Source: Bacteroidales bacterium
Lineage (GTDB): Bacteria; Bacteroidota; Bacteroidia; Bacteroidales; Lentimicrobiaceae
Length of the DNA stretch: 64,000 nt
Direction: 5' to 3'
Assembly: GCA_024636955.1 (NCBI GenBank)
Contig: JAGXGB010000044.1
Location: 1 to 64,000, forward strand
Numbering within the stretch: the stretch's first letter is position 1; each line of letters starts with the position of its first letter. Below the pieces are notes generated by a model that was not told the origin of the DNA, made no database searches, and worked only from the letters and a program-made list of their open reading frames with translations. This document shows, piece by piece, positions 1-64,000 of this stretch. The position numbers and the translations under genes were made by a program.

Positions 1-1
1 C

Positions 2-619
2 TTATGGAATACAGGAGAAATAAGTCAATCAATTACAGGGCTGCCTGCAGGCAATTATTCGGTTTCAGCCACTGATGCAAAAGGCTGTGGCATCAACTAC
101 CTAACTATTATACCTGATTTAAATCCTGTGGCAATAGTTTCATACCAGACACCTGATGACAGTGAGACTTCCATATGTGAAGGGAAGGCGTTTATTGAAG
201 TTACCAACAGTGACCCGCCTTATTTTTACAGCATTAACGGGAGTGTACCGGTTCAACTGAATGACACCCTTTTTAATCTGTGTGAAGGTCAGCATGAGAT
301 AGTTATCACCGATAGCTTCAATTGCTCCTGTTATTTTAACATTGTGATTCAGGGGGTGGTTGGACTTGAGGAGAAAAAACAATCAGGGTGCAGGCTTTAT
401 CCAATACCGGCTTCCGACATTACCTACATTGAATTCCCCATACCGGTAAGTGGTATAGCTACCATTTGTTCAGTTACAGGTGCAGCACTGAAAAGTGTTT
501 CAATATCAGGATTCAAAACAGAGCTGCCACTGTCAACGTTGGAAAAAGGTTCATACTGGCTCCGTATAATCCTTGATAACGGCAATATTATAACGAAAAA
601 GCTGATTGTAACAAGATAA
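2..619 (+). CDS. C-terminal part of a T9SS-secreted protein with SprB-like repeat segments (5' end outside window)
   Basis: Frame is open from base 2 (LWNTGEISQSITGLPAGNYSVSATDAKGCG...), followed by a typical Por/T9SS type A sorting domain (YPIPASDITYIEF...LEKGSYWLRII...KKLIVTR). Confidence 0.8.
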   Translation, partial: LWNTGEISQSITGLPAGNYSVSATDAKGCGINYLTIIPDLNPVAIVSYQTPDDSETSICEGKAFIEVTNSDPPYFYSINGSVPVQLNDTLFNLCEGQHEIVITDSFNCSCYFNIVIQGVVGLEEKKQSGCRLYPIPASDITYIEFPIPVSGIATICSVTGAALKSVSISGFKTELPLSTLEKGSYWLRIILDNGNIITKKLIVTR

Positions 620-836
620 ATAATAAGTACAGGGGTGTAGTGGTTAGGTATGTATTGGTCATGTTGTTTGCCGGCGGTTGCAGCAAGAATCCCGAAAATG
701 AAAACAACTACCTTGAATCCCGCACGTGCGGGAAACAACATTGAACGCGAAGCTTTGAACACCTCGATAAAAACTCGGTGGGGTCCGCGCGCAGCGCTTT
801 GAACCACTTTTGAACCCTTTCCCTTATCTTTGCCAA

Positions 837-1874
837 ATGAAAAGAGATGAAATCATCGCCAATTTTGACCCCAATGGTGCCGGATCGGGGGATAATATTT
901 ATGGGTTGCCGTTTACTGTTGAGGAGGCCTCACTTGTTATTTTGCCTGTTCCCTGGGAAGTTACTGTTTCTTACAGTGCCGGCACTGCAGGTGCTCCGCA
1001 GGCAATTTTTGATGCTTCATTCCAGGTTGATCTGTACGATCCTAATGTGAAGGATGCCTGGAAACTGGGCATTGCCATGGACAGCATTGATAATGAACTG
1101 CATGATCGCAGCAGTACTCTCAGGGAACTGGCGGAGGAGTATATAAACATGTTCGTTGCAGGGGTGAAGCCCGAAGAATCGCCGCGAATGTTGGCGATCA
1201 GGCAACAAATAGAGGATGCAGGGCTGGTTATGAACCATCAGGTTAAAACAAAAGCGTTACATTTCCTTGATAGTGGCAAAAAGGTGGCAGTGCTTGGCGG
1301 CGACCACAGTACCCCACTCGGACTGATTGAGGCTCTTGCCGAAAGACACAGTGAGTTTGCTATCCTGCAGATTGATGCACATGCCGACCTTAGGGTAGCA
1401 TACGAAGGTTTTGAATTTTCACATGCCTCCATCATGTATAATGCCCTGAAGATACCACAAGTTAAGCAACTGGTGCAAGTGGGCATACGCGATTACTGCG
1501 AGGCCGAACTGGATATGATCAATGCATCTTCCAACATCACCACCTTCTTCGACCACGATATGAAGCGGCAGATGTTTGAAGGCAAAACATGGGCTACAAT
1601 CGCCGACGAGGTTATCAACACCCTCCCTGAAAAGGTTTACATCAGCATTGACATCGACGGCCTCGATCCGCGTTTCTGTCCCAACACTGGCACCCCCGTA
1701 CCCGGTGGTATGGAATATGATCAGGTGCTCTACCTCATTGAAAAGCTGGTTAAATCAAAACACACTATCATAGGTTTTGATCTCAATGAAGTGGCTCCCG
1801 GTGATGATGAGTGGGATGCGAATGTTGCAGCAAGGCTCCTTTACAGGGTTGCGAACCTGGCATTGATTTCTTAA
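837..1874 (+). CDS. Arginase/agmatinase family protein
   Basis: Mn-ligand motifs GGDHS, DAHADLR and DIDGLDP. ATG at 837 (MKRDEIIANF) is preferred over the TTG start at 810. Confidence 0.9.
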   Translation: MKRDEIIANFDPNGAGSGDNIYGLPFTVEEASLVILPVPWEVTVSYSAGTAGAPQAIFDASFQVDLYDPNVKDAWKLGIAMDSIDNELHDRSSTLRELAEEYINMFVAGVKPEESPRMLAIRQQIEDAGLVMNHQVKTKALHFLDSGKKVAVLGGDHSTPLGLIEALAERHSEFAILQIDAHADLRVAYEGFEFSHASIMYNALKIPQVKQLVQVGIRDYCEAELDMINASSNITTFFDHDMKRQMFEGKTWATIADEVINTLPEKVYISIDIDGLDPRFCPNTGTPVPGGMEYDQVLYLIEKLVKSKHTIIGFDLNEVAPGDDEWDANVAARLLYRVANLALIS

Positions 1875-2554
1875 TCCCCAAACCTATACCCAATGCCTGA
1901 TTCTGTAATTAACAGGGTCGGTTTCGCAGGGTTATCTTCAATCTTCTTCCTTAGCTGGGCTATAAAAACCCTGAGGTACTGTGTTTGCTCAGCATAGCCA
2001 TGTCCCCATATTTTATTCAGGATAAACTGGTGTGTAAGAACCCTGCCTTCGTTGCCGGCAAGCAGGGCCAGTAATGCGAACTCTGTTGATGTGAGCTTCA
2101 GGAGCTCATTGTTTTTACGCACAACATGACTTATGAGGTCGATGGAAAGGTTACCGGCGATGATTACCGGCGATTCGTTGGTAATACTCACCGACCTGAT
2201 AGATGCCCGTATCCTGGCAAGCAGCTCTCCACTCCTGAAAGGCTTTGTCAAATAGTCGTTGGCACCATTATCGAGTGCTTTGATGATGTCGGTTTCCGAA
2301 TCGCGGACTGAAAGTATGATTATAGGGTTGGTGTACCACTCCCTGAGTTTAACAAGAATCTCCTGACCATCAATATCGGGCAAACCGAGGTCGAGTAAAA
2401 TAAGGGCGGGATTAAAGGTTGCGGCGTCAACCAGCCCGCTTTTGCCACGTTCAGCATGAATAATCCTGTACCCGTTTGCTGAAAGCGTAATGTCGAGCAA
2501 TCGCCTTATTTGCAGCTCGTCATCTATTACAAGTATAGTTTCTTTCTCTAACAT
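1871..2554 (-). CDS. OmpR-family response regulator, KdpE-like
   Basis: Receiver domain (LLDLGLPDIDG, K at YLTKPF) plus winged-helix C-terminus (YLRVFIAQLRKKIEDNP..GIGYRF). Confidence 0.9.
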   Translation of the reverse strand: MLEKETILVIDDELQIRRLLDITLSANGYRIIHAERGKSGLVDAATFNPALILLDLGLPDIDGQEILVKLREWYTNPIIILSVRDSETDIIKALDNGANDYLTKPFRSGELLARIRASIRSVSITNESPVIIAGNLSIDLISHVVRKNNELLKLTSTEFALLALLAGNEGRVLTHQFILNKIWGHGYAEQTQYLRVFIAQLRKKIEDNPAKPTLLITESGIGYRFGD

Positions 2555-2558
2555 TGGT

Positions 2559-3725
2559 TCAGTTAATAAGTTCTGCTATTTCAGGCTGTTCTGATGGGAT
2601 ATTGATTGTGAAATCGGCACCCCCTTCTTTACGATTCTCAACTGTAATGGTGCCTTTGTGGGCTTCAACAAACCCTTTAACAATTGACAATCCAAGCCCT
2701 AAACCGCCTGATTTACTATTTTCAACCCTAAAAAACTTGTTAAACACACTTGATATCTTGTCTGCTGGGAAACCGGGACCTCTATCAAGCACTTTAATCG
2801 CAAGCATATTGTTGGCATGAGAAATCCTTATGGTGATTTCAGACCCGGCAGGTGAATATTCTGCCGAATTGAAAAGCAGGTTATACAGCACTTGTTCCAT
2901 TAGTCCGAAATCAATCCTCACAAGTGGCATATCATCCGGGATTTCAACCACAAGTACAAAGTTTTTTAATTCCTCGTCAAGGTCAGCACTCACTTTATTG
3001 ATCAGGTCATTGATATCATGCCAGTCGGCTCTCAATGAAATCCTGCCACTTTCGAGCCTCGACATGTTGAGGAGGTTCTCAATAACCCGGTTCAGGCGCA
3101 CAGATGCAGTGAATATTTCATGCGACAGCTCCTCCTGCAATTCAGCCGTATGCTTCAAAGTAATCAGGCTTTCCGCCGCGCCCATGATGGTTGCAACCGG
3201 TATGCGGAGTTCATGCGATATTGAGTTAAACAGGGTTTTATAGAGCTTATCTGATTCATCAAGAAACCTGGCTTTTTGCGCCAGTTCTGCCAGATATTCG
3301 CGCTCAAGGGTTAGTTCGAGCATGGTATTTACATTCTTCTCACGGTCCTTTGCCATTTCTTCCTGTTGCTTCATACGGCTGGTAAGCACTCCATTTAACA
3401 TGGCAATCATGAAGAACATACCAAACAGTAAGATATCTTCAGTTTTTTCTATATGGAAGGTATAATGCGGCGGTATAAAAAAGTAGTTCCATACCAATGC
3501 GCTCAAGGTAGAAGCAATCAGCACGGGAATAATCCGCATGAAGGTTGCCAGTATTGAAACCACAAACAGGAATATGTATGGCACCACATGATAATTCTTC
3601 GTAGCTGCCAATGGGGTGCATAGCAGGGCAACAAGGCCAACAGTTAAAATTGCCAGCATATAATGGTATTTCCGCTGCTTCAGAAACTTCATTAACGTGC
3701 CTGCAATTGCTTTCATAATTTTCAC
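2559..3725 (-). CDS. Sensor histidine kinase resembling the C-terminal half of KdpD (DUF4118 membrane region + HisKA + HATPase)
   Basis: Four-TM DUF4118-like segment, H-box SISHELRIPVATIMGAAESL, N-box and GLGLGLSIVKGFVEAH. The N-terminal KdpD/USP domains are absent. Confidence 0.88.
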   Translation of the reverse strand: MKIMKAIAGTLMKFLKQRKYHYMLAILTVGLVALLCTPLAATKNYHVVPYIFLFVVSILATFMRIIPVLIASTLSALVWNYFFIPPHYTFHIEKTEDILLFGMFFMIAMLNGVLTSRMKQQEEMAKDREKNVNTMLELTLEREYLAELAQKARFLDESDKLYKTLFNSISHELRIPVATIMGAAESLITLKHTAELQEELSHEIFTASVRLNRVIENLLNMSRLESGRISLRADWHDINDLINKVSADLDEELKNFVLVVEIPDDMPLVRIDFGLMEQVLYNLLFNSAEYSPAGSEITIRISHANNMLAIKVLDRGPGFPADKISSVFNKFFRVENSKSGGLGLGLSIVKGFVEAHKGTITVENRKEGGADFTINIPSEQPEIAELIN

Positions 3726-3776
3726 TGGTTGATTGCCTATTTTTTGCTTAACAAAGCTACCACTAATTTAAGCCGT

Positions 3777-5237
3777 TTAATGCGACCAGAAGCTTTTAGT
3801 GAACAATATTAGAACTGTATAGATTTCCAATCGGCCTAATATCATTAAAGCCGACAATATAATCTTAGCTGACGAAGGCAGATGTCCGAAATTGCTTACC
3901 GGACCAACAGTGCCAATACCGGGACCTATACCTGCCATGCATGTAGCCACGGAACTACTTGCCGTCATAAGATCAAGTCCTATGAAAGCCAGTAATATGC
4001 TGCCAACAGCGAAAATTGTGAGGTACAAGGCAATAAATGCAAGTGCCGATTGGTTAAGATCTTCTGTAATATGCTTCTTGTTGATACGAATTGAAATTAT
4101 GGCAGATGGGTGAACCATTTTACTTAAAATGTTTCGGATATTTTTAAGCAAAATAAGATGCCTGGCCATTTTGATACCCCCGGCTGTTGAGCCAGTGCTT
4201 CCGCCAATAAACATAGTAAAGAAAATGATCATCCACCCATATACCGGCCATTGCAAATAATCTGCACTGGCAAACCCGGTACAGGTAATCATAGAAACAA
4301 CCTGGAAAAATCCTTCCCTGAAAGCTTCTTCAAATGGTTTACCTGTTTTGGCAGCTAATATGACTGTAATTACCAGTCCGATTGACATAACCACCATAAG
4401 GTAGAACCTGAACTCCTCGTTGTCCCTGATTCGGTTGAATTCTCTTTTTGCGAGATAGTAGTATACGGTAAAGTTAACCCCGGCCATCAGCATAAAGAGT
4501 GTTATCACATATTGTATGTATGGAGAATAACTTGCAATACTGTCATTCTTCGGCGAAAAACCCCCTGTAGCGATGGTGCCAAAAGAATGGCAAACACTTT
4601 CAAACAAGTTCATTCCACCAGCCAGAAGCAATACTGCTTCTGCGACAGTTAGTGCCACGTATATTAGCAGAAGCCTGTAACCAATGGAGCGTGTGCGTGG
4701 CTTAATCTTTTCCTGTAACGACGACTCCATGGTAAACAGATGATATCCCCCTATCCTGAACGATGGCATGATCACAATAACAAGAATGATGATACCAATG
4801 CCCCCTATCCAGTGAGTCAGGCTTCGCCAGAATAGAATAGAATAAGGCAATGCCTCAATATCGGTCAACACTGAAGCTCCAGTGGTGGTAAAACCAGACA
4901 CTGATTCAAACAAAGCATCAAAAAACGCCGGTATTGACCCGGAAATCATGTACGGTAAACTACCAGTAATCCCAAGCAATATCCACGATGCCGATACAAT
5001 AAAATAGGCATCTTTCCGCTTCAGGTCCTCACTCCCTGGCAATGGGGTTGACAACAAATACAATACAACCGCAGGAACGCCCACAATAAGCGCGGAAAGA
5101 AGGAAAGGCAGAGTAGATTCAGAATATATTACAGCAACGCCGGTACATACAAGCATTGATGCTGCAATTAAAGCCAGGTTAATTGCCACGATCCTTCCAA
5201 TAACACTTAATTGTAATACACTCTTAATACCCGTCAT
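3777..5237 (-). CDS. trkH: TrkH-family potassium transporter
   Basis: Selectivity-filter-like loops (TTTGASVL, ATGGFSPKNDSI, TCTGFASAD, MAGIGPGIGTVGP) and multiple TM segments. Confidence 0.9.
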   Translation of the reverse strand: MTGIKSVLQLSVIGRIVAINLALIAASMLVCTGVAVIYSESTLPFLLSALIVGVPAVVLYLLSTPLPGSEDLKRKDAYFIVSASWILLGITGSLPYMISGSIPAFFDALFESVSGFTTTGASVLTDIEALPYSILFWRSLTHWIGGIGIIILVIVIMPSFRIGGYHLFTMESSLQEKIKPRTRSIGYRLLLIYVALTVAEAVLLLAGGMNLFESVCHSFGTIATGGFSPKNDSIASYSPYIQYVITLFMLMAGVNFTVYYYLAKREFNRIRDNEEFRFYLMVVMSIGLVITVILAAKTGKPFEEAFREGFFQVVSMITCTGFASADYLQWPVYGWMIIFFTMFIGGSTGSTAGGIKMARHLILLKNIRNILSKMVHPSAIISIRINKKHITEDLNQSALAFIALYLTIFAVGSILLAFIGLDLMTASSSVATCMAGIGPGIGTVGPVSNFGHLPSSAKIILSALMILGRLEIYTVLILFTKSFWSH

Positions 5238-5405
5238 ATAGCACAGTTAACAGGCTACAAAAGTGCTTCAGATTTCATAAGTGAATTATAAAGTTTGGTT
5301 GCGTGGTATAAAGAAAACATAAAGACAGTTTCCAATTAATACCGAAGTATGCTCTACAAAACTTTGCTCAATCAAATTGAATTATTACCTTCGTATATAA
5401 ATCAA

Positions 5406-6215
5406 ATGTCAATGAAACAAACCCACATTCTAACAGCCCTGGTACTTTCAAGTATCCTCCTTTTATCGTGTAAAGAGGAAAAATCTGATCCGGCTATTGG
5501 TGGATTGCAAATCACCTTCAATCACGTGGTCGACAATCAACCACTTGAAGTAAACGTAATGAAATACACCAACACGGCAGGCAATCAATACGAAGTAGCT
5601 GAAGTGATGTACTTTATTTCCGACCTGAAACTGCACAAACAGGGCACTGTGGTGACATTTGACCAGGGGAATAAAATACATTATGCTGACTCACGTGATA
5701 TAGAAACCCTCACATGGAATGCAGGCACCAACATACCTACGGGCACATATGACAGTCTCACCTTTACTTTTGGACTATCGGAGGAAATAAACAAATCATT
5801 TCTTTTTGTTAACCCACCCGAGGTAAACATGGCGTGGCCGCAAGCTCTCGGGGGTGGTTACCATTACATGATGCTCAACGGATTCTGGCTCGACACCCTC
5901 AACCAGCGCCGCCCAATCAACTTCCATCTTGGCATCGGGCAGATTTATGCCAATAATTCAGGCCAGGTGGAGGATATAACAAGCTTTATCCACAACAACT
6001 TCACCGTTAGGCCTGTAGGTCAGGCTTATACCATTGCCGAAGGCACTACCCTGAAACTTAACCTTACCATGCATATAGATAGCTGGTTTAACACCCCCTT
6101 CGTTTATGACCACAACGACTGGGGCGGTGCCATTATGCAAAAACAAGAGGCCATGCATATTGGTTGCCTGAATGGTAGAGATGCGTTTACGATACAAGTA
6201 GTTGCAGAACAGTAG
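5406..6215 (+). CDS. MbnP-like domain lipoprotein
   Basis: SpII signal (SSILLLSCKEE) and MbnP-like pattern (ITFNHVVDNQPLEVN..YTNTAGNQYEVAEVMYFISDLKLH). ATG at 5406 is preferred over 5349. Confidence 0.7.
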   Translation: MSMKQTHILTALVLSSILLLSCKEEKSDPAIGGLQITFNHVVDNQPLEVNVMKYTNTAGNQYEVAEVMYFISDLKLHKQGTVVTFDQGNKIHYADSRDIETLTWNAGTNIPTGTYDSLTFTFGLSEEINKSFLFVNPPEVNMAWPQALGGGYHYMMLNGFWLDTLNQRRPINFHLGIGQIYANNSGQVEDITSFIHNNFTVRPVGQAYTIAEGTTLKLNLTMHIDSWFNTPFVYDHNDWGGAIMQKQEAMHIGCLNGRDAFTIQVVAEQ

Positions 6216-6238
6216 AGACAGGGCATGCCCTGCCTCTA
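6213..6238. terminator. Near-perfect palindrome TAGAGACAGGGCATGCCCTGCCTCTA overlapping the stop codon of the upstream gene
   Basis: One mismatched pair in a 26-bp palindrome. Lies between convergent genes ending at 6215 (+) and 6276 (-). Confidence 0.55.
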
Positions 6239-6275
6239 AGTGTTTCAACCTGCGTTCATGTTTTGGAGTACCATG

Positions 6276-7349
6276 TCATGAATTCGCAACCTTTAATTTA
6301 CCTAATTTGCGTGCTTCGGCGTAAGTGAGCAGCTTTTGCAGATTTTCGTCCCAGAGCTTTAGCCTCAATGTACTAAACGATTTCCAGAGCGTTACAGGTT
6401 TAACGGTTTGGAATTCAGGATTATCTCTGTAACACTTTTCAAGGTTATAATTCGGAATACCGGAGCTCAGGTGATGGATATGATGGAAGCCAATATTTCC
6501 CGAAAACCACTGCAATACACGCGGCAGTTTGAAGTATGAGGAACCTGCAATTGATACCGTTACATAATCCCAATTGTCATCATCATACCATTCAACATCA
6601 GGAAACTGGTGCTGTACATAGAATAGGTACACCCCTATTATGGCAGCAAAGTACATTGTGAGGATCTGGATGAACAAGTATGTTGGTATTCCGGCAAAAG
6701 CCGAAATTCCGGCAGCAAAAGCACCGATGCCCACATTGGTGATGTAAACACTATACTTCTCCTTTTTCGAAAACGTCCTTCTGGTAAAGCGGTTCACTAC
6801 CAGAAAAACAATTGGCGCAGCAATTAAGAACATCACTACCGGGTTACGGTAAATTCTGTAATAAAGCCGCTTTCCTTTTGAAGCATTCCTGTACTCATCG
6901 GTGGTCATAGTCCACACATCGCCTACACCCCTTTTATCAAGATTACCCGATGTGCCATGGTGAATGCGGTGGGCATTATGCCAATGGTGGTAGGGAGTTA
7001 GCGCGAGCATCCCCATAAGTGAACCGACAATTTCATTGGCAAGGTCTGACTTGAAGAAAGCACCATGGCCACAGTCGTGGAAAATGATAAAAGCCCTGAT
7101 CATAAACCCTGATGCAAGGATAGAAATCGGCACCACCAGCCACCATGATATCTGAGCCACAAACAACATAGCCACCCATAGAGCCATGTATGGAATAACG
7201 GAATTGACCAACTGCCAAATGCTCTTTTTCAAATCGGGCTTCCGGTAATTGCTGATCAGCGTAAGCATTCGCTTATTGTTGTATTCTGTATAATTATCTT
7301 TTGGAGCGTTCATATATATTGCTTCATGCAAGCTTCTCAAACCTGCCAT
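6276..7349 (-). CDS. Membrane fatty acid desaturase
   Basis: Histidine boxes HDCGHG, HNAHRIHH and HHIHH with paired TM regions. Alternative start at 7313 (MNAPKDNY). Confidence 0.9.
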   Translation of the reverse strand: MAGLRSLHEAIYMNAPKDNYTEYNNKRMLTLISNYRKPDLKKSIWQLVNSVIPYMALWVAMLFVAQISWWLVVPISILASGFMIRAFIIFHDCGHGAFFKSDLANEIVGSLMGMLALTPYHHWHNAHRIHHGTSGNLDKRGVGDVWTMTTDEYRNASKGKRLYYRIYRNPVVMFLIAAPIVFLVVNRFTRRTFSKKEKYSVYITNVGIGAFAAGISAFAGIPTYLFIQILTMYFAAIIGVYLFYVQHQFPDVEWYDDDNWDYVTVSIAGSSYFKLPRVLQWFSGNIGFHHIHHLSSGIPNYNLEKCYRDNPEFQTVKPVTLWKSFSTLRLKLWDENLQKLLTYAEARKLGKLKVANS

Positions 7350-7662
7350 TATTACTTTCTTTATTTAACCGATAATAGGGGGAGACGATGTATCACACAG
7401 CAACTCTGCTAACACAAAGTATCCTTTGCGAAGCAGGAAAATTATTGAAATCTTCTATACCTCAACTATCTACTGTATAAACCTCACAAATGGATTATAG
7501 TTGTTAGGCTGGACTTTTAAAAGCACAAGAAATCACAAAATTTAGGGTTAAATTGCATTATATCAATGCTTTAAATACCAACGTCACCTCTTGTCGTATT
7601 CTCACAGTACTTTTACGATAAGCTAATTAACAAGATGTTATTAACCCTTAAAACTTAAAGCA

Positions 7663-8289
7663 ATGAAGACGGACAAAGTTTACAACCTGATCATTCTCGA
7701 CGAAAGCGGCTCTATGTCGTCAATCAAGAAGGCCACCATCAGCGGATTCAATGAAGTGGTACAGACCATACAAAGCATTGAAAAACAATACCCTGAGCAA
7801 GAGCATTTCATCAGCTTCGTAACTTTCAATGGAGCCGGCATCACAACCCACCTCGACAAACAGCCGGTAGCAGAAATCAAAATGCTTGATAACAATACCT
7901 ATAATCCCGATTCATCCACGCCCCTGTATGATGCAATAGGTATGAGTGTACTGAAACTCAAATACGACCTTACCTCGCAAACAGAGGTCAATGTGCTTGT
8001 TACTATACTTACTGACGGAGAAGAGAATGCTTCACACGAGTTTCACGGTAAGCAGATCAAAAACATCATAGATGAACAGAAGTCCAAAGGTTGGACATTC
8101 ACCTACATTGGTGCAAATCAAAATGTTGAAAGTAATGCAGCAAATATTTCCATTACAAACACCCTGCACTTCCATGCCAGTGAAGCAGGAATGAGCGAGT
8201 TATTTATTAAAGAGAACGAATCAAGACGCCGCTACAGCGAAAAACTGCGTAATAAAGAAAACACTCAGGAAGATTTTTACAAAGAATAG
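7663..8289 (+). CDS. von Willebrand factor type A domain protein
   Basis: MIDAS motif DESGSMSS, followed by TPLYDAIG and TDGEENAS. Confidence 0.87.
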   Translation: MKTDKVYNLIILDESGSMSSIKKATISGFNEVVQTIQSIEKQYPEQEHFISFVTFNGAGITTHLDKQPVAEIKMLDNNTYNPDSSTPLYDAIGMSVLKLKYDLTSQTEVNVLVTILTDGEENASHEFHGKQIKNIIDEQKSKGWTFTYIGANQNVESNAANISITNTLHFHASEAGMSELFIKENESRRRYSEKLRNKENTQEDFYKE

Positions 8290-8334
8290 GGGCTGGTTGT
8301 TACAGTTGGGGGTAAAAACACCCATCGTTGAACC

Positions 8335-8367
8335 AAAGAGACAGGGCATCCCCTGTCTCTTTTTTGT
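8335..8367 (+). terminator. Intrinsic terminator: AAAGAGACAGGG-CATC-CCCTGTCTCTTT + T-tract
   Basis: Perfect 12-bp stem, 4-nt loop and T-run, 46 nt after the vWA stop codon. Confidence 0.85.
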
Positions 8368-8502
8368 TGGTTCTGGTTATATGCAATACGTACCAATAAA
8401 TACGAAAAGAGTGAGCCTGTTATTCACAAACAGAAACTTCTTTAAATTGACGTATGGTATTCTTTTAACCACAACCAGAAACTTCTTTAAATGGAGTATG
8501 GC

Positions 8503-8627
8503 ATTCATTTTATTCAACCAAGAATTACGCAAGTATCAACGTAGTTGTAACTATGTATAACATACTATGTTTAATTAGGTTGATACTATGTTTATACTAA
8601 GTTGATACAAGGTTGAATAAAATGAAT
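8503..8627. repeat. 125-bp inverted-repeat element with perfect 17-bp termini and iterated GTTGATAC units
   Basis: ATTCATTTTATTCAACC (8503-8519) is the exact reverse complement of GGTTGAATAAAATGAAT (8611-8627). GTATCAAC appears in the left arm and GTTGATAC twice in the right arm. Confidence 0.75.
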
Positions 8628-8680
8628 CTCGAATAAATCCACACGGAATAATATAGAATCCAGCACATACGGGAACAACA

Positions 8681-8790
8681 TTGAACCCCTCGATAAAAAC
8701 TCGGGGACCACCCCTCGATAAAAACTCAGAGACCGGAACGTTGAACAACTTTGAACAACATTGAACCACATTGAACCACATTGAACAATT
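8681..8790. repeat. TTGAAC 10-bp-period array with two nested copies of the 25-bp CCCCTCGATAAAAACTCGGGG hairpin
   Basis: TTGAAC starts at 8741, 8751, 8761, 8771 and 8781. Hairpin copies at 8685-8709 and 8710-8734. Confidence 0.9.
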
Positions 8791-8832
8791 TTTCTATATA
8801 TTTACATTGATTTACAAACTAAACCTCCAATT

Positions 8833-9123
8833 ATGAAAACCAACCGCATTGCGCTGGCTATACTGTTAATAGCCCTGGCTTTTTGTTTCTCAGGATGTGC
8901 CAATAAAGAAGTAGTTACTGAATGCCTCACCGGACAAACCTATGGTTTCTGGTATGGATTGTGGCACGGCATCATCGCACCTGTTGACCTGGTGCTGATG
9001 TTGTTCAGGGATGACATCACTGTTTACGCTCCCAACAACAACGGCATATGGTATGCTTTCGGCTTTGTGCTCGGCAGTGGCGGCTGGGGATTCTTTGGTG
9101 GCCACAAGAGTTCAAGGAAATAA
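8833..9123 (+). CDS. Small conserved lipoprotein
   Basis: SpII signal ALAFCFSGCAN, then ECLTGQTYGFWYGLWHGIIAPVDLVLMLF..GSGGWGFFGG. Confidence 0.7.
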   Translation: MKTNRIALAILLIALAFCFSGCANKEVVTECLTGQTYGFWYGLWHGIIAPVDLVLMLFRDDITVYAPNNNGIWYAFGFVLGSGGWGFFGGHKSSRK

Positions 9124-9159
9124 TAAATGATTTGCGCATTTCCAGTCCAGGCAACCTGT

Positions 9160-9195
9160 CCCACTTGTCCCACAAGTCCCACTGGTCCCACAATT
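9160..9195. repeat. GTCCCAC short tandem array
   Basis: tgtcccacttgtcccacaagtcccactggtcccac: four GTCCCAC copies at about 9-bp spacing. Confidence 0.85.
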
Positions 9196-9228
9196 GTTAA
9201 AATTTCAAACCAATAATTACAACCAAGC

Positions 9229-10803
9229 ATGAGAACAAAACTACTCGTATCAATTTTTACCTTACTAACTTTAGTTTCCTTTGGCCAGAGCGGTCTTCAG
9301 GTACAATATGCCACCAACCTCGATTCACTGGTGGCCTATTTCATTGAAAGCGGCGTAACATTCAGTAATGTTACGAAAACAGGAAACTACAAGGCACTGG
9401 GAAGTTTCAGTGGTGGTATTGAGTCAGGTCTGGGTATGGAGAACGGCATACTTCTCGCATCAGGAGATATTGCAAAAGCAAAAGGGCCTAATAATAGCCC
9501 AAATGCCGGAACCAATTTTTCAATTGGAGGGGATGCTCATCTTTCAGCCCTTCTGGGTCAGTCGACATTTGATGCCAGTGTCCTGGAATTTGACCTGGTA
9601 CCTGAAGGCAATGTACTTGCATTTAACTATGTATTCGGATCGGAAGAATATCCAGAATATGTAGGTAGTATCAATGACGGTTTTGCTTACTTTATCTCAG
9701 GGCCAAATCCTGATAGCGGGTATTATGATTATCAGAATATTGCATTGATTCCCGGTACAAATACCATGGTCGCCATCAATACGGTGAACCCTCAAACAAA
9801 CAGTCAGTATTATATCAACAATACCGGTCAATTCCTTCAGTATGACGGCTACACGGTTACCATGCCAATTGAAGTATATGTGGTTCCGAATCAAACATAT
9901 CACCTTAAAATAGTTATCGCTGATTGCATCGATCACATATATGATTCGGGTGTTTTCCTCCAATCACCAAGTTTGAAAAGTTTCAAGAGGGATTATACTG
10001 AACCTTTTGCCCAGGCTAGTGCCGAATGGCACTATACATTCCTCACCGATAACCCGGCACAAGTGGTATTTAAAACGATAAGTCACATATCAGATACCCT
10101 GATTGATGAGAAATTATGCAGCAAGATGCTGGAGCAGGATTATCAGCAGAGTGCCGGCAGCATAAAACATCATTACATGTACAGGGTAAACGACAGTGTG
10201 TTCTTCTTCGAAGACGGAGAGTTTCGTCTGCTTTACGACTTCGGCGCTGAAGCCGGCGACACCATTCAACTTGGATATTCAACGGCTTCAGGTGATCCAC
10301 TACAGATGATCATTGATTCAACAGGTACCATTATGGTGGGTGGTGAACCAAGAAAACTCCAATATATCACCTGCGGAGATGGCCTGTTCATTGAGTTCGG
10401 CAAACACGTGATAGAAGGAATTGGCAGCACCTCTTTTATGTTCCCAACCGTTGATATGTCGCATGATGGACCACTCAGGTGTTACAGCGATAATTCAACG
10501 CCGGTATTTATAAACACACTTACCTGGAACGGACAGGATTGCGGTGAATTGATACTGAGCTCAAACGAACAAGCACTCAGCCACATTAACATATACCCAA
10601 ATCCGGCAAGTGACATCATTAAGATCAACGGACTTAACAATGAAGCCAGTTACAGGATAATCACTACTGGCGGCACTGTTATTATGGAAGGCAGGGTAAA
10701 TAGCACCGGAATTATCAATATTAAAAGTCTTAAGTCAGGTATGTATTTCCTGGAAATCAAAGAAAAAGACCTGGCATTAACGAGGAAGTTGTTTAAGAGT
10801 TAG
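9229..10803 (+). CDS. Choice-of-anchor L domain T9SS-secreted protein
   Basis: NYVFGSEEYPEYVGSINDGFAYFISGP motif and C-terminal sorting domain (IYPNPASDIIKINGL...LKSGMYFLEI..KLFKS). Confidence 0.87.
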   Translation: MRTKLLVSIFTLLTLVSFGQSGLQVQYATNLDSLVAYFIESGVTFSNVTKTGNYKALGSFSGGIESGLGMENGILLASGDIAKAKGPNNSPNAGTNFSIGGDAHLSALLGQSTFDASVLEFDLVPEGNVLAFNYVFGSEEYPEYVGSINDGFAYFISGPNPDSGYYDYQNIALIPGTNTMVAINTVNPQTNSQYYINNTGQFLQYDGYTVTMPIEVYVVPNQTYHLKIVIADCIDHIYDSGVFLQSPSLKSFKRDYTEPFAQASAEWHYTFLTDNPAQVVFKTISHISDTLIDEKLCSKMLEQDYQQSAGSIKHHYMYRVNDSVFFFEDGEFRLLYDFGAEAGDTIQLGYSTASGDPLQMIIDSTGTIMVGGEPRKLQYITCGDGLFIEFGKHVIEGIGSTSFMFPTVDMSHDGPLRCYSDNSTPVFINTLTWNGQDCGELILSSNEQALSHINIYPNPASDIIKINGLNNEASYRIITTGGTVIMEGRVNSTGIINIKSLKSGMYFLEIKEKDLALTRKLFKS

Positions 10804-10810
10804 AGGTTAC

Positions 10811-10852
10811 GAGGGGCTCCCTCTCCTTGAGGAGAGGGCCGGGGTGAGGTGA
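10811..10852. repeat. GC-rich hairpin repeat (CTCTCCTTGAGGAGAG + GCCGGGGTGAGG)
   Basis: ccctctccttgaggagagggccggggtgaggt directly after the upstream stop. Related copies near 49951 and 52391. Confidence 0.7.
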
Positions 10853-10889
10853 TTTGGATTGGGCATAGAGCGTAGAAATGAATTTTGAA

Positions 10890-10976
10890 GTGCGGGAAAC
10901 AACCATTTGAACTACTTGAACTACTTGAACACCTTGAACAACATTGAACAACATTGAACGCGCGAAGCGCTTTGAA
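10890..10976. repeat. TTGAAC array preceded by GTGCGGGAAACAACC
   Basis: tgcgggaaacaaccatttgaactacttgaactacttgaacaccttgaacaacattgaacaacattgaacgcgcgaagcgctttgaac. Confidence 0.9.
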
Positions 10977-11921
10977 CTAATTTTTCAAGTGTTTCTCCGC
11001 AAATTCTAACCCACTATGAATAATCCTCCCCCATTCTGCCTCAGTTTGGGGGAAGTCGTTTTTATGAAGCTGGTATGCAATGCCGGCATTGAAGGCGTCA
11101 CCTGCTCCTATGGTGTTGGTTACTTTTACCGGCGGTGCCGGGAAGTGTATGGGTTTGTCAGAAAGGAAAAGATCAGCTCCCATGGCATTGCGTGTGATGA
11201 TTAGGGTTTTGCCACCTGATTGCTTTATGAGATTCCAGCTTGATTCATTTAATTCTTGTAATGACTCTCCCCTCTTGTCAAACTGAGCATTCTCTTGCAG
11301 TACCTCTGAGACCCCATACACTTTTACTGTCCTGGCATCGGTTGAACTTGTAATCATCTCAAAATCTTCATCTGAACCTCTGACTATATCTGATAGCAGG
11401 ATGTTTTCCCTGATAAATGGGAGCACTTCGGGGAGCTTGCTCAGGTGCGCTTTCCTGAAATTAGGATCATACAACACTATGGCTCCGCCATTGTGGGCTG
11501 CCAGTGCAAGCTTCACTATATTGTTCCTGTTGCGACGGTTCACTGAATACAAAGATCCAAATACCAGCACATCACCCTTGCTAAAATCTGGAACAGTAAA
11601 AGCAGGCGCCTCCTCACGGTGGCCAATGTAGAACTGGTAATCTGCATTATTGTCTTCATCGAGAAATGCCAGTGCAAGCGCTGTGTTGGCTGAGGTAATA
11701 TGCATAAAGCCAGTACCGACGCCACTTTCCTCCAGGTAGTGGAGTATCATTTTCCCCACAGTATCGTTACCAAGCTCGGTCATCAGGCACACCTCCGCCC
11801 CTGCCTTACCAAGTGTTACAGCACAGTTAAGCATGCCCCCGCCGGGTCTCGCCCATTCAGGCTTTCCATCTCTGAATACGATGTCGTACAACGATTCGCC
11901 TATACAATAGATCATATACAA
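10977..11921 (-). CDS. PfkB-family carbohydrate kinase (fructokinase-like)
   Basis: N-terminal CIGESLYDIVF, GGGMLNCAVTLGKAG and C-terminal NTIGAGDAFNAG. Confidence 0.9.
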   Translation of the reverse strand: MYMIYCIGESLYDIVFRDGKPEWARPGGGMLNCAVTLGKAGAEVCLMTELGNDTVGKMILHYLEESGVGTGFMHITSANTALALAFLDEDNNADYQFYIGHREEAPAFTVPDFSKGDVLVFGSLYSVNRRNRNNIVKLALAAHNGGAIVLYDPNFRKAHLSKLPEVLPFIRENILLSDIVRGSDEDFEMITSSTDARTVKVYGVSEVLQENAQFDKRGESLQELNESSWNLIKQSGGKTLIITRNAMGADLFLSDKPIHFPAPPVKVTNTIGAGDAFNAGIAYQLHKNDFPQTEAEWGRIIHSGLEFAEKHLKN

Positions 11922-12204
11922 ATATACAATGATTCATTAAAGACCTGCTCTCCCACCGGTAAGTTAATCAAGCTATGTATTAAACATTTACTACATCTGT
12001 TTGGTATCACGGCCTTGATGGTTAAATGGTTGAGCAAATTCCTTTCATAAGCCAAACATGCAAAAAACAGCAATCCGTGAATGTTGCAAGTATTATAATT
12101 TGTTGTGTAACAAGTGCCCGTGATTAACTCACCTCCTTTGCACAAGATTAGGAAACAACATATAAACAAACTTTCCTGAACTATCACAACTAAACTATTT
12201 AAGC

Positions 12205-14607
12205 ATGAAAAGGGAAATGAATGCCGGGAGCGACAGAAGCTCCACACCACTCAGGGGAAGAAAGTCTTCACGGATTTTCAACGCTATATGGGTTATTACT
12301 TTGCTGGCTGTATTTATGGTCCAGTGTAAGAAAGATGATTATGAAGGTGAAACTGTTGGGGTATGCCCTACTGTGGTTTCAACTGACCCATCGAATGAAA
12401 AGACCTCTGTTTCCATTAATAAGGTGGTTACTGTTTCATTCAATACACGTATGAATCCTGCTTCGCTTAACGGAGCAACTTTCGTAATGGAATACGATGA
12501 TGCGCTCAAGGGTGCAAAAACTATGGTTTCAGGAACTGTTACTTATACTGACAGTACTGCTTCCTTCGATCCGGCAGAAACTCTGAAGCACAACACCAAG
12601 TATACTGCAACCGTTACAACAGGTGCAAGAGACTTGTTTGGCAATTCACTTGCTACAAAGTATATGTGGAGCTTTACAACCAATCCACTGGATGTTGTAA
12701 CTATCCCAACAGTAATATCAACTGACCCCGCGTTACTTGCAGTAAATGTACCTCTGAACAAAACCATAACTGCCAGTTTCAGCGAAGATGTTGAAGCTGC
12801 ATCTGTTAATACAAGCTCATTCTTACTTTTTGAGGGAGTAAACAGTATAACAGGTAATGTTAGCTACAGCGGTGTTAAAGCATCTTTTAATCCTGCCTCT
12901 GACTTGAAGCCAAGCACCAAATACACTGCTACAATAAAGAAAACTGTTAAGGATCTTGACGGAACATTTATGGCGGCAGATTACGTGTGGACTTTCACCA
13001 CCGGTATCAACAATGATGATGTTATTGCCCCTACAGTAATTGCAACTGTGCCTGTAAACCTGGCTACAAATGTTTCTTTAGATCAAACATTGACCGCTGA
13101 ATTCAGTGAAATTCTAAACAGCGCAACTGTAAATACATTAACCTTTACATTAAGGCATGGTGCTGTAAATGTTGTTGGAAATGTTTCCTATAGTGACGTT
13201 ACCGCAACTTTTGATCCAACTGACAAACTGTTACCTTCAACTGAGTACACAGCTAAACTGACAACCCAGATTAAGGACCTTGCAGGTAATGCATTGGCTA
13301 GTGATTATATATGGAAATTTACTACCGGTACTGCTAGTGACATCATTGCACCTGAAGTAATATTAACCGACCCAACAAACCTGGCGTCAGATGTGCCTTT
13401 AAATAAAACAATAACTGCTGATTTCAGTGAAAACCTCAATGGTGCAACTGTAAATACTACAACTTTTACACTAATGAATGGAAATGAAAGTATTGCCGGC
13501 GATGTTTCTTATCAGGGCGTTACAGCAAGCTTTAATCCATCAGCTGATCTTTTGCCTTCAACAGAATACACAGCTAAACTGACCACAGGAATTAATGACC
13601 TTGCAGGTAATGCAATGGCAAATGAATATTCATGGAAATTTACTACCGGAGCTGATAATAATGATCTCATTCCACCTACAGTAGTTATGACCTTACCAAT
13701 TGACCTTGCTACAAATGTTCCTGTAAACCAAACTGTAACTGCTGATTTCAGTGAAAACCTCAATGGTTCAACTGTAAATACATCAAGTTTTACTTTGATG
13801 AACGGAAATGAAAGTGTTGTTGGACTTGTTTCTTATGCAGGTATTACTGCAACCTTCAATCCTTCAGATGATCTGTTACCTTTAACAGAGTATACTGCAA
13901 TATTGACCACTGATATTCAAGACCTTGCAGGTAATGCAATGGAAAATGAATATTCATGGACATTTACTACCGGAACAAATAACGTTGGACAACCAATGGT
14001 TGACCTTGGTGCAGCCGGTCCATTTGCAATTTTAGCAGGTGCAGGCGTTACCAATACAGGACCAACTATTGTAACAGGCAACCTGGGTACTGACCCAACT
14101 GGTACAGTTAACGGATTTCCTCCAGGAATCGTGATTGGCGAAATCCATGCAGCTGATCCTATATCGGCATTAGCCAAGCTCGCTTTAACAGCAGCATACA
14201 ATGATGCACAGGGTAGGTCAACAGGCGCTATAAGTTTACCTGGCGATTTGAGCGGACTCACACTCACACCTGGCTTATATACCAACTCAACATCGGTAAT
14301 GCTATCAACAGGCAACGTTACACTTGATGCTCAGGGTGATGAAAACGCTGTATTTATCCTTCAGGCAGGTTCAACACTTACTACACTTCCAGGTACAGGA
14401 GTAATATTAAGCGGAGGAGCGAAGGCTGCCAATATTTTCTGGTCAGTCGGAACATCTGCAACTCTCGGCACTAACTCCATTTTTTACGGAAACATACTTG
14501 CCGACCAGTCGATATCACTCAACACAGGTGCAACTCTTAATGGCAGGGCTTTAACCCGCATTGCTGCAGTTACTTTACAATCAAACGTGGTAACTAAACC
14601 TGAATAA
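12205..14607 (+). CDS. Tandem SbsA/Big_5 Ig-like repeats fused to an ice-binding-like (DUF3494) domain
   Basis: About five repeats of ~105 aa ([30 protein letters not shown]...FTTG), then [71 protein letters not shown]. Confidence 0.88.
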
Positions 14608-14641
14608 TCAACCTATAATAACCTTGATCAAACTAAACAAA

Positions 14642-16606
14642 ATGATAAAAAAACTTATAATACTTTCACTGATGGTGTTCACTATGGGTGCTACCACAAT
14701 TGCCCAGGAAATTGAACGACCACAGCCCAAATTCTGGTATGGCTTAGCCGGTGCAGCAAACTTTAACCTGTACTCAGGCACAACCCAGGTATTCAACAAT
14801 GATAGCCGGTCGCAAACTGCTTTTCACGATGGTTTCGGTATAGCACCTTTCGGCGCAATACAACTGGAATACACTCCCAAACCTGTATGGGGTATAATGC
14901 TAAACCTTGGCTACGATGGTCGCGGTGGCGCTTTTGATGGTGTAATTGAACCTTGTAATTGCCCTGCTGACCTTACAACTAACCTTAGTTACTTTGTTGT
15001 TGAGCCAAGCTTAAGGATATCACCTTTCTCAAATGGCTTCCACCTTTTTGTTGGCGGAGCATTCAACTACAATTACAACAAAGCGTTTAAATTCACACAG
15101 GAGCGTCAAATAGTTGACCCACCAATAACCGATGCTACCCCGATAGTTGCAGAAGGTGATTTCAGCGATATCCGCACAAGCCTTTTTTCAGCACAAGTTG
15201 GTATGGGTTATGATATTCCTCTTTCATCAAAGGAAAACCTTACACAGGTTAAACTTTCACCTTTTGTATCTTATCATCCATACTTCGGACGTGAGCCCCG
15301 CAATGTAGAAAGCTGGTCAATACAAACAGTACGTGCAGGAATTGCCTTGAAAATAGGTCGTGCCCGTGCCACTAAGCCAACAATCACTAAAACAACACCA
15401 ATTGAACCGGTTGCCGTTGTAGCAACAGATCCTAATGCCGACTTCAGCGTAAAAGCTCCCGCCAGCATTCCTGTTAGAAGGGTTGTTAAAGAATCATTCC
15501 CACTTCGTAATTATGTGTTCTTTGGCGAGAATTCAAACGAAATTCCAAAACGCTACGTTCAGCTCAACAGCAAACAGGCGTTGGAATTCACTGAAAATAC
15601 ATTCCAGGAAGCTGAACCAGTAAATGTTGATGGTCGCTCAAAGCGCCAGATGCACGCTTACTATAATATCCTGAACATCCTCGGTGATCGTATGAGGGAT
15701 AATCCTACAACTTCAGTTACACTGATTGGCTCTTCAGCAGGCAAGGGTGCTGCAGCTGGTAAGGAATATGCTGAATCAATTAAAAAATACCTTGTTGATG
15801 TATACGGAATAAGCGCTACCCGCATTTCAACTGAAGGCCGCGATATGCCAATCATACCTTCAGCTCAACCAGGTGGAACAATTGACCTCACTATGTTGCA
15901 AGAGGGCGACCGTAGGGTTGACATCGTAAGCAATTCAGCAATACTGCTTGCTCCACTGCAGATCACAACTGTGCTTGATGATCCTAACCAAGGTAAGGTA
16001 GTATTTACCACTACCGCTCAGGATGATGATAAAATCAAGAGCTGGACTATAGATGTTATCGATGAAAATAACAATGCTCAGCATTTTGGACCTTATACCA
16101 GTGATCAGGCAAGCGTTTCAGCCAACACCATTCTTGGCGGCCGCACTGATGGCACTTACAAGGTTGTAATGAATGCCCAAACTGATAAAGGACGCATCAT
16201 ACAGGAAGAAAGCACATTGCGCCTGGTACATGACAACGTAGTTGAGCAAACCGAACTCAGGTTCAGCGTATTGTTTGATTTTAACAAGTCAGAAACAGTA
16301 GCTTCTTATGAAAAATTCCTTAACGAAACAGTAGCCCCACAAATTATGGACTACTCAACCGTAATCATACACGGTCATACTGATATGATTGGCGATGCTG
16401 CCTACAATATGACCCTTTCACAAGAGCGCGCAGCAGATGCCCAGAAAATCCTGCAAAGTGCACTTACCAAACTCGGTAAAAAAGGTGTTAAATTCCAGTC
16501 ATCCGGTTACGGCGACAAAACCGACGTTGCCCCATTTGGCAATAAACTCCCCGAAGAGCGTTTTTACAACAGGACAGTTATCATTGATATAGTCCTAGCC
16601 AAATAG
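14642..16606 (+). CDS. OmpA-family outer membrane protein
   Basis: Signal peptide, N-terminal beta-barrel-like region, C-terminal OmpA domain (IIHGHTDMIGDAAYNMTLSQERAADAQKIL..GYGDKTDVAPFGNKLPEERFYNRTVII). Confidence 0.9.
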   Translation: MIKKLIILSLMVFTMGATTIAQEIERPQPKFWYGLAGAANFNLYSGTTQVFNNDSRSQTAFHDGFGIAPFGAIQLEYTPKPVWGIMLNLGYDGRGGAFDGVIEPCNCPADLTTNLSYFVVEPSLRISPFSNGFHLFVGGAFNYNYNKAFKFTQERQIVDPPITDATPIVAEGDFSDIRTSLFSAQVGMGYDIPLSSKENLTQVKLSPFVSYHPYFGREPRNVESWSIQTVRAGIALKIGRARATKPTITKTTPIEPVAVVATDPNADFSVKAPASIPVRRVVKESFPLRNYVFFGENSNEIPKRYVQLNSKQALEFTENTFQEAEPVNVDGRSKRQMHAYYNILNILGDRMRDNPTTSVTLIGSSAGKGAAAGKEYAESIKKYLVDVYGISATRISTEGRDMPIIPSAQPGGTIDLTMLQEGDRRVDIVSNSAILLAPLQITTVLDDPNQGKVVFTTTAQDDDKIKSWTIDVIDENNNAQHFGPYTSDQASVSANTILGGRTDGTYKVVMNAQTDKGRIIQEESTLRLVHDNVVEQTELRFSVLFDFNKSETVASYEKFLNETVAPQIMDYSTVIIHGHTDMIGDAAYNMTLSQERAADAQKILQSALTKLGKKGVKFQSSGYGDKTDVAPFGNKLPEERFYNRTVIIDIVLAK

Positions 16607-16636
16607 TTTAGTTGTCGCGAAAGCGAAGTCAATTAG

Positions 16637-16663
16637 AACCGCCCCGATTGGGGCGGTTTTTTT
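16637..16663. terminator. Intrinsic terminator AACCGCCCC-GATT-GGGGCGGTT-TTTTT
   Basis: Perfect 9-bp stem and T-tract between convergent genes (16606 + and 16688 -). Confidence 0.9.
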
Positions 16664-16687
16664 GTTATCAGCTTATATAAGCGGAAA

Positions 16688-18985
16688 CTAATATACAATC
16701 AGTAACCCTCCGCCCCAGCCAAATTCATTATCGTAGTTTGCTGACAGTGCGATATATTTTGTAAGAATGTAAAATGTATTGATGGTGTATTCCCAATCCT
16801 CTTTAAGATCATATTCCACCGAGGCACCTATTCGCCATCTCTGTGTAATAGGAATTTCTTCCCTTTCCAACGCTAATTTGAAATCTCCATTATGATCTAC
16901 CCTAAGATCTGCCCAAAGACTCATTGGTAAGAAATAGCGTAATCCGGCCGTGGCTAATTGTTCATCTTCTTTATACCTAATTCCCGTTTCAGAATTCTTT
17001 ACTTCATGGCGGGAGAAGTCACCGCCGAGGTACGCCGCGAAAAATTGTCTTGGTCCAAAGTACCTCTGCACTTTAGGTTCTATTTCATATTCACCGCTCC
17101 AGTTGCTCTTACCTTCAACATTTAGCAGCCAGTAAGTATTATGAAGGTTTAACTCACCGAAAAGGCCGTTGTTTTGTACCTGAACTTCTGCAAAGGGGAA
17201 AAAGGACCTGTCGTCCGACACAAATTTCTTGTACTGTTGCTGATCTTCTTTTAATTCAGGGTCTTGTGGATGATCATAGCTTACTGTCCGGGCCATTCCT
17301 GACATCATGTGGTAGAGCAGATGGCAATGGAAAAACCAGTCTTTATCTTCTGTAGCAGCAAATTCCATTGTTAAAGTCTCCATGGGTTCAATGTTGACAG
17401 TGTGTTTCAAAGGGGAATATTCCCCCTGTTTATTCACAACCCTGAAGAAGTGGCCATGCAAGTGCATGGGGTGACTCATCATTGTAGTGTTATGCATAAC
17501 AAAGCGTACATTCTCACCTTTATTGATCAGTATCTTGTCTGCTTTTGAAAGCGGCAAGTCATTAATTGACCATACATACCGCCTCATGTTACCGGTTAGA
17601 AAAAGATGCACTATTCGTGTGGGCCGGTCGCTGTGAAGGGTTGTTGGTACTTTTGCTTTCAGCATATCATAATTTAAAAGAACATCACCGGGAAAAGCTG
17701 CCTGTATTTGATTATAACCAGTCATTGTTGTTCCTAACGGATTTTTATGCATTCCGCCCATACTCATCGTATCATTTCCTTCTTCGTGATTCATTTTATG
17801 TTCAGGTGCCATACCCGGCGGAAAAACTTCTGTTTCAGGAGCATTCTTCGGGGCTATGCCCATTGTCATGTCCATCATATTTCCCATCTCAATCATTTCA
17901 TTTGAAAGTTTGAAATAATCAGGTCTGGGAAGTGTTGGTGCCTGATGTTTTTCTCCTTTACCAAACCATACTGAACTATGGCCTGCCCTGTCCCATGAAG
18001 TTGCACGAAACTCGTAACTACCATTCGCCGGGATTGCAATTATCAGGTCATAGGTTTCTGCTGTTGCTATGAATACCTTATTGACCACAACAGGCTCTAT
18101 TTCAAGTCCATCGGCAGCAACCACAATCATGCTGCCCCCTGAAAATTCAAGCCAGAAATGTGAAGAAGCTCCACCATTTATTACTCTTAACCTAACACTA
18201 TCACCAGGTTCAAATTCATCGGCATTCGAGGATTGATGACCATTTGCAAGAAAGGCATCATAATACACATCTGCAAGGTCAAAATCGGGCATGCGATTCC
18301 ATTCAAACCAAAGCTTAGTTCCCAGATTACCTGTTGCTATGGCCCGAGCATAGCTTTGAACTGCTTTGCGTTCAATAATATACCAGTCGCTATGCCTCTT
18401 CAATGTGCGATGCACCTCCCAGGGCTGTTCATTGATCCAATCAGATAAATGGATCACTTTCTCTTTCATGGAAATTCCATCACGGGGTTGAATTACTATA
18501 GGTCCATACTGACCAATCTGCTCATCCAATTCTGTATGAGAGTGGTACCAGTATGTACCGTGCTGAATTATTTTAAATTTGAAAAGATACGTGTCACCGG
18601 GATTAATAACCTCAGTTGTGAGTATTGGAACACCATCAAACTTATTAGGAAGAAGAATGCCGTGCCAATGGAAGGAAACTGTTTTATCCGTTTTGTTGTG
18701 AACAAATAGCTCGGCAGTATCCCCTTCTGTAAAAAGCAATGTAGGCGCCGGTATTTGACCATTTGTTGCCAGCGCGTGCATTCTTTTATTAGTGAAATTG
18801 ACTATTGTGTCGCTTACGGTCAAATGGTAGGTTACCGTATTTCCCGTTGAGTTAACTACTCTTTCAGCCCCAGGATAGTAATTTGAATCTGATTTCGAAG
18901 TCGTTGAATTCGAATGATCATCATGTTGTGCCCTGGCAATGCTAATTAAACTTACCAACATGAAGAGTAGAGTACTGTATTTCAT
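16688..18985 (-). CDS. CopA-like multicopper oxidase with C-terminal CopB-like extension
   Basis: Cu motifs HWHG, WYHSH, HPMHLHGHFF and HCHLLYHMMSGM; Met-rich linker (MGNMMDMTMG..MSMGGMHK); ~170-residue beta-rich C-terminus. Confidence 0.9.
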   Translation of the reverse strand: MKYSTLLFMLVSLISIARAQHDDHSNSTTSKSDSNYYPGAERVVNSTGNTVTYHLTVSDTIVNFTNKRMHALATNGQIPAPTLLFTEGDTAELFVHNKTDKTVSFHWHGILLPNKFDGVPILTTEVINPGDTYLFKFKIIQHGTYWYHSHTELDEQIGQYGPIVIQPRDGISMKEKVIHLSDWINEQPWEVHRTLKRHSDWYIIERKAVQSYARAIATGNLGTKLWFEWNRMPDFDLADVYYDAFLANGHQSSNADEFEPGDSVRLRVINGGASSHFWLEFSGGSMIVVAADGLEIEPVVVNKVFIATAETYDLIIAIPANGSYEFRATSWDRAGHSSVWFGKGEKHQAPTLPRPDYFKLSNEMIEMGNMMDMTMGIAPKNAPETEVFPPGMAPEHKMNHEEGNDTMSMGGMHKNPLGTTMTGYNQIQAAFPGDVLLNYDMLKAKVPTTLHSDRPTRIVHLFLTGNMRRYVWSINDLPLSKADKILINKGENVRFVMHNTTMMSHPMHLHGHFFRVVNKQGEYSPLKHTVNIEPMETLTMEFAATEDKDWFFHCHLLYHMMSGMARTVSYDHPQDPELKEDQQQYKKFVSDDRSFFPFAEVQVQNNGLFGELNLHNTYWLLNVEGKSNWSGEYEIEPKVQRYFGPRQFFAAYLGGDFSRHEVKNSETGIRYKEDEQLATAGLRYFLPMSLWADLRVDHNGDFKLALEREEIPITQRWRIGASVEYDLKEDWEYTINTFYILTKYIALSANYDNEFGWGGGLLIVY

Positions 18986-19264
18986 TTTTCTTGTGTTCTT
19001 ATAAATCTCAAGTTAACCTTACTAACTATATATATTCCTGGTTTTAAAACTTAAAAACCTAACAGGGAGATTATTCATTTGTTCTAACCATGTATAATTC
19101 GAGTTGAAAACATTAAGCGACAATCATCTTAACTGACTGCTGCGCGTGAATGCGGGGATAGTTGACAGCTGACAACAAAAAAAACTCAAACTTCTTTTAG
19201 GGTAAAACTCAGTTTTGTTGTCATATATATGTAGCTAACGCTTCTAACATATAAAAAGCTCATT

Positions 19265-21184
19265 ATGAGAAAAATCTACTTGCTGGTAATCATTATTTTC
19301 AATTTATTTGGAATCTTATCCGGGAATAGCTTTGCGCAAGATACACTGAACCTTTATCCGCCCTTAAACCTTCAGGCTCTGTTTCAGCAACCTGATGTGC
19401 AGTTAACATGGGAAGCACCGGTTGATACAGCTTCTTCAAACGATACTATTCCATCCGGTTTAATTGGCTACCGCATTTACTCCAACAATGAGCTGTTGGG
19501 CTTCACCCAGCATCCTACCCTTTCATACAATGATGCAACGCCCGATATACCAGTCACTTTCTATAAAGCAACGGCCGTATACGACCTTTCGTTCTATGGC
19601 TTTCCGGGAGATACAGCCGAGTCAACCCCTTCTAACATTACTTTCGTAATTACAGATATCAATTACATTAACCAACTCCCTTTCACAGAACTATTTACCA
19701 CCGGCTCTTTTCAAACCAACCTTTGGGATGTGGAGTCAGAAAACTGGCAAATTGCAGGGACTGAGGGCAATCCGGCACCATCTGTCAAATTCAATTACAG
19801 TCCTGTCATCATTAATTATTCCAAATCTTTAACAAGCTACTGGATGGATGGAAGTGGCTTTATTGACGGGGAAATAATAATGACTTTTGATCTTAACCAG
19901 CATGTTATTAACCTTACAGGTACTGAAATTCTGTTCTTCGAAGTCTTTAATGGGGATGAATGGATTGAAAAGTTACGTTTTCCTAATCTTGAAAATCTCG
20001 ATTGGCAAAATCAAACCATTGATATAACTAATGAAGCAAAAGGCAAACCTTTTAAAATAAGATTCAGGGCTGAGGGAGAAAGCACGGTCAACATCCACAG
20101 TTGGCAGATTGACAATATAGTAATTAGGCGTGAATGCAAAAAGCCTTATGATGTGATTGCAGGTTTAATTCCAGGACATGACGAGTGTGAAATTTTGATA
20201 CAATGGACATCTCCTGAAATCCCGCCACCCCCTGCCAGTGCATGGTTACGTTGGGATTATGGAGCTAATATCAATGCTATAGGTTTGCAAGGTGGTGGCA
20301 CCTTTAACGTAGCTGTTAGGTTCACATCCGAACAGCTTGTTCAATATGCAGGAACCAGCTTAACAAAGATAAAGATGTACCCTTTCTCCCCAGGGGGAAC
20401 AATCGTTTTAAAAGTTTGGACAGGACCAAATGCAAGTCAGCTTATTTTAAGTCAGCCTGTTGCCTTCTACACCTCAGGAGAATGGAATGAATTCAATCTC
20501 AACACCCCTGTCTCTATTTCAGGAACTACTGAAGTATGGTTTGGTTACCAGATAACCCATGGTTCCAATTATGTTGCCGGACATGATGCAGGTCCGGCCG
20601 TTGTTGGTTATGGTGATCTGATTTCTTTAGATGGTAATGTATGGGAATCTATGTCGCAAGCTTATGGTCTAAATTACAACTGGAATCTTGCCGGATATGT
20701 CACGGCAGGCAAAAATCTAAATGGGCTTAAGAGATCAAAATCTCTGATAGGATATAACCTGTATAGAGACGACATATTTATTGCTTACACCGCAGCAACA
20801 GAATATATCGATTATATTGAAGATTATCCTTCTCCTTGTTACACTGTAACAGCCGTTTATAGTGATTGTGAATCAGATTATAGTCAAGAAGCATGCTATC
20901 CAAAAGATTGCACAATACCTGCAGTTAAAGACTATGATCTGGAAACATTTGATATCTATCCCAACCCAGCATCTGATAAAGTCACCATTGACTACACCGG
21001 CAACATCACCAGTATGAAACTGATTGACATAATGGGCCGTGAGTTAACTGAATATAACCTTGTACCTGGCGAAACCTCCATATCATTCGACGTGAGTAAA
21101 TTCCCTGAAGGGATATATTTACTAAGGTTTGAAGCTGCTGATAACAGGAGGTACGGGAAGAAATTAGTATTAAACAAAATGTAG
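19265..21184 (+). CDS. T9SS-secreted protein with fibronectin/choice-of-anchor-like segments
   Basis: Signal peptide and C-terminal sorting domain IYPNPASDKVTIDYTG...KFPEGIYLLRFEA..KKLVLNKM. Confidence 0.85.
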   Translation: MRKIYLLVIIIFNLFGILSGNSFAQDTLNLYPPLNLQALFQQPDVQLTWEAPVDTASSNDTIPSGLIGYRIYSNNELLGFTQHPTLSYNDATPDIPVTFYKATAVYDLSFYGFPGDTAESTPSNITFVITDINYINQLPFTELFTTGSFQTNLWDVESENWQIAGTEGNPAPSVKFNYSPVIINYSKSLTSYWMDGSGFIDGEIIMTFDLNQHVINLTGTEILFFEVFNGDEWIEKLRFPNLENLDWQNQTIDITNEAKGKPFKIRFRAEGESTVNIHSWQIDNIVIRRECKKPYDVIAGLIPGHDECEILIQWTSPEIPPPPASAWLRWDYGANINAIGLQGGGTFNVAVRFTSEQLVQYAGTSLTKIKMYPFSPGGTIVLKVWTGPNASQLILSQPVAFYTSGEWNEFNLNTPVSISGTTEVWFGYQITHGSNYVAGHDAGPAVVGYGDLISLDGNVWESMSQAYGLNYNWNLAGYVTAGKNLNGLKRSKSLIGYNLYRDDIFIAYTAATEYIDYIEDYPSPCYTVTAVYSDCESDYSQEACYPKDCTIPAVKDYDLETFDIYPNPASDKVTIDYTGNITSMKLIDIMGRELTEYNLVPGETSISFDVSKFPEGIYLLRFEAADNRRYGKKLVLNKM

Positions 21185-21300
21185 GGACAGGTCGCGACCT
21201 GTCCATCACGGATGCTGGTAAACTCATTACCTTTCCATCGCGGATGCTGGTAAACTTATCTATCTGTCCATCATTGATGTTGGTAAATTCCGGTCATGAA
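21185..21300. repeat. Perfect 20-bp palindrome GGACAGGTCGCGACCTGTCC followed by three ~33-bp tandem units
   Basis: Palindrome 21185-21204; units start near 21200, 21232 and 21265 (tgtccatcacggatgctggtaaact / tttccatcgcggatgctggtaaact / tgtccatcattgatgttggtaaatt). Confidence 0.85.
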
Positions 21301-21367
21301 CATCCATCTAATTCAAATTCTTACTATATTGTCACCAATTTGAAAACACACCTCATTAGCTATTATT

Positions 21368-21534
21368 ATGCAGGAAGATATTCGTTGGAAACAGCGGTTC
21401 AGCAACTTTGAAACCTTACTGCTCATACCTACGATGAAGAAAAAGCAACCGAAGTTGAGAAACTTATCAGGAACAAGTACTTCAAATTGTTTAAAGACCT
21501 TTATAAAACCTTTTCAGACAAGAATAATGAATGA
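21368..21534 (+). pseudogene. Decayed HEPN-type nucleotidyltransferase substrate-binding protein (HI0074-like), internal deletion and frameshift
   Basis: N-terminus MQEDIRWKQRFSNFE in frame 2, then NLTAHTYDEEKATEVEKLIRNKYFKLFKDLYKTFSDKNNE* in frame 1 (stop 21532-21534). The middle of the family is missing. Confidence 0.78.
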
Positions 21535-21838
21535 TCTGTTTGGTTTCAAACCGGGTGAAATTGAATTGATACGCCAAATTTTAACAGCCGAACCTGCTGT
21601 ATCAGAGGCTTACATTTTTGGAAGCAGGGCAAAGGGCAATTACAAAAGCGGAAGTGATGTTGATATTGCACTGAAAGGTCAAGATCTTAACTTACAAAAA
21701 ATAACAAGATTAAGCTTTATACTGAATGAAGAATCAGTGATGCCTTATTTCTTCGACCTTATAGATTACAACACAATCAAGGAAGTAGACTTGAAAAACC
21801 ATATAGATAGAGTCGGCATCAAAATCTTTCCATTGTAG
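21527..21838 (+). CDS. MNT-type minimal nucleotidyltransferase
   Basis: EAYIFGSRAKGNYKSGSDVDIAL: GSRA(K)G..SDxD signature. Start MNDLFGF at 21527 overlaps the stop of the decayed upstream ORF. Confidence 0.87.
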   Translation: MNDLFGFKPGEIELIRQILTAEPAVSEAYIFGSRAKGNYKSGSDVDIALKGQDLNLQKITRLSFILNEESVMPYFFDLIDYNTIKEVDLKNHIDRVGIKIFPL

Positions 21839-21849
21839 TTTAATTCACA

Positions 21850-23091
21850 CTATGCTTTTTGATCAATCTCTTCCAGTTTCATCTCAAAGAAGAGCCGTGT
21901 TTCTTCATCCGCAGTGGAGTGCATCAGTTGATTAAGTATATCAATATAGGTAGCCATAATGGTGAGATCATTCTTGCCGTAATCGAATATAGGCGTCATA
22001 CTCTTTTCGAAGAGCTCCGGAATGGTATATAGCTTTGTAATAATGCGGGTTTTGCCCTCCGCATCCTTAACCGCATCTGTTAAAGGCTCAGCTATAATCG
22101 TGTAAAACAGGTTTGCCAGTGAATTCATGCACAGTACTGCTGTGCCGGGGTCGTTAATACCCGGACTAAGCGCCTTTACAGCCACCTCTTGCAAATGCAA
22201 AAAACCGTAATAAACATTCTGGTCTATTTCCTGCCGGTGATAATAATTAATTGTATGAAGCATTGTCACTACATCATCCTCACTCATCGGCTTGTTAATG
22301 TGCAGAAGCGGTGCTCCCTTGAGCAGGTATTTGCCACTTGCATGTATGAATCGAACAGCAACATCATGTTTAGTTGTGAATTCAAGAAGGTCTGATTCAC
22401 TGAACCCTTCATAGTATCCGCTTACAGAAGACAGTACTTCCTGAATACTATTCCACATTTTTTTTCCATCGTATATGTCGGTCATTCCCTCTGTTTTATA
22501 CCATTGTTTTTTCTTATGAATCCGCTTCAAAGCAACCAGTGTATTGTCGTGAATTCTCTTTATCAACCTTTCGTATCTGAATAATTGCGTGATATAATTC
22601 AGGAAGTAAACAAAAAGAAATACATCAAAAATTATCAACGCCACAAGCATGTACACACTTAATACAGGCACATTGGCGTCATCTCCGGCACTAATATTAT
22701 TCAATAAGAACAGAGAAAATATGATGGTCCCTATGTAGATGCTTAGGATGAACTTTTGGGTTTTATCATCAATGATACTAGTGAGCAAGCGATTACTCAT
22801 ATGTGAAGCAGCCTGATTCATCAGAAGCATCACCATTGAAAAACTGAAAACCGTAAGTGAAATAATACCTGTTGCAATGGTAGCAACTATAGTTAATGCG
22901 GTTGTGCCCTCTGAAAGCGAAAGCCACTTAAACCGTTCTGTTATCTTTTCCCCAACGTCCGAGCTGTCCAACTCAAGCATTGCAACTGCCATCAGCACAA
23001 AAGCAATTCCTATTACAGCGGGAAGCAATCCAATGCTATGAATAAGTTTGTTGTATGCTTTTCGGATTCCTTTGCTGATTGCTTCTTTCAT
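21850..23091 (-). CDS. DUF2254-like membrane protein
   Basis: Four N-terminal TM segments, ASHMSNRLL and KALSPGINDPGTAVLCMNSL motifs. Confidence 0.82.
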   Translation of the reverse strand: MKEAISKGIRKAYNKLIHSIGLLPAVIGIAFVLMAVAMLELDSSDVGEKITERFKWLSLSEGTTALTIVATIATGIISLTVFSFSMVMLLMNQAASHMSNRLLTSIIDDKTQKFILSIYIGTIIFSLFLLNNISAGDDANVPVLSVYMLVALIIFDVFLFVYFLNYITQLFRYERLIKRIHDNTLVALKRIHKKKQWYKTEGMTDIYDGKKMWNSIQEVLSSVSGYYEGFSESDLLEFTTKHDVAVRFIHASGKYLLKGAPLLHINKPMSEDDVVTMLHTINYYHRQEIDQNVYYGFLHLQEVAVKALSPGINDPGTAVLCMNSLANLFYTIIAEPLTDAVKDAEGKTRIITKLYTIPELFEKSMTPIFDYGKNDLTIMATYIDILNQLMHSTADEETRLFFEMKLEEIDQKA

Positions 23092-23140
23092 CTAACTGAT
23101 CTGTTGTAATAGGAACAGTTAAAGGTTTTTTATTGTTTAT

Positions 23141-23301
23141 TGCCGCTAGCGATGAGTAGTGAGTAGTGAGCGGTTAAGGACAAGGCTAAAGGCTAACCCC
23201 TCGATAAAAACTCGGGGACCGAGGCTAAAGGCTAAAGTATAAAGTGGGGTTTGTTCAAAACCTATGTAAACTCTAAACCCAGAACTCAGAACCCAGAACT
23301 T
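23141..23301. repeat. Composite short-tandem array locus with nested 25-bp hairpin
   Basis: gagtagtgagtagtgag; aaggctaaaggcta[ACCCCTCGATAAAAACTCGGGGACC 23196-23220]gaggctaaaggctaaagtataaagtggggtttgttc; aacccagaactcagaacccagaac. Confidence 0.9.
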
Positions 23302-23308
23302 CTGACTG

Positions 23309-24421
23309 CTAAATCACCAAATTAAACAAATACCCCAGCAGAATAATAAATACCGTAATGGTACCAAAAAATATCCCTATAAGCTTCCACTTCATTACTT
23401 TCTTTAGCAAAGTGGCTTCAGGTAACGATAAACCTACAACGGCCATCATAAAGGCAATAGCAGTACCCAGTGGAACTCCTTTGGCAACAAATACCTGTAT
23501 TACCGGAACTATGCCGGCGGCATTTGCATACATTGGTACTGCAATTAATACGGCTAAGGGTACTGCATACCACTTGTCGGCTGATAGGAATTCCGTAAAG
23601 AAGTTTTCCGGCACATATCCGTGCATAGCAGCTCCTATACCAATACCAATGATAACGTAAAGCAATACTTTCCGCACAATATCCCAGCCATCAGAGATAA
23701 TAGTTGGCAACCTGTCGATGAAAGGCGTCTTTTCACCTTCCCATACTTCATTTTCTTTTATAGAGTTTGCCTGGACCTGGAGCACCCAATCGGTTAAGTA
23801 TTTGTCAAGTTTAAGTTTACCCAGGAAATAACCTCCAATCATACCCATTAAAATACCACTACCTGCGTAAATTAAGGTTGCTTTTATTCCGAATAAGCCT
23901 AAAAACATGGCCACTGCAACTTCGTTAACCAAAGGTGATGTTATCAGATATGAAAAGGTTACCCCTAATGGGATACCGCCTTTTACAAAACCAATAAATA
24001 AGGGTATTGAGGAGCATGAACAAAAAGGTGTAATGGCTCCAAAGAAAGAGGCAAAGAAATATTCAAGGCCGTACAGCTTTTTTGTAGTAAGGTATATTCT
24101 TAGCCTGTCAACAGGGAAATAAGCATTAACCGCCCCCATTAAACTGCTAATCAGGAAAAGAAGGATTAAAATCTTTACAGTATCATAAAAGAAGAAATTT
24201 ACCGCTTCTCCAAAATGCGTTCCCGGATTAAGCTTTAGAAAGTCGTATGTAAAAGCGTCAACCAATTCAGGAAGAAAATGATACAGCGCAATTAATAGTG
24301 GTAATACTATTGCAATCGAAATGGTCAGGATTGTCCTTTTCTTTTTTTGTTCCTCTTTCGCAGATGACTCGTTTTGTTCAGCTTTCGCGATTGTCTCGTT
24401 TTGATCGACTAATTCATGCAT
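23309..24421 (-). CDS. ArsP/UPF0718-family permease
   Basis: FFGAITPFCSCSSIPLFIGFVKGGIPLGVTFSYLITSPLVNEVA core with multiple TM segments. Confidence 0.85.
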   Translation of the reverse strand: MHELVDQNETIAKAEQNESSAKEEQKKKRTILTISIAIVLPLLIALYHFLPELVDAFTYDFLKLNPGTHFGEAVNFFFYDTVKILILLFLISSLMGAVNAYFPVDRLRIYLTTKKLYGLEYFFASFFGAITPFCSCSSIPLFIGFVKGGIPLGVTFSYLITSPLVNEVAVAMFLGLFGIKATLIYAGSGILMGMIGGYFLGKLKLDKYLTDWVLQVQANSIKENEVWEGEKTPFIDRLPTIISDGWDIVRKVLLYVIIGIGIGAAMHGYVPENFFTEFLSADKWYAVPLAVLIAVPMYANAAGIVPVIQVFVAKGVPLGTAIAFMMAVVGLSLPEATLLKKVMKWKLIGIFFGTITVFIILLGYLFNLVI

Positions 24422-24491
24422 ATTATTTCCCGAAACATTATTTACACTTGAAGCTCTGGATGAGCTCTTAACAGATGCATTTATTACTAAA

Positions 24492-25187
24492 CTAAATAAA
24501 ATAGATTACAACGTAATATAACCCAACTCCAATAAATAAAACAGCTATGATTTTGCGAAACCACAACTCGAATGTTTTTAATCTGTTGTAGGCTTTGCCC
24601 ACGTTGCCAACGGTATAAGCCAGCAACCAGGCAAACAGAATAACGGGTAATCCGGTAGCCAACGCAAAAACGAGGGGAAGAAACAACCCTGATGCACTTG
24701 AAATAGTCAGAGGAATAAGCATCCCAAAATAAAGCACACCACTATAAGGGCAAAAAGCAAGAGCGAAAACAATACCAAGCAACAAAACAGGCCAATAGCC
24801 TTTTCCTTGCCGGTTCTCCATTTTCTCTGTGAGATTTAAACCAGGGATGTTGATCCTGATAAAGTCGAGCATAAAGAGGCCGATAATAATTAATGCCGGA
24901 CCCAAAATCTTCTCACCCCAACCCTGGAATAGTCTGGTAATTTCAAACTTACTGGCTCCAAAATAGATAATAACCCCTATAAGCGTATATGAAATTGCTC
25001 TTCCGAGCGTATAAACCAGTCCGTTTAAAAACACCCGGTTCCGGTTTTCAAGGTCCCTGCTGATATATCCTATTGCTGAAATATTTGCAGCAAGCGGGCA
25101 AGGGCTTATAGCAGTGAGTATTCCCAGCGCAAATGCAGTGACTACTCCGTATGAAGAGTTTTCAAGAATACTATTAAGAAATTCCAT
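24492..25187 (-). CDS. DsbD/SafE-like membrane transporter resembling ArsG-type arsenical efflux permeases
   Basis: Six TM; GILTAISPCPLAANISAIGYISRD and FALAFCPYSGVLYFGMLIPL. Confidence 0.75.
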   Translation of the reverse strand: MEFLNSILENSSYGVVTAFALGILTAISPCPLAANISAIGYISRDLENRNRVFLNGLVYTLGRAISYTLIGVIIYFGASKFEITRLFQGWGEKILGPALIIIGLFMLDFIRINIPGLNLTEKMENRQGKGYWPVLLLGIVFALAFCPYSGVLYFGMLIPLTISSASGLFLPLVFALATGLPVILFAWLLAYTVGNVGKAYNRLKTFELWFRKIIAVLFIGVGLYYVVIYFI

Positions 25188-25402
25188 AGTGATACTTATT
25201 TATAATTGCTGTAACTCAATGTCAAGATTACATACATTTCATTTATACTTGAAATTTATTTTGTAAATTTACGAAATATTGCGCGATTTGAAAATCGTTA
25301 GGCTTATGCACCTGGCCAAAACAAGTCATCCTAATGTTTGTTATTAAAGCCCGGAATGCGTTAGAATTATTAGCAACATTTAGTATTAACCAACCTTAAA
25401 AC

Positions 25403-26005
25403 ATGAAATCCTCTATCGTTTTAATCATAGTATCAGTTTTCTTTATCCTGACTTCCTGCAACCAGGCAACTCAGGATTCGGACCAAACTCAACAGTCCCC
25501 CAATACGTCATCAGCATCTGAAAACCTTATGAAGGTTGATACTCTACCAACTCAACCTGAGCCTGTTAAGACTGATAATGTTGAAGTGTCAACAGGCGAA
25601 GAGAAAAATGAAGTGGCAATGCTGAACCCACCGCACGGTCAGCCTAACCACCGGTGCGATATTCCGGTTGGTGCGCCACTAAATTCGGCTCCTAAAACCT
25701 CAAATACAACAGCAGCCTCAACAACAGCAGCATCCCCAGCAACTTCAACATCAACAAACACAACAACTTCAGCAACAAATACAAATTCACCGGCAAAGTC
25801 TAATGAAACTCAGGTTTCAAGTCCCGCAACAGGTGCTGCAAGCAGTTCATTTTCTCCAACCGTTGAGAATGCCAGCAAGTTGAACAATCCTCAAAGGCAA
25901 ACCACCAGCACAACAGCAAACAAAGGTCCCAAACCCGCTACTAATCCAGCCCATGGACAACCGTATCACCGATGCGATATTGCAGTGGGAAGTCCATTGC
26001 CATAG
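25403..26005 (+). CDS. Ser/Thr-rich lipoprotein with two HGQPxHRCDIxVGxPL motifs
   Basis: SpII signal (FFILTSCNQ); motifs NPPHGQPNHRCDIPVGAPL and NPAHGQPYHRCDIAVGSPLP separated by a T/S/N-rich linker. Confidence 0.8.
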   Translation: MKSSIVLIIVSVFFILTSCNQATQDSDQTQQSPNTSSASENLMKVDTLPTQPEPVKTDNVEVSTGEEKNEVAMLNPPHGQPNHRCDIPVGAPLNSAPKTSNTTAASTTAASPATSTSTNTTTSATNTNSPAKSNETQVSSPATGAASSSFSPTVENASKLNNPQRQTTSTTANKGPKPATNPAHGQPYHRCDIAVGSPLP

Positions 26006-26067
26006 ACCGCCATGCTCTATGCCCTCTGCTCTATGCTTTTTCTTATATTTGCTCAAAACTCTGAAAA

Positions 26068-27153
26068 ATGAAACACCTATGTTTTGCTCTTTTAGCCCTG
26101 TTTTTGAGTGGGAATGTGCTTTCGCAGGAAGCCCCACAAGCAGTGAAGGACCTTGAAAATAAGATCGTTTCGCTTGAGCATCAGCTTGATGCCATAAAGA
26201 AAGCTGTTGATGATGTGCAATGGTATAACCGGGTTGGCGATGTGGCCTTTATTGATAAGGTGTATATCACGGGCCCGCCGGTATCTGAAAAGCAGCAGGA
26301 GAAGAAACCTACAGCAATGGGCATCGGCAATCCCCTGAAGTTTTATGCCTATGTGTTTATGCCCAGGGACATTGACCCGAACAAGAAGTATCCGCTACTG
26401 GTATTGCCGCATGGTGGCGTTCATGCCGACTTTACCACCTACCACGCCCATATCATCAGGGAGCTGATGGCACAGCAGTATATTGTTGTGGCGCCCGAAT
26501 ATCGCGGAAGTACCGGCTATGGCAAGGACTTTTATGAAAAGATAGATTACGGCGGACTGGAGATAGGCGATGTAAACTCCAGTCGCGATTATATGGTGGA
26601 AAACTATGAAATGGTTGATAAAAACAGGGTTGGCATTATTGGTTGGAGCCATGGCGGGTTGATAGCGCTGATGAGCGTATTTGACAATCCTGAAAAGTAC
26701 GCAGTATGTTTCGCGGGTGTTCCGGTAAGCGACCTGATTGCAAGAATGGGTTATTATGATGATGATTACCGGGCGCTGTTCTCCGCTGACTACCACATCG
26801 GCAAAGAAGCCAAAGACGATGTCAACGAGTACCGCCGCCGATCGCCCGTATGGAATGTCCACAAGCTTAAAACCCCGCTACTGATACACACCAACACCAA
26901 CGACGATGATGTGTATTCACTTGAAGTGGAGCACCTTATCAATGCCATGAAAGCTGAAGGCAAGAAATTTGAATACGAGATATTCACCGACGTTGAAGGC
27001 GGCCACTCCTTCGACCGCATTGATACCCGCACTGCCAAGGAAATAAGGCTCAAGATCTATGATTTCCTCGATAAAGAGCTCAACACACCGAGGAAGCTAA
27101 AGAGTGTTGCAGATATTAATAAAGCGGCGTACCGGTTGAAGGCAAAAGACTAA
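26068..27153 (+). CDS. Prolyl-oligopeptidase-like alpha/beta hydrolase (S9 family)
   Basis: PHGGVHADF, GWSHGG nucleophile elbow, TNTNDDDV and GGHSF. Confidence 0.85.
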   Translation: MKHLCFALLALFLSGNVLSQEAPQAVKDLENKIVSLEHQLDAIKKAVDDVQWYNRVGDVAFIDKVYITGPPVSEKQQEKKPTAMGIGNPLKFYAYVFMPRDIDPNKKYPLLVLPHGGVHADFTTYHAHIIRELMAQQYIVVAPEYRGSTGYGKDFYEKIDYGGLEIGDVNSSRDYMVENYEMVDKNRVGIIGWSHGGLIALMSVFDNPEKYAVCFAGVPVSDLIARMGYYDDDYRALFSADYHIGKEAKDDVNEYRRRSPVWNVHKLKTPLLIHTNTNDDDVYSLEVEHLINAMKAEGKKFEYEIFTDVEGGHSFDRIDTRTAKEIRLKIYDFLDKELNTPRKLKSVADINKAAYRLKAKD

Positions 27154-27296
27154 GGGCTAAAGGTAATTGACAAGGCTAAAGGCTAAAGTGGGATATCCCT
27201 AAACGCTAAACGCTAAACGCTAAACTAACGCTGAACCCAGAACCCAGATCCCAGAACCAATGCACTAACCACTAACCACTAACCACTAACCACTCT
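27153..27296. repeat. Chain of four different short tandem arrays
   Basis: aaggctaaaggctaaag; (aaacgct)n; gaacccagaacccagatcccagaac; (cactaac)n. Confidence 0.92.
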
Positions 27297-28380
27297 TCAA
27301 ACTCTGCATATCAATCACAAACCGATACTTCACATCCCCCTTCAACAATCGCTCATACGCTTCGTTGATTTGGTTGATATCGATCATCTCGATGTCGGAT
27401 ACAATGTTGTGCTTGCCGCAGAAGTCGAGCATCTCCTGGGTTTCTTTGATACCGCCAATTGATGAGCCTGCCAATGTGCGGCGGTGAGTGATAACATTGA
27501 ATGCGGCTACAGGTAATGGATGCTCAGGAGCTCCTACTAATACCAGCGATCCATCTACACGCAAGAGTTTCAGGTAACTGTTGATATCATGTTGTGCTGA
27601 AACAGCATCAATAATAAAGTGCAACTTGCCTTTATACCGCTTCATCTGCTCTTTATCTTTCGAAAGCACCACATCATCAGCACCTAATTTCCTTGCATCT
27701 TCCACCTTTGAAGGTGAAGTGGTATAAACAACTACCTCCGCTCCCATCGCCTTAGCAATCTTAACTGCCATATGCCCCAGTCCGCCAAGACCAACAACTC
27801 CTACCTTTACACCCGGGCCTACATTCCAGTGTTTCAATGGCGAATAGGTAGTAATGCCGGCACACAACAGCGGCGCAGTTGCAGGCAGATCAAGGTTTTC
27901 AGGAACCCGCAGTACAAAATCTTCTGTAACAACAATGCTTTCACTGTAGCCACCATAGGTTTCCGCGCCAATATACTTATCGTGCGAATTATAGGTCTGG
28001 ATGTTCCCAGCAGCGCAGAACTGCTCCAGTCCTTCCTTACAGTAATCGCAATCATGGCAACTATCAACCATACAACCCACAGCAGCCAGATCGCCCACCT
28101 TAAACTTAGTAACCTCACCGCCCACGCCGGTAACTTTGCCCACTATTTCATGACCGGGGACGCATGGGTACTTGGTACCATGCCACTCGTTTCGCGCCGT
28201 GTGAAGGTCGGAATGGCAAACCCCGCAATACAATATTTCTATTTCCACATCCTGCACCTGAAATTCCCTGCGCCTGATGCTCATTTGCTGAAGATTCGCA
28301 TCTGCCGCCGCTGTGCCAAATGCTTTCACTTCCTTTGTTCTGACGGCTCCGCCATCATCTGACGATGTGATTACTTCCAT
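27286..28380 (-). CDS. Zinc-dependent NAD(P) alcohol dehydrogenase (MDR family)
   Basis: CGVCHSDLHTARNEWHGTKYPCVPGHEIVG, four-Cys structural Zn site, GLGGLGHMAVKIAKAMG Rossmann motif. Confidence 0.92.
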   Translation of the reverse strand: MEVITSSDDGGAVRTKEVKAFGTAAADANLQQMSIRRREFQVQDVEIEILYCGVCHSDLHTARNEWHGTKYPCVPGHEIVGKVTGVGGEVTKFKVGDLAAVGCMVDSCHDCDYCKEGLEQFCAAGNIQTYNSHDKYIGAETYGGYSESIVVTEDFVLRVPENLDLPATAPLLCAGITTYSPLKHWNVGPGVKVGVVGLGGLGHMAVKIAKAMGAEVVVYTTSPSKVEDARKLGADDVVLSKDKEQMKRYKGKLHFIIDAVSAQHDINSYLKLLRVDGSLVLVGAPEHPLPVAAFNVITHRRTLAGSSIGGIKETQEMLDFCGKHNIVSDIEMIDINQINEAYERLLKGDVKYRFVIDMQSLKSG

Positions 28381-28546
28381 GGTTTTTGTCTTGGATTACT
28401 TAACTAACGTTTGGGTAATCATCTTGCCCTAAACTCAATGCTTATAAATGAGATTAATCTCAGATAGTTCCTTCCCTATTTGGTGAAACCACCACTTTAG
28501 GAGTCACGCTCTATTATACTATATTTGCACCCATACATTTACAGCT

Positions 28547-30742
28547 GTGCTTTTAAGAAACCTTATAATCACTCTTTTACTTATTGGTGTACCTGAAATT
28601 TATGGTTTGGGGCAGGAGAATACTGACAGTCTTATTAAGGTGCTTGGCCAAACTAAAATTGATACTTCCAGGTCAACTGTGCTCAATAAGCTATCGAGAT
28701 CCTACCGGAATACCGACTATAATAAGTCACTTGAATATGCTCAGGAAGCACTGGATATTGCACAGAAAGCCAACTTTCAAAAGGGAACTGCAGATGCTTT
28801 GATCAACATAGGCATGGTTTATTACCGTCAGCATGAATTCGACAAATCGATGGAGTACCTGAATAAGGCTTATACCATATTTCAGACAACAAAAAACAAC
28901 CTTGGAATTGCCACTTATTTCAGTTCTATTGGTGATATTTACGTTTCACGGCAGGATTATGCTCAGGCAAAACAGAACTATGAAAGGGCTCTTAAAATGT
29001 ATGATGAACTTCAGAATATAAAGGGGATCATTCATGCCAATAATAGTATTGGCCATACATTTAGCACTACAGAGAATTACGACCAGGCAATGACCCATTA
29101 CCTTAAATCACTCAGTTTTGCCCAGAAATTAAACGACAAAAAGGAAGTTGCAAACTGCTACATTAATGTGGCAAACATGCTTAATGCCCAATCTGATAAT
29201 ATTAATGCCATTAAGTACCTTCAAAAATCTGTAAGCATTTTTGAGCAAGTGAATGATTCTTATAACATGGGGGTGTGTTATAACAATATTGCTGCAAATT
29301 ATATCGATCTCGACAGTATCAACCAGGCCATGGCTTATCTCGATAAATCACTGGCTATCTATATTAAGCTGGATGATAAAAGAGGGCAGGCTGCCTGTTA
29401 TCTGAATATGGGAATTATCTCAAGTAAGAGCAACCAGCACTTAACAGCGATAAAATACTACAAGAGTGCTCTGAAACTTAATGAGCAACTCAACGACCGG
29501 CGGCGAATAGCGGTATGTATAGCCAATATGACCATTTCTTTCCTTAAAACAGGAAAATACAATGAAGCGATCGCTAACAGTGAGAAAGGACTTGCTATTG
29601 CTGATGAAATGAAACTAACCTCGTTACAGAGTATGTTCTATCAAAGCCTGTCCTCGAGTTATGATAGCTTAAAACTATATGAGCAGGCCTTTAAATACCA
29701 TAAATTATTCAAGCAAGCCAGTGATAGTGTATTAAACTCCGAAAACCGGAAACTTGTGCTTGAAATGGAAGCAAAGTACCAGAATGAACGTAAAGAGATT
29801 GTGATCAGTAACCTCACAAAGGACAACGAGCTTCAACAGGTGCAGATTGAGAAAAACAGGAACATGATGGTATTCCTGGCAGTAATAAGTGTATTGGTAC
29901 TTATCCTGTCAATCGTCTTTTATCGCCTTTACGATTTAAAACGTAAATCAGAAACCGCCCTGAAAGAACTTAATGCCACCAAGGATAAGTTCTTCACCAT
30001 AATTGCTCACGACATAAAAAACCCACTAAGTGCATACCGTTCGGTTACAAAGATGCTTACCACCTCATTTTATGAATTAAGCGAGCAAAGGAAACTTGAG
30101 CACATCAGGGGTATCCATAAATCATCTGAAAACCTATATAATTTATTCCAGAATCTTTTGCAGTGGTCAACCTCACAATCAGGATCACTACAATTCAAAC
30201 CGCAACAACTTGACCTTGCAGTGCTGGCATACAAATCGGTGGCAACCTTGCAGGAATCCGCTGATAAAAAGAATATACAGCTTCAGCTTGACATTAAGCC
30301 GGGTATTTATGCTTATGGTGATATAAACATGGTGTCAACCATCTTCACAAACCTGATATCAAATGCTATAAAATACTCACATCCTGACAGCAGCATTACC
30401 ATAAACTCAACGGAAACAGGTCAATTCATTCAGGTTGGCGTAATTGATAGTGGCATTGGCATTTCAAAGGAAGATACCGGTAAACTTTTCCGTGTGGATG
30501 TTGATCACAAAACAATTGGCAATTCAGAAGAGAAGGGCACCGGTATAGGGCTGATCCTATGTATGGAGTTTGTTACAAGGAATGGTGGTAAACTTTGGGT
30601 GCTAAGTGAAACAGGCCGTGGTTCAGCATTCTACTTTACTTTACCTAAGGAACTTGCAAAGATGAACGATAAAGCAGGACTTACAAAGATGGCCGATAAG
30701 GCCGGTGTAGTATATAATGTTGCTCATCATGACACAAATTAA
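28547..30742 (+). CDS. TPR-repeat sensor histidine kinase
   Basis: Multiple TPR units, one TM, H-box FFTIIAHDIKNPLSAY, N-box IFTNLISNAIKYSHP, G-boxes DSGIGI and GTGIGLILC. Confidence 0.92.
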   Translation: MLLRNLIITLLLIGVPEIYGLGQENTDSLIKVLGQTKIDTSRSTVLNKLSRSYRNTDYNKSLEYAQEALDIAQKANFQKGTADALINIGMVYYRQHEFDKSMEYLNKAYTIFQTTKNNLGIATYFSSIGDIYVSRQDYAQAKQNYERALKMYDELQNIKGIIHANNSIGHTFSTTENYDQAMTHYLKSLSFAQKLNDKKEVANCYINVANMLNAQSDNINAIKYLQKSVSIFEQVNDSYNMGVCYNNIAANYIDLDSINQAMAYLDKSLAIYIKLDDKRGQAACYLNMGIISSKSNQHLTAIKYYKSALKLNEQLNDRRRIAVCIANMTISFLKTGKYNEAIANSEKGLAIADEMKLTSLQSMFYQSLSSSYDSLKLYEQAFKYHKLFKQASDSVLNSENRKLVLEMEAKYQNERKEIVISNLTKDNELQQVQIEKNRNMMVFLAVISVLVLILSIVFYRLYDLKRKSETALKELNATKDKFFTIIAHDIKNPLSAYRSVTKMLTTSFYELSEQRKLEHIRGIHKSSENLYNLFQNLLQWSTSQSGSLQFKPQQLDLAVLAYKSVATLQESADKKNIQLQLDIKPGIYAYGDINMVSTIFTNLISNAIKYSHPDSSITINSTETGQFIQVGVIDSGIGISKEDTGKLFRVDVDHKTIGNSEEKGTGIGLILCMEFVTRNGGKLWVLSETGRGSAFYFTLPKELAKMNDKAGLTKMADKAGVVYNVAHHDTN

Positions 30743-31388
30743 AATAGCACTCATTGACGATCACATGATAGTGATGGATGGAATAACATCCCTCCTCATG
30801 GAAGATCCTGCAATAACAGTTATCGGAAAAACACTCGATAGTGATGAGCTATTTAGCCTGATTGAACAGGATGAGCCACATATTATCATGCTTGACATCT
30901 TTCTTCCTAAACCTATAGGGATTGAGATATTGAAAAATATCAAAAAGAAGTATCCCCACATAAAAGTAATAATCCTCAGCGGTAACAGTGAAGAGGATCT
31001 TATAACCACTTCATTCAGAGAAGGGGCAAGCGGTTACCTTACCAAGAGTGTAGAAAAAGATGAATTGCTCGAAGCCATACATGCAGTTTTCGAGGGCGAA
31101 CAATATATCAGCAGATCATTGGAAAAGTCTCTTAGCCGCAATTTCATTAACAAAGCCAGATTTGGCGACAAATATTCAATTCATAAACTTGCAGGCCTTA
31201 CCCCAAGGGAACTTGATATTATAAGACTGATATCTGAGGGGTTAGGTTACAAGGAAATAGCTGCAGAACTGGGTATAAGCACCCGCACTGTTGAAGCCCA
31301 CAAAAACAACATCCTTGAAAAGCTCGAACTAAGGAATACCATTGAGCTGGTAAAATTCGCAATCAAGAACAAGCTCGTTGAGCTGTAA
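30729..31388 (+). CDS. NarL/LuxR-type response regulator
   Basis: DDH..MLDIFLP..K receiver plus LTPRELDIIRLISEGLGYKEIAAELGISTRTVEAHKNNILEKL. Start overlaps the end of the kinase gene. Confidence 0.93.
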   Translation: MTQIKIALIDDHMIVMDGITSLLMEDPAITVIGKTLDSDELFSLIEQDEPHIIMLDIFLPKPIGIEILKNIKKKYPHIKVIILSGNSEEDLITTSFREGASGYLTKSVEKDELLEAIHAVFEGEQYISRSLEKSLSRNFINKARFGDKYSIHKLAGLTPRELDIIRLISEGLGYKEIAAELGISTRTVEAHKNNILEKLELRNTIELVKFAIKNKLVEL

Positions 31389-31497
31389 GCTTTTGCGTGT
31401 TTCGCTGATAAAATCATCCGCTAATTTACCTATTGTCTCACCTGCAGGCAGACCATATTTTTGTGACATTACAAACTAAGGTCAAAATTCACTTACG

Positions 31498-33258
31498 ATG
31501 AAAAACAAAAAATTAAGTGCTGCTCTGATTGCACTCTTGTTGAGCACATGTATGATGAGTGGCCACCTTATGGCGCAGATCCAGTATGAATGGGCGCAGT
31601 CATTTGGTGGTTATTCTTTTGACGAGGCAACCTGTGTTGCTCTCGACAGTGAAGGTAATGTATTCACAGCCGGATACTTTTCCGATACAATGATTTTTAA
31701 CCCCGGTCCTAACCAGGTTAAGTTAACTAGCTACGGAGGTGGTGACATTATCCTCATGAAATCTGATGCTGATGGCAACTTCCTATGGGCTAGACAAATC
31801 GGTGGTTCGGAGTCAGATGCAGCGTTTGATATTCAAATTGGCGCTGACGGTAATATTCTCCTGGCCGGAGCTTTCAGGGCTAACGCCGACTTCGATCCGG
31901 GTGACGGCGTTTTTAATCTTACTTCTTACTATGGGTATGATGCTTTTGTAGCCAAATATGATGCTTCCGGCAACTTCATCTGGGCGAAACAGATAGGTGG
32001 CAATTCTGATTTTGATCAAGCTACTTCCCTTACAATTGATCCTGCCACCGGGAATATTTTTGCAACAGGGGTATTCGGTGCATCTATAGATTTTGATCCC
32101 GGACCCGGTGTGTTTGCTTTAACAGCAGGTTTATACGATGCATTTATTCTGAAACTCACAAGTGATGGCGACTTCATATGGGCAGGCCAGGTTGGTGGTG
32201 ATGGTTTTGATGCGGGCAATTCACTAATCCTCGATGCCGCAGGAAACATAATTGTTGCCGGAATTTTTGAATTAACAGCCGATTTTGATCCGGGACCTGA
32301 TACTTATTATATGATTTCAACCGGGAATCAACCTCTTTATGCCGATGGTTTCGTTCTAAAGCTATCGCCTGAGGGCGAATTTAATTGGGCCGTTCAGGTT
32401 GGTGGTGAAGGTCAGGACTGGGCAAATGGTGTTACCGTTGACCCGTTCAATGACATCCTGGTAACAGGTGAATTCTATACAGATGTTGACTTTGATCCCG
32501 GATCACAGGAGTACATTATGTCAAGTCAGAACTACGATGCTTTTGTGTGGAAACTTGATCCTGAGGGCAGGTTTATCTGGGCAAGAAAAATAGGTGGTGA
32601 TGATACCGATTGGGGTAACGCCATAGCAACTGATGACATGGGTAATGTATATACAACAGGTTACTTCATGACAACTGCTGATTTCGACCCGGGAGATAAT
32701 GAATTCCTTTTAACAGCCGGTGCATATTATGAAGTGTATATAAGTAAATTAACACGTAACGGAGCTTTCTCCTGGGCAATGGCATTCGAAGGTAACGTGT
32801 ATTTTGATGTCAATATTAATACAGGCAGGGATATTGCAGTAGATAACGATTACAATGTATACACTGTTGGAGGTTTCGAATCATGGACAGATGTTGACCC
32901 TTCACCGGCAATTGTTTACATCACCGCTCATGATATTCCTCAAGCCGGTTTTTACTATGAAGATGGGTTTATCCATAAATTAAGCCAGAATACTACCAGC
33001 ACGGTAAATCTTAATAAAGGAGAAATGTCAATATATCCTAATCCGGTAAGTAACCTTCTAACCGTAAACCTGGGTTCTGAGAAGAAAAATATACAAGCTG
33101 AAATCAACGATATAACCGGAAAAGTAATCTACAGCTCAGCGTTCTCAAATACAGCAGCTATACAAATACCCATAACATTTGCCGGAGGTGTTTATGTGCT
33201 TATACTCAGGGATAACGATGGAGAAATTTACATTGAGAAATTTGTAAAAACACTATAG
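31498..33258 (+). CDS. SBBP-like repeat T9SS-secreted protein
   Basis: Repeats of FxWAxQxGG...GNIxxAGxFxxTADFDPG; C-terminal IYPNPVSNLLTVNLG...GGVYVLIL..EKFVKTL. Confidence 0.88.
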   Translation: MKNKKLSAALIALLLSTCMMSGHLMAQIQYEWAQSFGGYSFDEATCVALDSEGNVFTAGYFSDTMIFNPGPNQVKLTSYGGGDIILMKSDADGNFLWARQIGGSESDAAFDIQIGADGNILLAGAFRANADFDPGDGVFNLTSYYGYDAFVAKYDASGNFIWAKQIGGNSDFDQATSLTIDPATGNIFATGVFGASIDFDPGPGVFALTAGLYDAFILKLTSDGDFIWAGQVGGDGFDAGNSLILDAAGNIIVAGIFELTADFDPGPDTYYMISTGNQPLYADGFVLKLSPEGEFNWAVQVGGEGQDWANGVTVDPFNDILVTGEFYTDVDFDPGSQEYIMSSQNYDAFVWKLDPEGRFIWARKIGGDDTDWGNAIATDDMGNVYTTGYFMTTADFDPGDNEFLLTAGAYYEVYISKLTRNGAFSWAMAFEGNVYFDVNINTGRDIAVDNDYNVYTVGGFESWTDVDPSPAIVYITAHDIPQAGFYYEDGFIHKLSQNTTSTVNLNKGEMSIYPNPVSNLLTVNLGSEKKNIQAEINDITGKVIYSSAFSNTAAIQIPITFAGGVYVLILRDNDGEIYIEKFVKTL

Positions 33259-33869
33259 TGAAAAAGATCAGGGTTTTATTGGTTGATGATCATAAAATAT
33301 TTGCTGAAGGCGTTGAAAGCATGCTCAGCATTTATAACTCTATTGAGGTTACTGGCAAAGCTGCCAATTATATTGAACTTGTTAATATACTGAAGAAGCA
33401 GGCAACTGATATTGTAATACTTGATGCATTTATGCCTGGGCAGAATGTAATTGACATACTTGCTGAATTAAAAGTTAAGTACCCTGAAGTAAGAGTGATA
33501 GTTATGAGCGGTAACGATGAGGAAATACTTGCTAATGAAGTATTTGACGCCGGTGCTTTAGGTTACTTACTGAAGAGTGCAAATGCATCAGAATTAAATG
33601 AAGCTATACATTCAGTTTATACTGGTAACAAGTACGTGTGCAGGTTGCCTGAACGCCCGTTAAATGGCCACAGCCAACTCAATCAGTATGAAAACCATAT
33701 TATTCAGTGCCTCTCCCATGGTTTAAGCTACAAAGAAGTAGCTGAAGCACTAAAAATGAATATTGCTGATGTAGAATCATACACAACAGGCATTCTTAAA
33801 AAACTTCAGCTCTCAAATACCATTGAACTTACAAAGTTCGCTATCCATAATAAAATGATTGAATTATAA
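33258..33869 (+). CDS. Response regulator paralogous to 30729..31388 with divergent HTH
   Basis: Receiver VDDHKIFAEG..ILDAFMPG..YLLKS; HTH region LNQYENHIIQCLSHGLSYKEVAEALKMNIADVESYTTGILKKL. GTG start overlaps the preceding stop by 1 nt. Confidence 0.88.
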   Translation: MKKIRVLLVDDHKIFAEGVESMLSIYNSIEVTGKAANYIELVNILKKQATDIVILDAFMPGQNVIDILAELKVKYPEVRVIVMSGNDEEILANEVFDAGALGYLLKSANASELNEAIHSVYTGNKYVCRLPERPLNGHSQLNQYENHIIQCLSHGLSYKEVAEALKMNIADVESYTTGILKKLQLSNTIELTKFAIHNKMIEL

Positions 33870-33883
33870 CAACATATAGAAAC

Positions 33884-36800
33884 ATGAGACGATATATACA
33901 ATTCACAGCATTAATACTCATGATAACCGTTTTCACAGGAACTACCGGTTATGCACAGAGAATCACAGGCGCCCGCGATATTGGCATTAATCCGGTGAGA
34001 GCCGGCATAACGCCTGGTATCATAGTTACGCAACCTACTGAAAATGCTATACTTAGCGAGACGTTTGATGGAAACTTTCCGCCAACAAACTGGACAATTG
34101 CTAATCCTCAGGGCGGAACTGGTTGGCAAGGTATTGAAGTAGGTACCACACCCATACCCGGTTGGAATGGGGGAACAATTACATCACCATTTGGCCCCGG
34201 AGGTGTTGCCTATTGTACCTGGAATACAGCAGGACCCAATGTTGCCGATCAATATTTAATCACTCCCCAACTAACTTTAGGCCCGCAAATGCAGCTTGAC
34301 TTCTGGATTCAGCGCCAACCTGTAACTTACAGTGATTCTGTACAAATTTTACTGTCAACAACCGGCAACCAACCGGGCGACTTTAATATAGTGCTGGAAG
34401 ATATCGCATACTTCGCTTATGATAACCTTACTGAATGGACACATCACGTAATCGATCTCTCAGCATATGCCGGTGATGATGTTTATATTGCATTCAGGGA
34501 ACACTATTATTCAACCCTGTATGTTTCAGTTATTTCACTTGATCAGGTCACGGTTGGTTCAATACCTTCCGTCCCTGTTACATACCTTAATTACAGCGGA
34601 GCTGAATTTGGAACTGTTGATGTTGGCCAGTCGAAAACACTTGAAGGTTTTAAACTGACAAATATTGGCGGTGGAACACTTACTGTAAATGAAGTTCTTT
34701 TCTCCAATTCCACTTTTACTTCTTCCATCAGTCCAGGTGATGTTTCACTAGGCGCAGAAGAACAGTACGATTTCACCATTACATACTCACCTGTTGCTCA
34801 AGGTAATGATGACGGCATAATGAGCATTGTAACTAATGTAGATACCTTATTGATCTATCTTGCTGGTTCAGGCTTTCAGCTTCCTGAAGGAATGATACAG
34901 GTAGGGCATGAGAACTGGATAGGGCTTGGCCTTCCAATGGATCCAAGCTGGGATTACACTTACTCACAAACAATCTATAAACAGGAAAACCTGAATGTAA
35001 ACGGTGAAAGGATTACTAAAATCGGTTATCAGTATGTATATGAAGATTATTACGGGGGCTCAGGTGAGCCTTTTACTGACAACATTAAAATATACATGGC
35101 ACATACCCAGGACGATGTTTTTACCAACTGGATACCCATTAATGAAATGATTCTGGTTTATGATGGTGTCATTAATATTCCGGGTGGTAATGAGCCTGTT
35201 TGGATTGAACTTACGCTCGACTTCCCGTTTGCTTATAATAATGTGGATAACCTGGTAGTTGCTTTTGATGAGAACTCAGTTGGATTGCATTCCTGGAATG
35301 ACTACTTCATGTGTTCAGCAACTGAAGATTTGGAAAATATTGCATGTCGCACACGTGAAATGTTTGATATTGATCCACTTAACCCGGGGGCACCAGGCCC
35401 TTATAGTATCATCAATTACTATCCCAACACACGTTTTCAATTTGAAGAACTTGCACCTGAGCCTTTGCTGGTAGTGCTTCCTGATGCTGTTGACTATGGA
35501 TACAGGGAAACCGGTTATTCTTATACTGCTGAAGTAACTATCACTAACTTCGGAGGAACTGACCTTCAAATAAATAGTGTTGACGGTATCACCGCTCCAT
35601 TCTCTACTAACTTTCAACCAATTACTTTAAGCAGCGGTGAGGTATCTGAACCGGTAATTATTAGCTTTAATCCTGTAAGCACCGGACTATTCAACCAAAC
35701 CATTACTTTCGGCAGCAATGCAACCAACAATAATAACGTGGTGACTTTAAAAGGCTATGCGTATCCTGATCCTTATATCACCCAATTCCCTTATGTTATG
35801 GGTTTTGAAGGTAATGACGCTATATTTCCTGCTTACGGATGGGATAACAAAGCAGAAAAACAATGGATTCGTGGTTTAATACCCGCAGTTGGCAACTACT
35901 CTGCCGGAGCTACTGAATATGAACCAGGTGAAGCAATTATGATGACCCCATATATTAGCCTGCCTGATAGTTTCCGTATAAGTTTCTGGTGGGCCGACAA
36001 TAACAACGCTTTCCCTGAAGGCAAGTCACCACGCATTATAGGTCACGATACTACCTTCTTCCAGGCTTCGCTTGATCATGGTACCACATGGACAGATTTA
36101 GCAGTGCTTTCAACCGAATCACCTGAACAATGGCATAAGGACTATTTTGATATGTCAGCATGGGCAAGTGACAGTCTCCTGCTTCGCTGGAGGGATGTTA
36201 CTGATGGCGACTACTACCTTAACCGTGGTGTGGCATTGGACGAAATCATTATTGAGTACAATAACCCCAATCCTACAGCCGCAATTAACAATAATGTATG
36301 GAATGCCAGTGTGATACTGGTTGGTGACACAACGCACTCAGGCAACATATTTACACTACAAAACATTGATGGCGGAATACTTACAATAAGTGCAGTAACC
36401 GGCCTTGAGGGTACTGATTTTGCCACTACAATTATTCCTCAGGATGTATCACTTGGTCTTGGTGAAACTTACAGCTTCGGCTTTAGCTATTCATCGCCTG
36501 ATATAAGCGTTGATAATGCAGTCTGCGTGATTGAAACAAACGGGGGCACCTTGTACATCAACCTTCTTGGTGAAGCACAAACCATTGGCGAATTCACCAG
36601 TGAAAGCTTTGATGGCGATATTTTCCCTCCACTTGGGTGGAAGAACATTGATGCTGATGGCGATGGCTATAAATGGTTACAACACAATGATCCTGATAAC
36701 TTCCCACCTCACTCCGGAACAGGTTCAGCGTATTCAGAGTCATGGAGTACGATAGGCGGGTCACTGTGGCCTGACAATTACTTCATCACCCCCCCATTTA

Positions 36801-37339
36801 CGGTAACTGACCAGAAGAATGAATTTGCCTGGTGGGTAAACTCACACTGGGAGTGGTTTATGGATCACTATTCAGTATCAGTTGTTCCAGCCGGAACCCT
36901 TAATCCTGCTGATTTTATACAGCTCTTTATGGAAAACAACTTTGCAACTGAATGGACCCTACGTCACGTAAGTTTAAATGACTATATGGGCCAGGAGATC
37001 CGTATTGCTTTCCGCCATTACTGGAGTCACGGCAGGTTTCAGGTTCTCATTGATGATGTAGCTGCAATACCTGAAGGAACTGCAAACAGGAATGATATGC
37101 TGCTCAACAACTCAGTGTTGGTATACCCGAATCCTGTAAAAGACTTCATCACCCTAAAATCAGATGACGTAATTCATTCCGTATCCTTCTATTCAACCAC
37201 TTCCGGATTAATTGCCCAATACGCCATTAATGATAAATTCTATAAAATCAACTGCAGCAACCTGCAGCAAGGTCTTTATATCCTGAAAATTGAAACAGAT
37301 AAAGGAACTATTGGTAAATTAGTGAATGTTGTGAAGTAA
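33884..37339 (+). CDS. Large choice-of-anchor J / ASPM-like T9SS-secreted protein
   Basis: Repeated FPPTNWTIANPQGGTGWQG and FPPLGWKNIDADGDGYKWLQH type domains; C-terminal VYPNPVKDFITLKS..LQQGLYILKI. Confidence 0.88.
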   Translation: MRRYIQFTALILMITVFTGTTGYAQRITGARDIGINPVRAGITPGIIVTQPTENAILSETFDGNFPPTNWTIANPQGGTGWQGIEVGTTPIPGWNGGTITSPFGPGGVAYCTWNTAGPNVADQYLITPQLTLGPQMQLDFWIQRQPVTYSDSVQILLSTTGNQPGDFNIVLEDIAYFAYDNLTEWTHHVIDLSAYAGDDVYIAFREHYYSTLYVSVISLDQVTVGSIPSVPVTYLNYSGAEFGTVDVGQSKTLEGFKLTNIGGGTLTVNEVLFSNSTFTSSISPGDVSLGAEEQYDFTITYSPVAQGNDDGIMSIVTNVDTLLIYLAGSGFQLPEGMIQVGHENWIGLGLPMDPSWDYTYSQTIYKQENLNVNGERITKIGYQYVYEDYYGGSGEPFTDNIKIYMAHTQDDVFTNWIPINEMILVYDGVINIPGGNEPVWIELTLDFPFAYNNVDNLVVAFDENSVGLHSWNDYFMCSATEDLENIACRTREMFDIDPLNPGAPGPYSIINYYPNTRFQFEELAPEPLLVVLPDAVDYGYRETGYSYTAEVTITNFGGTDLQINSVDGITAPFSTNFQPITLSSGEVSEPVIISFNPVSTGLFNQTITFGSNATNNNNVVTLKGYAYPDPYITQFPYVMGFEGNDAIFPAYGWDNKAEKQWIRGLIPAVGNYSAGATEYEPGEAIMMTPYISLPDSFRISFWWADNNNAFPEGKSPRIIGHDTTFFQASLDHGTTWTDLAVLSTESPEQWHKDYFDMSAWASDSLLLRWRDVTDGDYYLNRGVALDEIIIEYNNPNPTAAINNNVWNASVILVGDTTHSGNIFTLQNIDGGILTISAVTGLEGTDFATTIIPQDVSLGLGETYSFGFSYSSPDISVDNAVCVIETNGGTLYINLLGEAQTIGEFTSESFDGDIFPPLGWKNIDADGDGYKWLQHNDPDNFPPHSGTGSAYSESWSTIGGSLWPDNYFITPPFTVTDQKNEFAWWVNSHWEWFMDHYSVSVVPAGTLNPADFIQLFMENNFATEWTLRHVSLNDYMGQEIRIAFRHYWSHGRFQVLIDDVAAIPEGTANRNDMLLNNSVLVYPNPVKDFITLKSDDVIHSVSFYSTTSGLIAQYAINDKFYKINCSNLQQGLYILKIETDKGTIGKLVNVVK

Positions 37340-37362
37340 ACCCACAGGCGGCCCTGCCCGTA

Positions 37363-37384
37363 GAGACGGCATGCATGCCGTCTC
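37363..37384. terminator. Perfect 22-bp palindrome GAGACGGCATGCATGCCGTCTC, followed by partial repeats
   Basis: Starts 24 nt after the stop at 37339; then gcatgccgtcttatacctgccgtcttatacc. Confidence 0.6.
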
Positions 37385-37530
37385 ACGCATGCCGTCTTAT
37401 ACCTGCCGTCTTATACCTTAAAATAACATAACCGCCGGTCATCTTTTTTGTCCGGCGGTTGTAAATTCCGGTTTTCACCGGCTACTGAAGTAACCACACT
37501 TCAATTCACTATCAAACACGCATTATCTTA

Positions 37531-37914
37531 TTATTCGTTGCTGAGTTTAATCTCAATCTTTTCTTCTTTGCTTGCTTTCACTGCAATGTTCTCTATCAGG
37601 CTGTTGTTATATGATATCAGTGATAGTACAAGATTGTATGAACCGGGTGTTATGTCCTTAATTGTGAAGTTGCCGTCGAGGTCTGAAAATACATTCAGTT
37701 CGGTACCTTCTATGCTAATTTTCACGCCTGCCAGTGCTTCGCCTGATTGCATATCATGAACTGTACCTGATATAGATGCTGTTTGTGATTTCAATTCTAC
37801 CGGATTGTTGCTTGCAAAAGTCACCAGTGAAACCATTATGATGGAAAATAACAATGTTGCTGCTTTGATTTTCATTTTTTGTTGTTTTTTGATACGGCAA
37901 ATGTAGCGGTGCAC
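37531..37914 (-). CDS. Small secreted protein with carboxypeptidase-regulatory-like domain
   Basis: SISGTVHDMQSGEALAGVKISIEGTELNVFSDLDGNFTIKDITPGSYNLVLSLISY. Confidence 0.8.
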   Translation of the reverse strand: MHRYICRIKKQQKMKIKAATLLFSIIMVSLVTFASNNPVELKSQTASISGTVHDMQSGEALAGVKISIEGTELNVFSDLDGNFTIKDITPGSYNLVLSLISYNNSLIENIAVKASKEEKIEIKLSNE

Positions 37915-37956
37915 TATTACGTCAATATGAACGGCAGGTTAATTAATCGTTAACAT

Positions 37957-38016
37957 TGGACAGGTTATATGGATTCCAACATCCGGGATGGACAGGTCGC
38001 GACCTGTCCCTACAGT
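37957..38016. repeat. Second copy, inverted, of the GGACAGGTCGCGACCTGTCC palindrome plus the 33-bp unit
   Basis: 37990-38009 palindrome; flank aacatccgggat...ccctacag matches the reverse complement of the 21.2 kb copy. Confidence 0.85.
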
Positions 38017-38020
38017 CGGT

Positions 38021-38479
38021 TTATTCAAACGTTTTTTCCATAATTATGACACCAGCATCATCCCACTGCTTCCAGGTACCTGATTTGCGGCCGGCGGTGT
38101 AGTGCATTTCATACAATAACTTGCTCTGGGAGTTCCAAATGTACCAGGGGCCGTGCTTTATGCCGTCAACGTATCCGGCTTCTGCAACTTTGTTGCCTTC
38201 TTCATTGTACGTTACCCAGGTGCCGGTTTTCTTGCCGAGGTTGTATTCACGGTACTCTTTTAATTTGCCGTTTTCATGGTAGAATTGCGCCGCGCCATGT
38301 TCCTGTCCGTTGAGTACATTGAGCTCCATCAGTATCTGCCCTGTGGGGTAATATTCAGTATGCATACCTGAGTACATCATCCCTTTCTTATAGTAGAGGC
38401 CATTCGTTTTTTCGAGGTCCTGCGCTTGAAGCGATATTACTGCGATCAGTGCTACAATCAGGAGTGTTATTTTCTTCAT
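38021..38479 (-). CDS. YwqK-like MORN-type repeat protein
   Basis: Repeats YYPTGQILMELNVLNGQEHGAAQFYHENGKLKEYREYNLGKKTGTWVTYNEEG. Confidence 0.75.
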   Translation of the reverse strand: MKKITLLIVALIAVISLQAQDLEKTNGLYYKKGMMYSGMHTEYYPTGQILMELNVLNGQEHGAAQFYHENGKLKEYREYNLGKKTGTWVTYNEEGNKVAEAGYVDGIKHGPWYIWNSQSKLLYEMHYTAGRKSGTWKQWDDAGVIIMEKTFE

Positions 38480-38570
38480 TTGGTTTTTATTTTTAAGTTC
38501 TTTTTCTTCTCCTTGAATTAAAAAAGGGTTATTGTGTTCTCCCCGCCTTAAAAGACGGACTATAAACTGA

Positions 38571-38613
38571 TTGCTGATTGCTGAGAGCTGATAGCTGAGA
38601 GCTGATAGCTAAT
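38571..38613. repeat. gattgct / gagagctgatagct short tandem array
   Basis: tgattgctgattgctgagagctgatagctgagagctgatagct next to the 3' end of the TonB receptor gene. Confidence 0.85.
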
Positions 38614-41502
38614 TTAAAACACATTATACCCCAAAGTTAATCGGAAAGTAGTTCCCTGGCTTAGCCTGGTGTAATATTGTGGATCAGCTTCAAAGGAGTT
38701 GAACACCGATTCTTTTTTAGCATTCAGGATGTTGTCGGCTTTAAAGCCAAGTTGCATTGAATTGTTCTTCCCAAAACGCTTGTTGATGTTGAGGTTCAGG
38801 CTATTGAACGGCAACGTGTATATATCCGGACGGTCAGCCATACCAACTACCTCGAGTGTTTTGCCCTGAACATTGTAATACAGGCCTGCTTCCAGGTTCT
38901 TTCCAATTCCCTTTTCACCTCCGTTGTATGCAAATCCCGCATTTATAATATAAGGCGCCTGTGAGGCCATGCTGCGGTATTCGTCAGTTTGTTGAGTATT
39001 GCGGGCATTGGCTTTGCGCGATTCAAATTCTGTGTTCGATAATTTTATTGCCGACCATGCATAAGTTATATTAGCTATTAACGATATCCTCTCAGCTTTT
39101 TCACCTATGATGCCCATATTTTGCCGCATCTCAAATTCACCTCCTGCCACAGTGCCATCGCCAACATTCCTTGGCTGGAAGGCACCTGATTGTGTTGCAA
39201 ACTGTACTATTTCAATAGGGTTATTGAAATGCTTATAAAACGCGCTTACTGAGTACATTTGATCACCCTCTCCAAACCATTCCCAGCGTAAGTCGGCATT
39301 GTTAATGTTTGTGCTTTGCAAATTACCATCCCAATAAACCACACCACTTGCATCATTGGCATCGCGGAAGAGTCCGCCTATATATAGCCTCCCTGAAATA
39401 GGGTCGAATATTTCAGCATATGACAGTTCGCGGAAAGAGGGACGTGCAATAGTTCTCGACACACTTAACCGCAGGTTCTGATTGCCTGCAAGGGCATAAA
39501 TCAGGTTGGCAGAAGGAAAGAAGCCAAGATCATCCAACACAAGTTCATTATTAAGGTCTTGTGTTCCCAATTGGTTGGTGCCGGTATAATGCTGCATGAA
39601 AAGTTCGGTGCGCAGGCCCAATATTGCTTTAAGGTTAGGCATCGGACTCATCTCAATGGAAGCAAATAGTCCGCCATTCAGAGCGTTTGCATTAAACATA
39701 TTGGGGTTGTTGGGCAAAAAAGGAGCTTCAAAAGTTGTACCACGACCAGCATTTCCCTCGTAGGGCCATAGATTGGAAGGATCAAAGAGTTCATCGGGAT
39801 CACCGGTAAGAGGTATATTACGTATGTTGAGCTGGAAGTTGCGTATCACATAATCGCGCTCTTTATACACCGCCGAAGCGCCCATACTAAATACCGCCTG
39901 CTGCCCCCGTAACCTGAATTCCTTTTCGAGATTCAATATGCCCGACAGGTTGTATTCACTCAAATCGCGCCATATCCTTTCGGGGAATCCTGATTCAGTG
40001 CCTATCTTGTAAGCACCATCGCGTAGTTCATATCGGGTAAACCGTATGTCAGGATCTTCTATCTGCGAAAAAGCGGGTGATAATTTCCACAGCAGGCTCA
40101 TTTTCCGTGGTAAACTGTGTTTGCCTTCAAGCATGATGCTTGTGAGCGACCGCTGGCTGTATTCAAGGTTATGCTGCACCCCCTCGAAGATGGCTCCCTG
40201 ATCATTGTTTTTAAATGTGAATATACCCGCAGTTGATTCACCATGCCGCAAATGCATAACATTAAGCTTAATACGGGTAACCGCAGTTTTCATAGCAATA
40301 CCAGCCAAAGCTCCAATCATAGCACCGGTGGTACCATAGTCGCCAAACTGGTATTCGCGCAATTCCATAGCAGTAACGCCCGTATTACTTGCCAAACCAT
40401 AACGACCAAACTCTGCATCAGTATAAAAGGCAGTATTGCGCTTGTAAGTGAGTGCCGCGTTGTAGCCCCATGTTGTTTTACCCCGAACTAACTGGTTGCC
40501 GGCTGATATGCCGAAGCTGTAATCCATAAAGCTTCTCTTTTTCATTGCCGCCAAAGTAGGATTGAATGCCTTCAGAATACTTTGAAAGCGCTGTGCCCGC
40601 TCACCATCCGGGTTGCCAATTACCTCCGTAAACCGGGGTATATCATTTGTTGCCGGTATTGCCCTTGTGCCATCATCCAATGCAAGAAAATCAGTTTTGC
40701 CCCCCTCATAATAAAGGTAATCGTCATTAAAATGCATCATCGGATTATAGGAGACACCGGCAGTAACGGACAATGTTTTTCTATCAGGAAAATCCTTGGT
40801 GGTGATATCTATCATACCACCTGTGAAATCGGCAGGCAGATTGGCCGAAGCTGATTTTATCACCACAATATTATCAATTACACTGAGCGGGAATATATCC
40901 ATCTGCAAGGTATTGCGGTCAGGATCAAGGCCCGGTATGTCCATTCCATTGAGCATGGTTTTGGTGTATCGGTCGCCCAAACCCCTTACCACTATATACT
41001 TACCACCTTCAATAGTAACACCGGTAACACGCTTCATAGAAGCTGCAGCATCGCTATCACCGGTTTTCCGGAATCCTGCTGCTGAAATGCCGTCAATTAA
41101 AGTGGCCGATTTCTGCTTCATAGTGAGCATGGCAGTCTCCGTGTTTCTTGTGGCTCTGGCGGTAACCTCCACTTCACTCAATTGTATCTGCGACTCCCTC
41201 AGGCGAATCTCGCCCAATAAAGTCACATCACCGGCTAATACTTCCACCTCTTTTACAAGCGTGGTTTCATAAGAGATAAATGAAAAGCGCAGTGTATACC
41301 TACCCGCCGGGATTGACAGATTAAACTGGCCATCCAAATCGGTAAGTGTTCCCAGGGTAGTCCCCTCTGGAACTATGGTAACAGCGGGTAGCGACTCGCC
41401 TGTTGCATCATCAAATACGGTACCACGTACAATGCCGTTCTGCGACATTACCATGTTTGCACATGTGAGTAAAACAAGTAATATATAAGTTCTTAGTAAC
41501 AT
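38614..41502 (-). CDS. TonB-dependent receptor with N-terminal carboxypeptidase-regulatory-like domain
   Basis: GIVRGTVFDDATGESLPAVTI; plug VRGLGDRYTKTMLNGMDIPG; C-terminal barrel ending FRLTLGYNVF. Start MLLRTYIL preferred. Confidence 0.88.
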   Translation of the reverse strand: MLLRTYILLVLLTCANMVMSQNGIVRGTVFDDATGESLPAVTIVPEGTTLGTLTDLDGQFNLSIPAGRYTLRFSFISYETTLVKEVEVLAGDVTLLGEIRLRESQIQLSEVEVTARATRNTETAMLTMKQKSATLIDGISAAGFRKTGDSDAAASMKRVTGVTIEGGKYIVVRGLGDRYTKTMLNGMDIPGLDPDRNTLQMDIFPLSVIDNIVVIKSASANLPADFTGGMIDITTKDFPDRKTLSVTAGVSYNPMMHFNDDYLYYEGGKTDFLALDDGTRAIPATNDIPRFTEVIGNPDGERAQRFQSILKAFNPTLAAMKKRSFMDYSFGISAGNQLVRGKTTWGYNAALTYKRNTAFYTDAEFGRYGLASNTGVTAMELREYQFGDYGTTGAMIGALAGIAMKTAVTRIKLNVMHLRHGESTAGIFTFKNNDQGAIFEGVQHNLEYSQRSLTSIMLEGKHSLPRKMSLLWKLSPAFSQIEDPDIRFTRYELRDGAYKIGTESGFPERIWRDLSEYNLSGILNLEKEFRLRGQQAVFSMGASAVYKERDYVIRNFQLNIRNIPLTGDPDELFDPSNLWPYEGNAGRGTTFEAPFLPNNPNMFNANALNGGLFASIEMSPMPNLKAILGLRTELFMQHYTGTNQLGTQDLNNELVLDDLGFFPSANLIYALAGNQNLRLSVSRTIARPSFRELSYAEIFDPISGRLYIGGLFRDANDASGVVYWDGNLQSTNINNADLRWEWFGEGDQMYSVSAFYKHFNNPIEIVQFATQSGAFQPRNVGDGTVAGGEFEMRQNMGIIGEKAERISLIANITYAWSAIKLSNTEFESRKANARNTQQTDEYRSMASQAPYIINAGFAYNGGEKGIGKNLEAGLYYNVQGKTLEVVGMADRPDIYTLPFNSLNLNINKRFGKNNSMQLGFKADNILNAKKESVFNSFEADPQYYTRLSQGTTFRLTLGYNVF

Positions 41503-41631
41503 AAAAGTTGGTGATTTTTTTAATAAGTCAGTCCCGCAGACCATAGAGTGGTACTGCGGAACTCACTGCTTTTAGAAAATATTTGTTAATCTCACTACTA
41601 CAATAGAAGTTTTAATTCCTTCCGGTAAATC

Positions 41632-42804
41632 TTATTTAACACTATCAAGTGAATTTGAAACTGCAGCCCATGACCATGTACTGAATTTAGAAAAATCAGC
41701 ACCAACTGTATTTGCGCTGGCAGCTACCACTGTAACAAAAGCGTCAGAACCTTCCTTAAAGTAGTCAGTTACAACGCCACCTTCAGGTAAAGTAACTTGT
41801 AGGTTTGAAGCGTTAAGTTGCGCTGGATTAAGGTCAAAATCTTGTCCTTCCTTAACATCCCTGAAATAAATGTTGCTCATTGTTACTATGGAGTTGTCGT
41901 CAAGGTCAACCAGTCCGTCAGCGTCAAGCGCCAATACAGTACCGTTCTTGATTGTGTGACCGGCTTCCATTGTACCTTCTGGTCCGTCAAGTTCAAAACA
42001 CTCATCACCTGCATTCACTACTATAAAGTTATCGAGTGTACCTGCCCACGACATATCAGTATCAATAGCGTCATCGCCGGCATTCCATACTATAGCATTT
42101 TTCACGTTAACTGTGCCACCAAACCATTCAATTCCATCATCCTGGTTGGCAACAACTTCAACATACTCTATTACAGTTCCTGAACCTACACCACCAAGTG
42201 TTAGTCCGTTAATTTCATTACCTTCACCTATGTTGGCTCCGCCGTGACGGATAGATACATATTTTATAACACCTGAGTTGTCATTAGCTACTGTACCGCC
42301 AAATAAACCATTCTGGTCTGAAGGAGGAATACCCTCAATCTGAATCACATCATTATCGGCAGATATCGGGGCATAACCCAACACAATAAGTCCGCCCCAC
42401 AAGCCATTCATATCAGGGTCGAGGTTAGGACTTGCAATCTGGCCCGGCATAATCTCATCAGCCACTGAAGTAAATATAATAGGTGACTGCTCAGTACCTT
42501 CGGCCATAAGTTTACCACCACGTGCAATAATAAGGGCAGTTGCATTGGCACCTGTTCCGGCCTGGCCTTTAACTATAACGCCCGGCTTAATAGTAAGTGT
42601 AGCACCGCTTAAAACCGCAATCCTACTTTCAAGTATGTATACTTTACCTGTTTCCCATGTTGTGTTTGCTGTAATATTATTTTTTACAGCAATTACTTTT
42701 TCATCCACCGGCACAACGTTGTCATTGTCATTATCCTCATCCTTACTGCATGAACTAACTACTACCATGCTGGCTAAAAACGCAAACATCAAGATCTTTT
42801 TCAT
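41632..42804 (-). CDS. Lipoprotein with beta-helix-like repeats, likely partner of the adjacent TonB receptor
   Basis: SpII signal VVVSSCSKDED; GLWGGLIVLGYAPIS, YVSIRHGGANIGEGNEINGLTLGGVGSGTVIEYVEVVANQDDGIEWFGG. Confidence 0.75.
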   Translation of the reverse strand: MKKILMFAFLASMVVVSSCSKDEDNDNDNVVPVDEKVIAVKNNITANTTWETGKVYILESRIAVLSGATLTIKPGVIVKGQAGTGANATALIIARGGKLMAEGTEQSPIIFTSVADEIMPGQIASPNLDPDMNGLWGGLIVLGYAPISADNDVIQIEGIPPSDQNGLFGGTVANDNSGVIKYVSIRHGGANIGEGNEINGLTLGGVGSGTVIEYVEVVANQDDGIEWFGGTVNVKNAIVWNAGDDAIDTDMSWAGTLDNFIVVNAGDECFELDGPEGTMEAGHTIKNGTVLALDADGLVDLDDNSIVTMSNIYFRDVKEGQDFDLNPAQLNASNLQVTLPEGGVVTDYFKEGSDAFVTVVAASANTVGADFSKFSTWSWAAVSNSLDSVK

Positions 42805-42911
42805 TGGTCTTCTTTTTTATGATTTGTATGCTGCAAAAGAAGACCAAATACCGGCAGGCCGTGTTAAGGTATAGTTAACAAAAGGTTATCATTAGGTTAA
42901 TGACAACCACT

Positions 42912-42969
42912 CATTATGTAGCAAACATTATGTAGCTGCAACATAATGTTTCTGCTACATAAATGCAAA
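42912..42969. repeat. Hairpin with iterated CATTATGT(AGC) arms; contains a 27-bp block shared with 51409-51435
   Basis: cattatgtagcaaacattatgt-agctgca-acataatgtttctgctacataaatg; ATAATGTTTCTGCTACATAAATGCAAA is identical at both loci. Confidence 0.8.
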
Positions 42970-43007
42970 TATCTTCCTGAATAACTTAACCCCTCACCAC
43001 TTTTTAC

Positions 43008-43046
43008 TTTAGCCCTTAGCCTTTAGCCTTTAGCCTTTTTACTTAG
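43008..43046. repeat. AGCCTTT (reverse of AAAGGCT) tandem array
   Basis: tttagcccttagcctttagcctttagcctttttacttagc. Confidence 0.88.
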
Positions 43047-43052
43047 CGAACG

Positions 43053-44297
43053 CTACTCCTGCTCCTTCAATATCAACCTCAACGACGTATCCCTTGTAAA
43101 GAACAACCATGCCCAGTTGATGAATATCACCATTTTGTTACGTACACTTAGGATGAGCATCAGGTGGAGGAACATCCATATGAACCAGGCGAAGAAACCT
43201 TTGAATTTGATGTAAGGAAGGTCAACAACAGCTTTCTTCTTGCCGATGGTTGCCATGGTGCCTTTGTCCTTGTATTCGAATTCTTTCAGGGGTTTGCCGG
43301 TTGCGGCTCTTTGGAGGTTGTGCGCCAGGTTGCGGGCCTGGTTTATGGCAACGTTTGCTACCTGCGGATGGCCATCAGGGTATTTTGGCGTTACCATCCA
43401 GGCAATATCCCCAACAGCATAAATGTCATCATACAGCAGTATCCGGTTAAACCGATCAACTTTATAGCGATTCTTATACACTGCATCTTCACTCAGCCCT
43501 TTAATGATGTTCCCGGTTACACCGGCCGTCCATATAACCTGCCGGCTCTTGATCTGCTGCCCGTTGTTCAGCTGCACAACCGCACCATCGTATGCCTTCA
43601 CCATCACATTGGTCATAATCTCCACACCCATTTCTTTCAGGTACGTCTCTGAAGCCTTCTTCGCCATATCACTCATGGAGTTCAGCGTATGCTGACTTCC
43701 TTCAATCAAAATGATCCTTAGCTTGCTGAAATCCAGGCGTGGATAGTCCTTTGGCAGGATGTTGTTCCTGATTTCGGCGAAAGCACCCGCAAGCTCAACC
43801 CCTGTAGGACCGGCACCTATAATAACCAGGTTCAAAAGAAACTCCCGCTCCTCCTCAGTAACCGTTAAAAGGCTCTCAAAATTCTGCAGTATATTGTTCC
43901 TTATTTTTATCGCATCATACGTTGACTTCAGCGAATAGGTGTTCGCTTTTATCTGCTCATTATTGAAGAAATTAGTCTGGCAACCGGTAGCAATAATCAG
44001 CTTATCATACCCAAACGCGCCAATGTCAGTGTCAATCATCTTCTTGTCAGCATCAATGCGCGTAACCGTCGTCATCCTGATCTGCGTGTTTTTGCGGTTC
44101 TGCAATATCTTCCTTAGCGGGAACGAAATACTGCCCGGCTCAATCTGCGAAGTCGCAACCTGATAAAAAAGCGGCTGAAACTGATGATGATTGAGCTTAT
44201 CAATCAGCAGCACCTCAAAATTATCCTCATCAATATGTTTGAGCAACTGTATTCCGGCGAAACCGGCACCAATTATAATGATTTTTTGTGTGGGCAT
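43053..44297 (-). CDS. Type II NADH dehydrogenase-like FAD oxidoreductase
   Basis: IIIGAGFAGIQLLKHID, VIIGAGPTGVELAGAFAEIR and YAVGDIAW. Confidence 0.9.
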   Translation of the reverse strand: MPTQKIIIIGAGFAGIQLLKHIDEDNFEVLLIDKLNHHQFQPLFYQVATSQIEPGSISFPLRKILQNRKNTQIRMTTVTRIDADKKMIDTDIGAFGYDKLIIATGCQTNFFNNEQIKANTYSLKSTYDAIKIRNNILQNFESLLTVTEEEREFLLNLVIIGAGPTGVELAGAFAEIRNNILPKDYPRLDFSKLRIILIEGSQHTLNSMSDMAKKASETYLKEMGVEIMTNVMVKAYDGAVVQLNNGQQIKSRQVIWTAGVTGNIIKGLSEDAVYKNRYKVDRFNRILLYDDIYAVGDIAWMVTPKYPDGHPQVANVAINQARNLAHNLQRAATGKPLKEFEYKDKGTMATIGKKKAVVDLPYIKFKGFFAWFIWMFLHLMLILSVRNKMVIFINWAWLFFTRDTSLRLILKEQE

Positions 44298-44563
44298 TAT
44301 ATCTTGACAAGGGTATTTGCATAACGAAAAAAAGGCAACCGAAGTTGTCTTTTTTCCTATAGTGGAATGACTATTGCCACATCCTACTATAAAAGATAAA
44401 GCTTTCGCTTCATCATCTTGTTAAAGGTAAACGATTGGTTATCAATAATGTTTAACGTTACTCAATATTTTTTTTCGCCAGTGACAGCGTGCCTGAAAGA
44501 ACTACCCCGCAGTGAGAAACCTCACAATTTTTATATATTTGCTATTATCAAACCACCAACCAT

Positions 44564-47389
44564 ATGAGAATATCATTTACCAAAAAGAACCTTCTGTTAA
44601 CCGTAGCAATTATCCTCGGCACAATAACCACCACCACTGCCCAAAACCCAGAGCCGGTGGAAATGGAATGCAGTCACATTTGGCAGAAGAACACACTGGC
44701 AGCGTGTATTGGCGATAGGGGCATGTATGTTGGTGACTTGAACGGCAATGGCCGGGATGAGATGATTTTGGGCAATCACCGCATTTGGAATGTGCTGGAA
44801 TATATTCCGGCTTACCAGTCGTATGAGGTGATCTGGGGCAGCAATGAATATGATGAACTACATACTTTGGCTGTCGCCGACGCTGACAACGATGGCATCA
44901 ACGAGGTCCTTATCTTCTACAGTAACCATGATATTGACTTATACGATCTTACTACCCGCGAGCTGAAAGCCACTTATGAAATTGATGTCTATGGCTGGTA
45001 CTGGGGTGAAAATGTAATAGTTGCAGATGTTGACAACAACGGTTTGAATGAACTCATAGTAATACACAGCGATGGTATGACCTTTTTCAGGATCACCAAT
45101 GGCATTTGTACTAAGCTATTTGAAATGAACCAGGATGCCTCCGATGCCCGGTGCGGCGACATTGACGGCGACGGCCTCAACGAGCTGGTTTTAAATAATG
45201 GCACAGTATACAGAATTGAAAACGGAGTGCCTGAGTTAGTCTGGACTTTCCTGCCTCTTTCTGATTATTTCGGTCTCATTGAGCTTGCTGATATTGATAA
45301 CGATAACCTGCCTGAAATCATCAGTATTTACGACGGTTTCAAGGTATTTGACGGGGATACACAGGAAATAAAATGGCAAATACCGGGTGTTTGGGCTGAA
45401 GCACTAACAGTTGACAATATCGACAACACCGGTTTGCCCGAAATTATTTACATCGAAGACCAGTGGGGTGAGGTGGTGTGCCTGGAATCAAACGACGGCT
45501 CTGAACGTTGGAGAGTCGAAAATCCCGGACACGGTGCTACGAATATTAAAGTTTGTGATCCTGATGGTGATGGTAACAAGGAATTTGTGTTTGGTGAAGG
45601 GTGCACTTCATCTGCCCCCGACCATTTGTACGTATTTCAAATACCTGATCTTACACAAGAGTATGTGAGCCTATTTGATCACGGACAGTACAGGATCATA
45701 AGGGTGGCTGATGTTGATGCTGATGGTAGTAATGAACTAATTACCCTTAGCAGGGGAAGTGAAACCTATGGGTCAGGGATTATTTCAGTTTATAACGCTG
45801 AAAACAGGCAGTTGAAGTGGCGAAGCAACGATTCCCTAATACCAATTCAAAACTTCTCATTGATGGTTGCCATGGAAATTGCCGATGTTGATAACGATGG
45901 CGACCCTGAATATGTAATAGCCTCAGGCGATGGCTACTCACCGGCAATTTCAGTAATAAATGCACGTACACACCATGTTGATACAGTGAAAGTGTGGGAG
46001 GTATTTGGTGCTTCCCAGCCATTTTATGACCTCGCTATAGCCGACCTTAACAACGATGGCATCCTTGAATACATAGCTGTTTCTGAAGATAGCTTATCAA
46101 TCATCAATTCCCAAACCCTTCAAAAAACAAGAAATATTACCGATGCTTCCGTATATGACTTCACAAGTCCCGTTACAGGAAATATTGATGACGACGTCCA
46201 CATTGAACTGGTTTATATAAAACAACATGTTTTTGTAATGGATGGCGTTACCGAAGAGACCTGGGTATTGGAAACCGGCGACAGGTTTATCAATTGTTTC
46301 CTTTACGACTATGACCGCGACAGCGTGGCTGATATTATAGCCTCAACTTATGATGGCGACATATACAGCATCAATGGCATTACACACCAACCTACACTCA
46401 TCGCCAATATAGGCGAGGCGGTTTGGGACATGCATATGGCTGATATTACCGGCGATTCTGCTCCTGAAATTATATATACTTTCGGCAACACCCTGTATGT
46501 TCTTTATCCTGATGGAAGTGTCATCTATACAGTAATAAATGAACAAGCCATATATTCCAACATGGTAACCGAAATTACCGACTATAATAACGATGGGCGT
46601 GAAGAGATCTTCATTGGCACTACCTTTTATGTTCAGGAGCTAGATGCCGGGTGTTATGATTACTGTAATAACTTGTTTGCCGGTATGGAAGTCCATAATA
46701 CCTCGTGCTACACATCTAACGGCAGTGCCGTAGTATTCCCCACTGGCGGAACTGAGCCCTACAGTATTCTTTGGAGCAATGGCGACACAACTGCAGCCAT
46801 CGATTCATTGGCCGCAGGTACTTACCGGGTAATTGTAACTGATAGTCTGGCATGTACATACAGCCTTGAGTTTGCAATTGACGTGATAGAATTTATGATT
46901 GATACCGTACTCACCACACCTGATATATTAACAACCGTTGAATGTGAAGGAAGTGCTGTACTAAGCACTACCAATGGAACACCACCTTATGCCATTTTCA
47001 TGGATGGCCAATGGACCAACCTGGCTGACTCTGCGGTAACAGGTTTATGTGAAGGCGACTATCCGATCATGCTTCAGGATGCTAACGGTTGCACTGCAAG
47101 CACTACCGTAAATATCTATAGCGTGGTGGGCTTGCCTGAAAAGGATGCTTCGCTTGTTTTCAACATCTACCCCAACCCTGCCAGCGGCAGTGCCTGGCTA
47201 CAAACCGGCCTCACACCCAAAGCCGGCACCTATGTTATAATAAGCACACCATTGGGCGTCCCGCTTAAGCGGATTGAAATTAACGGCCAGCGCACACAGC
47301 TTGATGTATCACATCTGCCTAAAGGCATTTATTTGGTAACGCTTAGTAACACCAATGGATTGAGTACACGGAAGTTGATGGTGGATTGA
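44564..47389 (+). CDS. FG-GAP/VCBS-type beta-propeller T9SS-secreted protein with SprB-like segment
   Basis: Repeated DxDxDGxxE / DVDNDGDPE motifs; YSILWSNGDTTAAIDSLAAGTYRVIVTDS; C-terminal IYPNPASGSAWLQTG..LPKGIYLVTL. Confidence 0.9.
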   Translation: MRISFTKKNLLLTVAIILGTITTTTAQNPEPVEMECSHIWQKNTLAACIGDRGMYVGDLNGNGRDEMILGNHRIWNVLEYIPAYQSYEVIWGSNEYDELHTLAVADADNDGINEVLIFYSNHDIDLYDLTTRELKATYEIDVYGWYWGENVIVADVDNNGLNELIVIHSDGMTFFRITNGICTKLFEMNQDASDARCGDIDGDGLNELVLNNGTVYRIENGVPELVWTFLPLSDYFGLIELADIDNDNLPEIISIYDGFKVFDGDTQEIKWQIPGVWAEALTVDNIDNTGLPEIIYIEDQWGEVVCLESNDGSERWRVENPGHGATNIKVCDPDGDGNKEFVFGEGCTSSAPDHLYVFQIPDLTQEYVSLFDHGQYRIIRVADVDADGSNELITLSRGSETYGSGIISVYNAENRQLKWRSNDSLIPIQNFSLMVAMEIADVDNDGDPEYVIASGDGYSPAISVINARTHHVDTVKVWEVFGASQPFYDLAIADLNNDGILEYIAVSEDSLSIINSQTLQKTRNITDASVYDFTSPVTGNIDDDVHIELVYIKQHVFVMDGVTEETWVLETGDRFINCFLYDYDRDSVADIIASTYDGDIYSINGITHQPTLIANIGEAVWDMHMADITGDSAPEIIYTFGNTLYVLYPDGSVIYTVINEQAIYSNMVTEITDYNNDGREEIFIGTTFYVQELDAGCYDYCNNLFAGMEVHNTSCYTSNGSAVVFPTGGTEPYSILWSNGDTTAAIDSLAAGTYRVIVTDSLACTYSLEFAIDVIEFMIDTVLTTPDILTTVECEGSAVLSTTNGTPPYAIFMDGQWTNLADSAVTGLCEGDYPIMLQDANGCTASTTVNIYSVVGLPEKDASLVFNIYPNPASGSAWLQTGLTPKAGTYVIISTPLGVPLKRIEINGQRTQLDVSHLPKGIYLVTLSNTNGLSTRKLMVD

Positions 47390-47594
47390 GTACTCAACAA
47401 TTACCGTCTGTTTTTCTTCCATTGTCCACTAACGAACATTGAGGTATAAATACCGTACAGATTCATTTGCCTGTAATCGTGAAAATCTTGGCAAGTGCTT
47501 ATATATGTGGTTGTTGCGCATTTGGTATACTTTATGCTAATTAATAGCATATAAACCCGGTAAGGCGCTCAAGCAAACCACAACCACCTCCATC

Positions 47595-49928
47595 ATGCTA
47601 AAAATCTACATCAGGTCAGCTATTAGGGTTCTAATCAGGAACAGAAGCATTACGCTCATCAATATTGCCGGCCTGGCTATTGGCATGGCAATCTTTATTA
47701 TGATTGCCCTTTATGTAAGTAATGAATTAACGGGTGACAAGTATCACGTAAATCTCGAACGCATTGCGCGTGTTGAAACATCAGAGTTTGTTGCCCTGCC
47801 CATGCTCATGAAGAAAATGATTGGTACTGACCTGCCGGGAATAGAAAAGGTAGTCCGTATATCATACATGTATAATACAGCCTACCTATGGAACGGTAAG
47901 AACACGTTTAAAGTAAGTGATTTGCTTGTGGCCGACCCTGAAGTGCTTGATGTTTTCAGCTTCAACCTGGTAAAAGGTAATCCGGCAACAGCCCTTAAGG
48001 AACCGCGTTCCCTGGTTATATCTGAATCAAATGCCCGTAAGTTTTTTGGCGATGAAAATCCAATCGGGAAAACACTAAGGTATAACAGTACCTTCAACTT
48101 TGTAATTACCGGGGTTATGAGTGATCTGCCTTCAAACTCATCTATCTGGGCAGGTATGATCACCGGTGTTGATCTGGTAAAAGAGCTCGGCACGCCTGAT
48201 TATCTGGATGATTATAATGATTGGAGTCATTATGTATTTGTGCTTCTTTCTCCTAACGTTTCTTTAACAGAAGGCAGAACGCAGATCCATAACAAGTTAA
48301 ATAGGGAAATACAAGCCTTGATTGGTCAAAATGATTTTGTCATCGACTTTCGTCTAAACCCAATGAAGAGTCTGTATCTGAAAAAGGGAGCTCAAACCGA
48401 CAGTTTACAACATGGTTCCAAACAAGTTATCATAACCTATCTCGCAATCGGTTTATTTATATTACTTATAGCTATAGTAAATTTTATCAATCTCTCTAAT
48501 GCAGCTTCTTATAAAAGGAACCGGGAAATAGGGCTGAAAAAGATTGTGGGAGCCAGTAAAGGTTCTTTATTAGTTCAATTGCTTATTGAATCGGTATTGT
48601 TGAGTTTCATTTCGCTGGTGGTTGCATTGCTGCTTTTCCAGTTGCTATATCCACTTTTCAATAAATTAACCCTTGCCAATATCCATCCACGGGGTGTTTA
48701 TAATACCGCAGGTTTGCTTCTATGCGTAGGTTTAGCTTTTATTACAGGAATAACTGCAGGTTTGTATCCTGCTGTTTATCTGGCAAGGTTCAAACCCGCA
48801 TACATCCTGAAAGGGTCAACAGAAAGCAGTAGGTCGGGAATTTACACCCGCCGGTTACTATTGATGTTTCAGTTTGCAATCTCGGTTATCCTAATTATTT
48901 CAGCGTGGGTAATATATCACCAGGTGCATTACGCCCGAAACATGGAATTAGGTTTTAATAAGCAACACATCGTTTATTTCTCCGGTCGCGGAAACATCCC
49001 ATCTCATTACACTGCTTTCGCCGATGCAATAATGAAAATACCGGGCATACAACAAATCGGAGTTACATCAGCAATGCCGGGATATTCAAATATGACCTGG
49101 GGGCCGAAGGTAGATGGAATCGACAGGCGCTTTGATGCCATAGCATGCGATCCCGACTTTATTGAAATGCTTGAGCTGCAGCTTACTGAGGGACGCAATT
49201 TTATAAAAGGCTCTGAATCTGATATTAACAAAGCCTATATAGTGAACGAAACATTTGTTAAACAATTTGAGCTAAAGTCGCCTTTAGGCATCAGCGTAAG
49301 GGAAGGTAAAATTGTGGGCGTAGTAAAAGATTTCACTTATCAGAAGGCAAATAACATGATTGGCCCCATGGCAATGGTATATATGCCTGAATTAGCCCGA
49401 CTTATTAGTATAAAGATTTCCCCTCATCAGGTGCCTCAAACTATTGCATCCATTGAAAAAGTGTGGAACAACTTTGCACCCGGCGTTCCCTTTGAATATA
49501 GTTTCCTCGATGAATCATTTGATCGTCTTTACAAAAAAGAAGAAAGACTCTTTAACCTTTTCGGATACTTCTCACTACTTGCCGTAATAATTGCCTGTAT
49601 GGGCATTGCAGGCCTTGCCCTGTACACTGCCCGTATAAAAACCCGTGAAATAAGTATCCGTCGCGTTTACGGAGCACCTCAAAGTGCCATTGTAACCCTC
49701 ATGTTTAAAGAGTTCGTAATCTGGCTTCAGCTGGCCGGTATCATTGCCTGGCCTGCTTCATACTATATCATGAATGAATGGCTGAGCCAATTCGCTTATC
49801 ATATCCCAATCAAGTGGTGGATATTTATATCATCAACCATTGCGGCATCCCTGTTGGCGCTATCAGTTGTACTGTTTCATGCAATAAGAGTAATCCGAAC
49901 CAATCCTTCGGTGGTGTTCAGGACGTAG
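47595..49928 (+). CDS. FtsX/MacB-type ABC transporter permease
   Basis: N-terminal IRNRSITLINIAGLAIGMA, MacB-PCD periplasmic region, two FtsX domains (NREIGLKKIVGASKGSLLVQLLIES; TREISIRRVYGAPQSAIVTLMFKEF). Confidence 0.92.
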   Translation: MLKIYIRSAIRVLIRNRSITLINIAGLAIGMAIFIMIALYVSNELTGDKYHVNLERIARVETSEFVALPMLMKKMIGTDLPGIEKVVRISYMYNTAYLWNGKNTFKVSDLLVADPEVLDVFSFNLVKGNPATALKEPRSLVISESNARKFFGDENPIGKTLRYNSTFNFVITGVMSDLPSNSSIWAGMITGVDLVKELGTPDYLDDYNDWSHYVFVLLSPNVSLTEGRTQIHNKLNREIQALIGQNDFVIDFRLNPMKSLYLKKGAQTDSLQHGSKQVIITYLAIGLFILLIAIVNFINLSNAASYKRNREIGLKKIVGASKGSLLVQLLIESVLLSFISLVVALLLFQLLYPLFNKLTLANIHPRGVYNTAGLLLCVGLAFITGITAGLYPAVYLARFKPAYILKGSTESSRSGIYTRRLLLMFQFAISVILIISAWVIYHQVHYARNMELGFNKQHIVYFSGRGNIPSHYTAFADAIMKIPGIQQIGVTSAMPGYSNMTWGPKVDGIDRRFDAIACDPDFIEMLELQLTEGRNFIKGSESDINKAYIVNETFVKQFELKSPLGISVREGKIVGVVKDFTYQKANNMIGPMAMVYMPELARLISIKISPHQVPQTIASIEKVWNNFAPGVPFEYSFLDESFDRLYKKEERLFNLFGYFSLLAVIIACMGIAGLALYTARIKTREISIRRVYGAPQSAIVTLMFKEFVIWLQLAGIIAWPASYYIMNEWLSQFAYHIPIKWWIFISSTIAASLLALSVVLFHAIRVIRTNPSVVFRT

Positions 49929-49940
49929 GCACCCTGCAGG

Positions 49941-49985
49941 ACGTAGCCCTCACCCCCCGGCCCCCTCCCCCAAAGGGGGATGGGG
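49941..49985. repeat. GGACGTAGCCCTCACCCCCCGGCC + GC hairpin repeat
   Basis: ggacgtagccctcaccccccggccccctcccccaaagggggatgggg. Partial copy tggacgtagcccgtcaccccggcccat at 54221-54248. Confidence 0.75.
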
Positions 49986-50027
49986 AGAAAAAACCACTTT
50001 TACCCTATATTTCACCGTATGATTTGA

Positions 50028-51383
50028 TTACATCATACCCAACACCTGATCAGGCAGGAAGATGTTATCCGCTGATTTCTTATTGCTTTTTAAAAATAGA
50101 ACCGGCACAATCTTCTTGTTTTGGCTGAATGGTAATTTGTTTGCCTTTTCTGATAGTATTCTGAGTAAGCGCTCAGTATTCTCATCCTCACTCCATTTGC
50201 ACTCACCTACCAGCAAGCTTTTACAATCGGCAGATAATGCTATAACATCTATTTCCAGTTGTTCATCACGGGAAATGTTCCCCCACCAGCGTGAGGCTAA
50301 ACCATATCGCTTACCCATAATTATCTGGCCACTTATCGCCCTGCGGCATAAAATCTCCCAATGCCATGATACATAGGAATTGAACCTCAGGGAAACTTCT
50401 TCCATTACAGCGTCTATTCTTCCCAGTTCTATCAATGACCTGTTGGGAACAACAAACCTGAAATAATAGTCCATAAAAGGACCGGCCACTTTGTGCAGCC
50501 CTTTTTTACTGTTACGCGGACTTTCGCCGAAAGGAATTTCACGCTCAAGATATCCAAGAGATATAAGCTTTTCTAATGGCCCTGAGAGGCTTGTAGCAGG
50601 CTTGTTTGCTCTCACAGCAATTTCTGATAATCGGTTTGCACCATTACCGATTAGCGAAAGCAGTGTAGATGCCTGCACAATATCACGCATGTCGTCAATA
50701 AACAATCGGTAAGGTTCTTCATAAAGTGTGCCCTGGGCATTAAGTAAATTGTACATGATGGCTTCCTGAAGCGAATTGCTTTGGAGGCGAATCTCCCAGT
50801 ACCGCGGCACCCCTCCCCAAACTGCATATTCTTCAACTGCCTGAGGAGCTGAACATTCCAAAACTTCCTGAAAATACCTGATATGAATGGGCGCAAGTTT
50901 TAATATCTGACTGGCCCGCCCATACAATGGAGATGAGGAATCAAGCGTAAGACCTTTCATAAGCTGTTGCGAGGACCCGCAGATGATAATATTATATTTG
51001 AGCTTTTTTGAATCCACCAGCTTTTGCATTAAAGCAGGAAGTTCAGGTGAACTCTTAGCCAAATAAGGAAACTCATCAAGGCAAAGGGTAAAACGCTCGC
51101 TGGTGCGAATATTGAGGGCTTCGAAGAGTGCATACCAGTCGGGATAAATTACATGATCAAAACCCTCAAACAGCAGCCCTATTTCTTTAGCAAGCAATGC
51201 AACCTGATGCGAAGGCTCGGTTTGGTCAGCCATATAATACACATCCGAAGATGAAAGCACCTTTTTTATAAGGGTCGACTTCCCTAACCGCCTGCGGCCA
51301 TAAACTACTACCAATGATGGCGATTCACCACTCAAAGCCGTTTCCAGCCTCTTTTTCTCTTCAATTCTGTCAACAAATTTCAT
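50028..51383 (-). CDS. AAA+ ATPase of the DUF234-containing family
   Basis: Walker A VVYGRRRLGKSTLIKK, Walker B FTLCLDEFPYL, C-terminal nuclease-like LEIDVIALSADCKSLLVGECKW. Confidence 0.9.
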   Translation of the reverse strand: MKFVDRIEEKKRLETALSGESPSLVVVYGRRRLGKSTLIKKVLSSSDVYYMADQTEPSHQVALLAKEIGLLFEGFDHVIYPDWYALFEALNIRTSERFTLCLDEFPYLAKSSPELPALMQKLVDSKKLKYNIIICGSSQQLMKGLTLDSSSPLYGRASQILKLAPIHIRYFQEVLECSAPQAVEEYAVWGGVPRYWEIRLQSNSLQEAIMYNLLNAQGTLYEEPYRLFIDDMRDIVQASTLLSLIGNGANRLSEIAVRANKPATSLSGPLEKLISLGYLEREIPFGESPRNSKKGLHKVAGPFMDYYFRFVVPNRSLIELGRIDAVMEEVSLRFNSYVSWHWEILCRRAISGQIIMGKRYGLASRWWGNISRDEQLEIDVIALSADCKSLLVGECKWSEDENTERLLRILSEKANKLPFSQNKKIVPVLFLKSNKKSADNIFLPDQVLGMM

Positions 51384-51511
51384 AGCTCAAACATTATGGA
51401 GTACAAAAATAATGTTTCTGCTACATAAATGCAAAATTCTCATTAATATGCTTAACCAAAAATTACACTGTATTACCCAATGTTGACCTGGCATTAAAGA
51501 GTGAGTTGACT

Positions 51512-51724
51512 CTACGATGAAATTTCATTAACACGGAAAGAAACCTTACATATTACGCCGTACGATTTTATTTTGCCGTCTTTTACATGCACCTTCATGT
51601 CCTTAACATACACGGAATCAATATCGCGTATTGTTTTTGATACCTCTGTAACTGCTTGTTGTATTGCATCTTCAATTCCCACCTCAGAGGAGGCGATAAC
51701 TTCAATAACTTTTACGATTGCCAT
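51512..51724 (-). CDS. Dodecin-family flavin-binding protein
   Basis: 70-aa MAIVKVIEVIASSEVGIEDAIQQAVTEVSKTIRDIDSVYVKDMKVHVKDGKIKSYGVICKVSFRV. Confidence 0.88.
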   Translation of the reverse strand: MAIVKVIEVIASSEVGIEDAIQQAVTEVSKTIRDIDSVYVKDMKVHVKDGKIKSYGVICKVSFRVNEISS

Positions 51725-51956
51725 AACATATATTAATTTAAAAGTGAATAATGTTAGTATAACCTTCGCTTGATAAAATTGTTTGTTATGAAACTAACCC
51801 TCACCAGAAAGAAATGGAAACCCCCTCACCTTCCCTCCCATTGTAGAAGGGAGGATGAAGAGCCTTCATATATATAGAGTTGCAATTACAGCCGATATCC
51901 CATCGACTGCAGCATTTATATCCAAGATGTCAATGAACTTCAATTTATTAGACAAG

Positions 51957-52062
51957 TATAAAGGCTAAAGGCTAAAGGCTAAAGTATAAAGTGGGGTTTG
52001 TTCCCAGAACCCAGAACTCAGAACCAATCTATGCCCTATGCCCTATGCCCTATGCTAATACA
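51957..52062. repeat. Composite short-tandem array chain
   Basis: gtataaaggctaaaggctaaaggctaaagtataaagtggggtttgttcccagaacccagaactcagaaccaatctatgccctatgccctatgccctatgcta. Confidence 0.92.
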
Positions 52063-52093
52063 ATTATGATGCAATCATACCCGATTATTGAAA

Positions 52094-52190
52094 TTGTCCG
52101 GCGTTGTCCACCCCTTGTCAGGTTTTGGCAGTTAAATAACTGACATGATCACTGCCACAGGGTGGACATGTCCGGACAGGTACCTGACAA
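52094..52190. repeat. Hairpin element 1 (TTTTGGCAG core; GTCCGG/GTCCAC/GTCAGG arms)
   Basis: TGTCCGGCGTTGTCCACCC (52095-52113) vs GGGTGGACATGTCCGGACA (52160-52178), 16/19 complementary. Core ttttggcagttaaataactgacatgatcactgcca. Confidence 0.85.
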
Positions 52191-52228
52191 TAAGGCAATT
52201 TTGATGCTAAAGCGATAAAAAAATGGAA

Positions 52229-52335
52229 ATGATACCTTTTGATACCCTGTGTCATGTTTTTTGGCAGAAAACAACTGACACGGGAACTGACACGAAGGTA
52301 TCAAAGGGTATCAAAAGGTATCAAACGGTATAGAA
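52229..52335. repeat. Hairpin element 2 (TTTTGGCAG core; GGTATCAAA-iterated arms)
   Basis: TGATACCTTTTGATACCC (52230-52247) is perfectly complementary to GGGTATCAAAAGGTATCA (52306-52323). Core ttttttggcagaaaacaactgacacgggaactgacacgaa. Confidence 0.9.
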
Positions 52336-52461
52336 TGTGACGTTTTGGCAGGTATTATTCCGGCGAGTAAAATGCGAATGCAGCCTGGTGGAATATCACC
52401 TCATCCCCCCCGCCCCTTCTCCTCAAGTGAGAAGGGGAGCTTCAAAACCGAAAGCGGTGAA

Positions 52462-52773
52462 ATGAACTATCCTGAGATCATCATTTACAGCGTTAACATG
52501 GCAGAATTCCTGGCACCTATGAAACGAAAGGACTGGGATGATGCAGCCGCTTACCTGCTGGAGAAGATAAGGGCACTGAAACTTGCCGGTGCCGATTTTG
52601 CCGCCATTAGTGCCAATACCCCTCACCTGCTTTTTGAGAAGATCAAGGCCGATTCACCCCTGCACCTGATAAGTATCGTGGAAGCAACACGCGAAGAGGC
52701 GTACGTCATTTTGAGCTCGCTATTGGGCGAAAGGAGGAATCTCATAATTACTGAGCATTATTGCTTTATTTAA
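52462..52773 (+). pseudogene. Aspartate/glutamate racemase family fragment
   Basis: PEIIIYSVNMAEFLAPMKRKDWDDAAAYLLEKIRALKLAGADFAAISANTPHLLFEKIKADSPLHLISIVEATREEA matches the internal part of the family. The N-terminal IGGxxW region and the C-terminal half are absent. Confidence 0.75.
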
Positions 52774-52792
52774 AACACTTTTATATATTTGC
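52751..52792 (+). promoter_or_regulatory. Promoter-like block duplicated upstream of two genes
   Basis: ctgagcattattgctttatttaaaacacttttatatatttgc matches 57578-57619 almost base for base and ends in a TATATTTG -7 element. Confidence 0.7.
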
Positions 52793-52852
52793 CGGAACTA
52801 ATAATCTTCAATTGAGGATAATTAGAAACATATGCAATTAAATACAAGCAAG

Positions 52853-53740
52853 ATGTCACTGAAACAAACCATCCTCACAATAGTCCTCCTCTTATCAATA
52901 TTCTCTTGCTTCGCTCAGGATAATGACTCTCTTCAGTTAAAAGCCAATTGGAAGAAGGGGGATGTTAAAGAATTGATCATCATTAAATCAAATCAATTGC
53001 AGATGGCCGATGGAACTCTTAATACACTTCCTGCTGATACAATTGAAGGAAGTTTTCTAATTACCGTTACTGATAAGAACGACAAAGGATATCTGGTAGA
53101 ATGGAAAGTTAATTCAGATTTACCTGATAAAGAAGCATTTCCATATATGACTGACTTTCTTTCTGAATACTACTACATCATACAGACTGATACAACCGGT
53201 CGATTCATTGAGCTCACTAACTGGAAAGAATTGTTGGAACGGGCTGATAAATTAAGATCAATAATTTATGCTGAGATGAAAAAGGAAAAATTGGACAAAA
53301 GTGTTCTAGATGGGTTAATTAATTCTTTGTTACCTCAAAGTAAAGAAGGTGTAGAAAAAGAATGTAATATACTGACAGGCTTTTTTCATGGAATGTATGG
53401 AGAGTCAGTTTCTCTGAATGATTCAGTATCAGAAGAATCTATAACTGTCCCGCATCCATATATCACTGAAGGAGTTCCCGCAACAAAACGAACAATGACC
53501 AAACAGCTGGATAAAGAGAGAATCAGCATAACAGACGCAGTAATCTATGATTATGACAAACTAAAAGAATTGCTTAAAGAGTATATGCTCGGAAAAGAAT
53601 TTTCTGAAAGTAAAACGGAATCATCGAGCGAATGCATCTACAACCAACTAACAGGTTGGGTTGAGAGTGTAACCTTTCATACTACAATGGCTACTAAGGA
53701 CTTTAGGAGTGAGATGAATTTGAAATATTTGATTAGATAA
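52853..53740 (+). CDS. Secreted hypothetical protein
   Basis: Signal peptide MSLKQTILTIVLLLSIFSCFAQ. No recognised family. Alternative start at 52832. Confidence 0.65.
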   Translation: MSLKQTILTIVLLLSIFSCFAQDNDSLQLKANWKKGDVKELIIIKSNQLQMADGTLNTLPADTIEGSFLITVTDKNDKGYLVEWKVNSDLPDKEAFPYMTDFLSEYYYIIQTDTTGRFIELTNWKELLERADKLRSIIYAEMKKEKLDKSVLDGLINSLLPQSKEGVEKECNILTGFFHGMYGESVSLNDSVSEESITVPHPYITEGVPATKRTMTKQLDKERISITDAVIYDYDKLKELLKEYMLGKEFSESKTESSSECIYNQLTGWVESVTFHTTMATKDFRSEMNLKYLIR

Positions 53741-53833
53741 AATCATTATAAATGCCTCTGAGTGCTTGAGGAGATGCTTCCTATTGGGCTGTGAACAATC
53801 CATTCAGTTGCAAGTTTATTACAAAAATCAGGT

Positions 53834-54205
53834 ATGAAGAAAATTACACTCCTCTTTATTCTGCTGTCAGTCATGATTGTAAGCTTTGGCTTTCTTAATC
53901 AAACAGGCACAAATGAAGTTTATGTACTTGTAAAGTATAAAGCCCAGCCAAATAAGAGCGAGCAGGCACTTGTTGCTCTGAAGAATCTCGTAAACAAGGT
54001 AAAGGAAGAACCCAATTACAAAAAGATTATCATCCACACTGATCCTGCTGACCCGACCAACATCCTTCTTTACGAACACTGGGATGATGAAGCTTACTAT
54101 ACAGGCGATCACATGAACACTCCGCACCTGCAGAAATTTATTACTGACTCCCGCGAGTTTCTGGCAGGACCTCCAGAGATCACTTTCTGGAAGGTGGTTG
54201 GATAG
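53834..54205 (+). CDS. Antibiotic biosynthesis monooxygenase-like (ABM) domain protein with signal peptide
   Basis: VYVLVKYKAQPNKSEQALVALKNLVNKVKEEPNYKKIIIHTDPADPTNILLYEHWDDEAYYTGDHMNTPHLQKFI. Confidence 0.8.
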   Translation: MKKITLLFILLSVMIVSFGFLNQTGTNEVYVLVKYKAQPNKSEQALVALKNLVNKVKEEPNYKKIIIHTDPADPTNILLYEHWDDEAYYTGDHMNTPHLQKFITDSREFLAGPPEITFWKVVG

Positions 54206-54261
54206 CTCATGCCTTGCCTCATGGACGTAGCCCGTCACCCCGGCCCATAGGACATATTTAC

Positions 54262-54531
54262 TCAATCATCTTCATCATCATCAAAAGGAGGATTCGGCAG
54301 ATTATTTAAGTTCCTTATGTACCTCTCTTCATCATGTGATTCATCAAATTTCATTGCTCGAAATATCTCCACGCTGATGCATTGAGCAATTAATTTCTTA
54401 GAATCCTGTTCGCTGTATCCCAGGCCGATCAACCTTTGCAGAGTTTTCTTTGTTTCAGGCGGATTATTGGCTTTAAGCTGATTATCAACTGCAGAGATGA
54501 TAGTATCATGTAATATCTTGTTATATGCCAT
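54262..54531 (-). CDS. Small conserved hypothetical protein
   Basis: 89-aa ORF MAYNKILHDTIISAVDNQLKANNPPETKKTLQRLIGLGYSEQDSKKLIAQCISVEIF, acidic tail. Confidence 0.65.
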   Translation of the reverse strand: MAYNKILHDTIISAVDNQLKANNPPETKKTLQRLIGLGYSEQDSKKLIAQCISVEIFRAMKFDESHDEERYIRNLNNLPNPPFDDDEDD

Positions 54532-54582
54532 AGCTGGATGTTTTAGTGAAACTGTTATTGGTTATCAAAAATAGTAATAAAA

Positions 54583-54786
54583 TTAAAGTTTCTCCACCTC
54601 CTCATCCACCGTATCCAAAATTGTCAGATGGAATGAATACTCAAACCACTTCCCGAATAATGCGAAGGTTCTTTTCTTTGGCCACTCGCTTTCATCTGTA
54701 TACCAGTTATTCAACTGATCAGCAAATATCAGATCGAAATTCTTAGACAACCACTTTTTGGCTGATTCTTCATCTTCAAAAATTAA
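54583..54786 (-). pseudogene. 3' fragment of a gene, start lost at a dispersed repeat
   Basis: Minus-strand open frame with no start: LIFEDEESAKKWLSKNFDLIFADQLNNWYTDESEWPKKRTFALFGKWFEYSFHLTILDTVDEEVEKL*. Upstream it runs into stop-containing repeat DNA at about 54795. Confidence 0.65.
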
Positions 54787-54792
54787 CTGGCT

Positions 54793-54862
54793 CGATGAGA
54801 TTCCTCACTCCGTTCAGAATGACTGGGTGCAGGTGCCTTTTGAGCGGAGAGAGGAATCTCCT
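54793..54862. repeat. Dispersed repeat of the CATTCTGAACGGAGTGAGGAATCTC type
   Basis: gatgagattcctcactccgttcagaatgac...gagaggaatctcc. Gives the characteristic spurious translation HSERSEESH. Confidence 0.75.
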
Positions 54863-57075
54863 TATTTAATCTTTTTTGCCCCAACAGTAATCCAAACATC
54901 ATTACCCGGGATTGAAAGATCATACCCGGATTCACTTCCGTAGGTTGTAATCTTATATTTTCCCGGTTCCTCAAGTCTGAACCTAACCAATGGTCCATGC
55001 CAATCGATTATTGCCCTCGCAGTAATGTCAAATGTTTGAGTGAAACTTCCATTAGGCTCAATGGCAACCTGAATTTTGTTTTTATCATAATAACCCGGAT
55101 CTTCTTCCATTAAAGCTTCATTAGCATAGATTTTCATGTTTAAATCATATCTTTCCACCCTCAGAAAAAAAATTGGAACATCCTTGTCTTTCCAGATTTT
55201 AATCGATTTAGTCTTTGAACTAATATTCTTTAAGTTAAAAGTTATAAAAACCGGTTCATTTAATTCATATACTTCCTTATCCGATTGCACTTCCAAACTC
55301 CAAAGTGTTTTGGACAGCATTTCATTTACTTCTTCTTTCAAACGTTCAACTGCAGCCCTTTTTTCGTACAAAGGATATTCATCCAGTAATTTATTAGCAT
55401 AATTTAATGCCAGCCTGTAATATTTAGGCAATTCACTGAATTCTAAATCACAATATGAATATAATTCACTAATCAGGTGATATATCTCGGCAGCATGTTC
55501 TGTATCGGGGTATTTTTTAAGTATTGATTTATACTCTTCAATTGCTTCCACATTATAATAACCTCCATGGTCGTGCGACGCCTGTTCATAAAAATTTATC
55601 ATTAAAAATTTAGCATTATCAGCATATATACTCTCCGGATACAGAACTAAAAGACTGTCAAGAAAATGGAAGGGGTATGCCATATCAGGAAGAGTTGTTT
55701 CATATTTTGGATAAATAACCTGCTTATAAAATTCATAGTATTCAGATCCAAGCTGCCATAGGATTTCATCTTCCGAAAGATCTGGTGAATTTTTAACTCT
55801 TTCTATTTTGTGGTAAAACTCTGAAACAATTTTCACTTCCTTTTTATGGGCATCGTTTCTGTATATTGGAAAATGTTTTTCCAATAATTCATCATACTTA
55901 AGTGATTTACCAAGCTTCAGTTCATAATTTGCCAGGTATATAATGCGTAAGTAATATGCAGCCTTTATCGAATCTTCTGCAACCGAATCGGTCACGAACT
56001 TTTCGAGTTTGACTATTTCATTGAAATTACCAGAGAAATGCACTAAAGTTCCTGTGATGCTATTTATTCTATTCTGAATATAATTAACCGGTGAATTTTC
56101 ATACACGGCATTCAATTGCTTCACTGTATTGTAATAGTCAGGAAAATCTAAATCTTGCAAGTGTAATGCATAAATTACAGAATCAAAGGTCTTTATGTCA
56201 GTTGCCGGATTCCTTATTTTTTGCGAATCCCTGAAAAGGTAACTTCTGTTATAAATTTCAAAGCTGTGCCAGGTGTTAAAATACACGTATTTTGAATCAA
56301 ATCTAAACTTCAGGGCAGGTTTATTAAATGCGAAGTATTCATGTGAGTAACTGCCATTCTCATCCATCTCTTGTAGTATAAGGTATGGTTCATTATAGGT
56401 AATTTTCTCACTAACAATTTTATCATCAGCATTCCATTGCTCAGTCTCAATCTTAGTATTGGTCCTTGTTTTCAAGATTTTATCTCTCTTGTAATCATAC
56501 TCATACTTATCATTGATTAACAAAATACCCGGATAAATTTTCTCAATCTGCCTGACACTGATTTCAGCAATGGAAATACTCTTTGATGAGTTCATAGTCT
56601 TCCTGTTGATCTGATAAATTCCTTGCCAGGTTCCTACAAAAACATCAATGGTATCAATGAAAATAACGGAAACCGGTTTGATTGAAACAAACTCATTGTA
56701 ATTATTCTGATCAATATTATATACTATTAAACCGCGATGAAAGTTAGCTATCCACAAAAGATTTCTATCAATTGAATCCACAACTATACCCTCCTCTTTT
56801 AAACCAAAAGAATATTCATCCCATCTCAATGACAGAGGAGTCCAGGAACTATCTGACAACCTTAGTTCATATGCCGGACCATTGGTATTCAGGATCCACA
56901 CAACATTGGAATCAATCGGAGAAAAGATAAAATTTTCAATGCTTACATTTTTGTTAAAGTACCTGGAACAAGAATCGATCTCCAAACTTATAAAAAGAGT
57001 GTCTTCTGATGAATTTTTGCTGCTTTTGCAGGTGATCAGCAGTATTGAAAGAAGAACAAAGAGATTTTTTTTCAT
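54862..57075 (-). CDS. Lipoprotein with propeller-like N-terminus and TPR-like C-terminus
   Basis: SpII signal SILLITCKSSKN; TPR-like helical segments (YKSILKKYPDTEHAAEIYHLISELY); C-terminal beta domain. Confidence 0.65.
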   Translation of the reverse strand: MKKNLFVLLSILLITCKSSKNSSEDTLFISLEIDSCSRYFNKNVSIENFIFSPIDSNVVWILNTNGPAYELRLSDSSWTPLSLRWDEYSFGLKEEGIVVDSIDRNLLWIANFHRGLIVYNIDQNNYNEFVSIKPVSVIFIDTIDVFVGTWQGIYQINRKTMNSSKSISIAEISVRQIEKIYPGILLINDKYEYDYKRDKILKTRTNTKIETEQWNADDKIVSEKITYNEPYLILQEMDENGSYSHEYFAFNKPALKFRFDSKYVYFNTWHSFEIYNRSYLFRDSQKIRNPATDIKTFDSVIYALHLQDLDFPDYYNTVKQLNAVYENSPVNYIQNRINSITGTLVHFSGNFNEIVKLEKFVTDSVAEDSIKAAYYLRIIYLANYELKLGKSLKYDELLEKHFPIYRNDAHKKEVKIVSEFYHKIERVKNSPDLSEDEILWQLGSEYYEFYKQVIYPKYETTLPDMAYPFHFLDSLLVLYPESIYADNAKFLMINFYEQASHDHGGYYNVEAIEEYKSILKKYPDTEHAAEIYHLISELYSYCDLEFSELPKYYRLALNYANKLLDEYPLYEKRAAVERLKEEVNEMLSKTLWSLEVQSDKEVYELNEPVFITFNLKNISSKTKSIKIWKDKDVPIFFLRVERYDLNMKIYANEALMEEDPGYYDKNKIQVAIEPNGSFTQTFDITARAIIDWHGPLVRFRLEEPGKYKITTYGSESGYDLSIPGNDVWITVGAKKIK

Positions 57076-57270
57076 AAGTATTAAGTCAGGCAATAAATGT
57101 ACGAAATAAAATCAGGTAAAGATGTAAATCACATCCCCATGTTACTAGAATACGTCATTCCTGGCTTCCCGAACCCTCATACGTATAAAGAAATTTCACC
57201 GGGTTATGATTAGAAAACACCGAAAGTGCTGTCAGCACAGGAAGCCATTACTGACTTCCCGGCCAACATT

Positions 57271-57339
57271 ATATATAGAGTTGCAATTACAGCCAATATC
57301 ACATCAGCTGCAGCATTAATTTCCAAGATGTCAAAGAAC
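57271..57339. repeat. Second copy of the 51869-51938 leader block
   Basis: atatatagagttgcaattacagccaatatcacatcagctgcagcattaatttccaagatgtcaaagaac vs atatatagagttgcaattacagccgatatcccatcgactgcagcatttatatccaagatgtcaatgaac. Confidence 0.88.
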
Positions 57340-57427
57340 CAAAATTAGTAGTGAGTCAAGAGTTGTGAGTAGTGAGCTTTTGATTATCATAATGCAACTT
57401 TGATGCTAAAGGTGCCAAAAATTGAAT

Positions 57428-57534
57428 TTGTCGCCCTTTGTCGGTCTTTTGGCAGTTTTTGGCAGAAAAAAGGCATGACACGAAAACTGACACGAAACCG
57501 CCAAAAGGCGACAAAAGGCGACAATAGGCGACAA
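57428..57534. repeat. Hairpin element 3 (TTTTGGCAG core; GGCGACAAA-iterated arms)
   Basis: ttgtcgccctttgtcgg vs ccgccaaaaggcgacaaaaggcgacaataggcgacaa. Core cttttggcagtttttggcagaaaaaaggcatgacacgaaaactgacacgaaa. Confidence 0.88.
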
Positions 57535-57577
57535 GCCTGCCATAGTGGCAGATAATTTCCGCCCATCAGGTTTATAT

Positions 57578-57619
57578 CTGAGCATTATAGCTTAATTTAA
57601 ATCACTTTTATATATTTGC
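57578..57619 (+). promoter_or_regulatory. Promoter-like block, paralogue of 52751-52792
   Basis: ctgagcattatagcttaatttaaatcacttttatatatttgc. Confidence 0.7.
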
Positions 57620-57677
57620 ATGGAATAGGTAATCTTAAAACTCCTTAAAAATAACATCCCTATTTATTGAGGTGAGC

Positions 57678-58217
57678 ATGAAAAAAATACTGATCTTCCT
57701 TTCCTTTATCGCATTTACCACATCGTGCGTTGTGCAGGGCTGGACGAATGATTTTGACACATTGAGCGATACTCAGAAGAATAAAGTAAAAGCAATTGAA
57801 AATTTTCAGGATCTGAACAACCAATTTATCTATAAAATAAGTGGGAAGCAGTTGAAGGAGGAATTAAAAAATCACCCTAAATCAATTGTATACATTTTTT
57901 TTAATGGATGCCACTCCGACTTTTGCAAGCCAATTTCAGTATATGAAGATTTCGCCCGGAGAAATGGTTACAGCCTCTTTCTGGTAATGACTGGATATAC
58001 CAATTTACATGAAACTCTAAAGCAACCTATCTCGAATGTGCTGTTTGTTATGGACAATTATTATTACAATGAGAAGCTTCATCATAAGTATACCAGGTAT
58101 TTCAAGAATGATTTGACTAATAAACCTTTGAATGAAAAAAGAGAATATTATGGCAGTCTTTATTTCTTCGAAGGGGATTCCTTAGTGCAAATTTTAAGAG
58201 AATTGCCAAAGGAATAA
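57678..58217 (+). CDS. Lipoprotein, possibly thioredoxin-fold-like
   Basis: SpII signal FIAFTTSCVVQ; SIVYIFFNGCHSDFCKPISVYEDFARRNGYSLFLV resembles a thioredoxin strand-helix but has no CxxC. Confidence 0.6.
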   Translation: MKKILIFLSFIAFTTSCVVQGWTNDFDTLSDTQKNKVKAIENFQDLNNQFIYKISGKQLKEELKNHPKSIVYIFFNGCHSDFCKPISVYEDFARRNGYSLFLVMTGYTNLHETLKQPISNVLFVMDNYYYNEKLHHKYTRYFKNDLTNKPLNEKREYYGSLYFFEGDSLVQILRELPKE

Positions 58218-58297
58218 ATGCCAACAATAGTGTCAATATAAAAAGTGATGTTTGCCTGGCATTAAACCATCCTAACCCAATCAAATAACACCCCCCA

Positions 58298-59170
58298 ATG
58301 CTAAAACTAAAATACTCAATCTTCTGGCAGATTGCACTGGCTTCTCTTGCCTTTTTGTTTGTTTTTAATAGTTGTTCCGACAAGGAAGATGATGTTGAGC
58401 CTGATGTTAAAAAATACCGGCTTAAGACCATTGTGGCATCCGTCAATGAGGCTGTAGGCTTCACTTATTTATACAATGCTGACAACAGGATTGAGAAGAT
58501 ATCTTACAGTGAAAATGGGATAGAGAAGCAAAAGGATGTGTGGGCCTGGGGTGGAGATTCGGTTAAAATTACCTATCTGACACTGGAAAAAAATATATGG
58601 TACAAACGTTCCGATCCCTTGATACTCTACTATGCAAATGGTAAACTTCAAAAATCAGTTGACACTGTGATGCAAAATGCTATTATTAGAACATTTAGCT
58701 GGAACGGAGACCTGCTGGTAAAAGAAACTGTGTCCTCTATTTTCAATTTTATTACCAAAGATTATATCTACGAAAATGGAAAACTAACAGGGATTAATCA
58801 ATCAAGTAATAATGTTAATGAGGGGACAACCAGTATTGAATATTCTAATGGAAGACCTTTATCCGTTAAAACATACAGCAATAACAAGCTTTCCACAAAA
58901 ACAGAATTTACAAATAGCGGAGAGAACATTACCAGCGTAACCATTTACAATATCAATTCGGGTGTTGAGAATGGCGTTTATTGCATTGAAAACCGTGCTT
59001 ACGATGCTAGCAACAAGCTAACATCTATTACAGGATCATGCACCACCGTACCCTTGAATTTTACCTACGAGGAAGGAGTAGGCAATTTTTTCGATCAATT
59101 CATAGCACAGGGAGGCTGGCTCAATATGTATCTCTTTCCGGATGCTTATCCTTCAGGATTGTACGATTGA
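58298..59170 (+). CDS. Hypothetical lipoprotein with RHS/YD-like short repeats
   Basis: SpII signal FVFNSCSDKED; YLYNADNRIEKISY, YIYENGKLTGI, IEYSNGRPLSVKTYSNNKL, ENRAYDASNKLTSI. Confidence 0.65.
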   Translation: MLKLKYSIFWQIALASLAFLFVFNSCSDKEDDVEPDVKKYRLKTIVASVNEAVGFTYLYNADNRIEKISYSENGIEKQKDVWAWGGDSVKITYLTLEKNIWYKRSDPLILYYANGKLQKSVDTVMQNAIIRTFSWNGDLLVKETVSSIFNFITKDYIYENGKLTGINQSSNNVNEGTTSIEYSNGRPLSVKTYSNNKLSTKTEFTNSGENITSVTIYNINSGVENGVYCIENRAYDASNKLTSITGSCTTVPLNFTYEEGVGNFFDQFIAQGGWLNMYLFPDAYPSGLYD

Positions 59171-59183
59171 TGTGACAGCTTGG

Positions 59184-59729
59184 TTATCGAAACGACCACC
59201 CTATAGCCAAACCCAGGGCTTCGATGGATTTAGTATCACCGTTTCTTCCTGCGTTGTAGTTGTATGACGATGACTGGAAATTCTGGATTCCGTAGGTCAT
59301 GTTGAAAAACAAGCTGTTCCTTGAAGAATAATTGTATTTTAACCCTATGCCCATCTGGGCAAAAACTCCTATTTCCTCATAAAATGCAATGGCATAACCA
59401 CCCTTTAACAGTGCGTATGGTGCAAACTTCTTTGTGAGAGGGTAATACCTGAAATCAATGTAAATTGGCAAAATTGCATTACCTCTGAAATCGCCGGGGA
59501 AATCCCAGGCATAATTATGCAGACCTAACCCCAGTCCGGTGCTAAAGTGTGGATTAGCATGATATGAATGGGCAATATCCAAACCATAATAATCATACTC
59601 ATAATCCATGTAACCATGTGCATAGCCTATTTGAATATTAGTTACAAAAGGTTTAACAAAATCTGTTTGTGCAGTCAAATTAGAACAAGCAGCACAAATA
59701 AGTGAGGCAAGAATTAAGAGATGTTTCAT
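59184..59729 (-). CDS. Small outer-membrane beta-barrel-like protein
   Basis: Signal peptide, alternating beta pattern, C-terminal GLAIGWSFR. Confidence 0.7.
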   Translation of the reverse strand: MKHLLILASLICAACSNLTAQTDFVKPFVTNIQIGYAHGYMDYEYDYYGLDIAHSYHANPHFSTGLGLGLHNYAWDFPGDFRGNAILPIYIDFRYYPLTKKFAPYALLKGGYAIAFYEEIGVFAQMGIGLKYNYSSRNSLFFNMTYGIQNFQSSSYNYNAGRNGDTKSIEALGLAIGWSFR

Positions 59730-59850
59730 GATTTTAATTGGTTGTCGTTATAATTATATGCAAATATAAAAAAAGTGGCTTAGCCCGATGATGCCCGGTT
59801 TTTATAAAATACCGCTTAGTCAAGCGGGGAACGCGGCTTTTTTGCTTTCT

Positions 59851-59880
59851 GTTCTTTTTTGTCTTAACACAAAAAAGAAC
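59851..59880. repeat. Inverted repeat GTTCTTTTTTGT-CTTAAC-ACAAAAAAGAAC
   Basis: Perfect 12-bp arms in a region without credible ORFs (about 59760-60370). Confidence 0.8.
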
Positions 59881-60167
59881 CAAAAAAAGTCAAGGCTTGG
59901 TTGGCCAGGCTAAATTTTGTAGTCGCAGCCTAAAAAATCTAAACTTGCCCTTCATAAAGCCGACCATTTCACTTTGTGCAGCTCAGCAGCACTTCCATGA
60001 CCGATTATTGCACTGTTACGCTCTTTTTCATTATCTGCTTGCCAAGCTTATCCTTCTTTATTTTACTTCAGAAGGCTTCGGACAGTAGATTTTTTTTAAC
60101 GGCTGCAACTCCAAAATTCTTCACGCCTGCCCAACCTAGGCCAGTCTTTGCTTCGCATGTTTTTTTC

Positions 60168-60240
60168 AACGCTAAACGCAAACGCTAAACCTTACATTGC
60201 TACGCTTGTCTCACAGGTCCCACAGGTCCTATATGTCCCA
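60168..60240. repeat. AACGCTA and GTCCCAC short tandem arrays
   Basis: caacgctaaacgcaaacgctaaacc followed by gtctcacaggtcccacaggtcctatatgtcccac. Confidence 0.82.
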
Positions 60241-60371
60241 CTAGAAGGGATAGTTAACAGATTAACCCAGAACAAAAAAGAACAAAGAACAATCTTCTCG
60301 TTTTGCAAACAACCAGCGTTAGTAAGTTTTCTTGTGCCGGGGGGTAATAAGTAAACATTTTGTAACTTTCA

Positions 60372-61055
60372 GTGCTTTTTAAAATCGGCTTTATGAAATT
60401 ATCATCTGTATTACTTGTTTTTATTTTCTGTCTGCAATGCACCAGCGTGTCTGCACAGAAAAAAATCGCTGTGATTAATACCAGTGATTCACTGATGCAC
60501 TATTACCATCTAGGTGTGACAATGTTGACCTACAGAGACACAAGCATTTGTAATTTCAACAGTAGTGCTTATATTGAGATGAGACTTGTTGAGAGGTTAT
60601 CAAAAAAGAATACTGTTTCTCAAATCAGCTTGCTAGAAAATCTGAGATCTAAAAATACCAGGGTTTCAGAAATCAAGCGATGGATTAAATCAATGACCAA
60701 TGAGTTTGATCTTGTTATTATTATCAGAAGCGGGCAATCAATCCTACCAGGGAGTTCACTTACTGTTGAGGGAACAGGCATTTATAGTTACCTGAATAAC
60801 TACTTTGCTTACTCATCTGTCATTTTAGACGTATATCAGACAGAAAATGGAAAGCGTATTCCAAAAAACCTGGATGCAGCCATCGATCCCCAAAAAATTG
60901 ACAGGCATTTATTAAAGGCTAATGGATGGGAATTTAATGAACAGACATGTCCATATTTAGCCGACAAGATAAAGATTCTAATGGAAGAAAAACTAGATGT
61001 TTTTATGACTACCCGCTACTTCTTCATGAGATATAAAATGCCATTTGAGGTATAA
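60372..61055 (+). CDS. Secreted hypothetical protein
   Basis: Signal peptide MKLSSVLLVFIFCLQCTSVSAQ (internal Met); no recognised family. Confidence 0.65.
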   Translation: MLFKIGFMKLSSVLLVFIFCLQCTSVSAQKKIAVINTSDSLMHYYHLGVTMLTYRDTSICNFNSSAYIEMRLVERLSKKNTVSQISLLENLRSKNTRVSEIKRWIKSMTNEFDLVIIIRSGQSILPGSSLTVEGTGIYSYLNNYFAYSSVILDVYQTENGKRIPKNLDAAIDPQKIDRHLLKANGWEFNEQTCPYLADKIKILMEEKLDVFMTTRYFFMRYKMPFEV

Positions 61056-61100
61056 AGAATAATATCATCATCATAACCATCCTAAATAACATTCAACCCA

Positions 61101-61862
61101 ATGATAAAATTCAGTTACACACCTTTATGGCACATTGCACTTCTGCTCTTTCTGATTACTCATGGGTGCAAGGAAGAAAAACAACATGTCATTTCAATGA
61201 AACTCATTGAAAGCTATAGTAACGCTGACCTTATGAGCGCGATTGATAGTGCCAACCGTCTGTTGGCATACAGGAAAGGTGTTGTTGTAAGTGATACAGG
61301 TTATGCCGATTTTGAGTCATATGCAAATAACAATCCCATCTTCGCAATATTAAGACCCAACATCCAAATGAATAGCGATGGCCAGTATTATCCGGGAGTA
61401 ACATCTGATATAGGTTATATTTCTGCAAAGGACACTGCTGAATTAACAATGTATTTTCATGACAGCGCAATAACGGCCCTGCTTCCGCCTGACATGGAGT
61501 TAATTTTTGCGCCCAATGCTGTTGACAAACTATCTGCATATGCAATTCGCAAGCAATCAGCCATTCAGCAACTCACTGCCGATCACATTAAACACTTTGA
61601 ATTTAAGTCAACCGGCCTGAGCGGTGTTACCGGCATTATCTTTAACGATGATGAATTTCTATTCTTCATTCATTTGAGTGACGATCTGATCAACAAGCTT
61701 CCCGAAAACCAGGCTTACACCATTTTAATGAACATCGATTCAACTACCTTAACGGGATCATATACACGTACCAATCCGCCTGCTGTTGCGAATATGAATT
61801 CAATCTCAAAACAGAATAAGGATATCATTGAGAAGATGTTTAATGGGAAAGTGATTGATTAG
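61101..61862 (+). CDS. Lipoprotein of unknown function
   Basis: SpII signal LLLFLITHGCKEEK; no recognised family. Confidence 0.65.
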   Translation: MIKFSYTPLWHIALLLFLITHGCKEEKQHVISMKLIESYSNADLMSAIDSANRLLAYRKGVVVSDTGYADFESYANNNPIFAILRPNIQMNSDGQYYPGVTSDIGYISAKDTAELTMYFHDSAITALLPPDMELIFAPNAVDKLSAYAIRKQSAIQQLTADHIKHFEFKSTGLSGVTGIIFNDDEFLFFIHLSDDLINKLPENQAYTILMNIDSTTLTGSYTRTNPPAVANMNSISKQNKDIIEKMFNGKVID

Positions 61863-61875
61863 TACTATATTACGG

Positions 61876-62520
61876 CTACAAACCCAGGCCATTCACCTGC
61901 TTCAAAAACTCAATCTGCACTTCCCTATCGTCCTTTTTTGTTTCAGTGTTGTATTTCGTGTACAGGTCAGGATAATCTTTAAGCACGTTATTCATCACTT
62001 CCGGGTCAACCATTTTAACTTCGTTGGTTTCCTTGTCGACTATGTATAAAAACCGCAATTTGGCAAGCTCAGCACCGGCAAAAGCTCCGGCTACTGCGCC
62101 GAATTGCATTGACATCTGAATATCCTCCTTCAGCTTTTTGCTTTGCATCGCCGGATCCATCGGAATGCCTGCCATGAACACAAAGTACTTTCCATCACTG
62201 ATTACGTTCGCATACCAGTTCTGCAGCCGGTATTTTGAGCAGTTGATGTAAAGCGTATCACCGCTGGAATATGCAAAAATCTCCTTTTTCAAGACTTTTC
62301 TTTTTATGGTATTGTCGGGTGAATCCAGTTTATAATCGTTCCCGCCGTTCATGGCAATATCCGTTTTACTACGTTTTTCAATTGCCGGATGATAAGTTGT
62401 GACAGGCGTTTTATTCACTAAATCTTCAAAATTAAAATAGCATCCTTTGGGGTAAGTCACTTGCGATGACGCAACCAGGGTGATTGAGAGGAGGAAAAAT
62501 AGTAGGGTGGTTGTTTTCAT
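61876..62520 (-). CDS. Secreted hypothetical protein
   Basis: Signal peptide MKTTTLLFFLLSITLVASSQ at 62520. The upstream ORF extension translates repeat DNA. Confidence 0.65.
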   Translation of the reverse strand: MKTTTLLFFLLSITLVASSQVTYPKGCYFNFEDLVNKTPVTTYHPAIEKRSKTDIAMNGGNDYKLDSPDNTIKRKVLKKEIFAYSSGDTLYINCSKYRLQNWYANVISDGKYFVFMAGIPMDPAMQSKKLKEDIQMSMQFGAVAGAFAGAELAKLRFLYIVDKETNEVKMVDPEVMNNVLKDYPDLYTKYNTETKKDDREVQIEFLKQVNGLGL

Positions 62521-62700
62521 TTTGGTTGTCAGTTGTCGGTTTATTGTTTTTGGTTCTTTGTTCCCGGTTCCCGGTTCCATTGTTCTGGGTGGTCCCCGAG
62601 TTTTTATCGAGGGGTTCTGGGTTCTGGGTTGGCTTGGCACAGGGCGCAGGGCATTCTGGCGCTTTTACTCACTACTTACTATTCAAGACTCAGTGCTCCT
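62521..62700. repeat. Composite short-tandem array chain with nested 25-bp hairpin (reverse orientation)
   Basis: ttcccggttcccggttccattgttctgggt[GGTCCCCGAGTTTTTATCGAGGGGT 62591-62615]tctgggttctgggtt...cagggcgcagggcattctggcg...cactacttactattc. Confidence 0.88.
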
Positions 62701-62705
62701 TTTAG

Positions 62706-62879
62706 CTAGCTTTGACCTTTAAGTTTCCTCTCCACAAACTGCCCCAGGTAATAGGCGGCAAGCAAAGGTAGAAGTGCGAAGCCCCGATATTCATATAACC
62801 AGCTGCGATCGATTACTAACATCAGGATAGATCCAGTAACCACAATAAACAATATGTCATATAGGATTTTTCTTTTCAT
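62706..62879 (-). CDS. 57-aa membrane protein missed by the ORF track length cut-off
   Basis: MKRKILYDILFIVVTGSILMLVIDRSWLYEYRGFALLPLLAAYYLGQFVERKLKGQS*: two hydrophobic segments with basic ends. Confidence 0.6.
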   Translation of the reverse strand: MKRKILYDILFIVVTGSILMLVIDRSWLYEYRGFALLPLLAAYYLGQFVERKLKGQS

Positions 62880-62959
62880 TTTATTTCATTTTGCTGAACT
62901 ATAACTACATTATACTATATTGAACTTTATTATCTTTTAACTCAATACTCAAAACTCCT

Positions 62960-63223
62960 TTAAGCTTTTGCCTTTGAATTATTGCCTTTTGCCTTTAAAC
63001 GTGCCGGCATCCAGTCAATCACCGTCCCATTACATTCAGGGGCGTTAGGGCAACAAATATATTCAAATCCTGATTCCGCTTTGAATACTTTGTAATCACC
63101 CACCGTTATCACTGAGTTGCAATGGATGCATTCAAGTTGATCTGTCAATTCGGGGACATTCTCAAAAGGATAGTTGTCCTTGAGATACTTTGCTTTGTCG
63201 GTGATTTTGAGTTCTTTGGTCAT
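62960..63223 (-). CDS. Small zinc-ribbon-like protein
   Basis: LECIHCNSVITVGDYKV...YICCPNAPECNGTVIDW. Start MTKELKI preferred over the ORF-track start. Confidence 0.65.
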   Translation of the reverse strand: MTKELKITDKAKYLKDNYPFENVPELTDQLECIHCNSVITVGDYKVFKAESGFEYICCPNAPECNGTVIDWMPARLKAKGNNSKAKA

Positions 63224-63286
63224 GGTTGTTGTCAAATTTATGTTAGTTTTATGACTCCTGCCTTTTAGCAAAAATCTGAATTATTG

Positions 63287-64000
63287 TTATACTTCATAAA
63301 CCTGCCTATCCCTAAGCCTTATTATCTTTTGGTTAGGAAATACTTTTTGAAAATTTTCAGGGGCTTCAGTATGGATGGGTATTATTCCATGTTTAGGTTT
63401 TACGGTGTCGAATACAGTTCGTAAGGTTTCTACATCTGCATGGCCACTAGTATGCATATCACAATCCGGATATGGCATTATAAAATTATACAATGATGGG
63501 CTAAAGGCACTATTAGATTTGTCCAGATATCCTTTCCACATTGAATAACTGACTTTGAAATCTGTGGATGTAGAATATTGAGCAAGAAGTGGCTTAAGTG
63601 CCTCGTTTGCTCTAATAAGCATACAGAATCCGTGGCGTTCCAGATAAGGTTTTAAATTGCCATTGAATGAGAATGGGCGATTTATTTCAAAAAAGCGACC
63701 TGCAGGATCACTCTTTTGTTCGAAATCTATATTGTAGAATGAGCTGTATTGCTTGTGATTTTCTGATACAATCTTCATAATTTCGGCCTGATAGCTGTCA
63801 CAGACAAAGCAACGTTTAGCAACTATTGCAGCGTGATACAATGAGAATATCCTGTCAATGTTAGTAGACGAAACTAATACAAAGTTATATTTGTACTTCC
63901 TGAAGTCGTTAATAAAATCCCTTTGTAATTCCTGTTCTGTTTTGCTTGTTGCGTCAGTTCTTTGGATATTTGATCCCTCTGAGATTATGTAATCTATGTT
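63287..64000 (-). CDS. MBL-fold/RNase J-like hydrolase, partial (5' end outside window)
   Basis: Frame is open to the window edge (NIDYIISEGSNIQRTDATSKTEQELQRDFINDF...FVLVSSTNIDRIFSLYHAA...MHTSGHADVETLRTVFDTVKPKHGIIPIHTEAPENFQ). Confidence 0.8.
   Translation of the reverse strand, partial: NIDYIISEGSNIQRTDATSKTEQELQRDFINDFRKYKYNFVLVSSTNIDRIFSLYHAAIVAKRCFVCDSYQAEIMKIVSENHKQYSSFYNIDFEQKSDPAGRFFEINRPFSFNGNLKPYLERHGFCMLIRANEALKPLLAQYSTSTDFKVSYSMWKGYLDKSNSAFSPSLYNFIMPYPDCDMHTSGHADVETLRTVFDTVKPKHGIIPIHTEAPENFQKVFPNQKIIRLRDRQVYEV

Follow-up and report, generated by a model that had tools for sequence, protein, structure and literature searches.

Composite intergenic repeats with a conserved frame and type-specific inverted arms in two related Bacteroidales species

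Two clusters of repeat modules in the window

The window, a stretch of 64,000 nucleotides, belongs to the 3.22 Mb genome of a Bacteroidales bacterium and contains two intergenic clusters, near 52 kb and 57 kb, in which a leader unit precedes one or two modules built of short words that are inverted around a core. Their parts are the following.

51869..51938, minus strand: leader unit of the 52 kb cluster, with boxA-like GTTCATTGACATCTTGG, a small hairpin and then TATATATA; 90% identity to the C23 copy
51954..52055, no strand: tandem heptamer arrays TAAAGGC, CCCAGAA and CTATGCC between leader and modules, from Tandem Repeats Finder
52058..52093, plus strand: left flank of module 1, a degenerate TGCAAYTTTGATGC motif and then TTGAAA, aligned with 17 other modules
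52094..52190, plus strand: module 1, type A; arm words TTGTCCGG / TTGTCCACC / TTGTCAGG, core TTTTGGCAG...ACTGACA, right arm GGGTGGACATGTCCGGACA, end ACCTGACA; sister copies C19, C23, C63 and C16
52193..52228, plus strand: left flank of module 2, GGCAATTTTGATGC...ATGGAAA, from the module alignment
52229..52351, plus strand: module 2, type C; left arm TGATACC twice, core TGTCATGTTTTTTGGCAG...ACTGACACGGGAACTGACACG, right arm GGTATCA three times and a degenerate fourth unit, right end reaching TTTTGGCAG at 52351; sister copies C19, C36, C56 and G008:C155
57270..57344, minus strand: leader unit of the 57 kb cluster, with boxA-like GTTCTTTGACATCTTG at 57324-57339
57391..57426, plus strand: left flank of module 3, AATGCAACTTTGATGCTAAAGGTGCCAAAAATTGAA, from the module alignment
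57427..57551, plus strand: module 3, type B; left arm TTTGTCGCC, TTTGTCGGT, core TTTTGGCAG twice ... CATGACACGAAAACTGACACG, right arm GGCGACAA three times, right end CCTGCCATAGTGGCAG; sister copies C19, C23 and C36

The inverted arms extend over 27 nt with 78% complementarity in the first element, 22 nt with 95% in the second and 33 nt with 82% in the third. As single-stranded DNA, all three are much more stably folded than dinucleotide shuffles (z = -3.9, -8.4 and -5.8, respectively), and none of 200 shuffles equalled the native sequence. The preliminary description, which had singled out these three hairpins, placed them correctly, but its coordinates omit the flanks that the modules share and the shared leaders at 51869-51938 and 57270-57344; absent from it as well were the boxA-like leader hairpin, found in seven clusters of this genome, and the single fixed orientation of the modules.

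Frame, arm types and distribution of the family

The core pattern TTTGGCAGN{3,30}ACTGACA has 12 matches in the genome, several of them overlapping, and none in the reversed control. Modules were collected by reading the core matches and by searching with the C19 cluster as query. Further copies exist: pattern and BLAST searches yielded 13 modules in this genome, an incomplete MAG of 83 contigs in which diverged copies may be missed, and five in its nearest relative, a congener designated G008. At least five arm types (A to E) occur across the two genomes, in modules of approximately 150 bp. This genome has five copies of type A (C71:52.1k, C19, C23, C63 and C16), four of type B (C71:57.4k, C19, C23 and C36) and four of type C (C71:52.2k, C19, C36 and C56), while the modules of G008 are one C, one D, one partial D-like and two E, one of which is partial.

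Three parts are common to all types: the left flank, the inner core and the right end. The words of both arms, which lie between these parts, are specific to the type. When the 18 modules were aligned by anchoring them at the start of the left arm, the left-flank motif TGCAAYTTTGATGC was present with at most four mismatches in 13, compared with 3% of random places, and a TGCCAAAAAATGAAA-like stretch directly before the arm was present with at most five mismatches in 10, compared with 5% of random places. The frame also includes a third unit TGTCATG (in types C and D), TTTTTTGGCAG, the 3′ core CATGACACGRRAACTGACACG and, at the right end of the module, an ACTGMCA...TGKCAG stem. Each module contains two words on the left and three to four on the right, of 7-9 bp each, inverted about the conserved core. 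The word units are spaced by 10 bp, one helical turn, in nearly all cases and by 11 in a few. Conservation drops sharply at the linkers of 2-3 bp between words, although the conservation of the words is partly built in, because their positions served as the search key and were hence favoured.

The word of type A is TTGTCC(R/AC), that of B TTGTCGCC, that of C TTGATACC, that of D TTGGCACC and that of E GTCC..AAAGTCC. The arms of different elements had been regarded as unrelated, but words A, B, C and D can be aligned as variants of TTG-N2-3-(A)CC, and on this account the types probably derive from one ancestral module. The D word is the same as the core word TTTTGGCA(C/G), so type D may be the closest to the ancestral word. 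An intermediate is found in G008:C18, where TTGGCAT is followed by TTGTCACCC.

A strict scan for the core across 85,462 species genomes gave one credible match, which is an exact match to the G008 locus; the one other match, in Pseudomonas, sits in a GC-rich, apparently coding stretch and is attributed to chance. Among 60 relatives, the remaining core matches are scattered singles at about the frequency of the reversed control, as chance predicts, and the viral, phage and plasmid collections searched contain no match to the family. The family is so far known from only two related Bacteroidales species. With 13 modules and seven leader copies, it is multi-copy, short, non-coding and intergenic, as a MITE would be, and it documents a composite intergenic element that is absent from Rfam 15 and from the phage and plasmid record collections.

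Leaders, orientation and genomic setting

Seven clusters of this genome open with a leader, TATATATAGAGTTGCAATTACA...hairpin...GATGTCAAAGAAC, the complement of which holds the boxA-like GTTCTTTGACATCTTG. The leader is followed by short tandem repeats, which are heptamer or TTGTTCAATG arrays, and then by one to three modules, the orientation of which relative to the leader is identical in all 17 leader-linked modules. The order of modules varies (A-B-C, A-C, B-A, B-C, B, C and A in this genome; D-E and C-E in G008), and in five of the six clusters examined the flanking genes are divergently transcribed. Folded as RNA, the minus strand of the leader hairpin is the more stable in eight of eight copies, and on this strand the copies differ by two compensatory pairs and several G-U changes; the strand bias and the compensatory pairs indicate that the leader is probably a transcribed structure.

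The same 16-mer, GTTCTTTGACATCTTG, occurs exactly in G008 approximately 140 bp before a CRISPR array of 21 repeats, and protection of CRISPR transcripts by boxA has been described in work cited by PMC12691694. Unlike such boxA-containing CRISPR leaders, the leaders of the family precede a hairpin and often a terminator-like stem, and no CRISPR repeats. The modules themselves are not CRISPR arrays: they vary in type and spacing, whereas the repeats of a CRISPR array are identical and its unique spacers equally long. For comparison with the boxA-like site of the leader, 16S rRNA was sought in the assembly of this genome, with no match. At three places in G008 (C18, C155 and C142; loci L038, L042 and L159), the sequence after the boxA-like site looks like a structured RNA that is longer and conserved, CCCTAAAGTGTTGTGAAACRCC...TGCATAC...GTATGCA, and has no Rfam match.

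One block of the family differs between the two genomes by its presence. The intergenic region between ileS and an endonuclease gene contains a block of approximately 0.9 kb in this genome and none in G008, which has the same gene order and an ileS of 90% identity. The block was accordingly gained or lost as a whole. This fits insertion in this genome as well as loss in G008 without proving one or the other, and the family may have been mobile. Some blocks have CTGCC/GGCAG stems near both ends, with no autonomous partner, and the empty site of G008 is too diverged for a target-site duplication to be read; at the clusters of the window, synteny with G008 is too slight for locating empty sites. 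No transposase, integrase or RAYT gene is linked to the family in this genome, nor are modules linked to the recombinase genes of G008, of which the flanks were also inspected. An integron attC or other recombinase site was therefore rejected as an identity, and the recombinase relic next to one module of G008 is likely a coincidence. There, on contig C51 (L118:4560-4680), the C-terminal end of a tyrosine recombinase (LGHENSKTTEIYTHITTRGFDQIKSPLDNLEL) lies directly beside a type E module; next come cassette-like DNA rich in GTTAGC and the reverse transcriptase of a group II intron.

Co-variation of the arms and origin of the types

The local complementarity between left and right arms scored 15.4 for arms of the same module, 14.7 for arms from different copies of the same type, 6.6 for arms of different types and 5.2 for shuffled arms. 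The earlier observation of a conserved frame with both arms differing together is borne out between types. Replacement of the arms copy by copy, which the preliminary description had also envisaged, is not: same-type arms are nearly interchangeable (within-type permutation p = 0.09), and because they are common to all copies of one type, there is no clear swapping per copy. Copies of one type have diverged in the ordinary way from a single ancestral arm, the very pattern that had been named as contrary to the proposal of co-replacement, whereas between types the arms differ together.

Single copies are also informative. In the type C copy of G008, the left arm has TGATATCG in place of TGATACCT, and the two changes are exactly mirrored in the right arm. 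In C23_B and G8C51_D the two arms match each other's complement perfectly, linkers included. These features are what template switching, as proposed in the preliminary description, would leave, although they do not demonstrate it. In C36_C and C56_C, on the other hand, the linkers are unpaired (CAC and CAA against TTT); since in addition the arms of one module are barely better matched than swapped ones, recent arm-to-arm copying is not general. Between types, and in single copies, the arms show coordinated change, which is not general inside types.

The propensity for such arrays extends beyond the family. The window contains 16 arrays of short words, compared with 0.2 in a Markov control, and some arrays of the genome are themselves inverted pairs without the module core (GTCCCAC/GTGGGAC beside ileS, AGTAGTG/CACTACT at C23). 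Because inverted pairs occur without the core in a genome prone to arrays, inverted word arrays appear to arise here by a general process.

The modules may tentatively be interpreted as a lineage-specific, non-autonomous, MITE-like composite intergenic repeat with word arrays that evolve in concert by slippage and template switching. The ancestral module would have had a word resembling the core TTTTGGCA, and its units would have been altered in concert later: tandem slippage could carry a variant word along one arm, and template switching inside the hairpin, a known route by which the arms of inverted repeats are homogenised (PMC8604942, PMC8794818), could transfer the variant to the opposite arm. 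The flanks and the core would be under some constraint, most simply from a DNA-binding protein. A bolder version, in which each module is a self-homogenising, type-switching binding array, both arms being rewritten by repeated copying within the hairpin and each type possibly being read by its own protein, is unlikely.

Among described elements, the nearest in kind is BrickBuilt (PMC4596501), a MITE of Porphyromonas gingivalis that contains a minisatellite. Like the family described here, it is found in Bacteroidales and always between genes, frames its short tandem units with a leader and a tail, is predicted to form long stem-loops, is limited to one lineage and encodes no enzyme. It differs in having a single family of 23-nt direct-repeat units and terminal inverted repeats; the module units are of approximately 10 bp, are inverted around a core and fall into five kinds of word, and the blocks as wholes have at most putative terminal inverted repeats. 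The REP elements of RAYT (Y1-type) transposases (PMC3733652) are likewise short, multi-copy intergenic palindromes, but the RAYT genes of this genome are flanked by GTAGAGACGC-type palindromes that are unrelated to the modules, and an origin of the family from REP/RAYT was rejected. Intergenic heptamer tandem repeats of Bacteroidetes (for example TAACTGA; PMC4679880) resemble the situation in this genome in that short words are amplified between genes, probably by slippage; unlike the modules, they are direct only, without a conserved core or an inverted partner array. Quasipalindrome correction by template switching (PMC8604942, PMC7202029, PMC8794818) is a known mutational route that makes inverted arms alike, but it is known as single events in existing hairpins, whereas the modules are a family of types in which several words have changed on both sides.

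The main rival to a MITE-like repeat, itself rather unlikely, is that a family of sequence-specific DNA-binding proteins (regulatory, nucleoid or recombination proteins) recognises the modules as binding-site arrays, with one type per paralogue and words that track its specificity. Words one helical turn apart and inverted around a core, the sharp drop of conservation at the linkers, copies with complementary words and non-complementary linkers, the lack of RNA strand bias and the location of most examined clusters between divergent genes are all consistent with protein binding. There is no candidate protein, however, several types stand side by side in one cluster, and the constant spacing would be given equally by tandem amplification alone. 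It is improbable, and less probable than binding arrays, that selection acts on the modules as transcribed RNA hairpins, which the preliminary description had considered. The modules do fold strongly, adjoin a structured boxA-like leader and differ between types in a compensatory manner, but when both strands were folded as RNA, the plus strand was the more stable in 11 of 16 modules and the minus strand in five (sums of -693 and -664 kcal/mol), in contrast to the consistent minus-strand bias of the leader. The modules thus lack the strand-specific stability of a structured RNA. Rfam 15 returned nothing at the gathering threshold for the window and the other loci of this genome, with only chance matches to microRNA families below it, and a scan for Bacteroidota-type promoters found none convincing for a minus-strand transcript across the modules. 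Given the absence of strand preference, the modules are probably features at the level of DNA.

Two further explanations invoke recombination. Ready-made arm cassettes might have been exchanged between different repeats; the reassortment of modules between clusters and the many other word arrays in the genome would agree with this, but free-standing, core-less arrays of the B, C or D word were not encountered, the words can be aligned with one another as variants, each arm would need a separate exchange on either side of an unchanged core, and the intermediate in G008:C18 argues for stepwise change, all of which makes cassette exchange quite improbable beside binding arrays. The att site of phage lambda has a comparable layout, with a core site and arm-type sites, and the modules might by analogy be att sites of a tyrosine recombinase with arm-type sites phased at 10 bp. 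Besides this similarity, the type E module of G008 that abuts a recombinase tail could be cited in favour. Flanks of approximately 1.5 kb around three recombinase genes of this genome and three of G008 are nevertheless devoid of modules, and the integron core site GTTRRRY is absent at the module ends, so that att sites are a highly improbable identity, well behind binding arrays.

How both sides of a hairpin change around a constant middle is a question that concerns RNA stems as well as binding arrays. With five types in two species and copies that serve as replicates, strain-level sequences of this family could separate stepwise compensation, template switching and protein-driven change.

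Several other repeats were observed. Arrays of words of 9-11 bp (ATACTATGTTG, AACATTGAAC and TGTCCCACT) lie in the window at 8562-8616, 8737-8788, 9157-9193, 10907-10959 and 60208-60241, and the array at 8.5 kb forms a hairpin with iterated arms (z -3.7). The ileS region has two hairpins (L089:580-720 and L089:1155-1300) with three to four iterated GTCCCACCA / GTGGGACNN units per arm and without the TTTTGGCAG core. This genome has three RAYT-type transposase genes (L043, L054 and L063), one of which is flanked by several GTAGAGACGC palindromes. At approximately 54.7 kb of contig C36 (G000:C36, locus L156), about 13 near-perfect GTGGTTA heptamers follow a terminator and adjoin other heptamer words.
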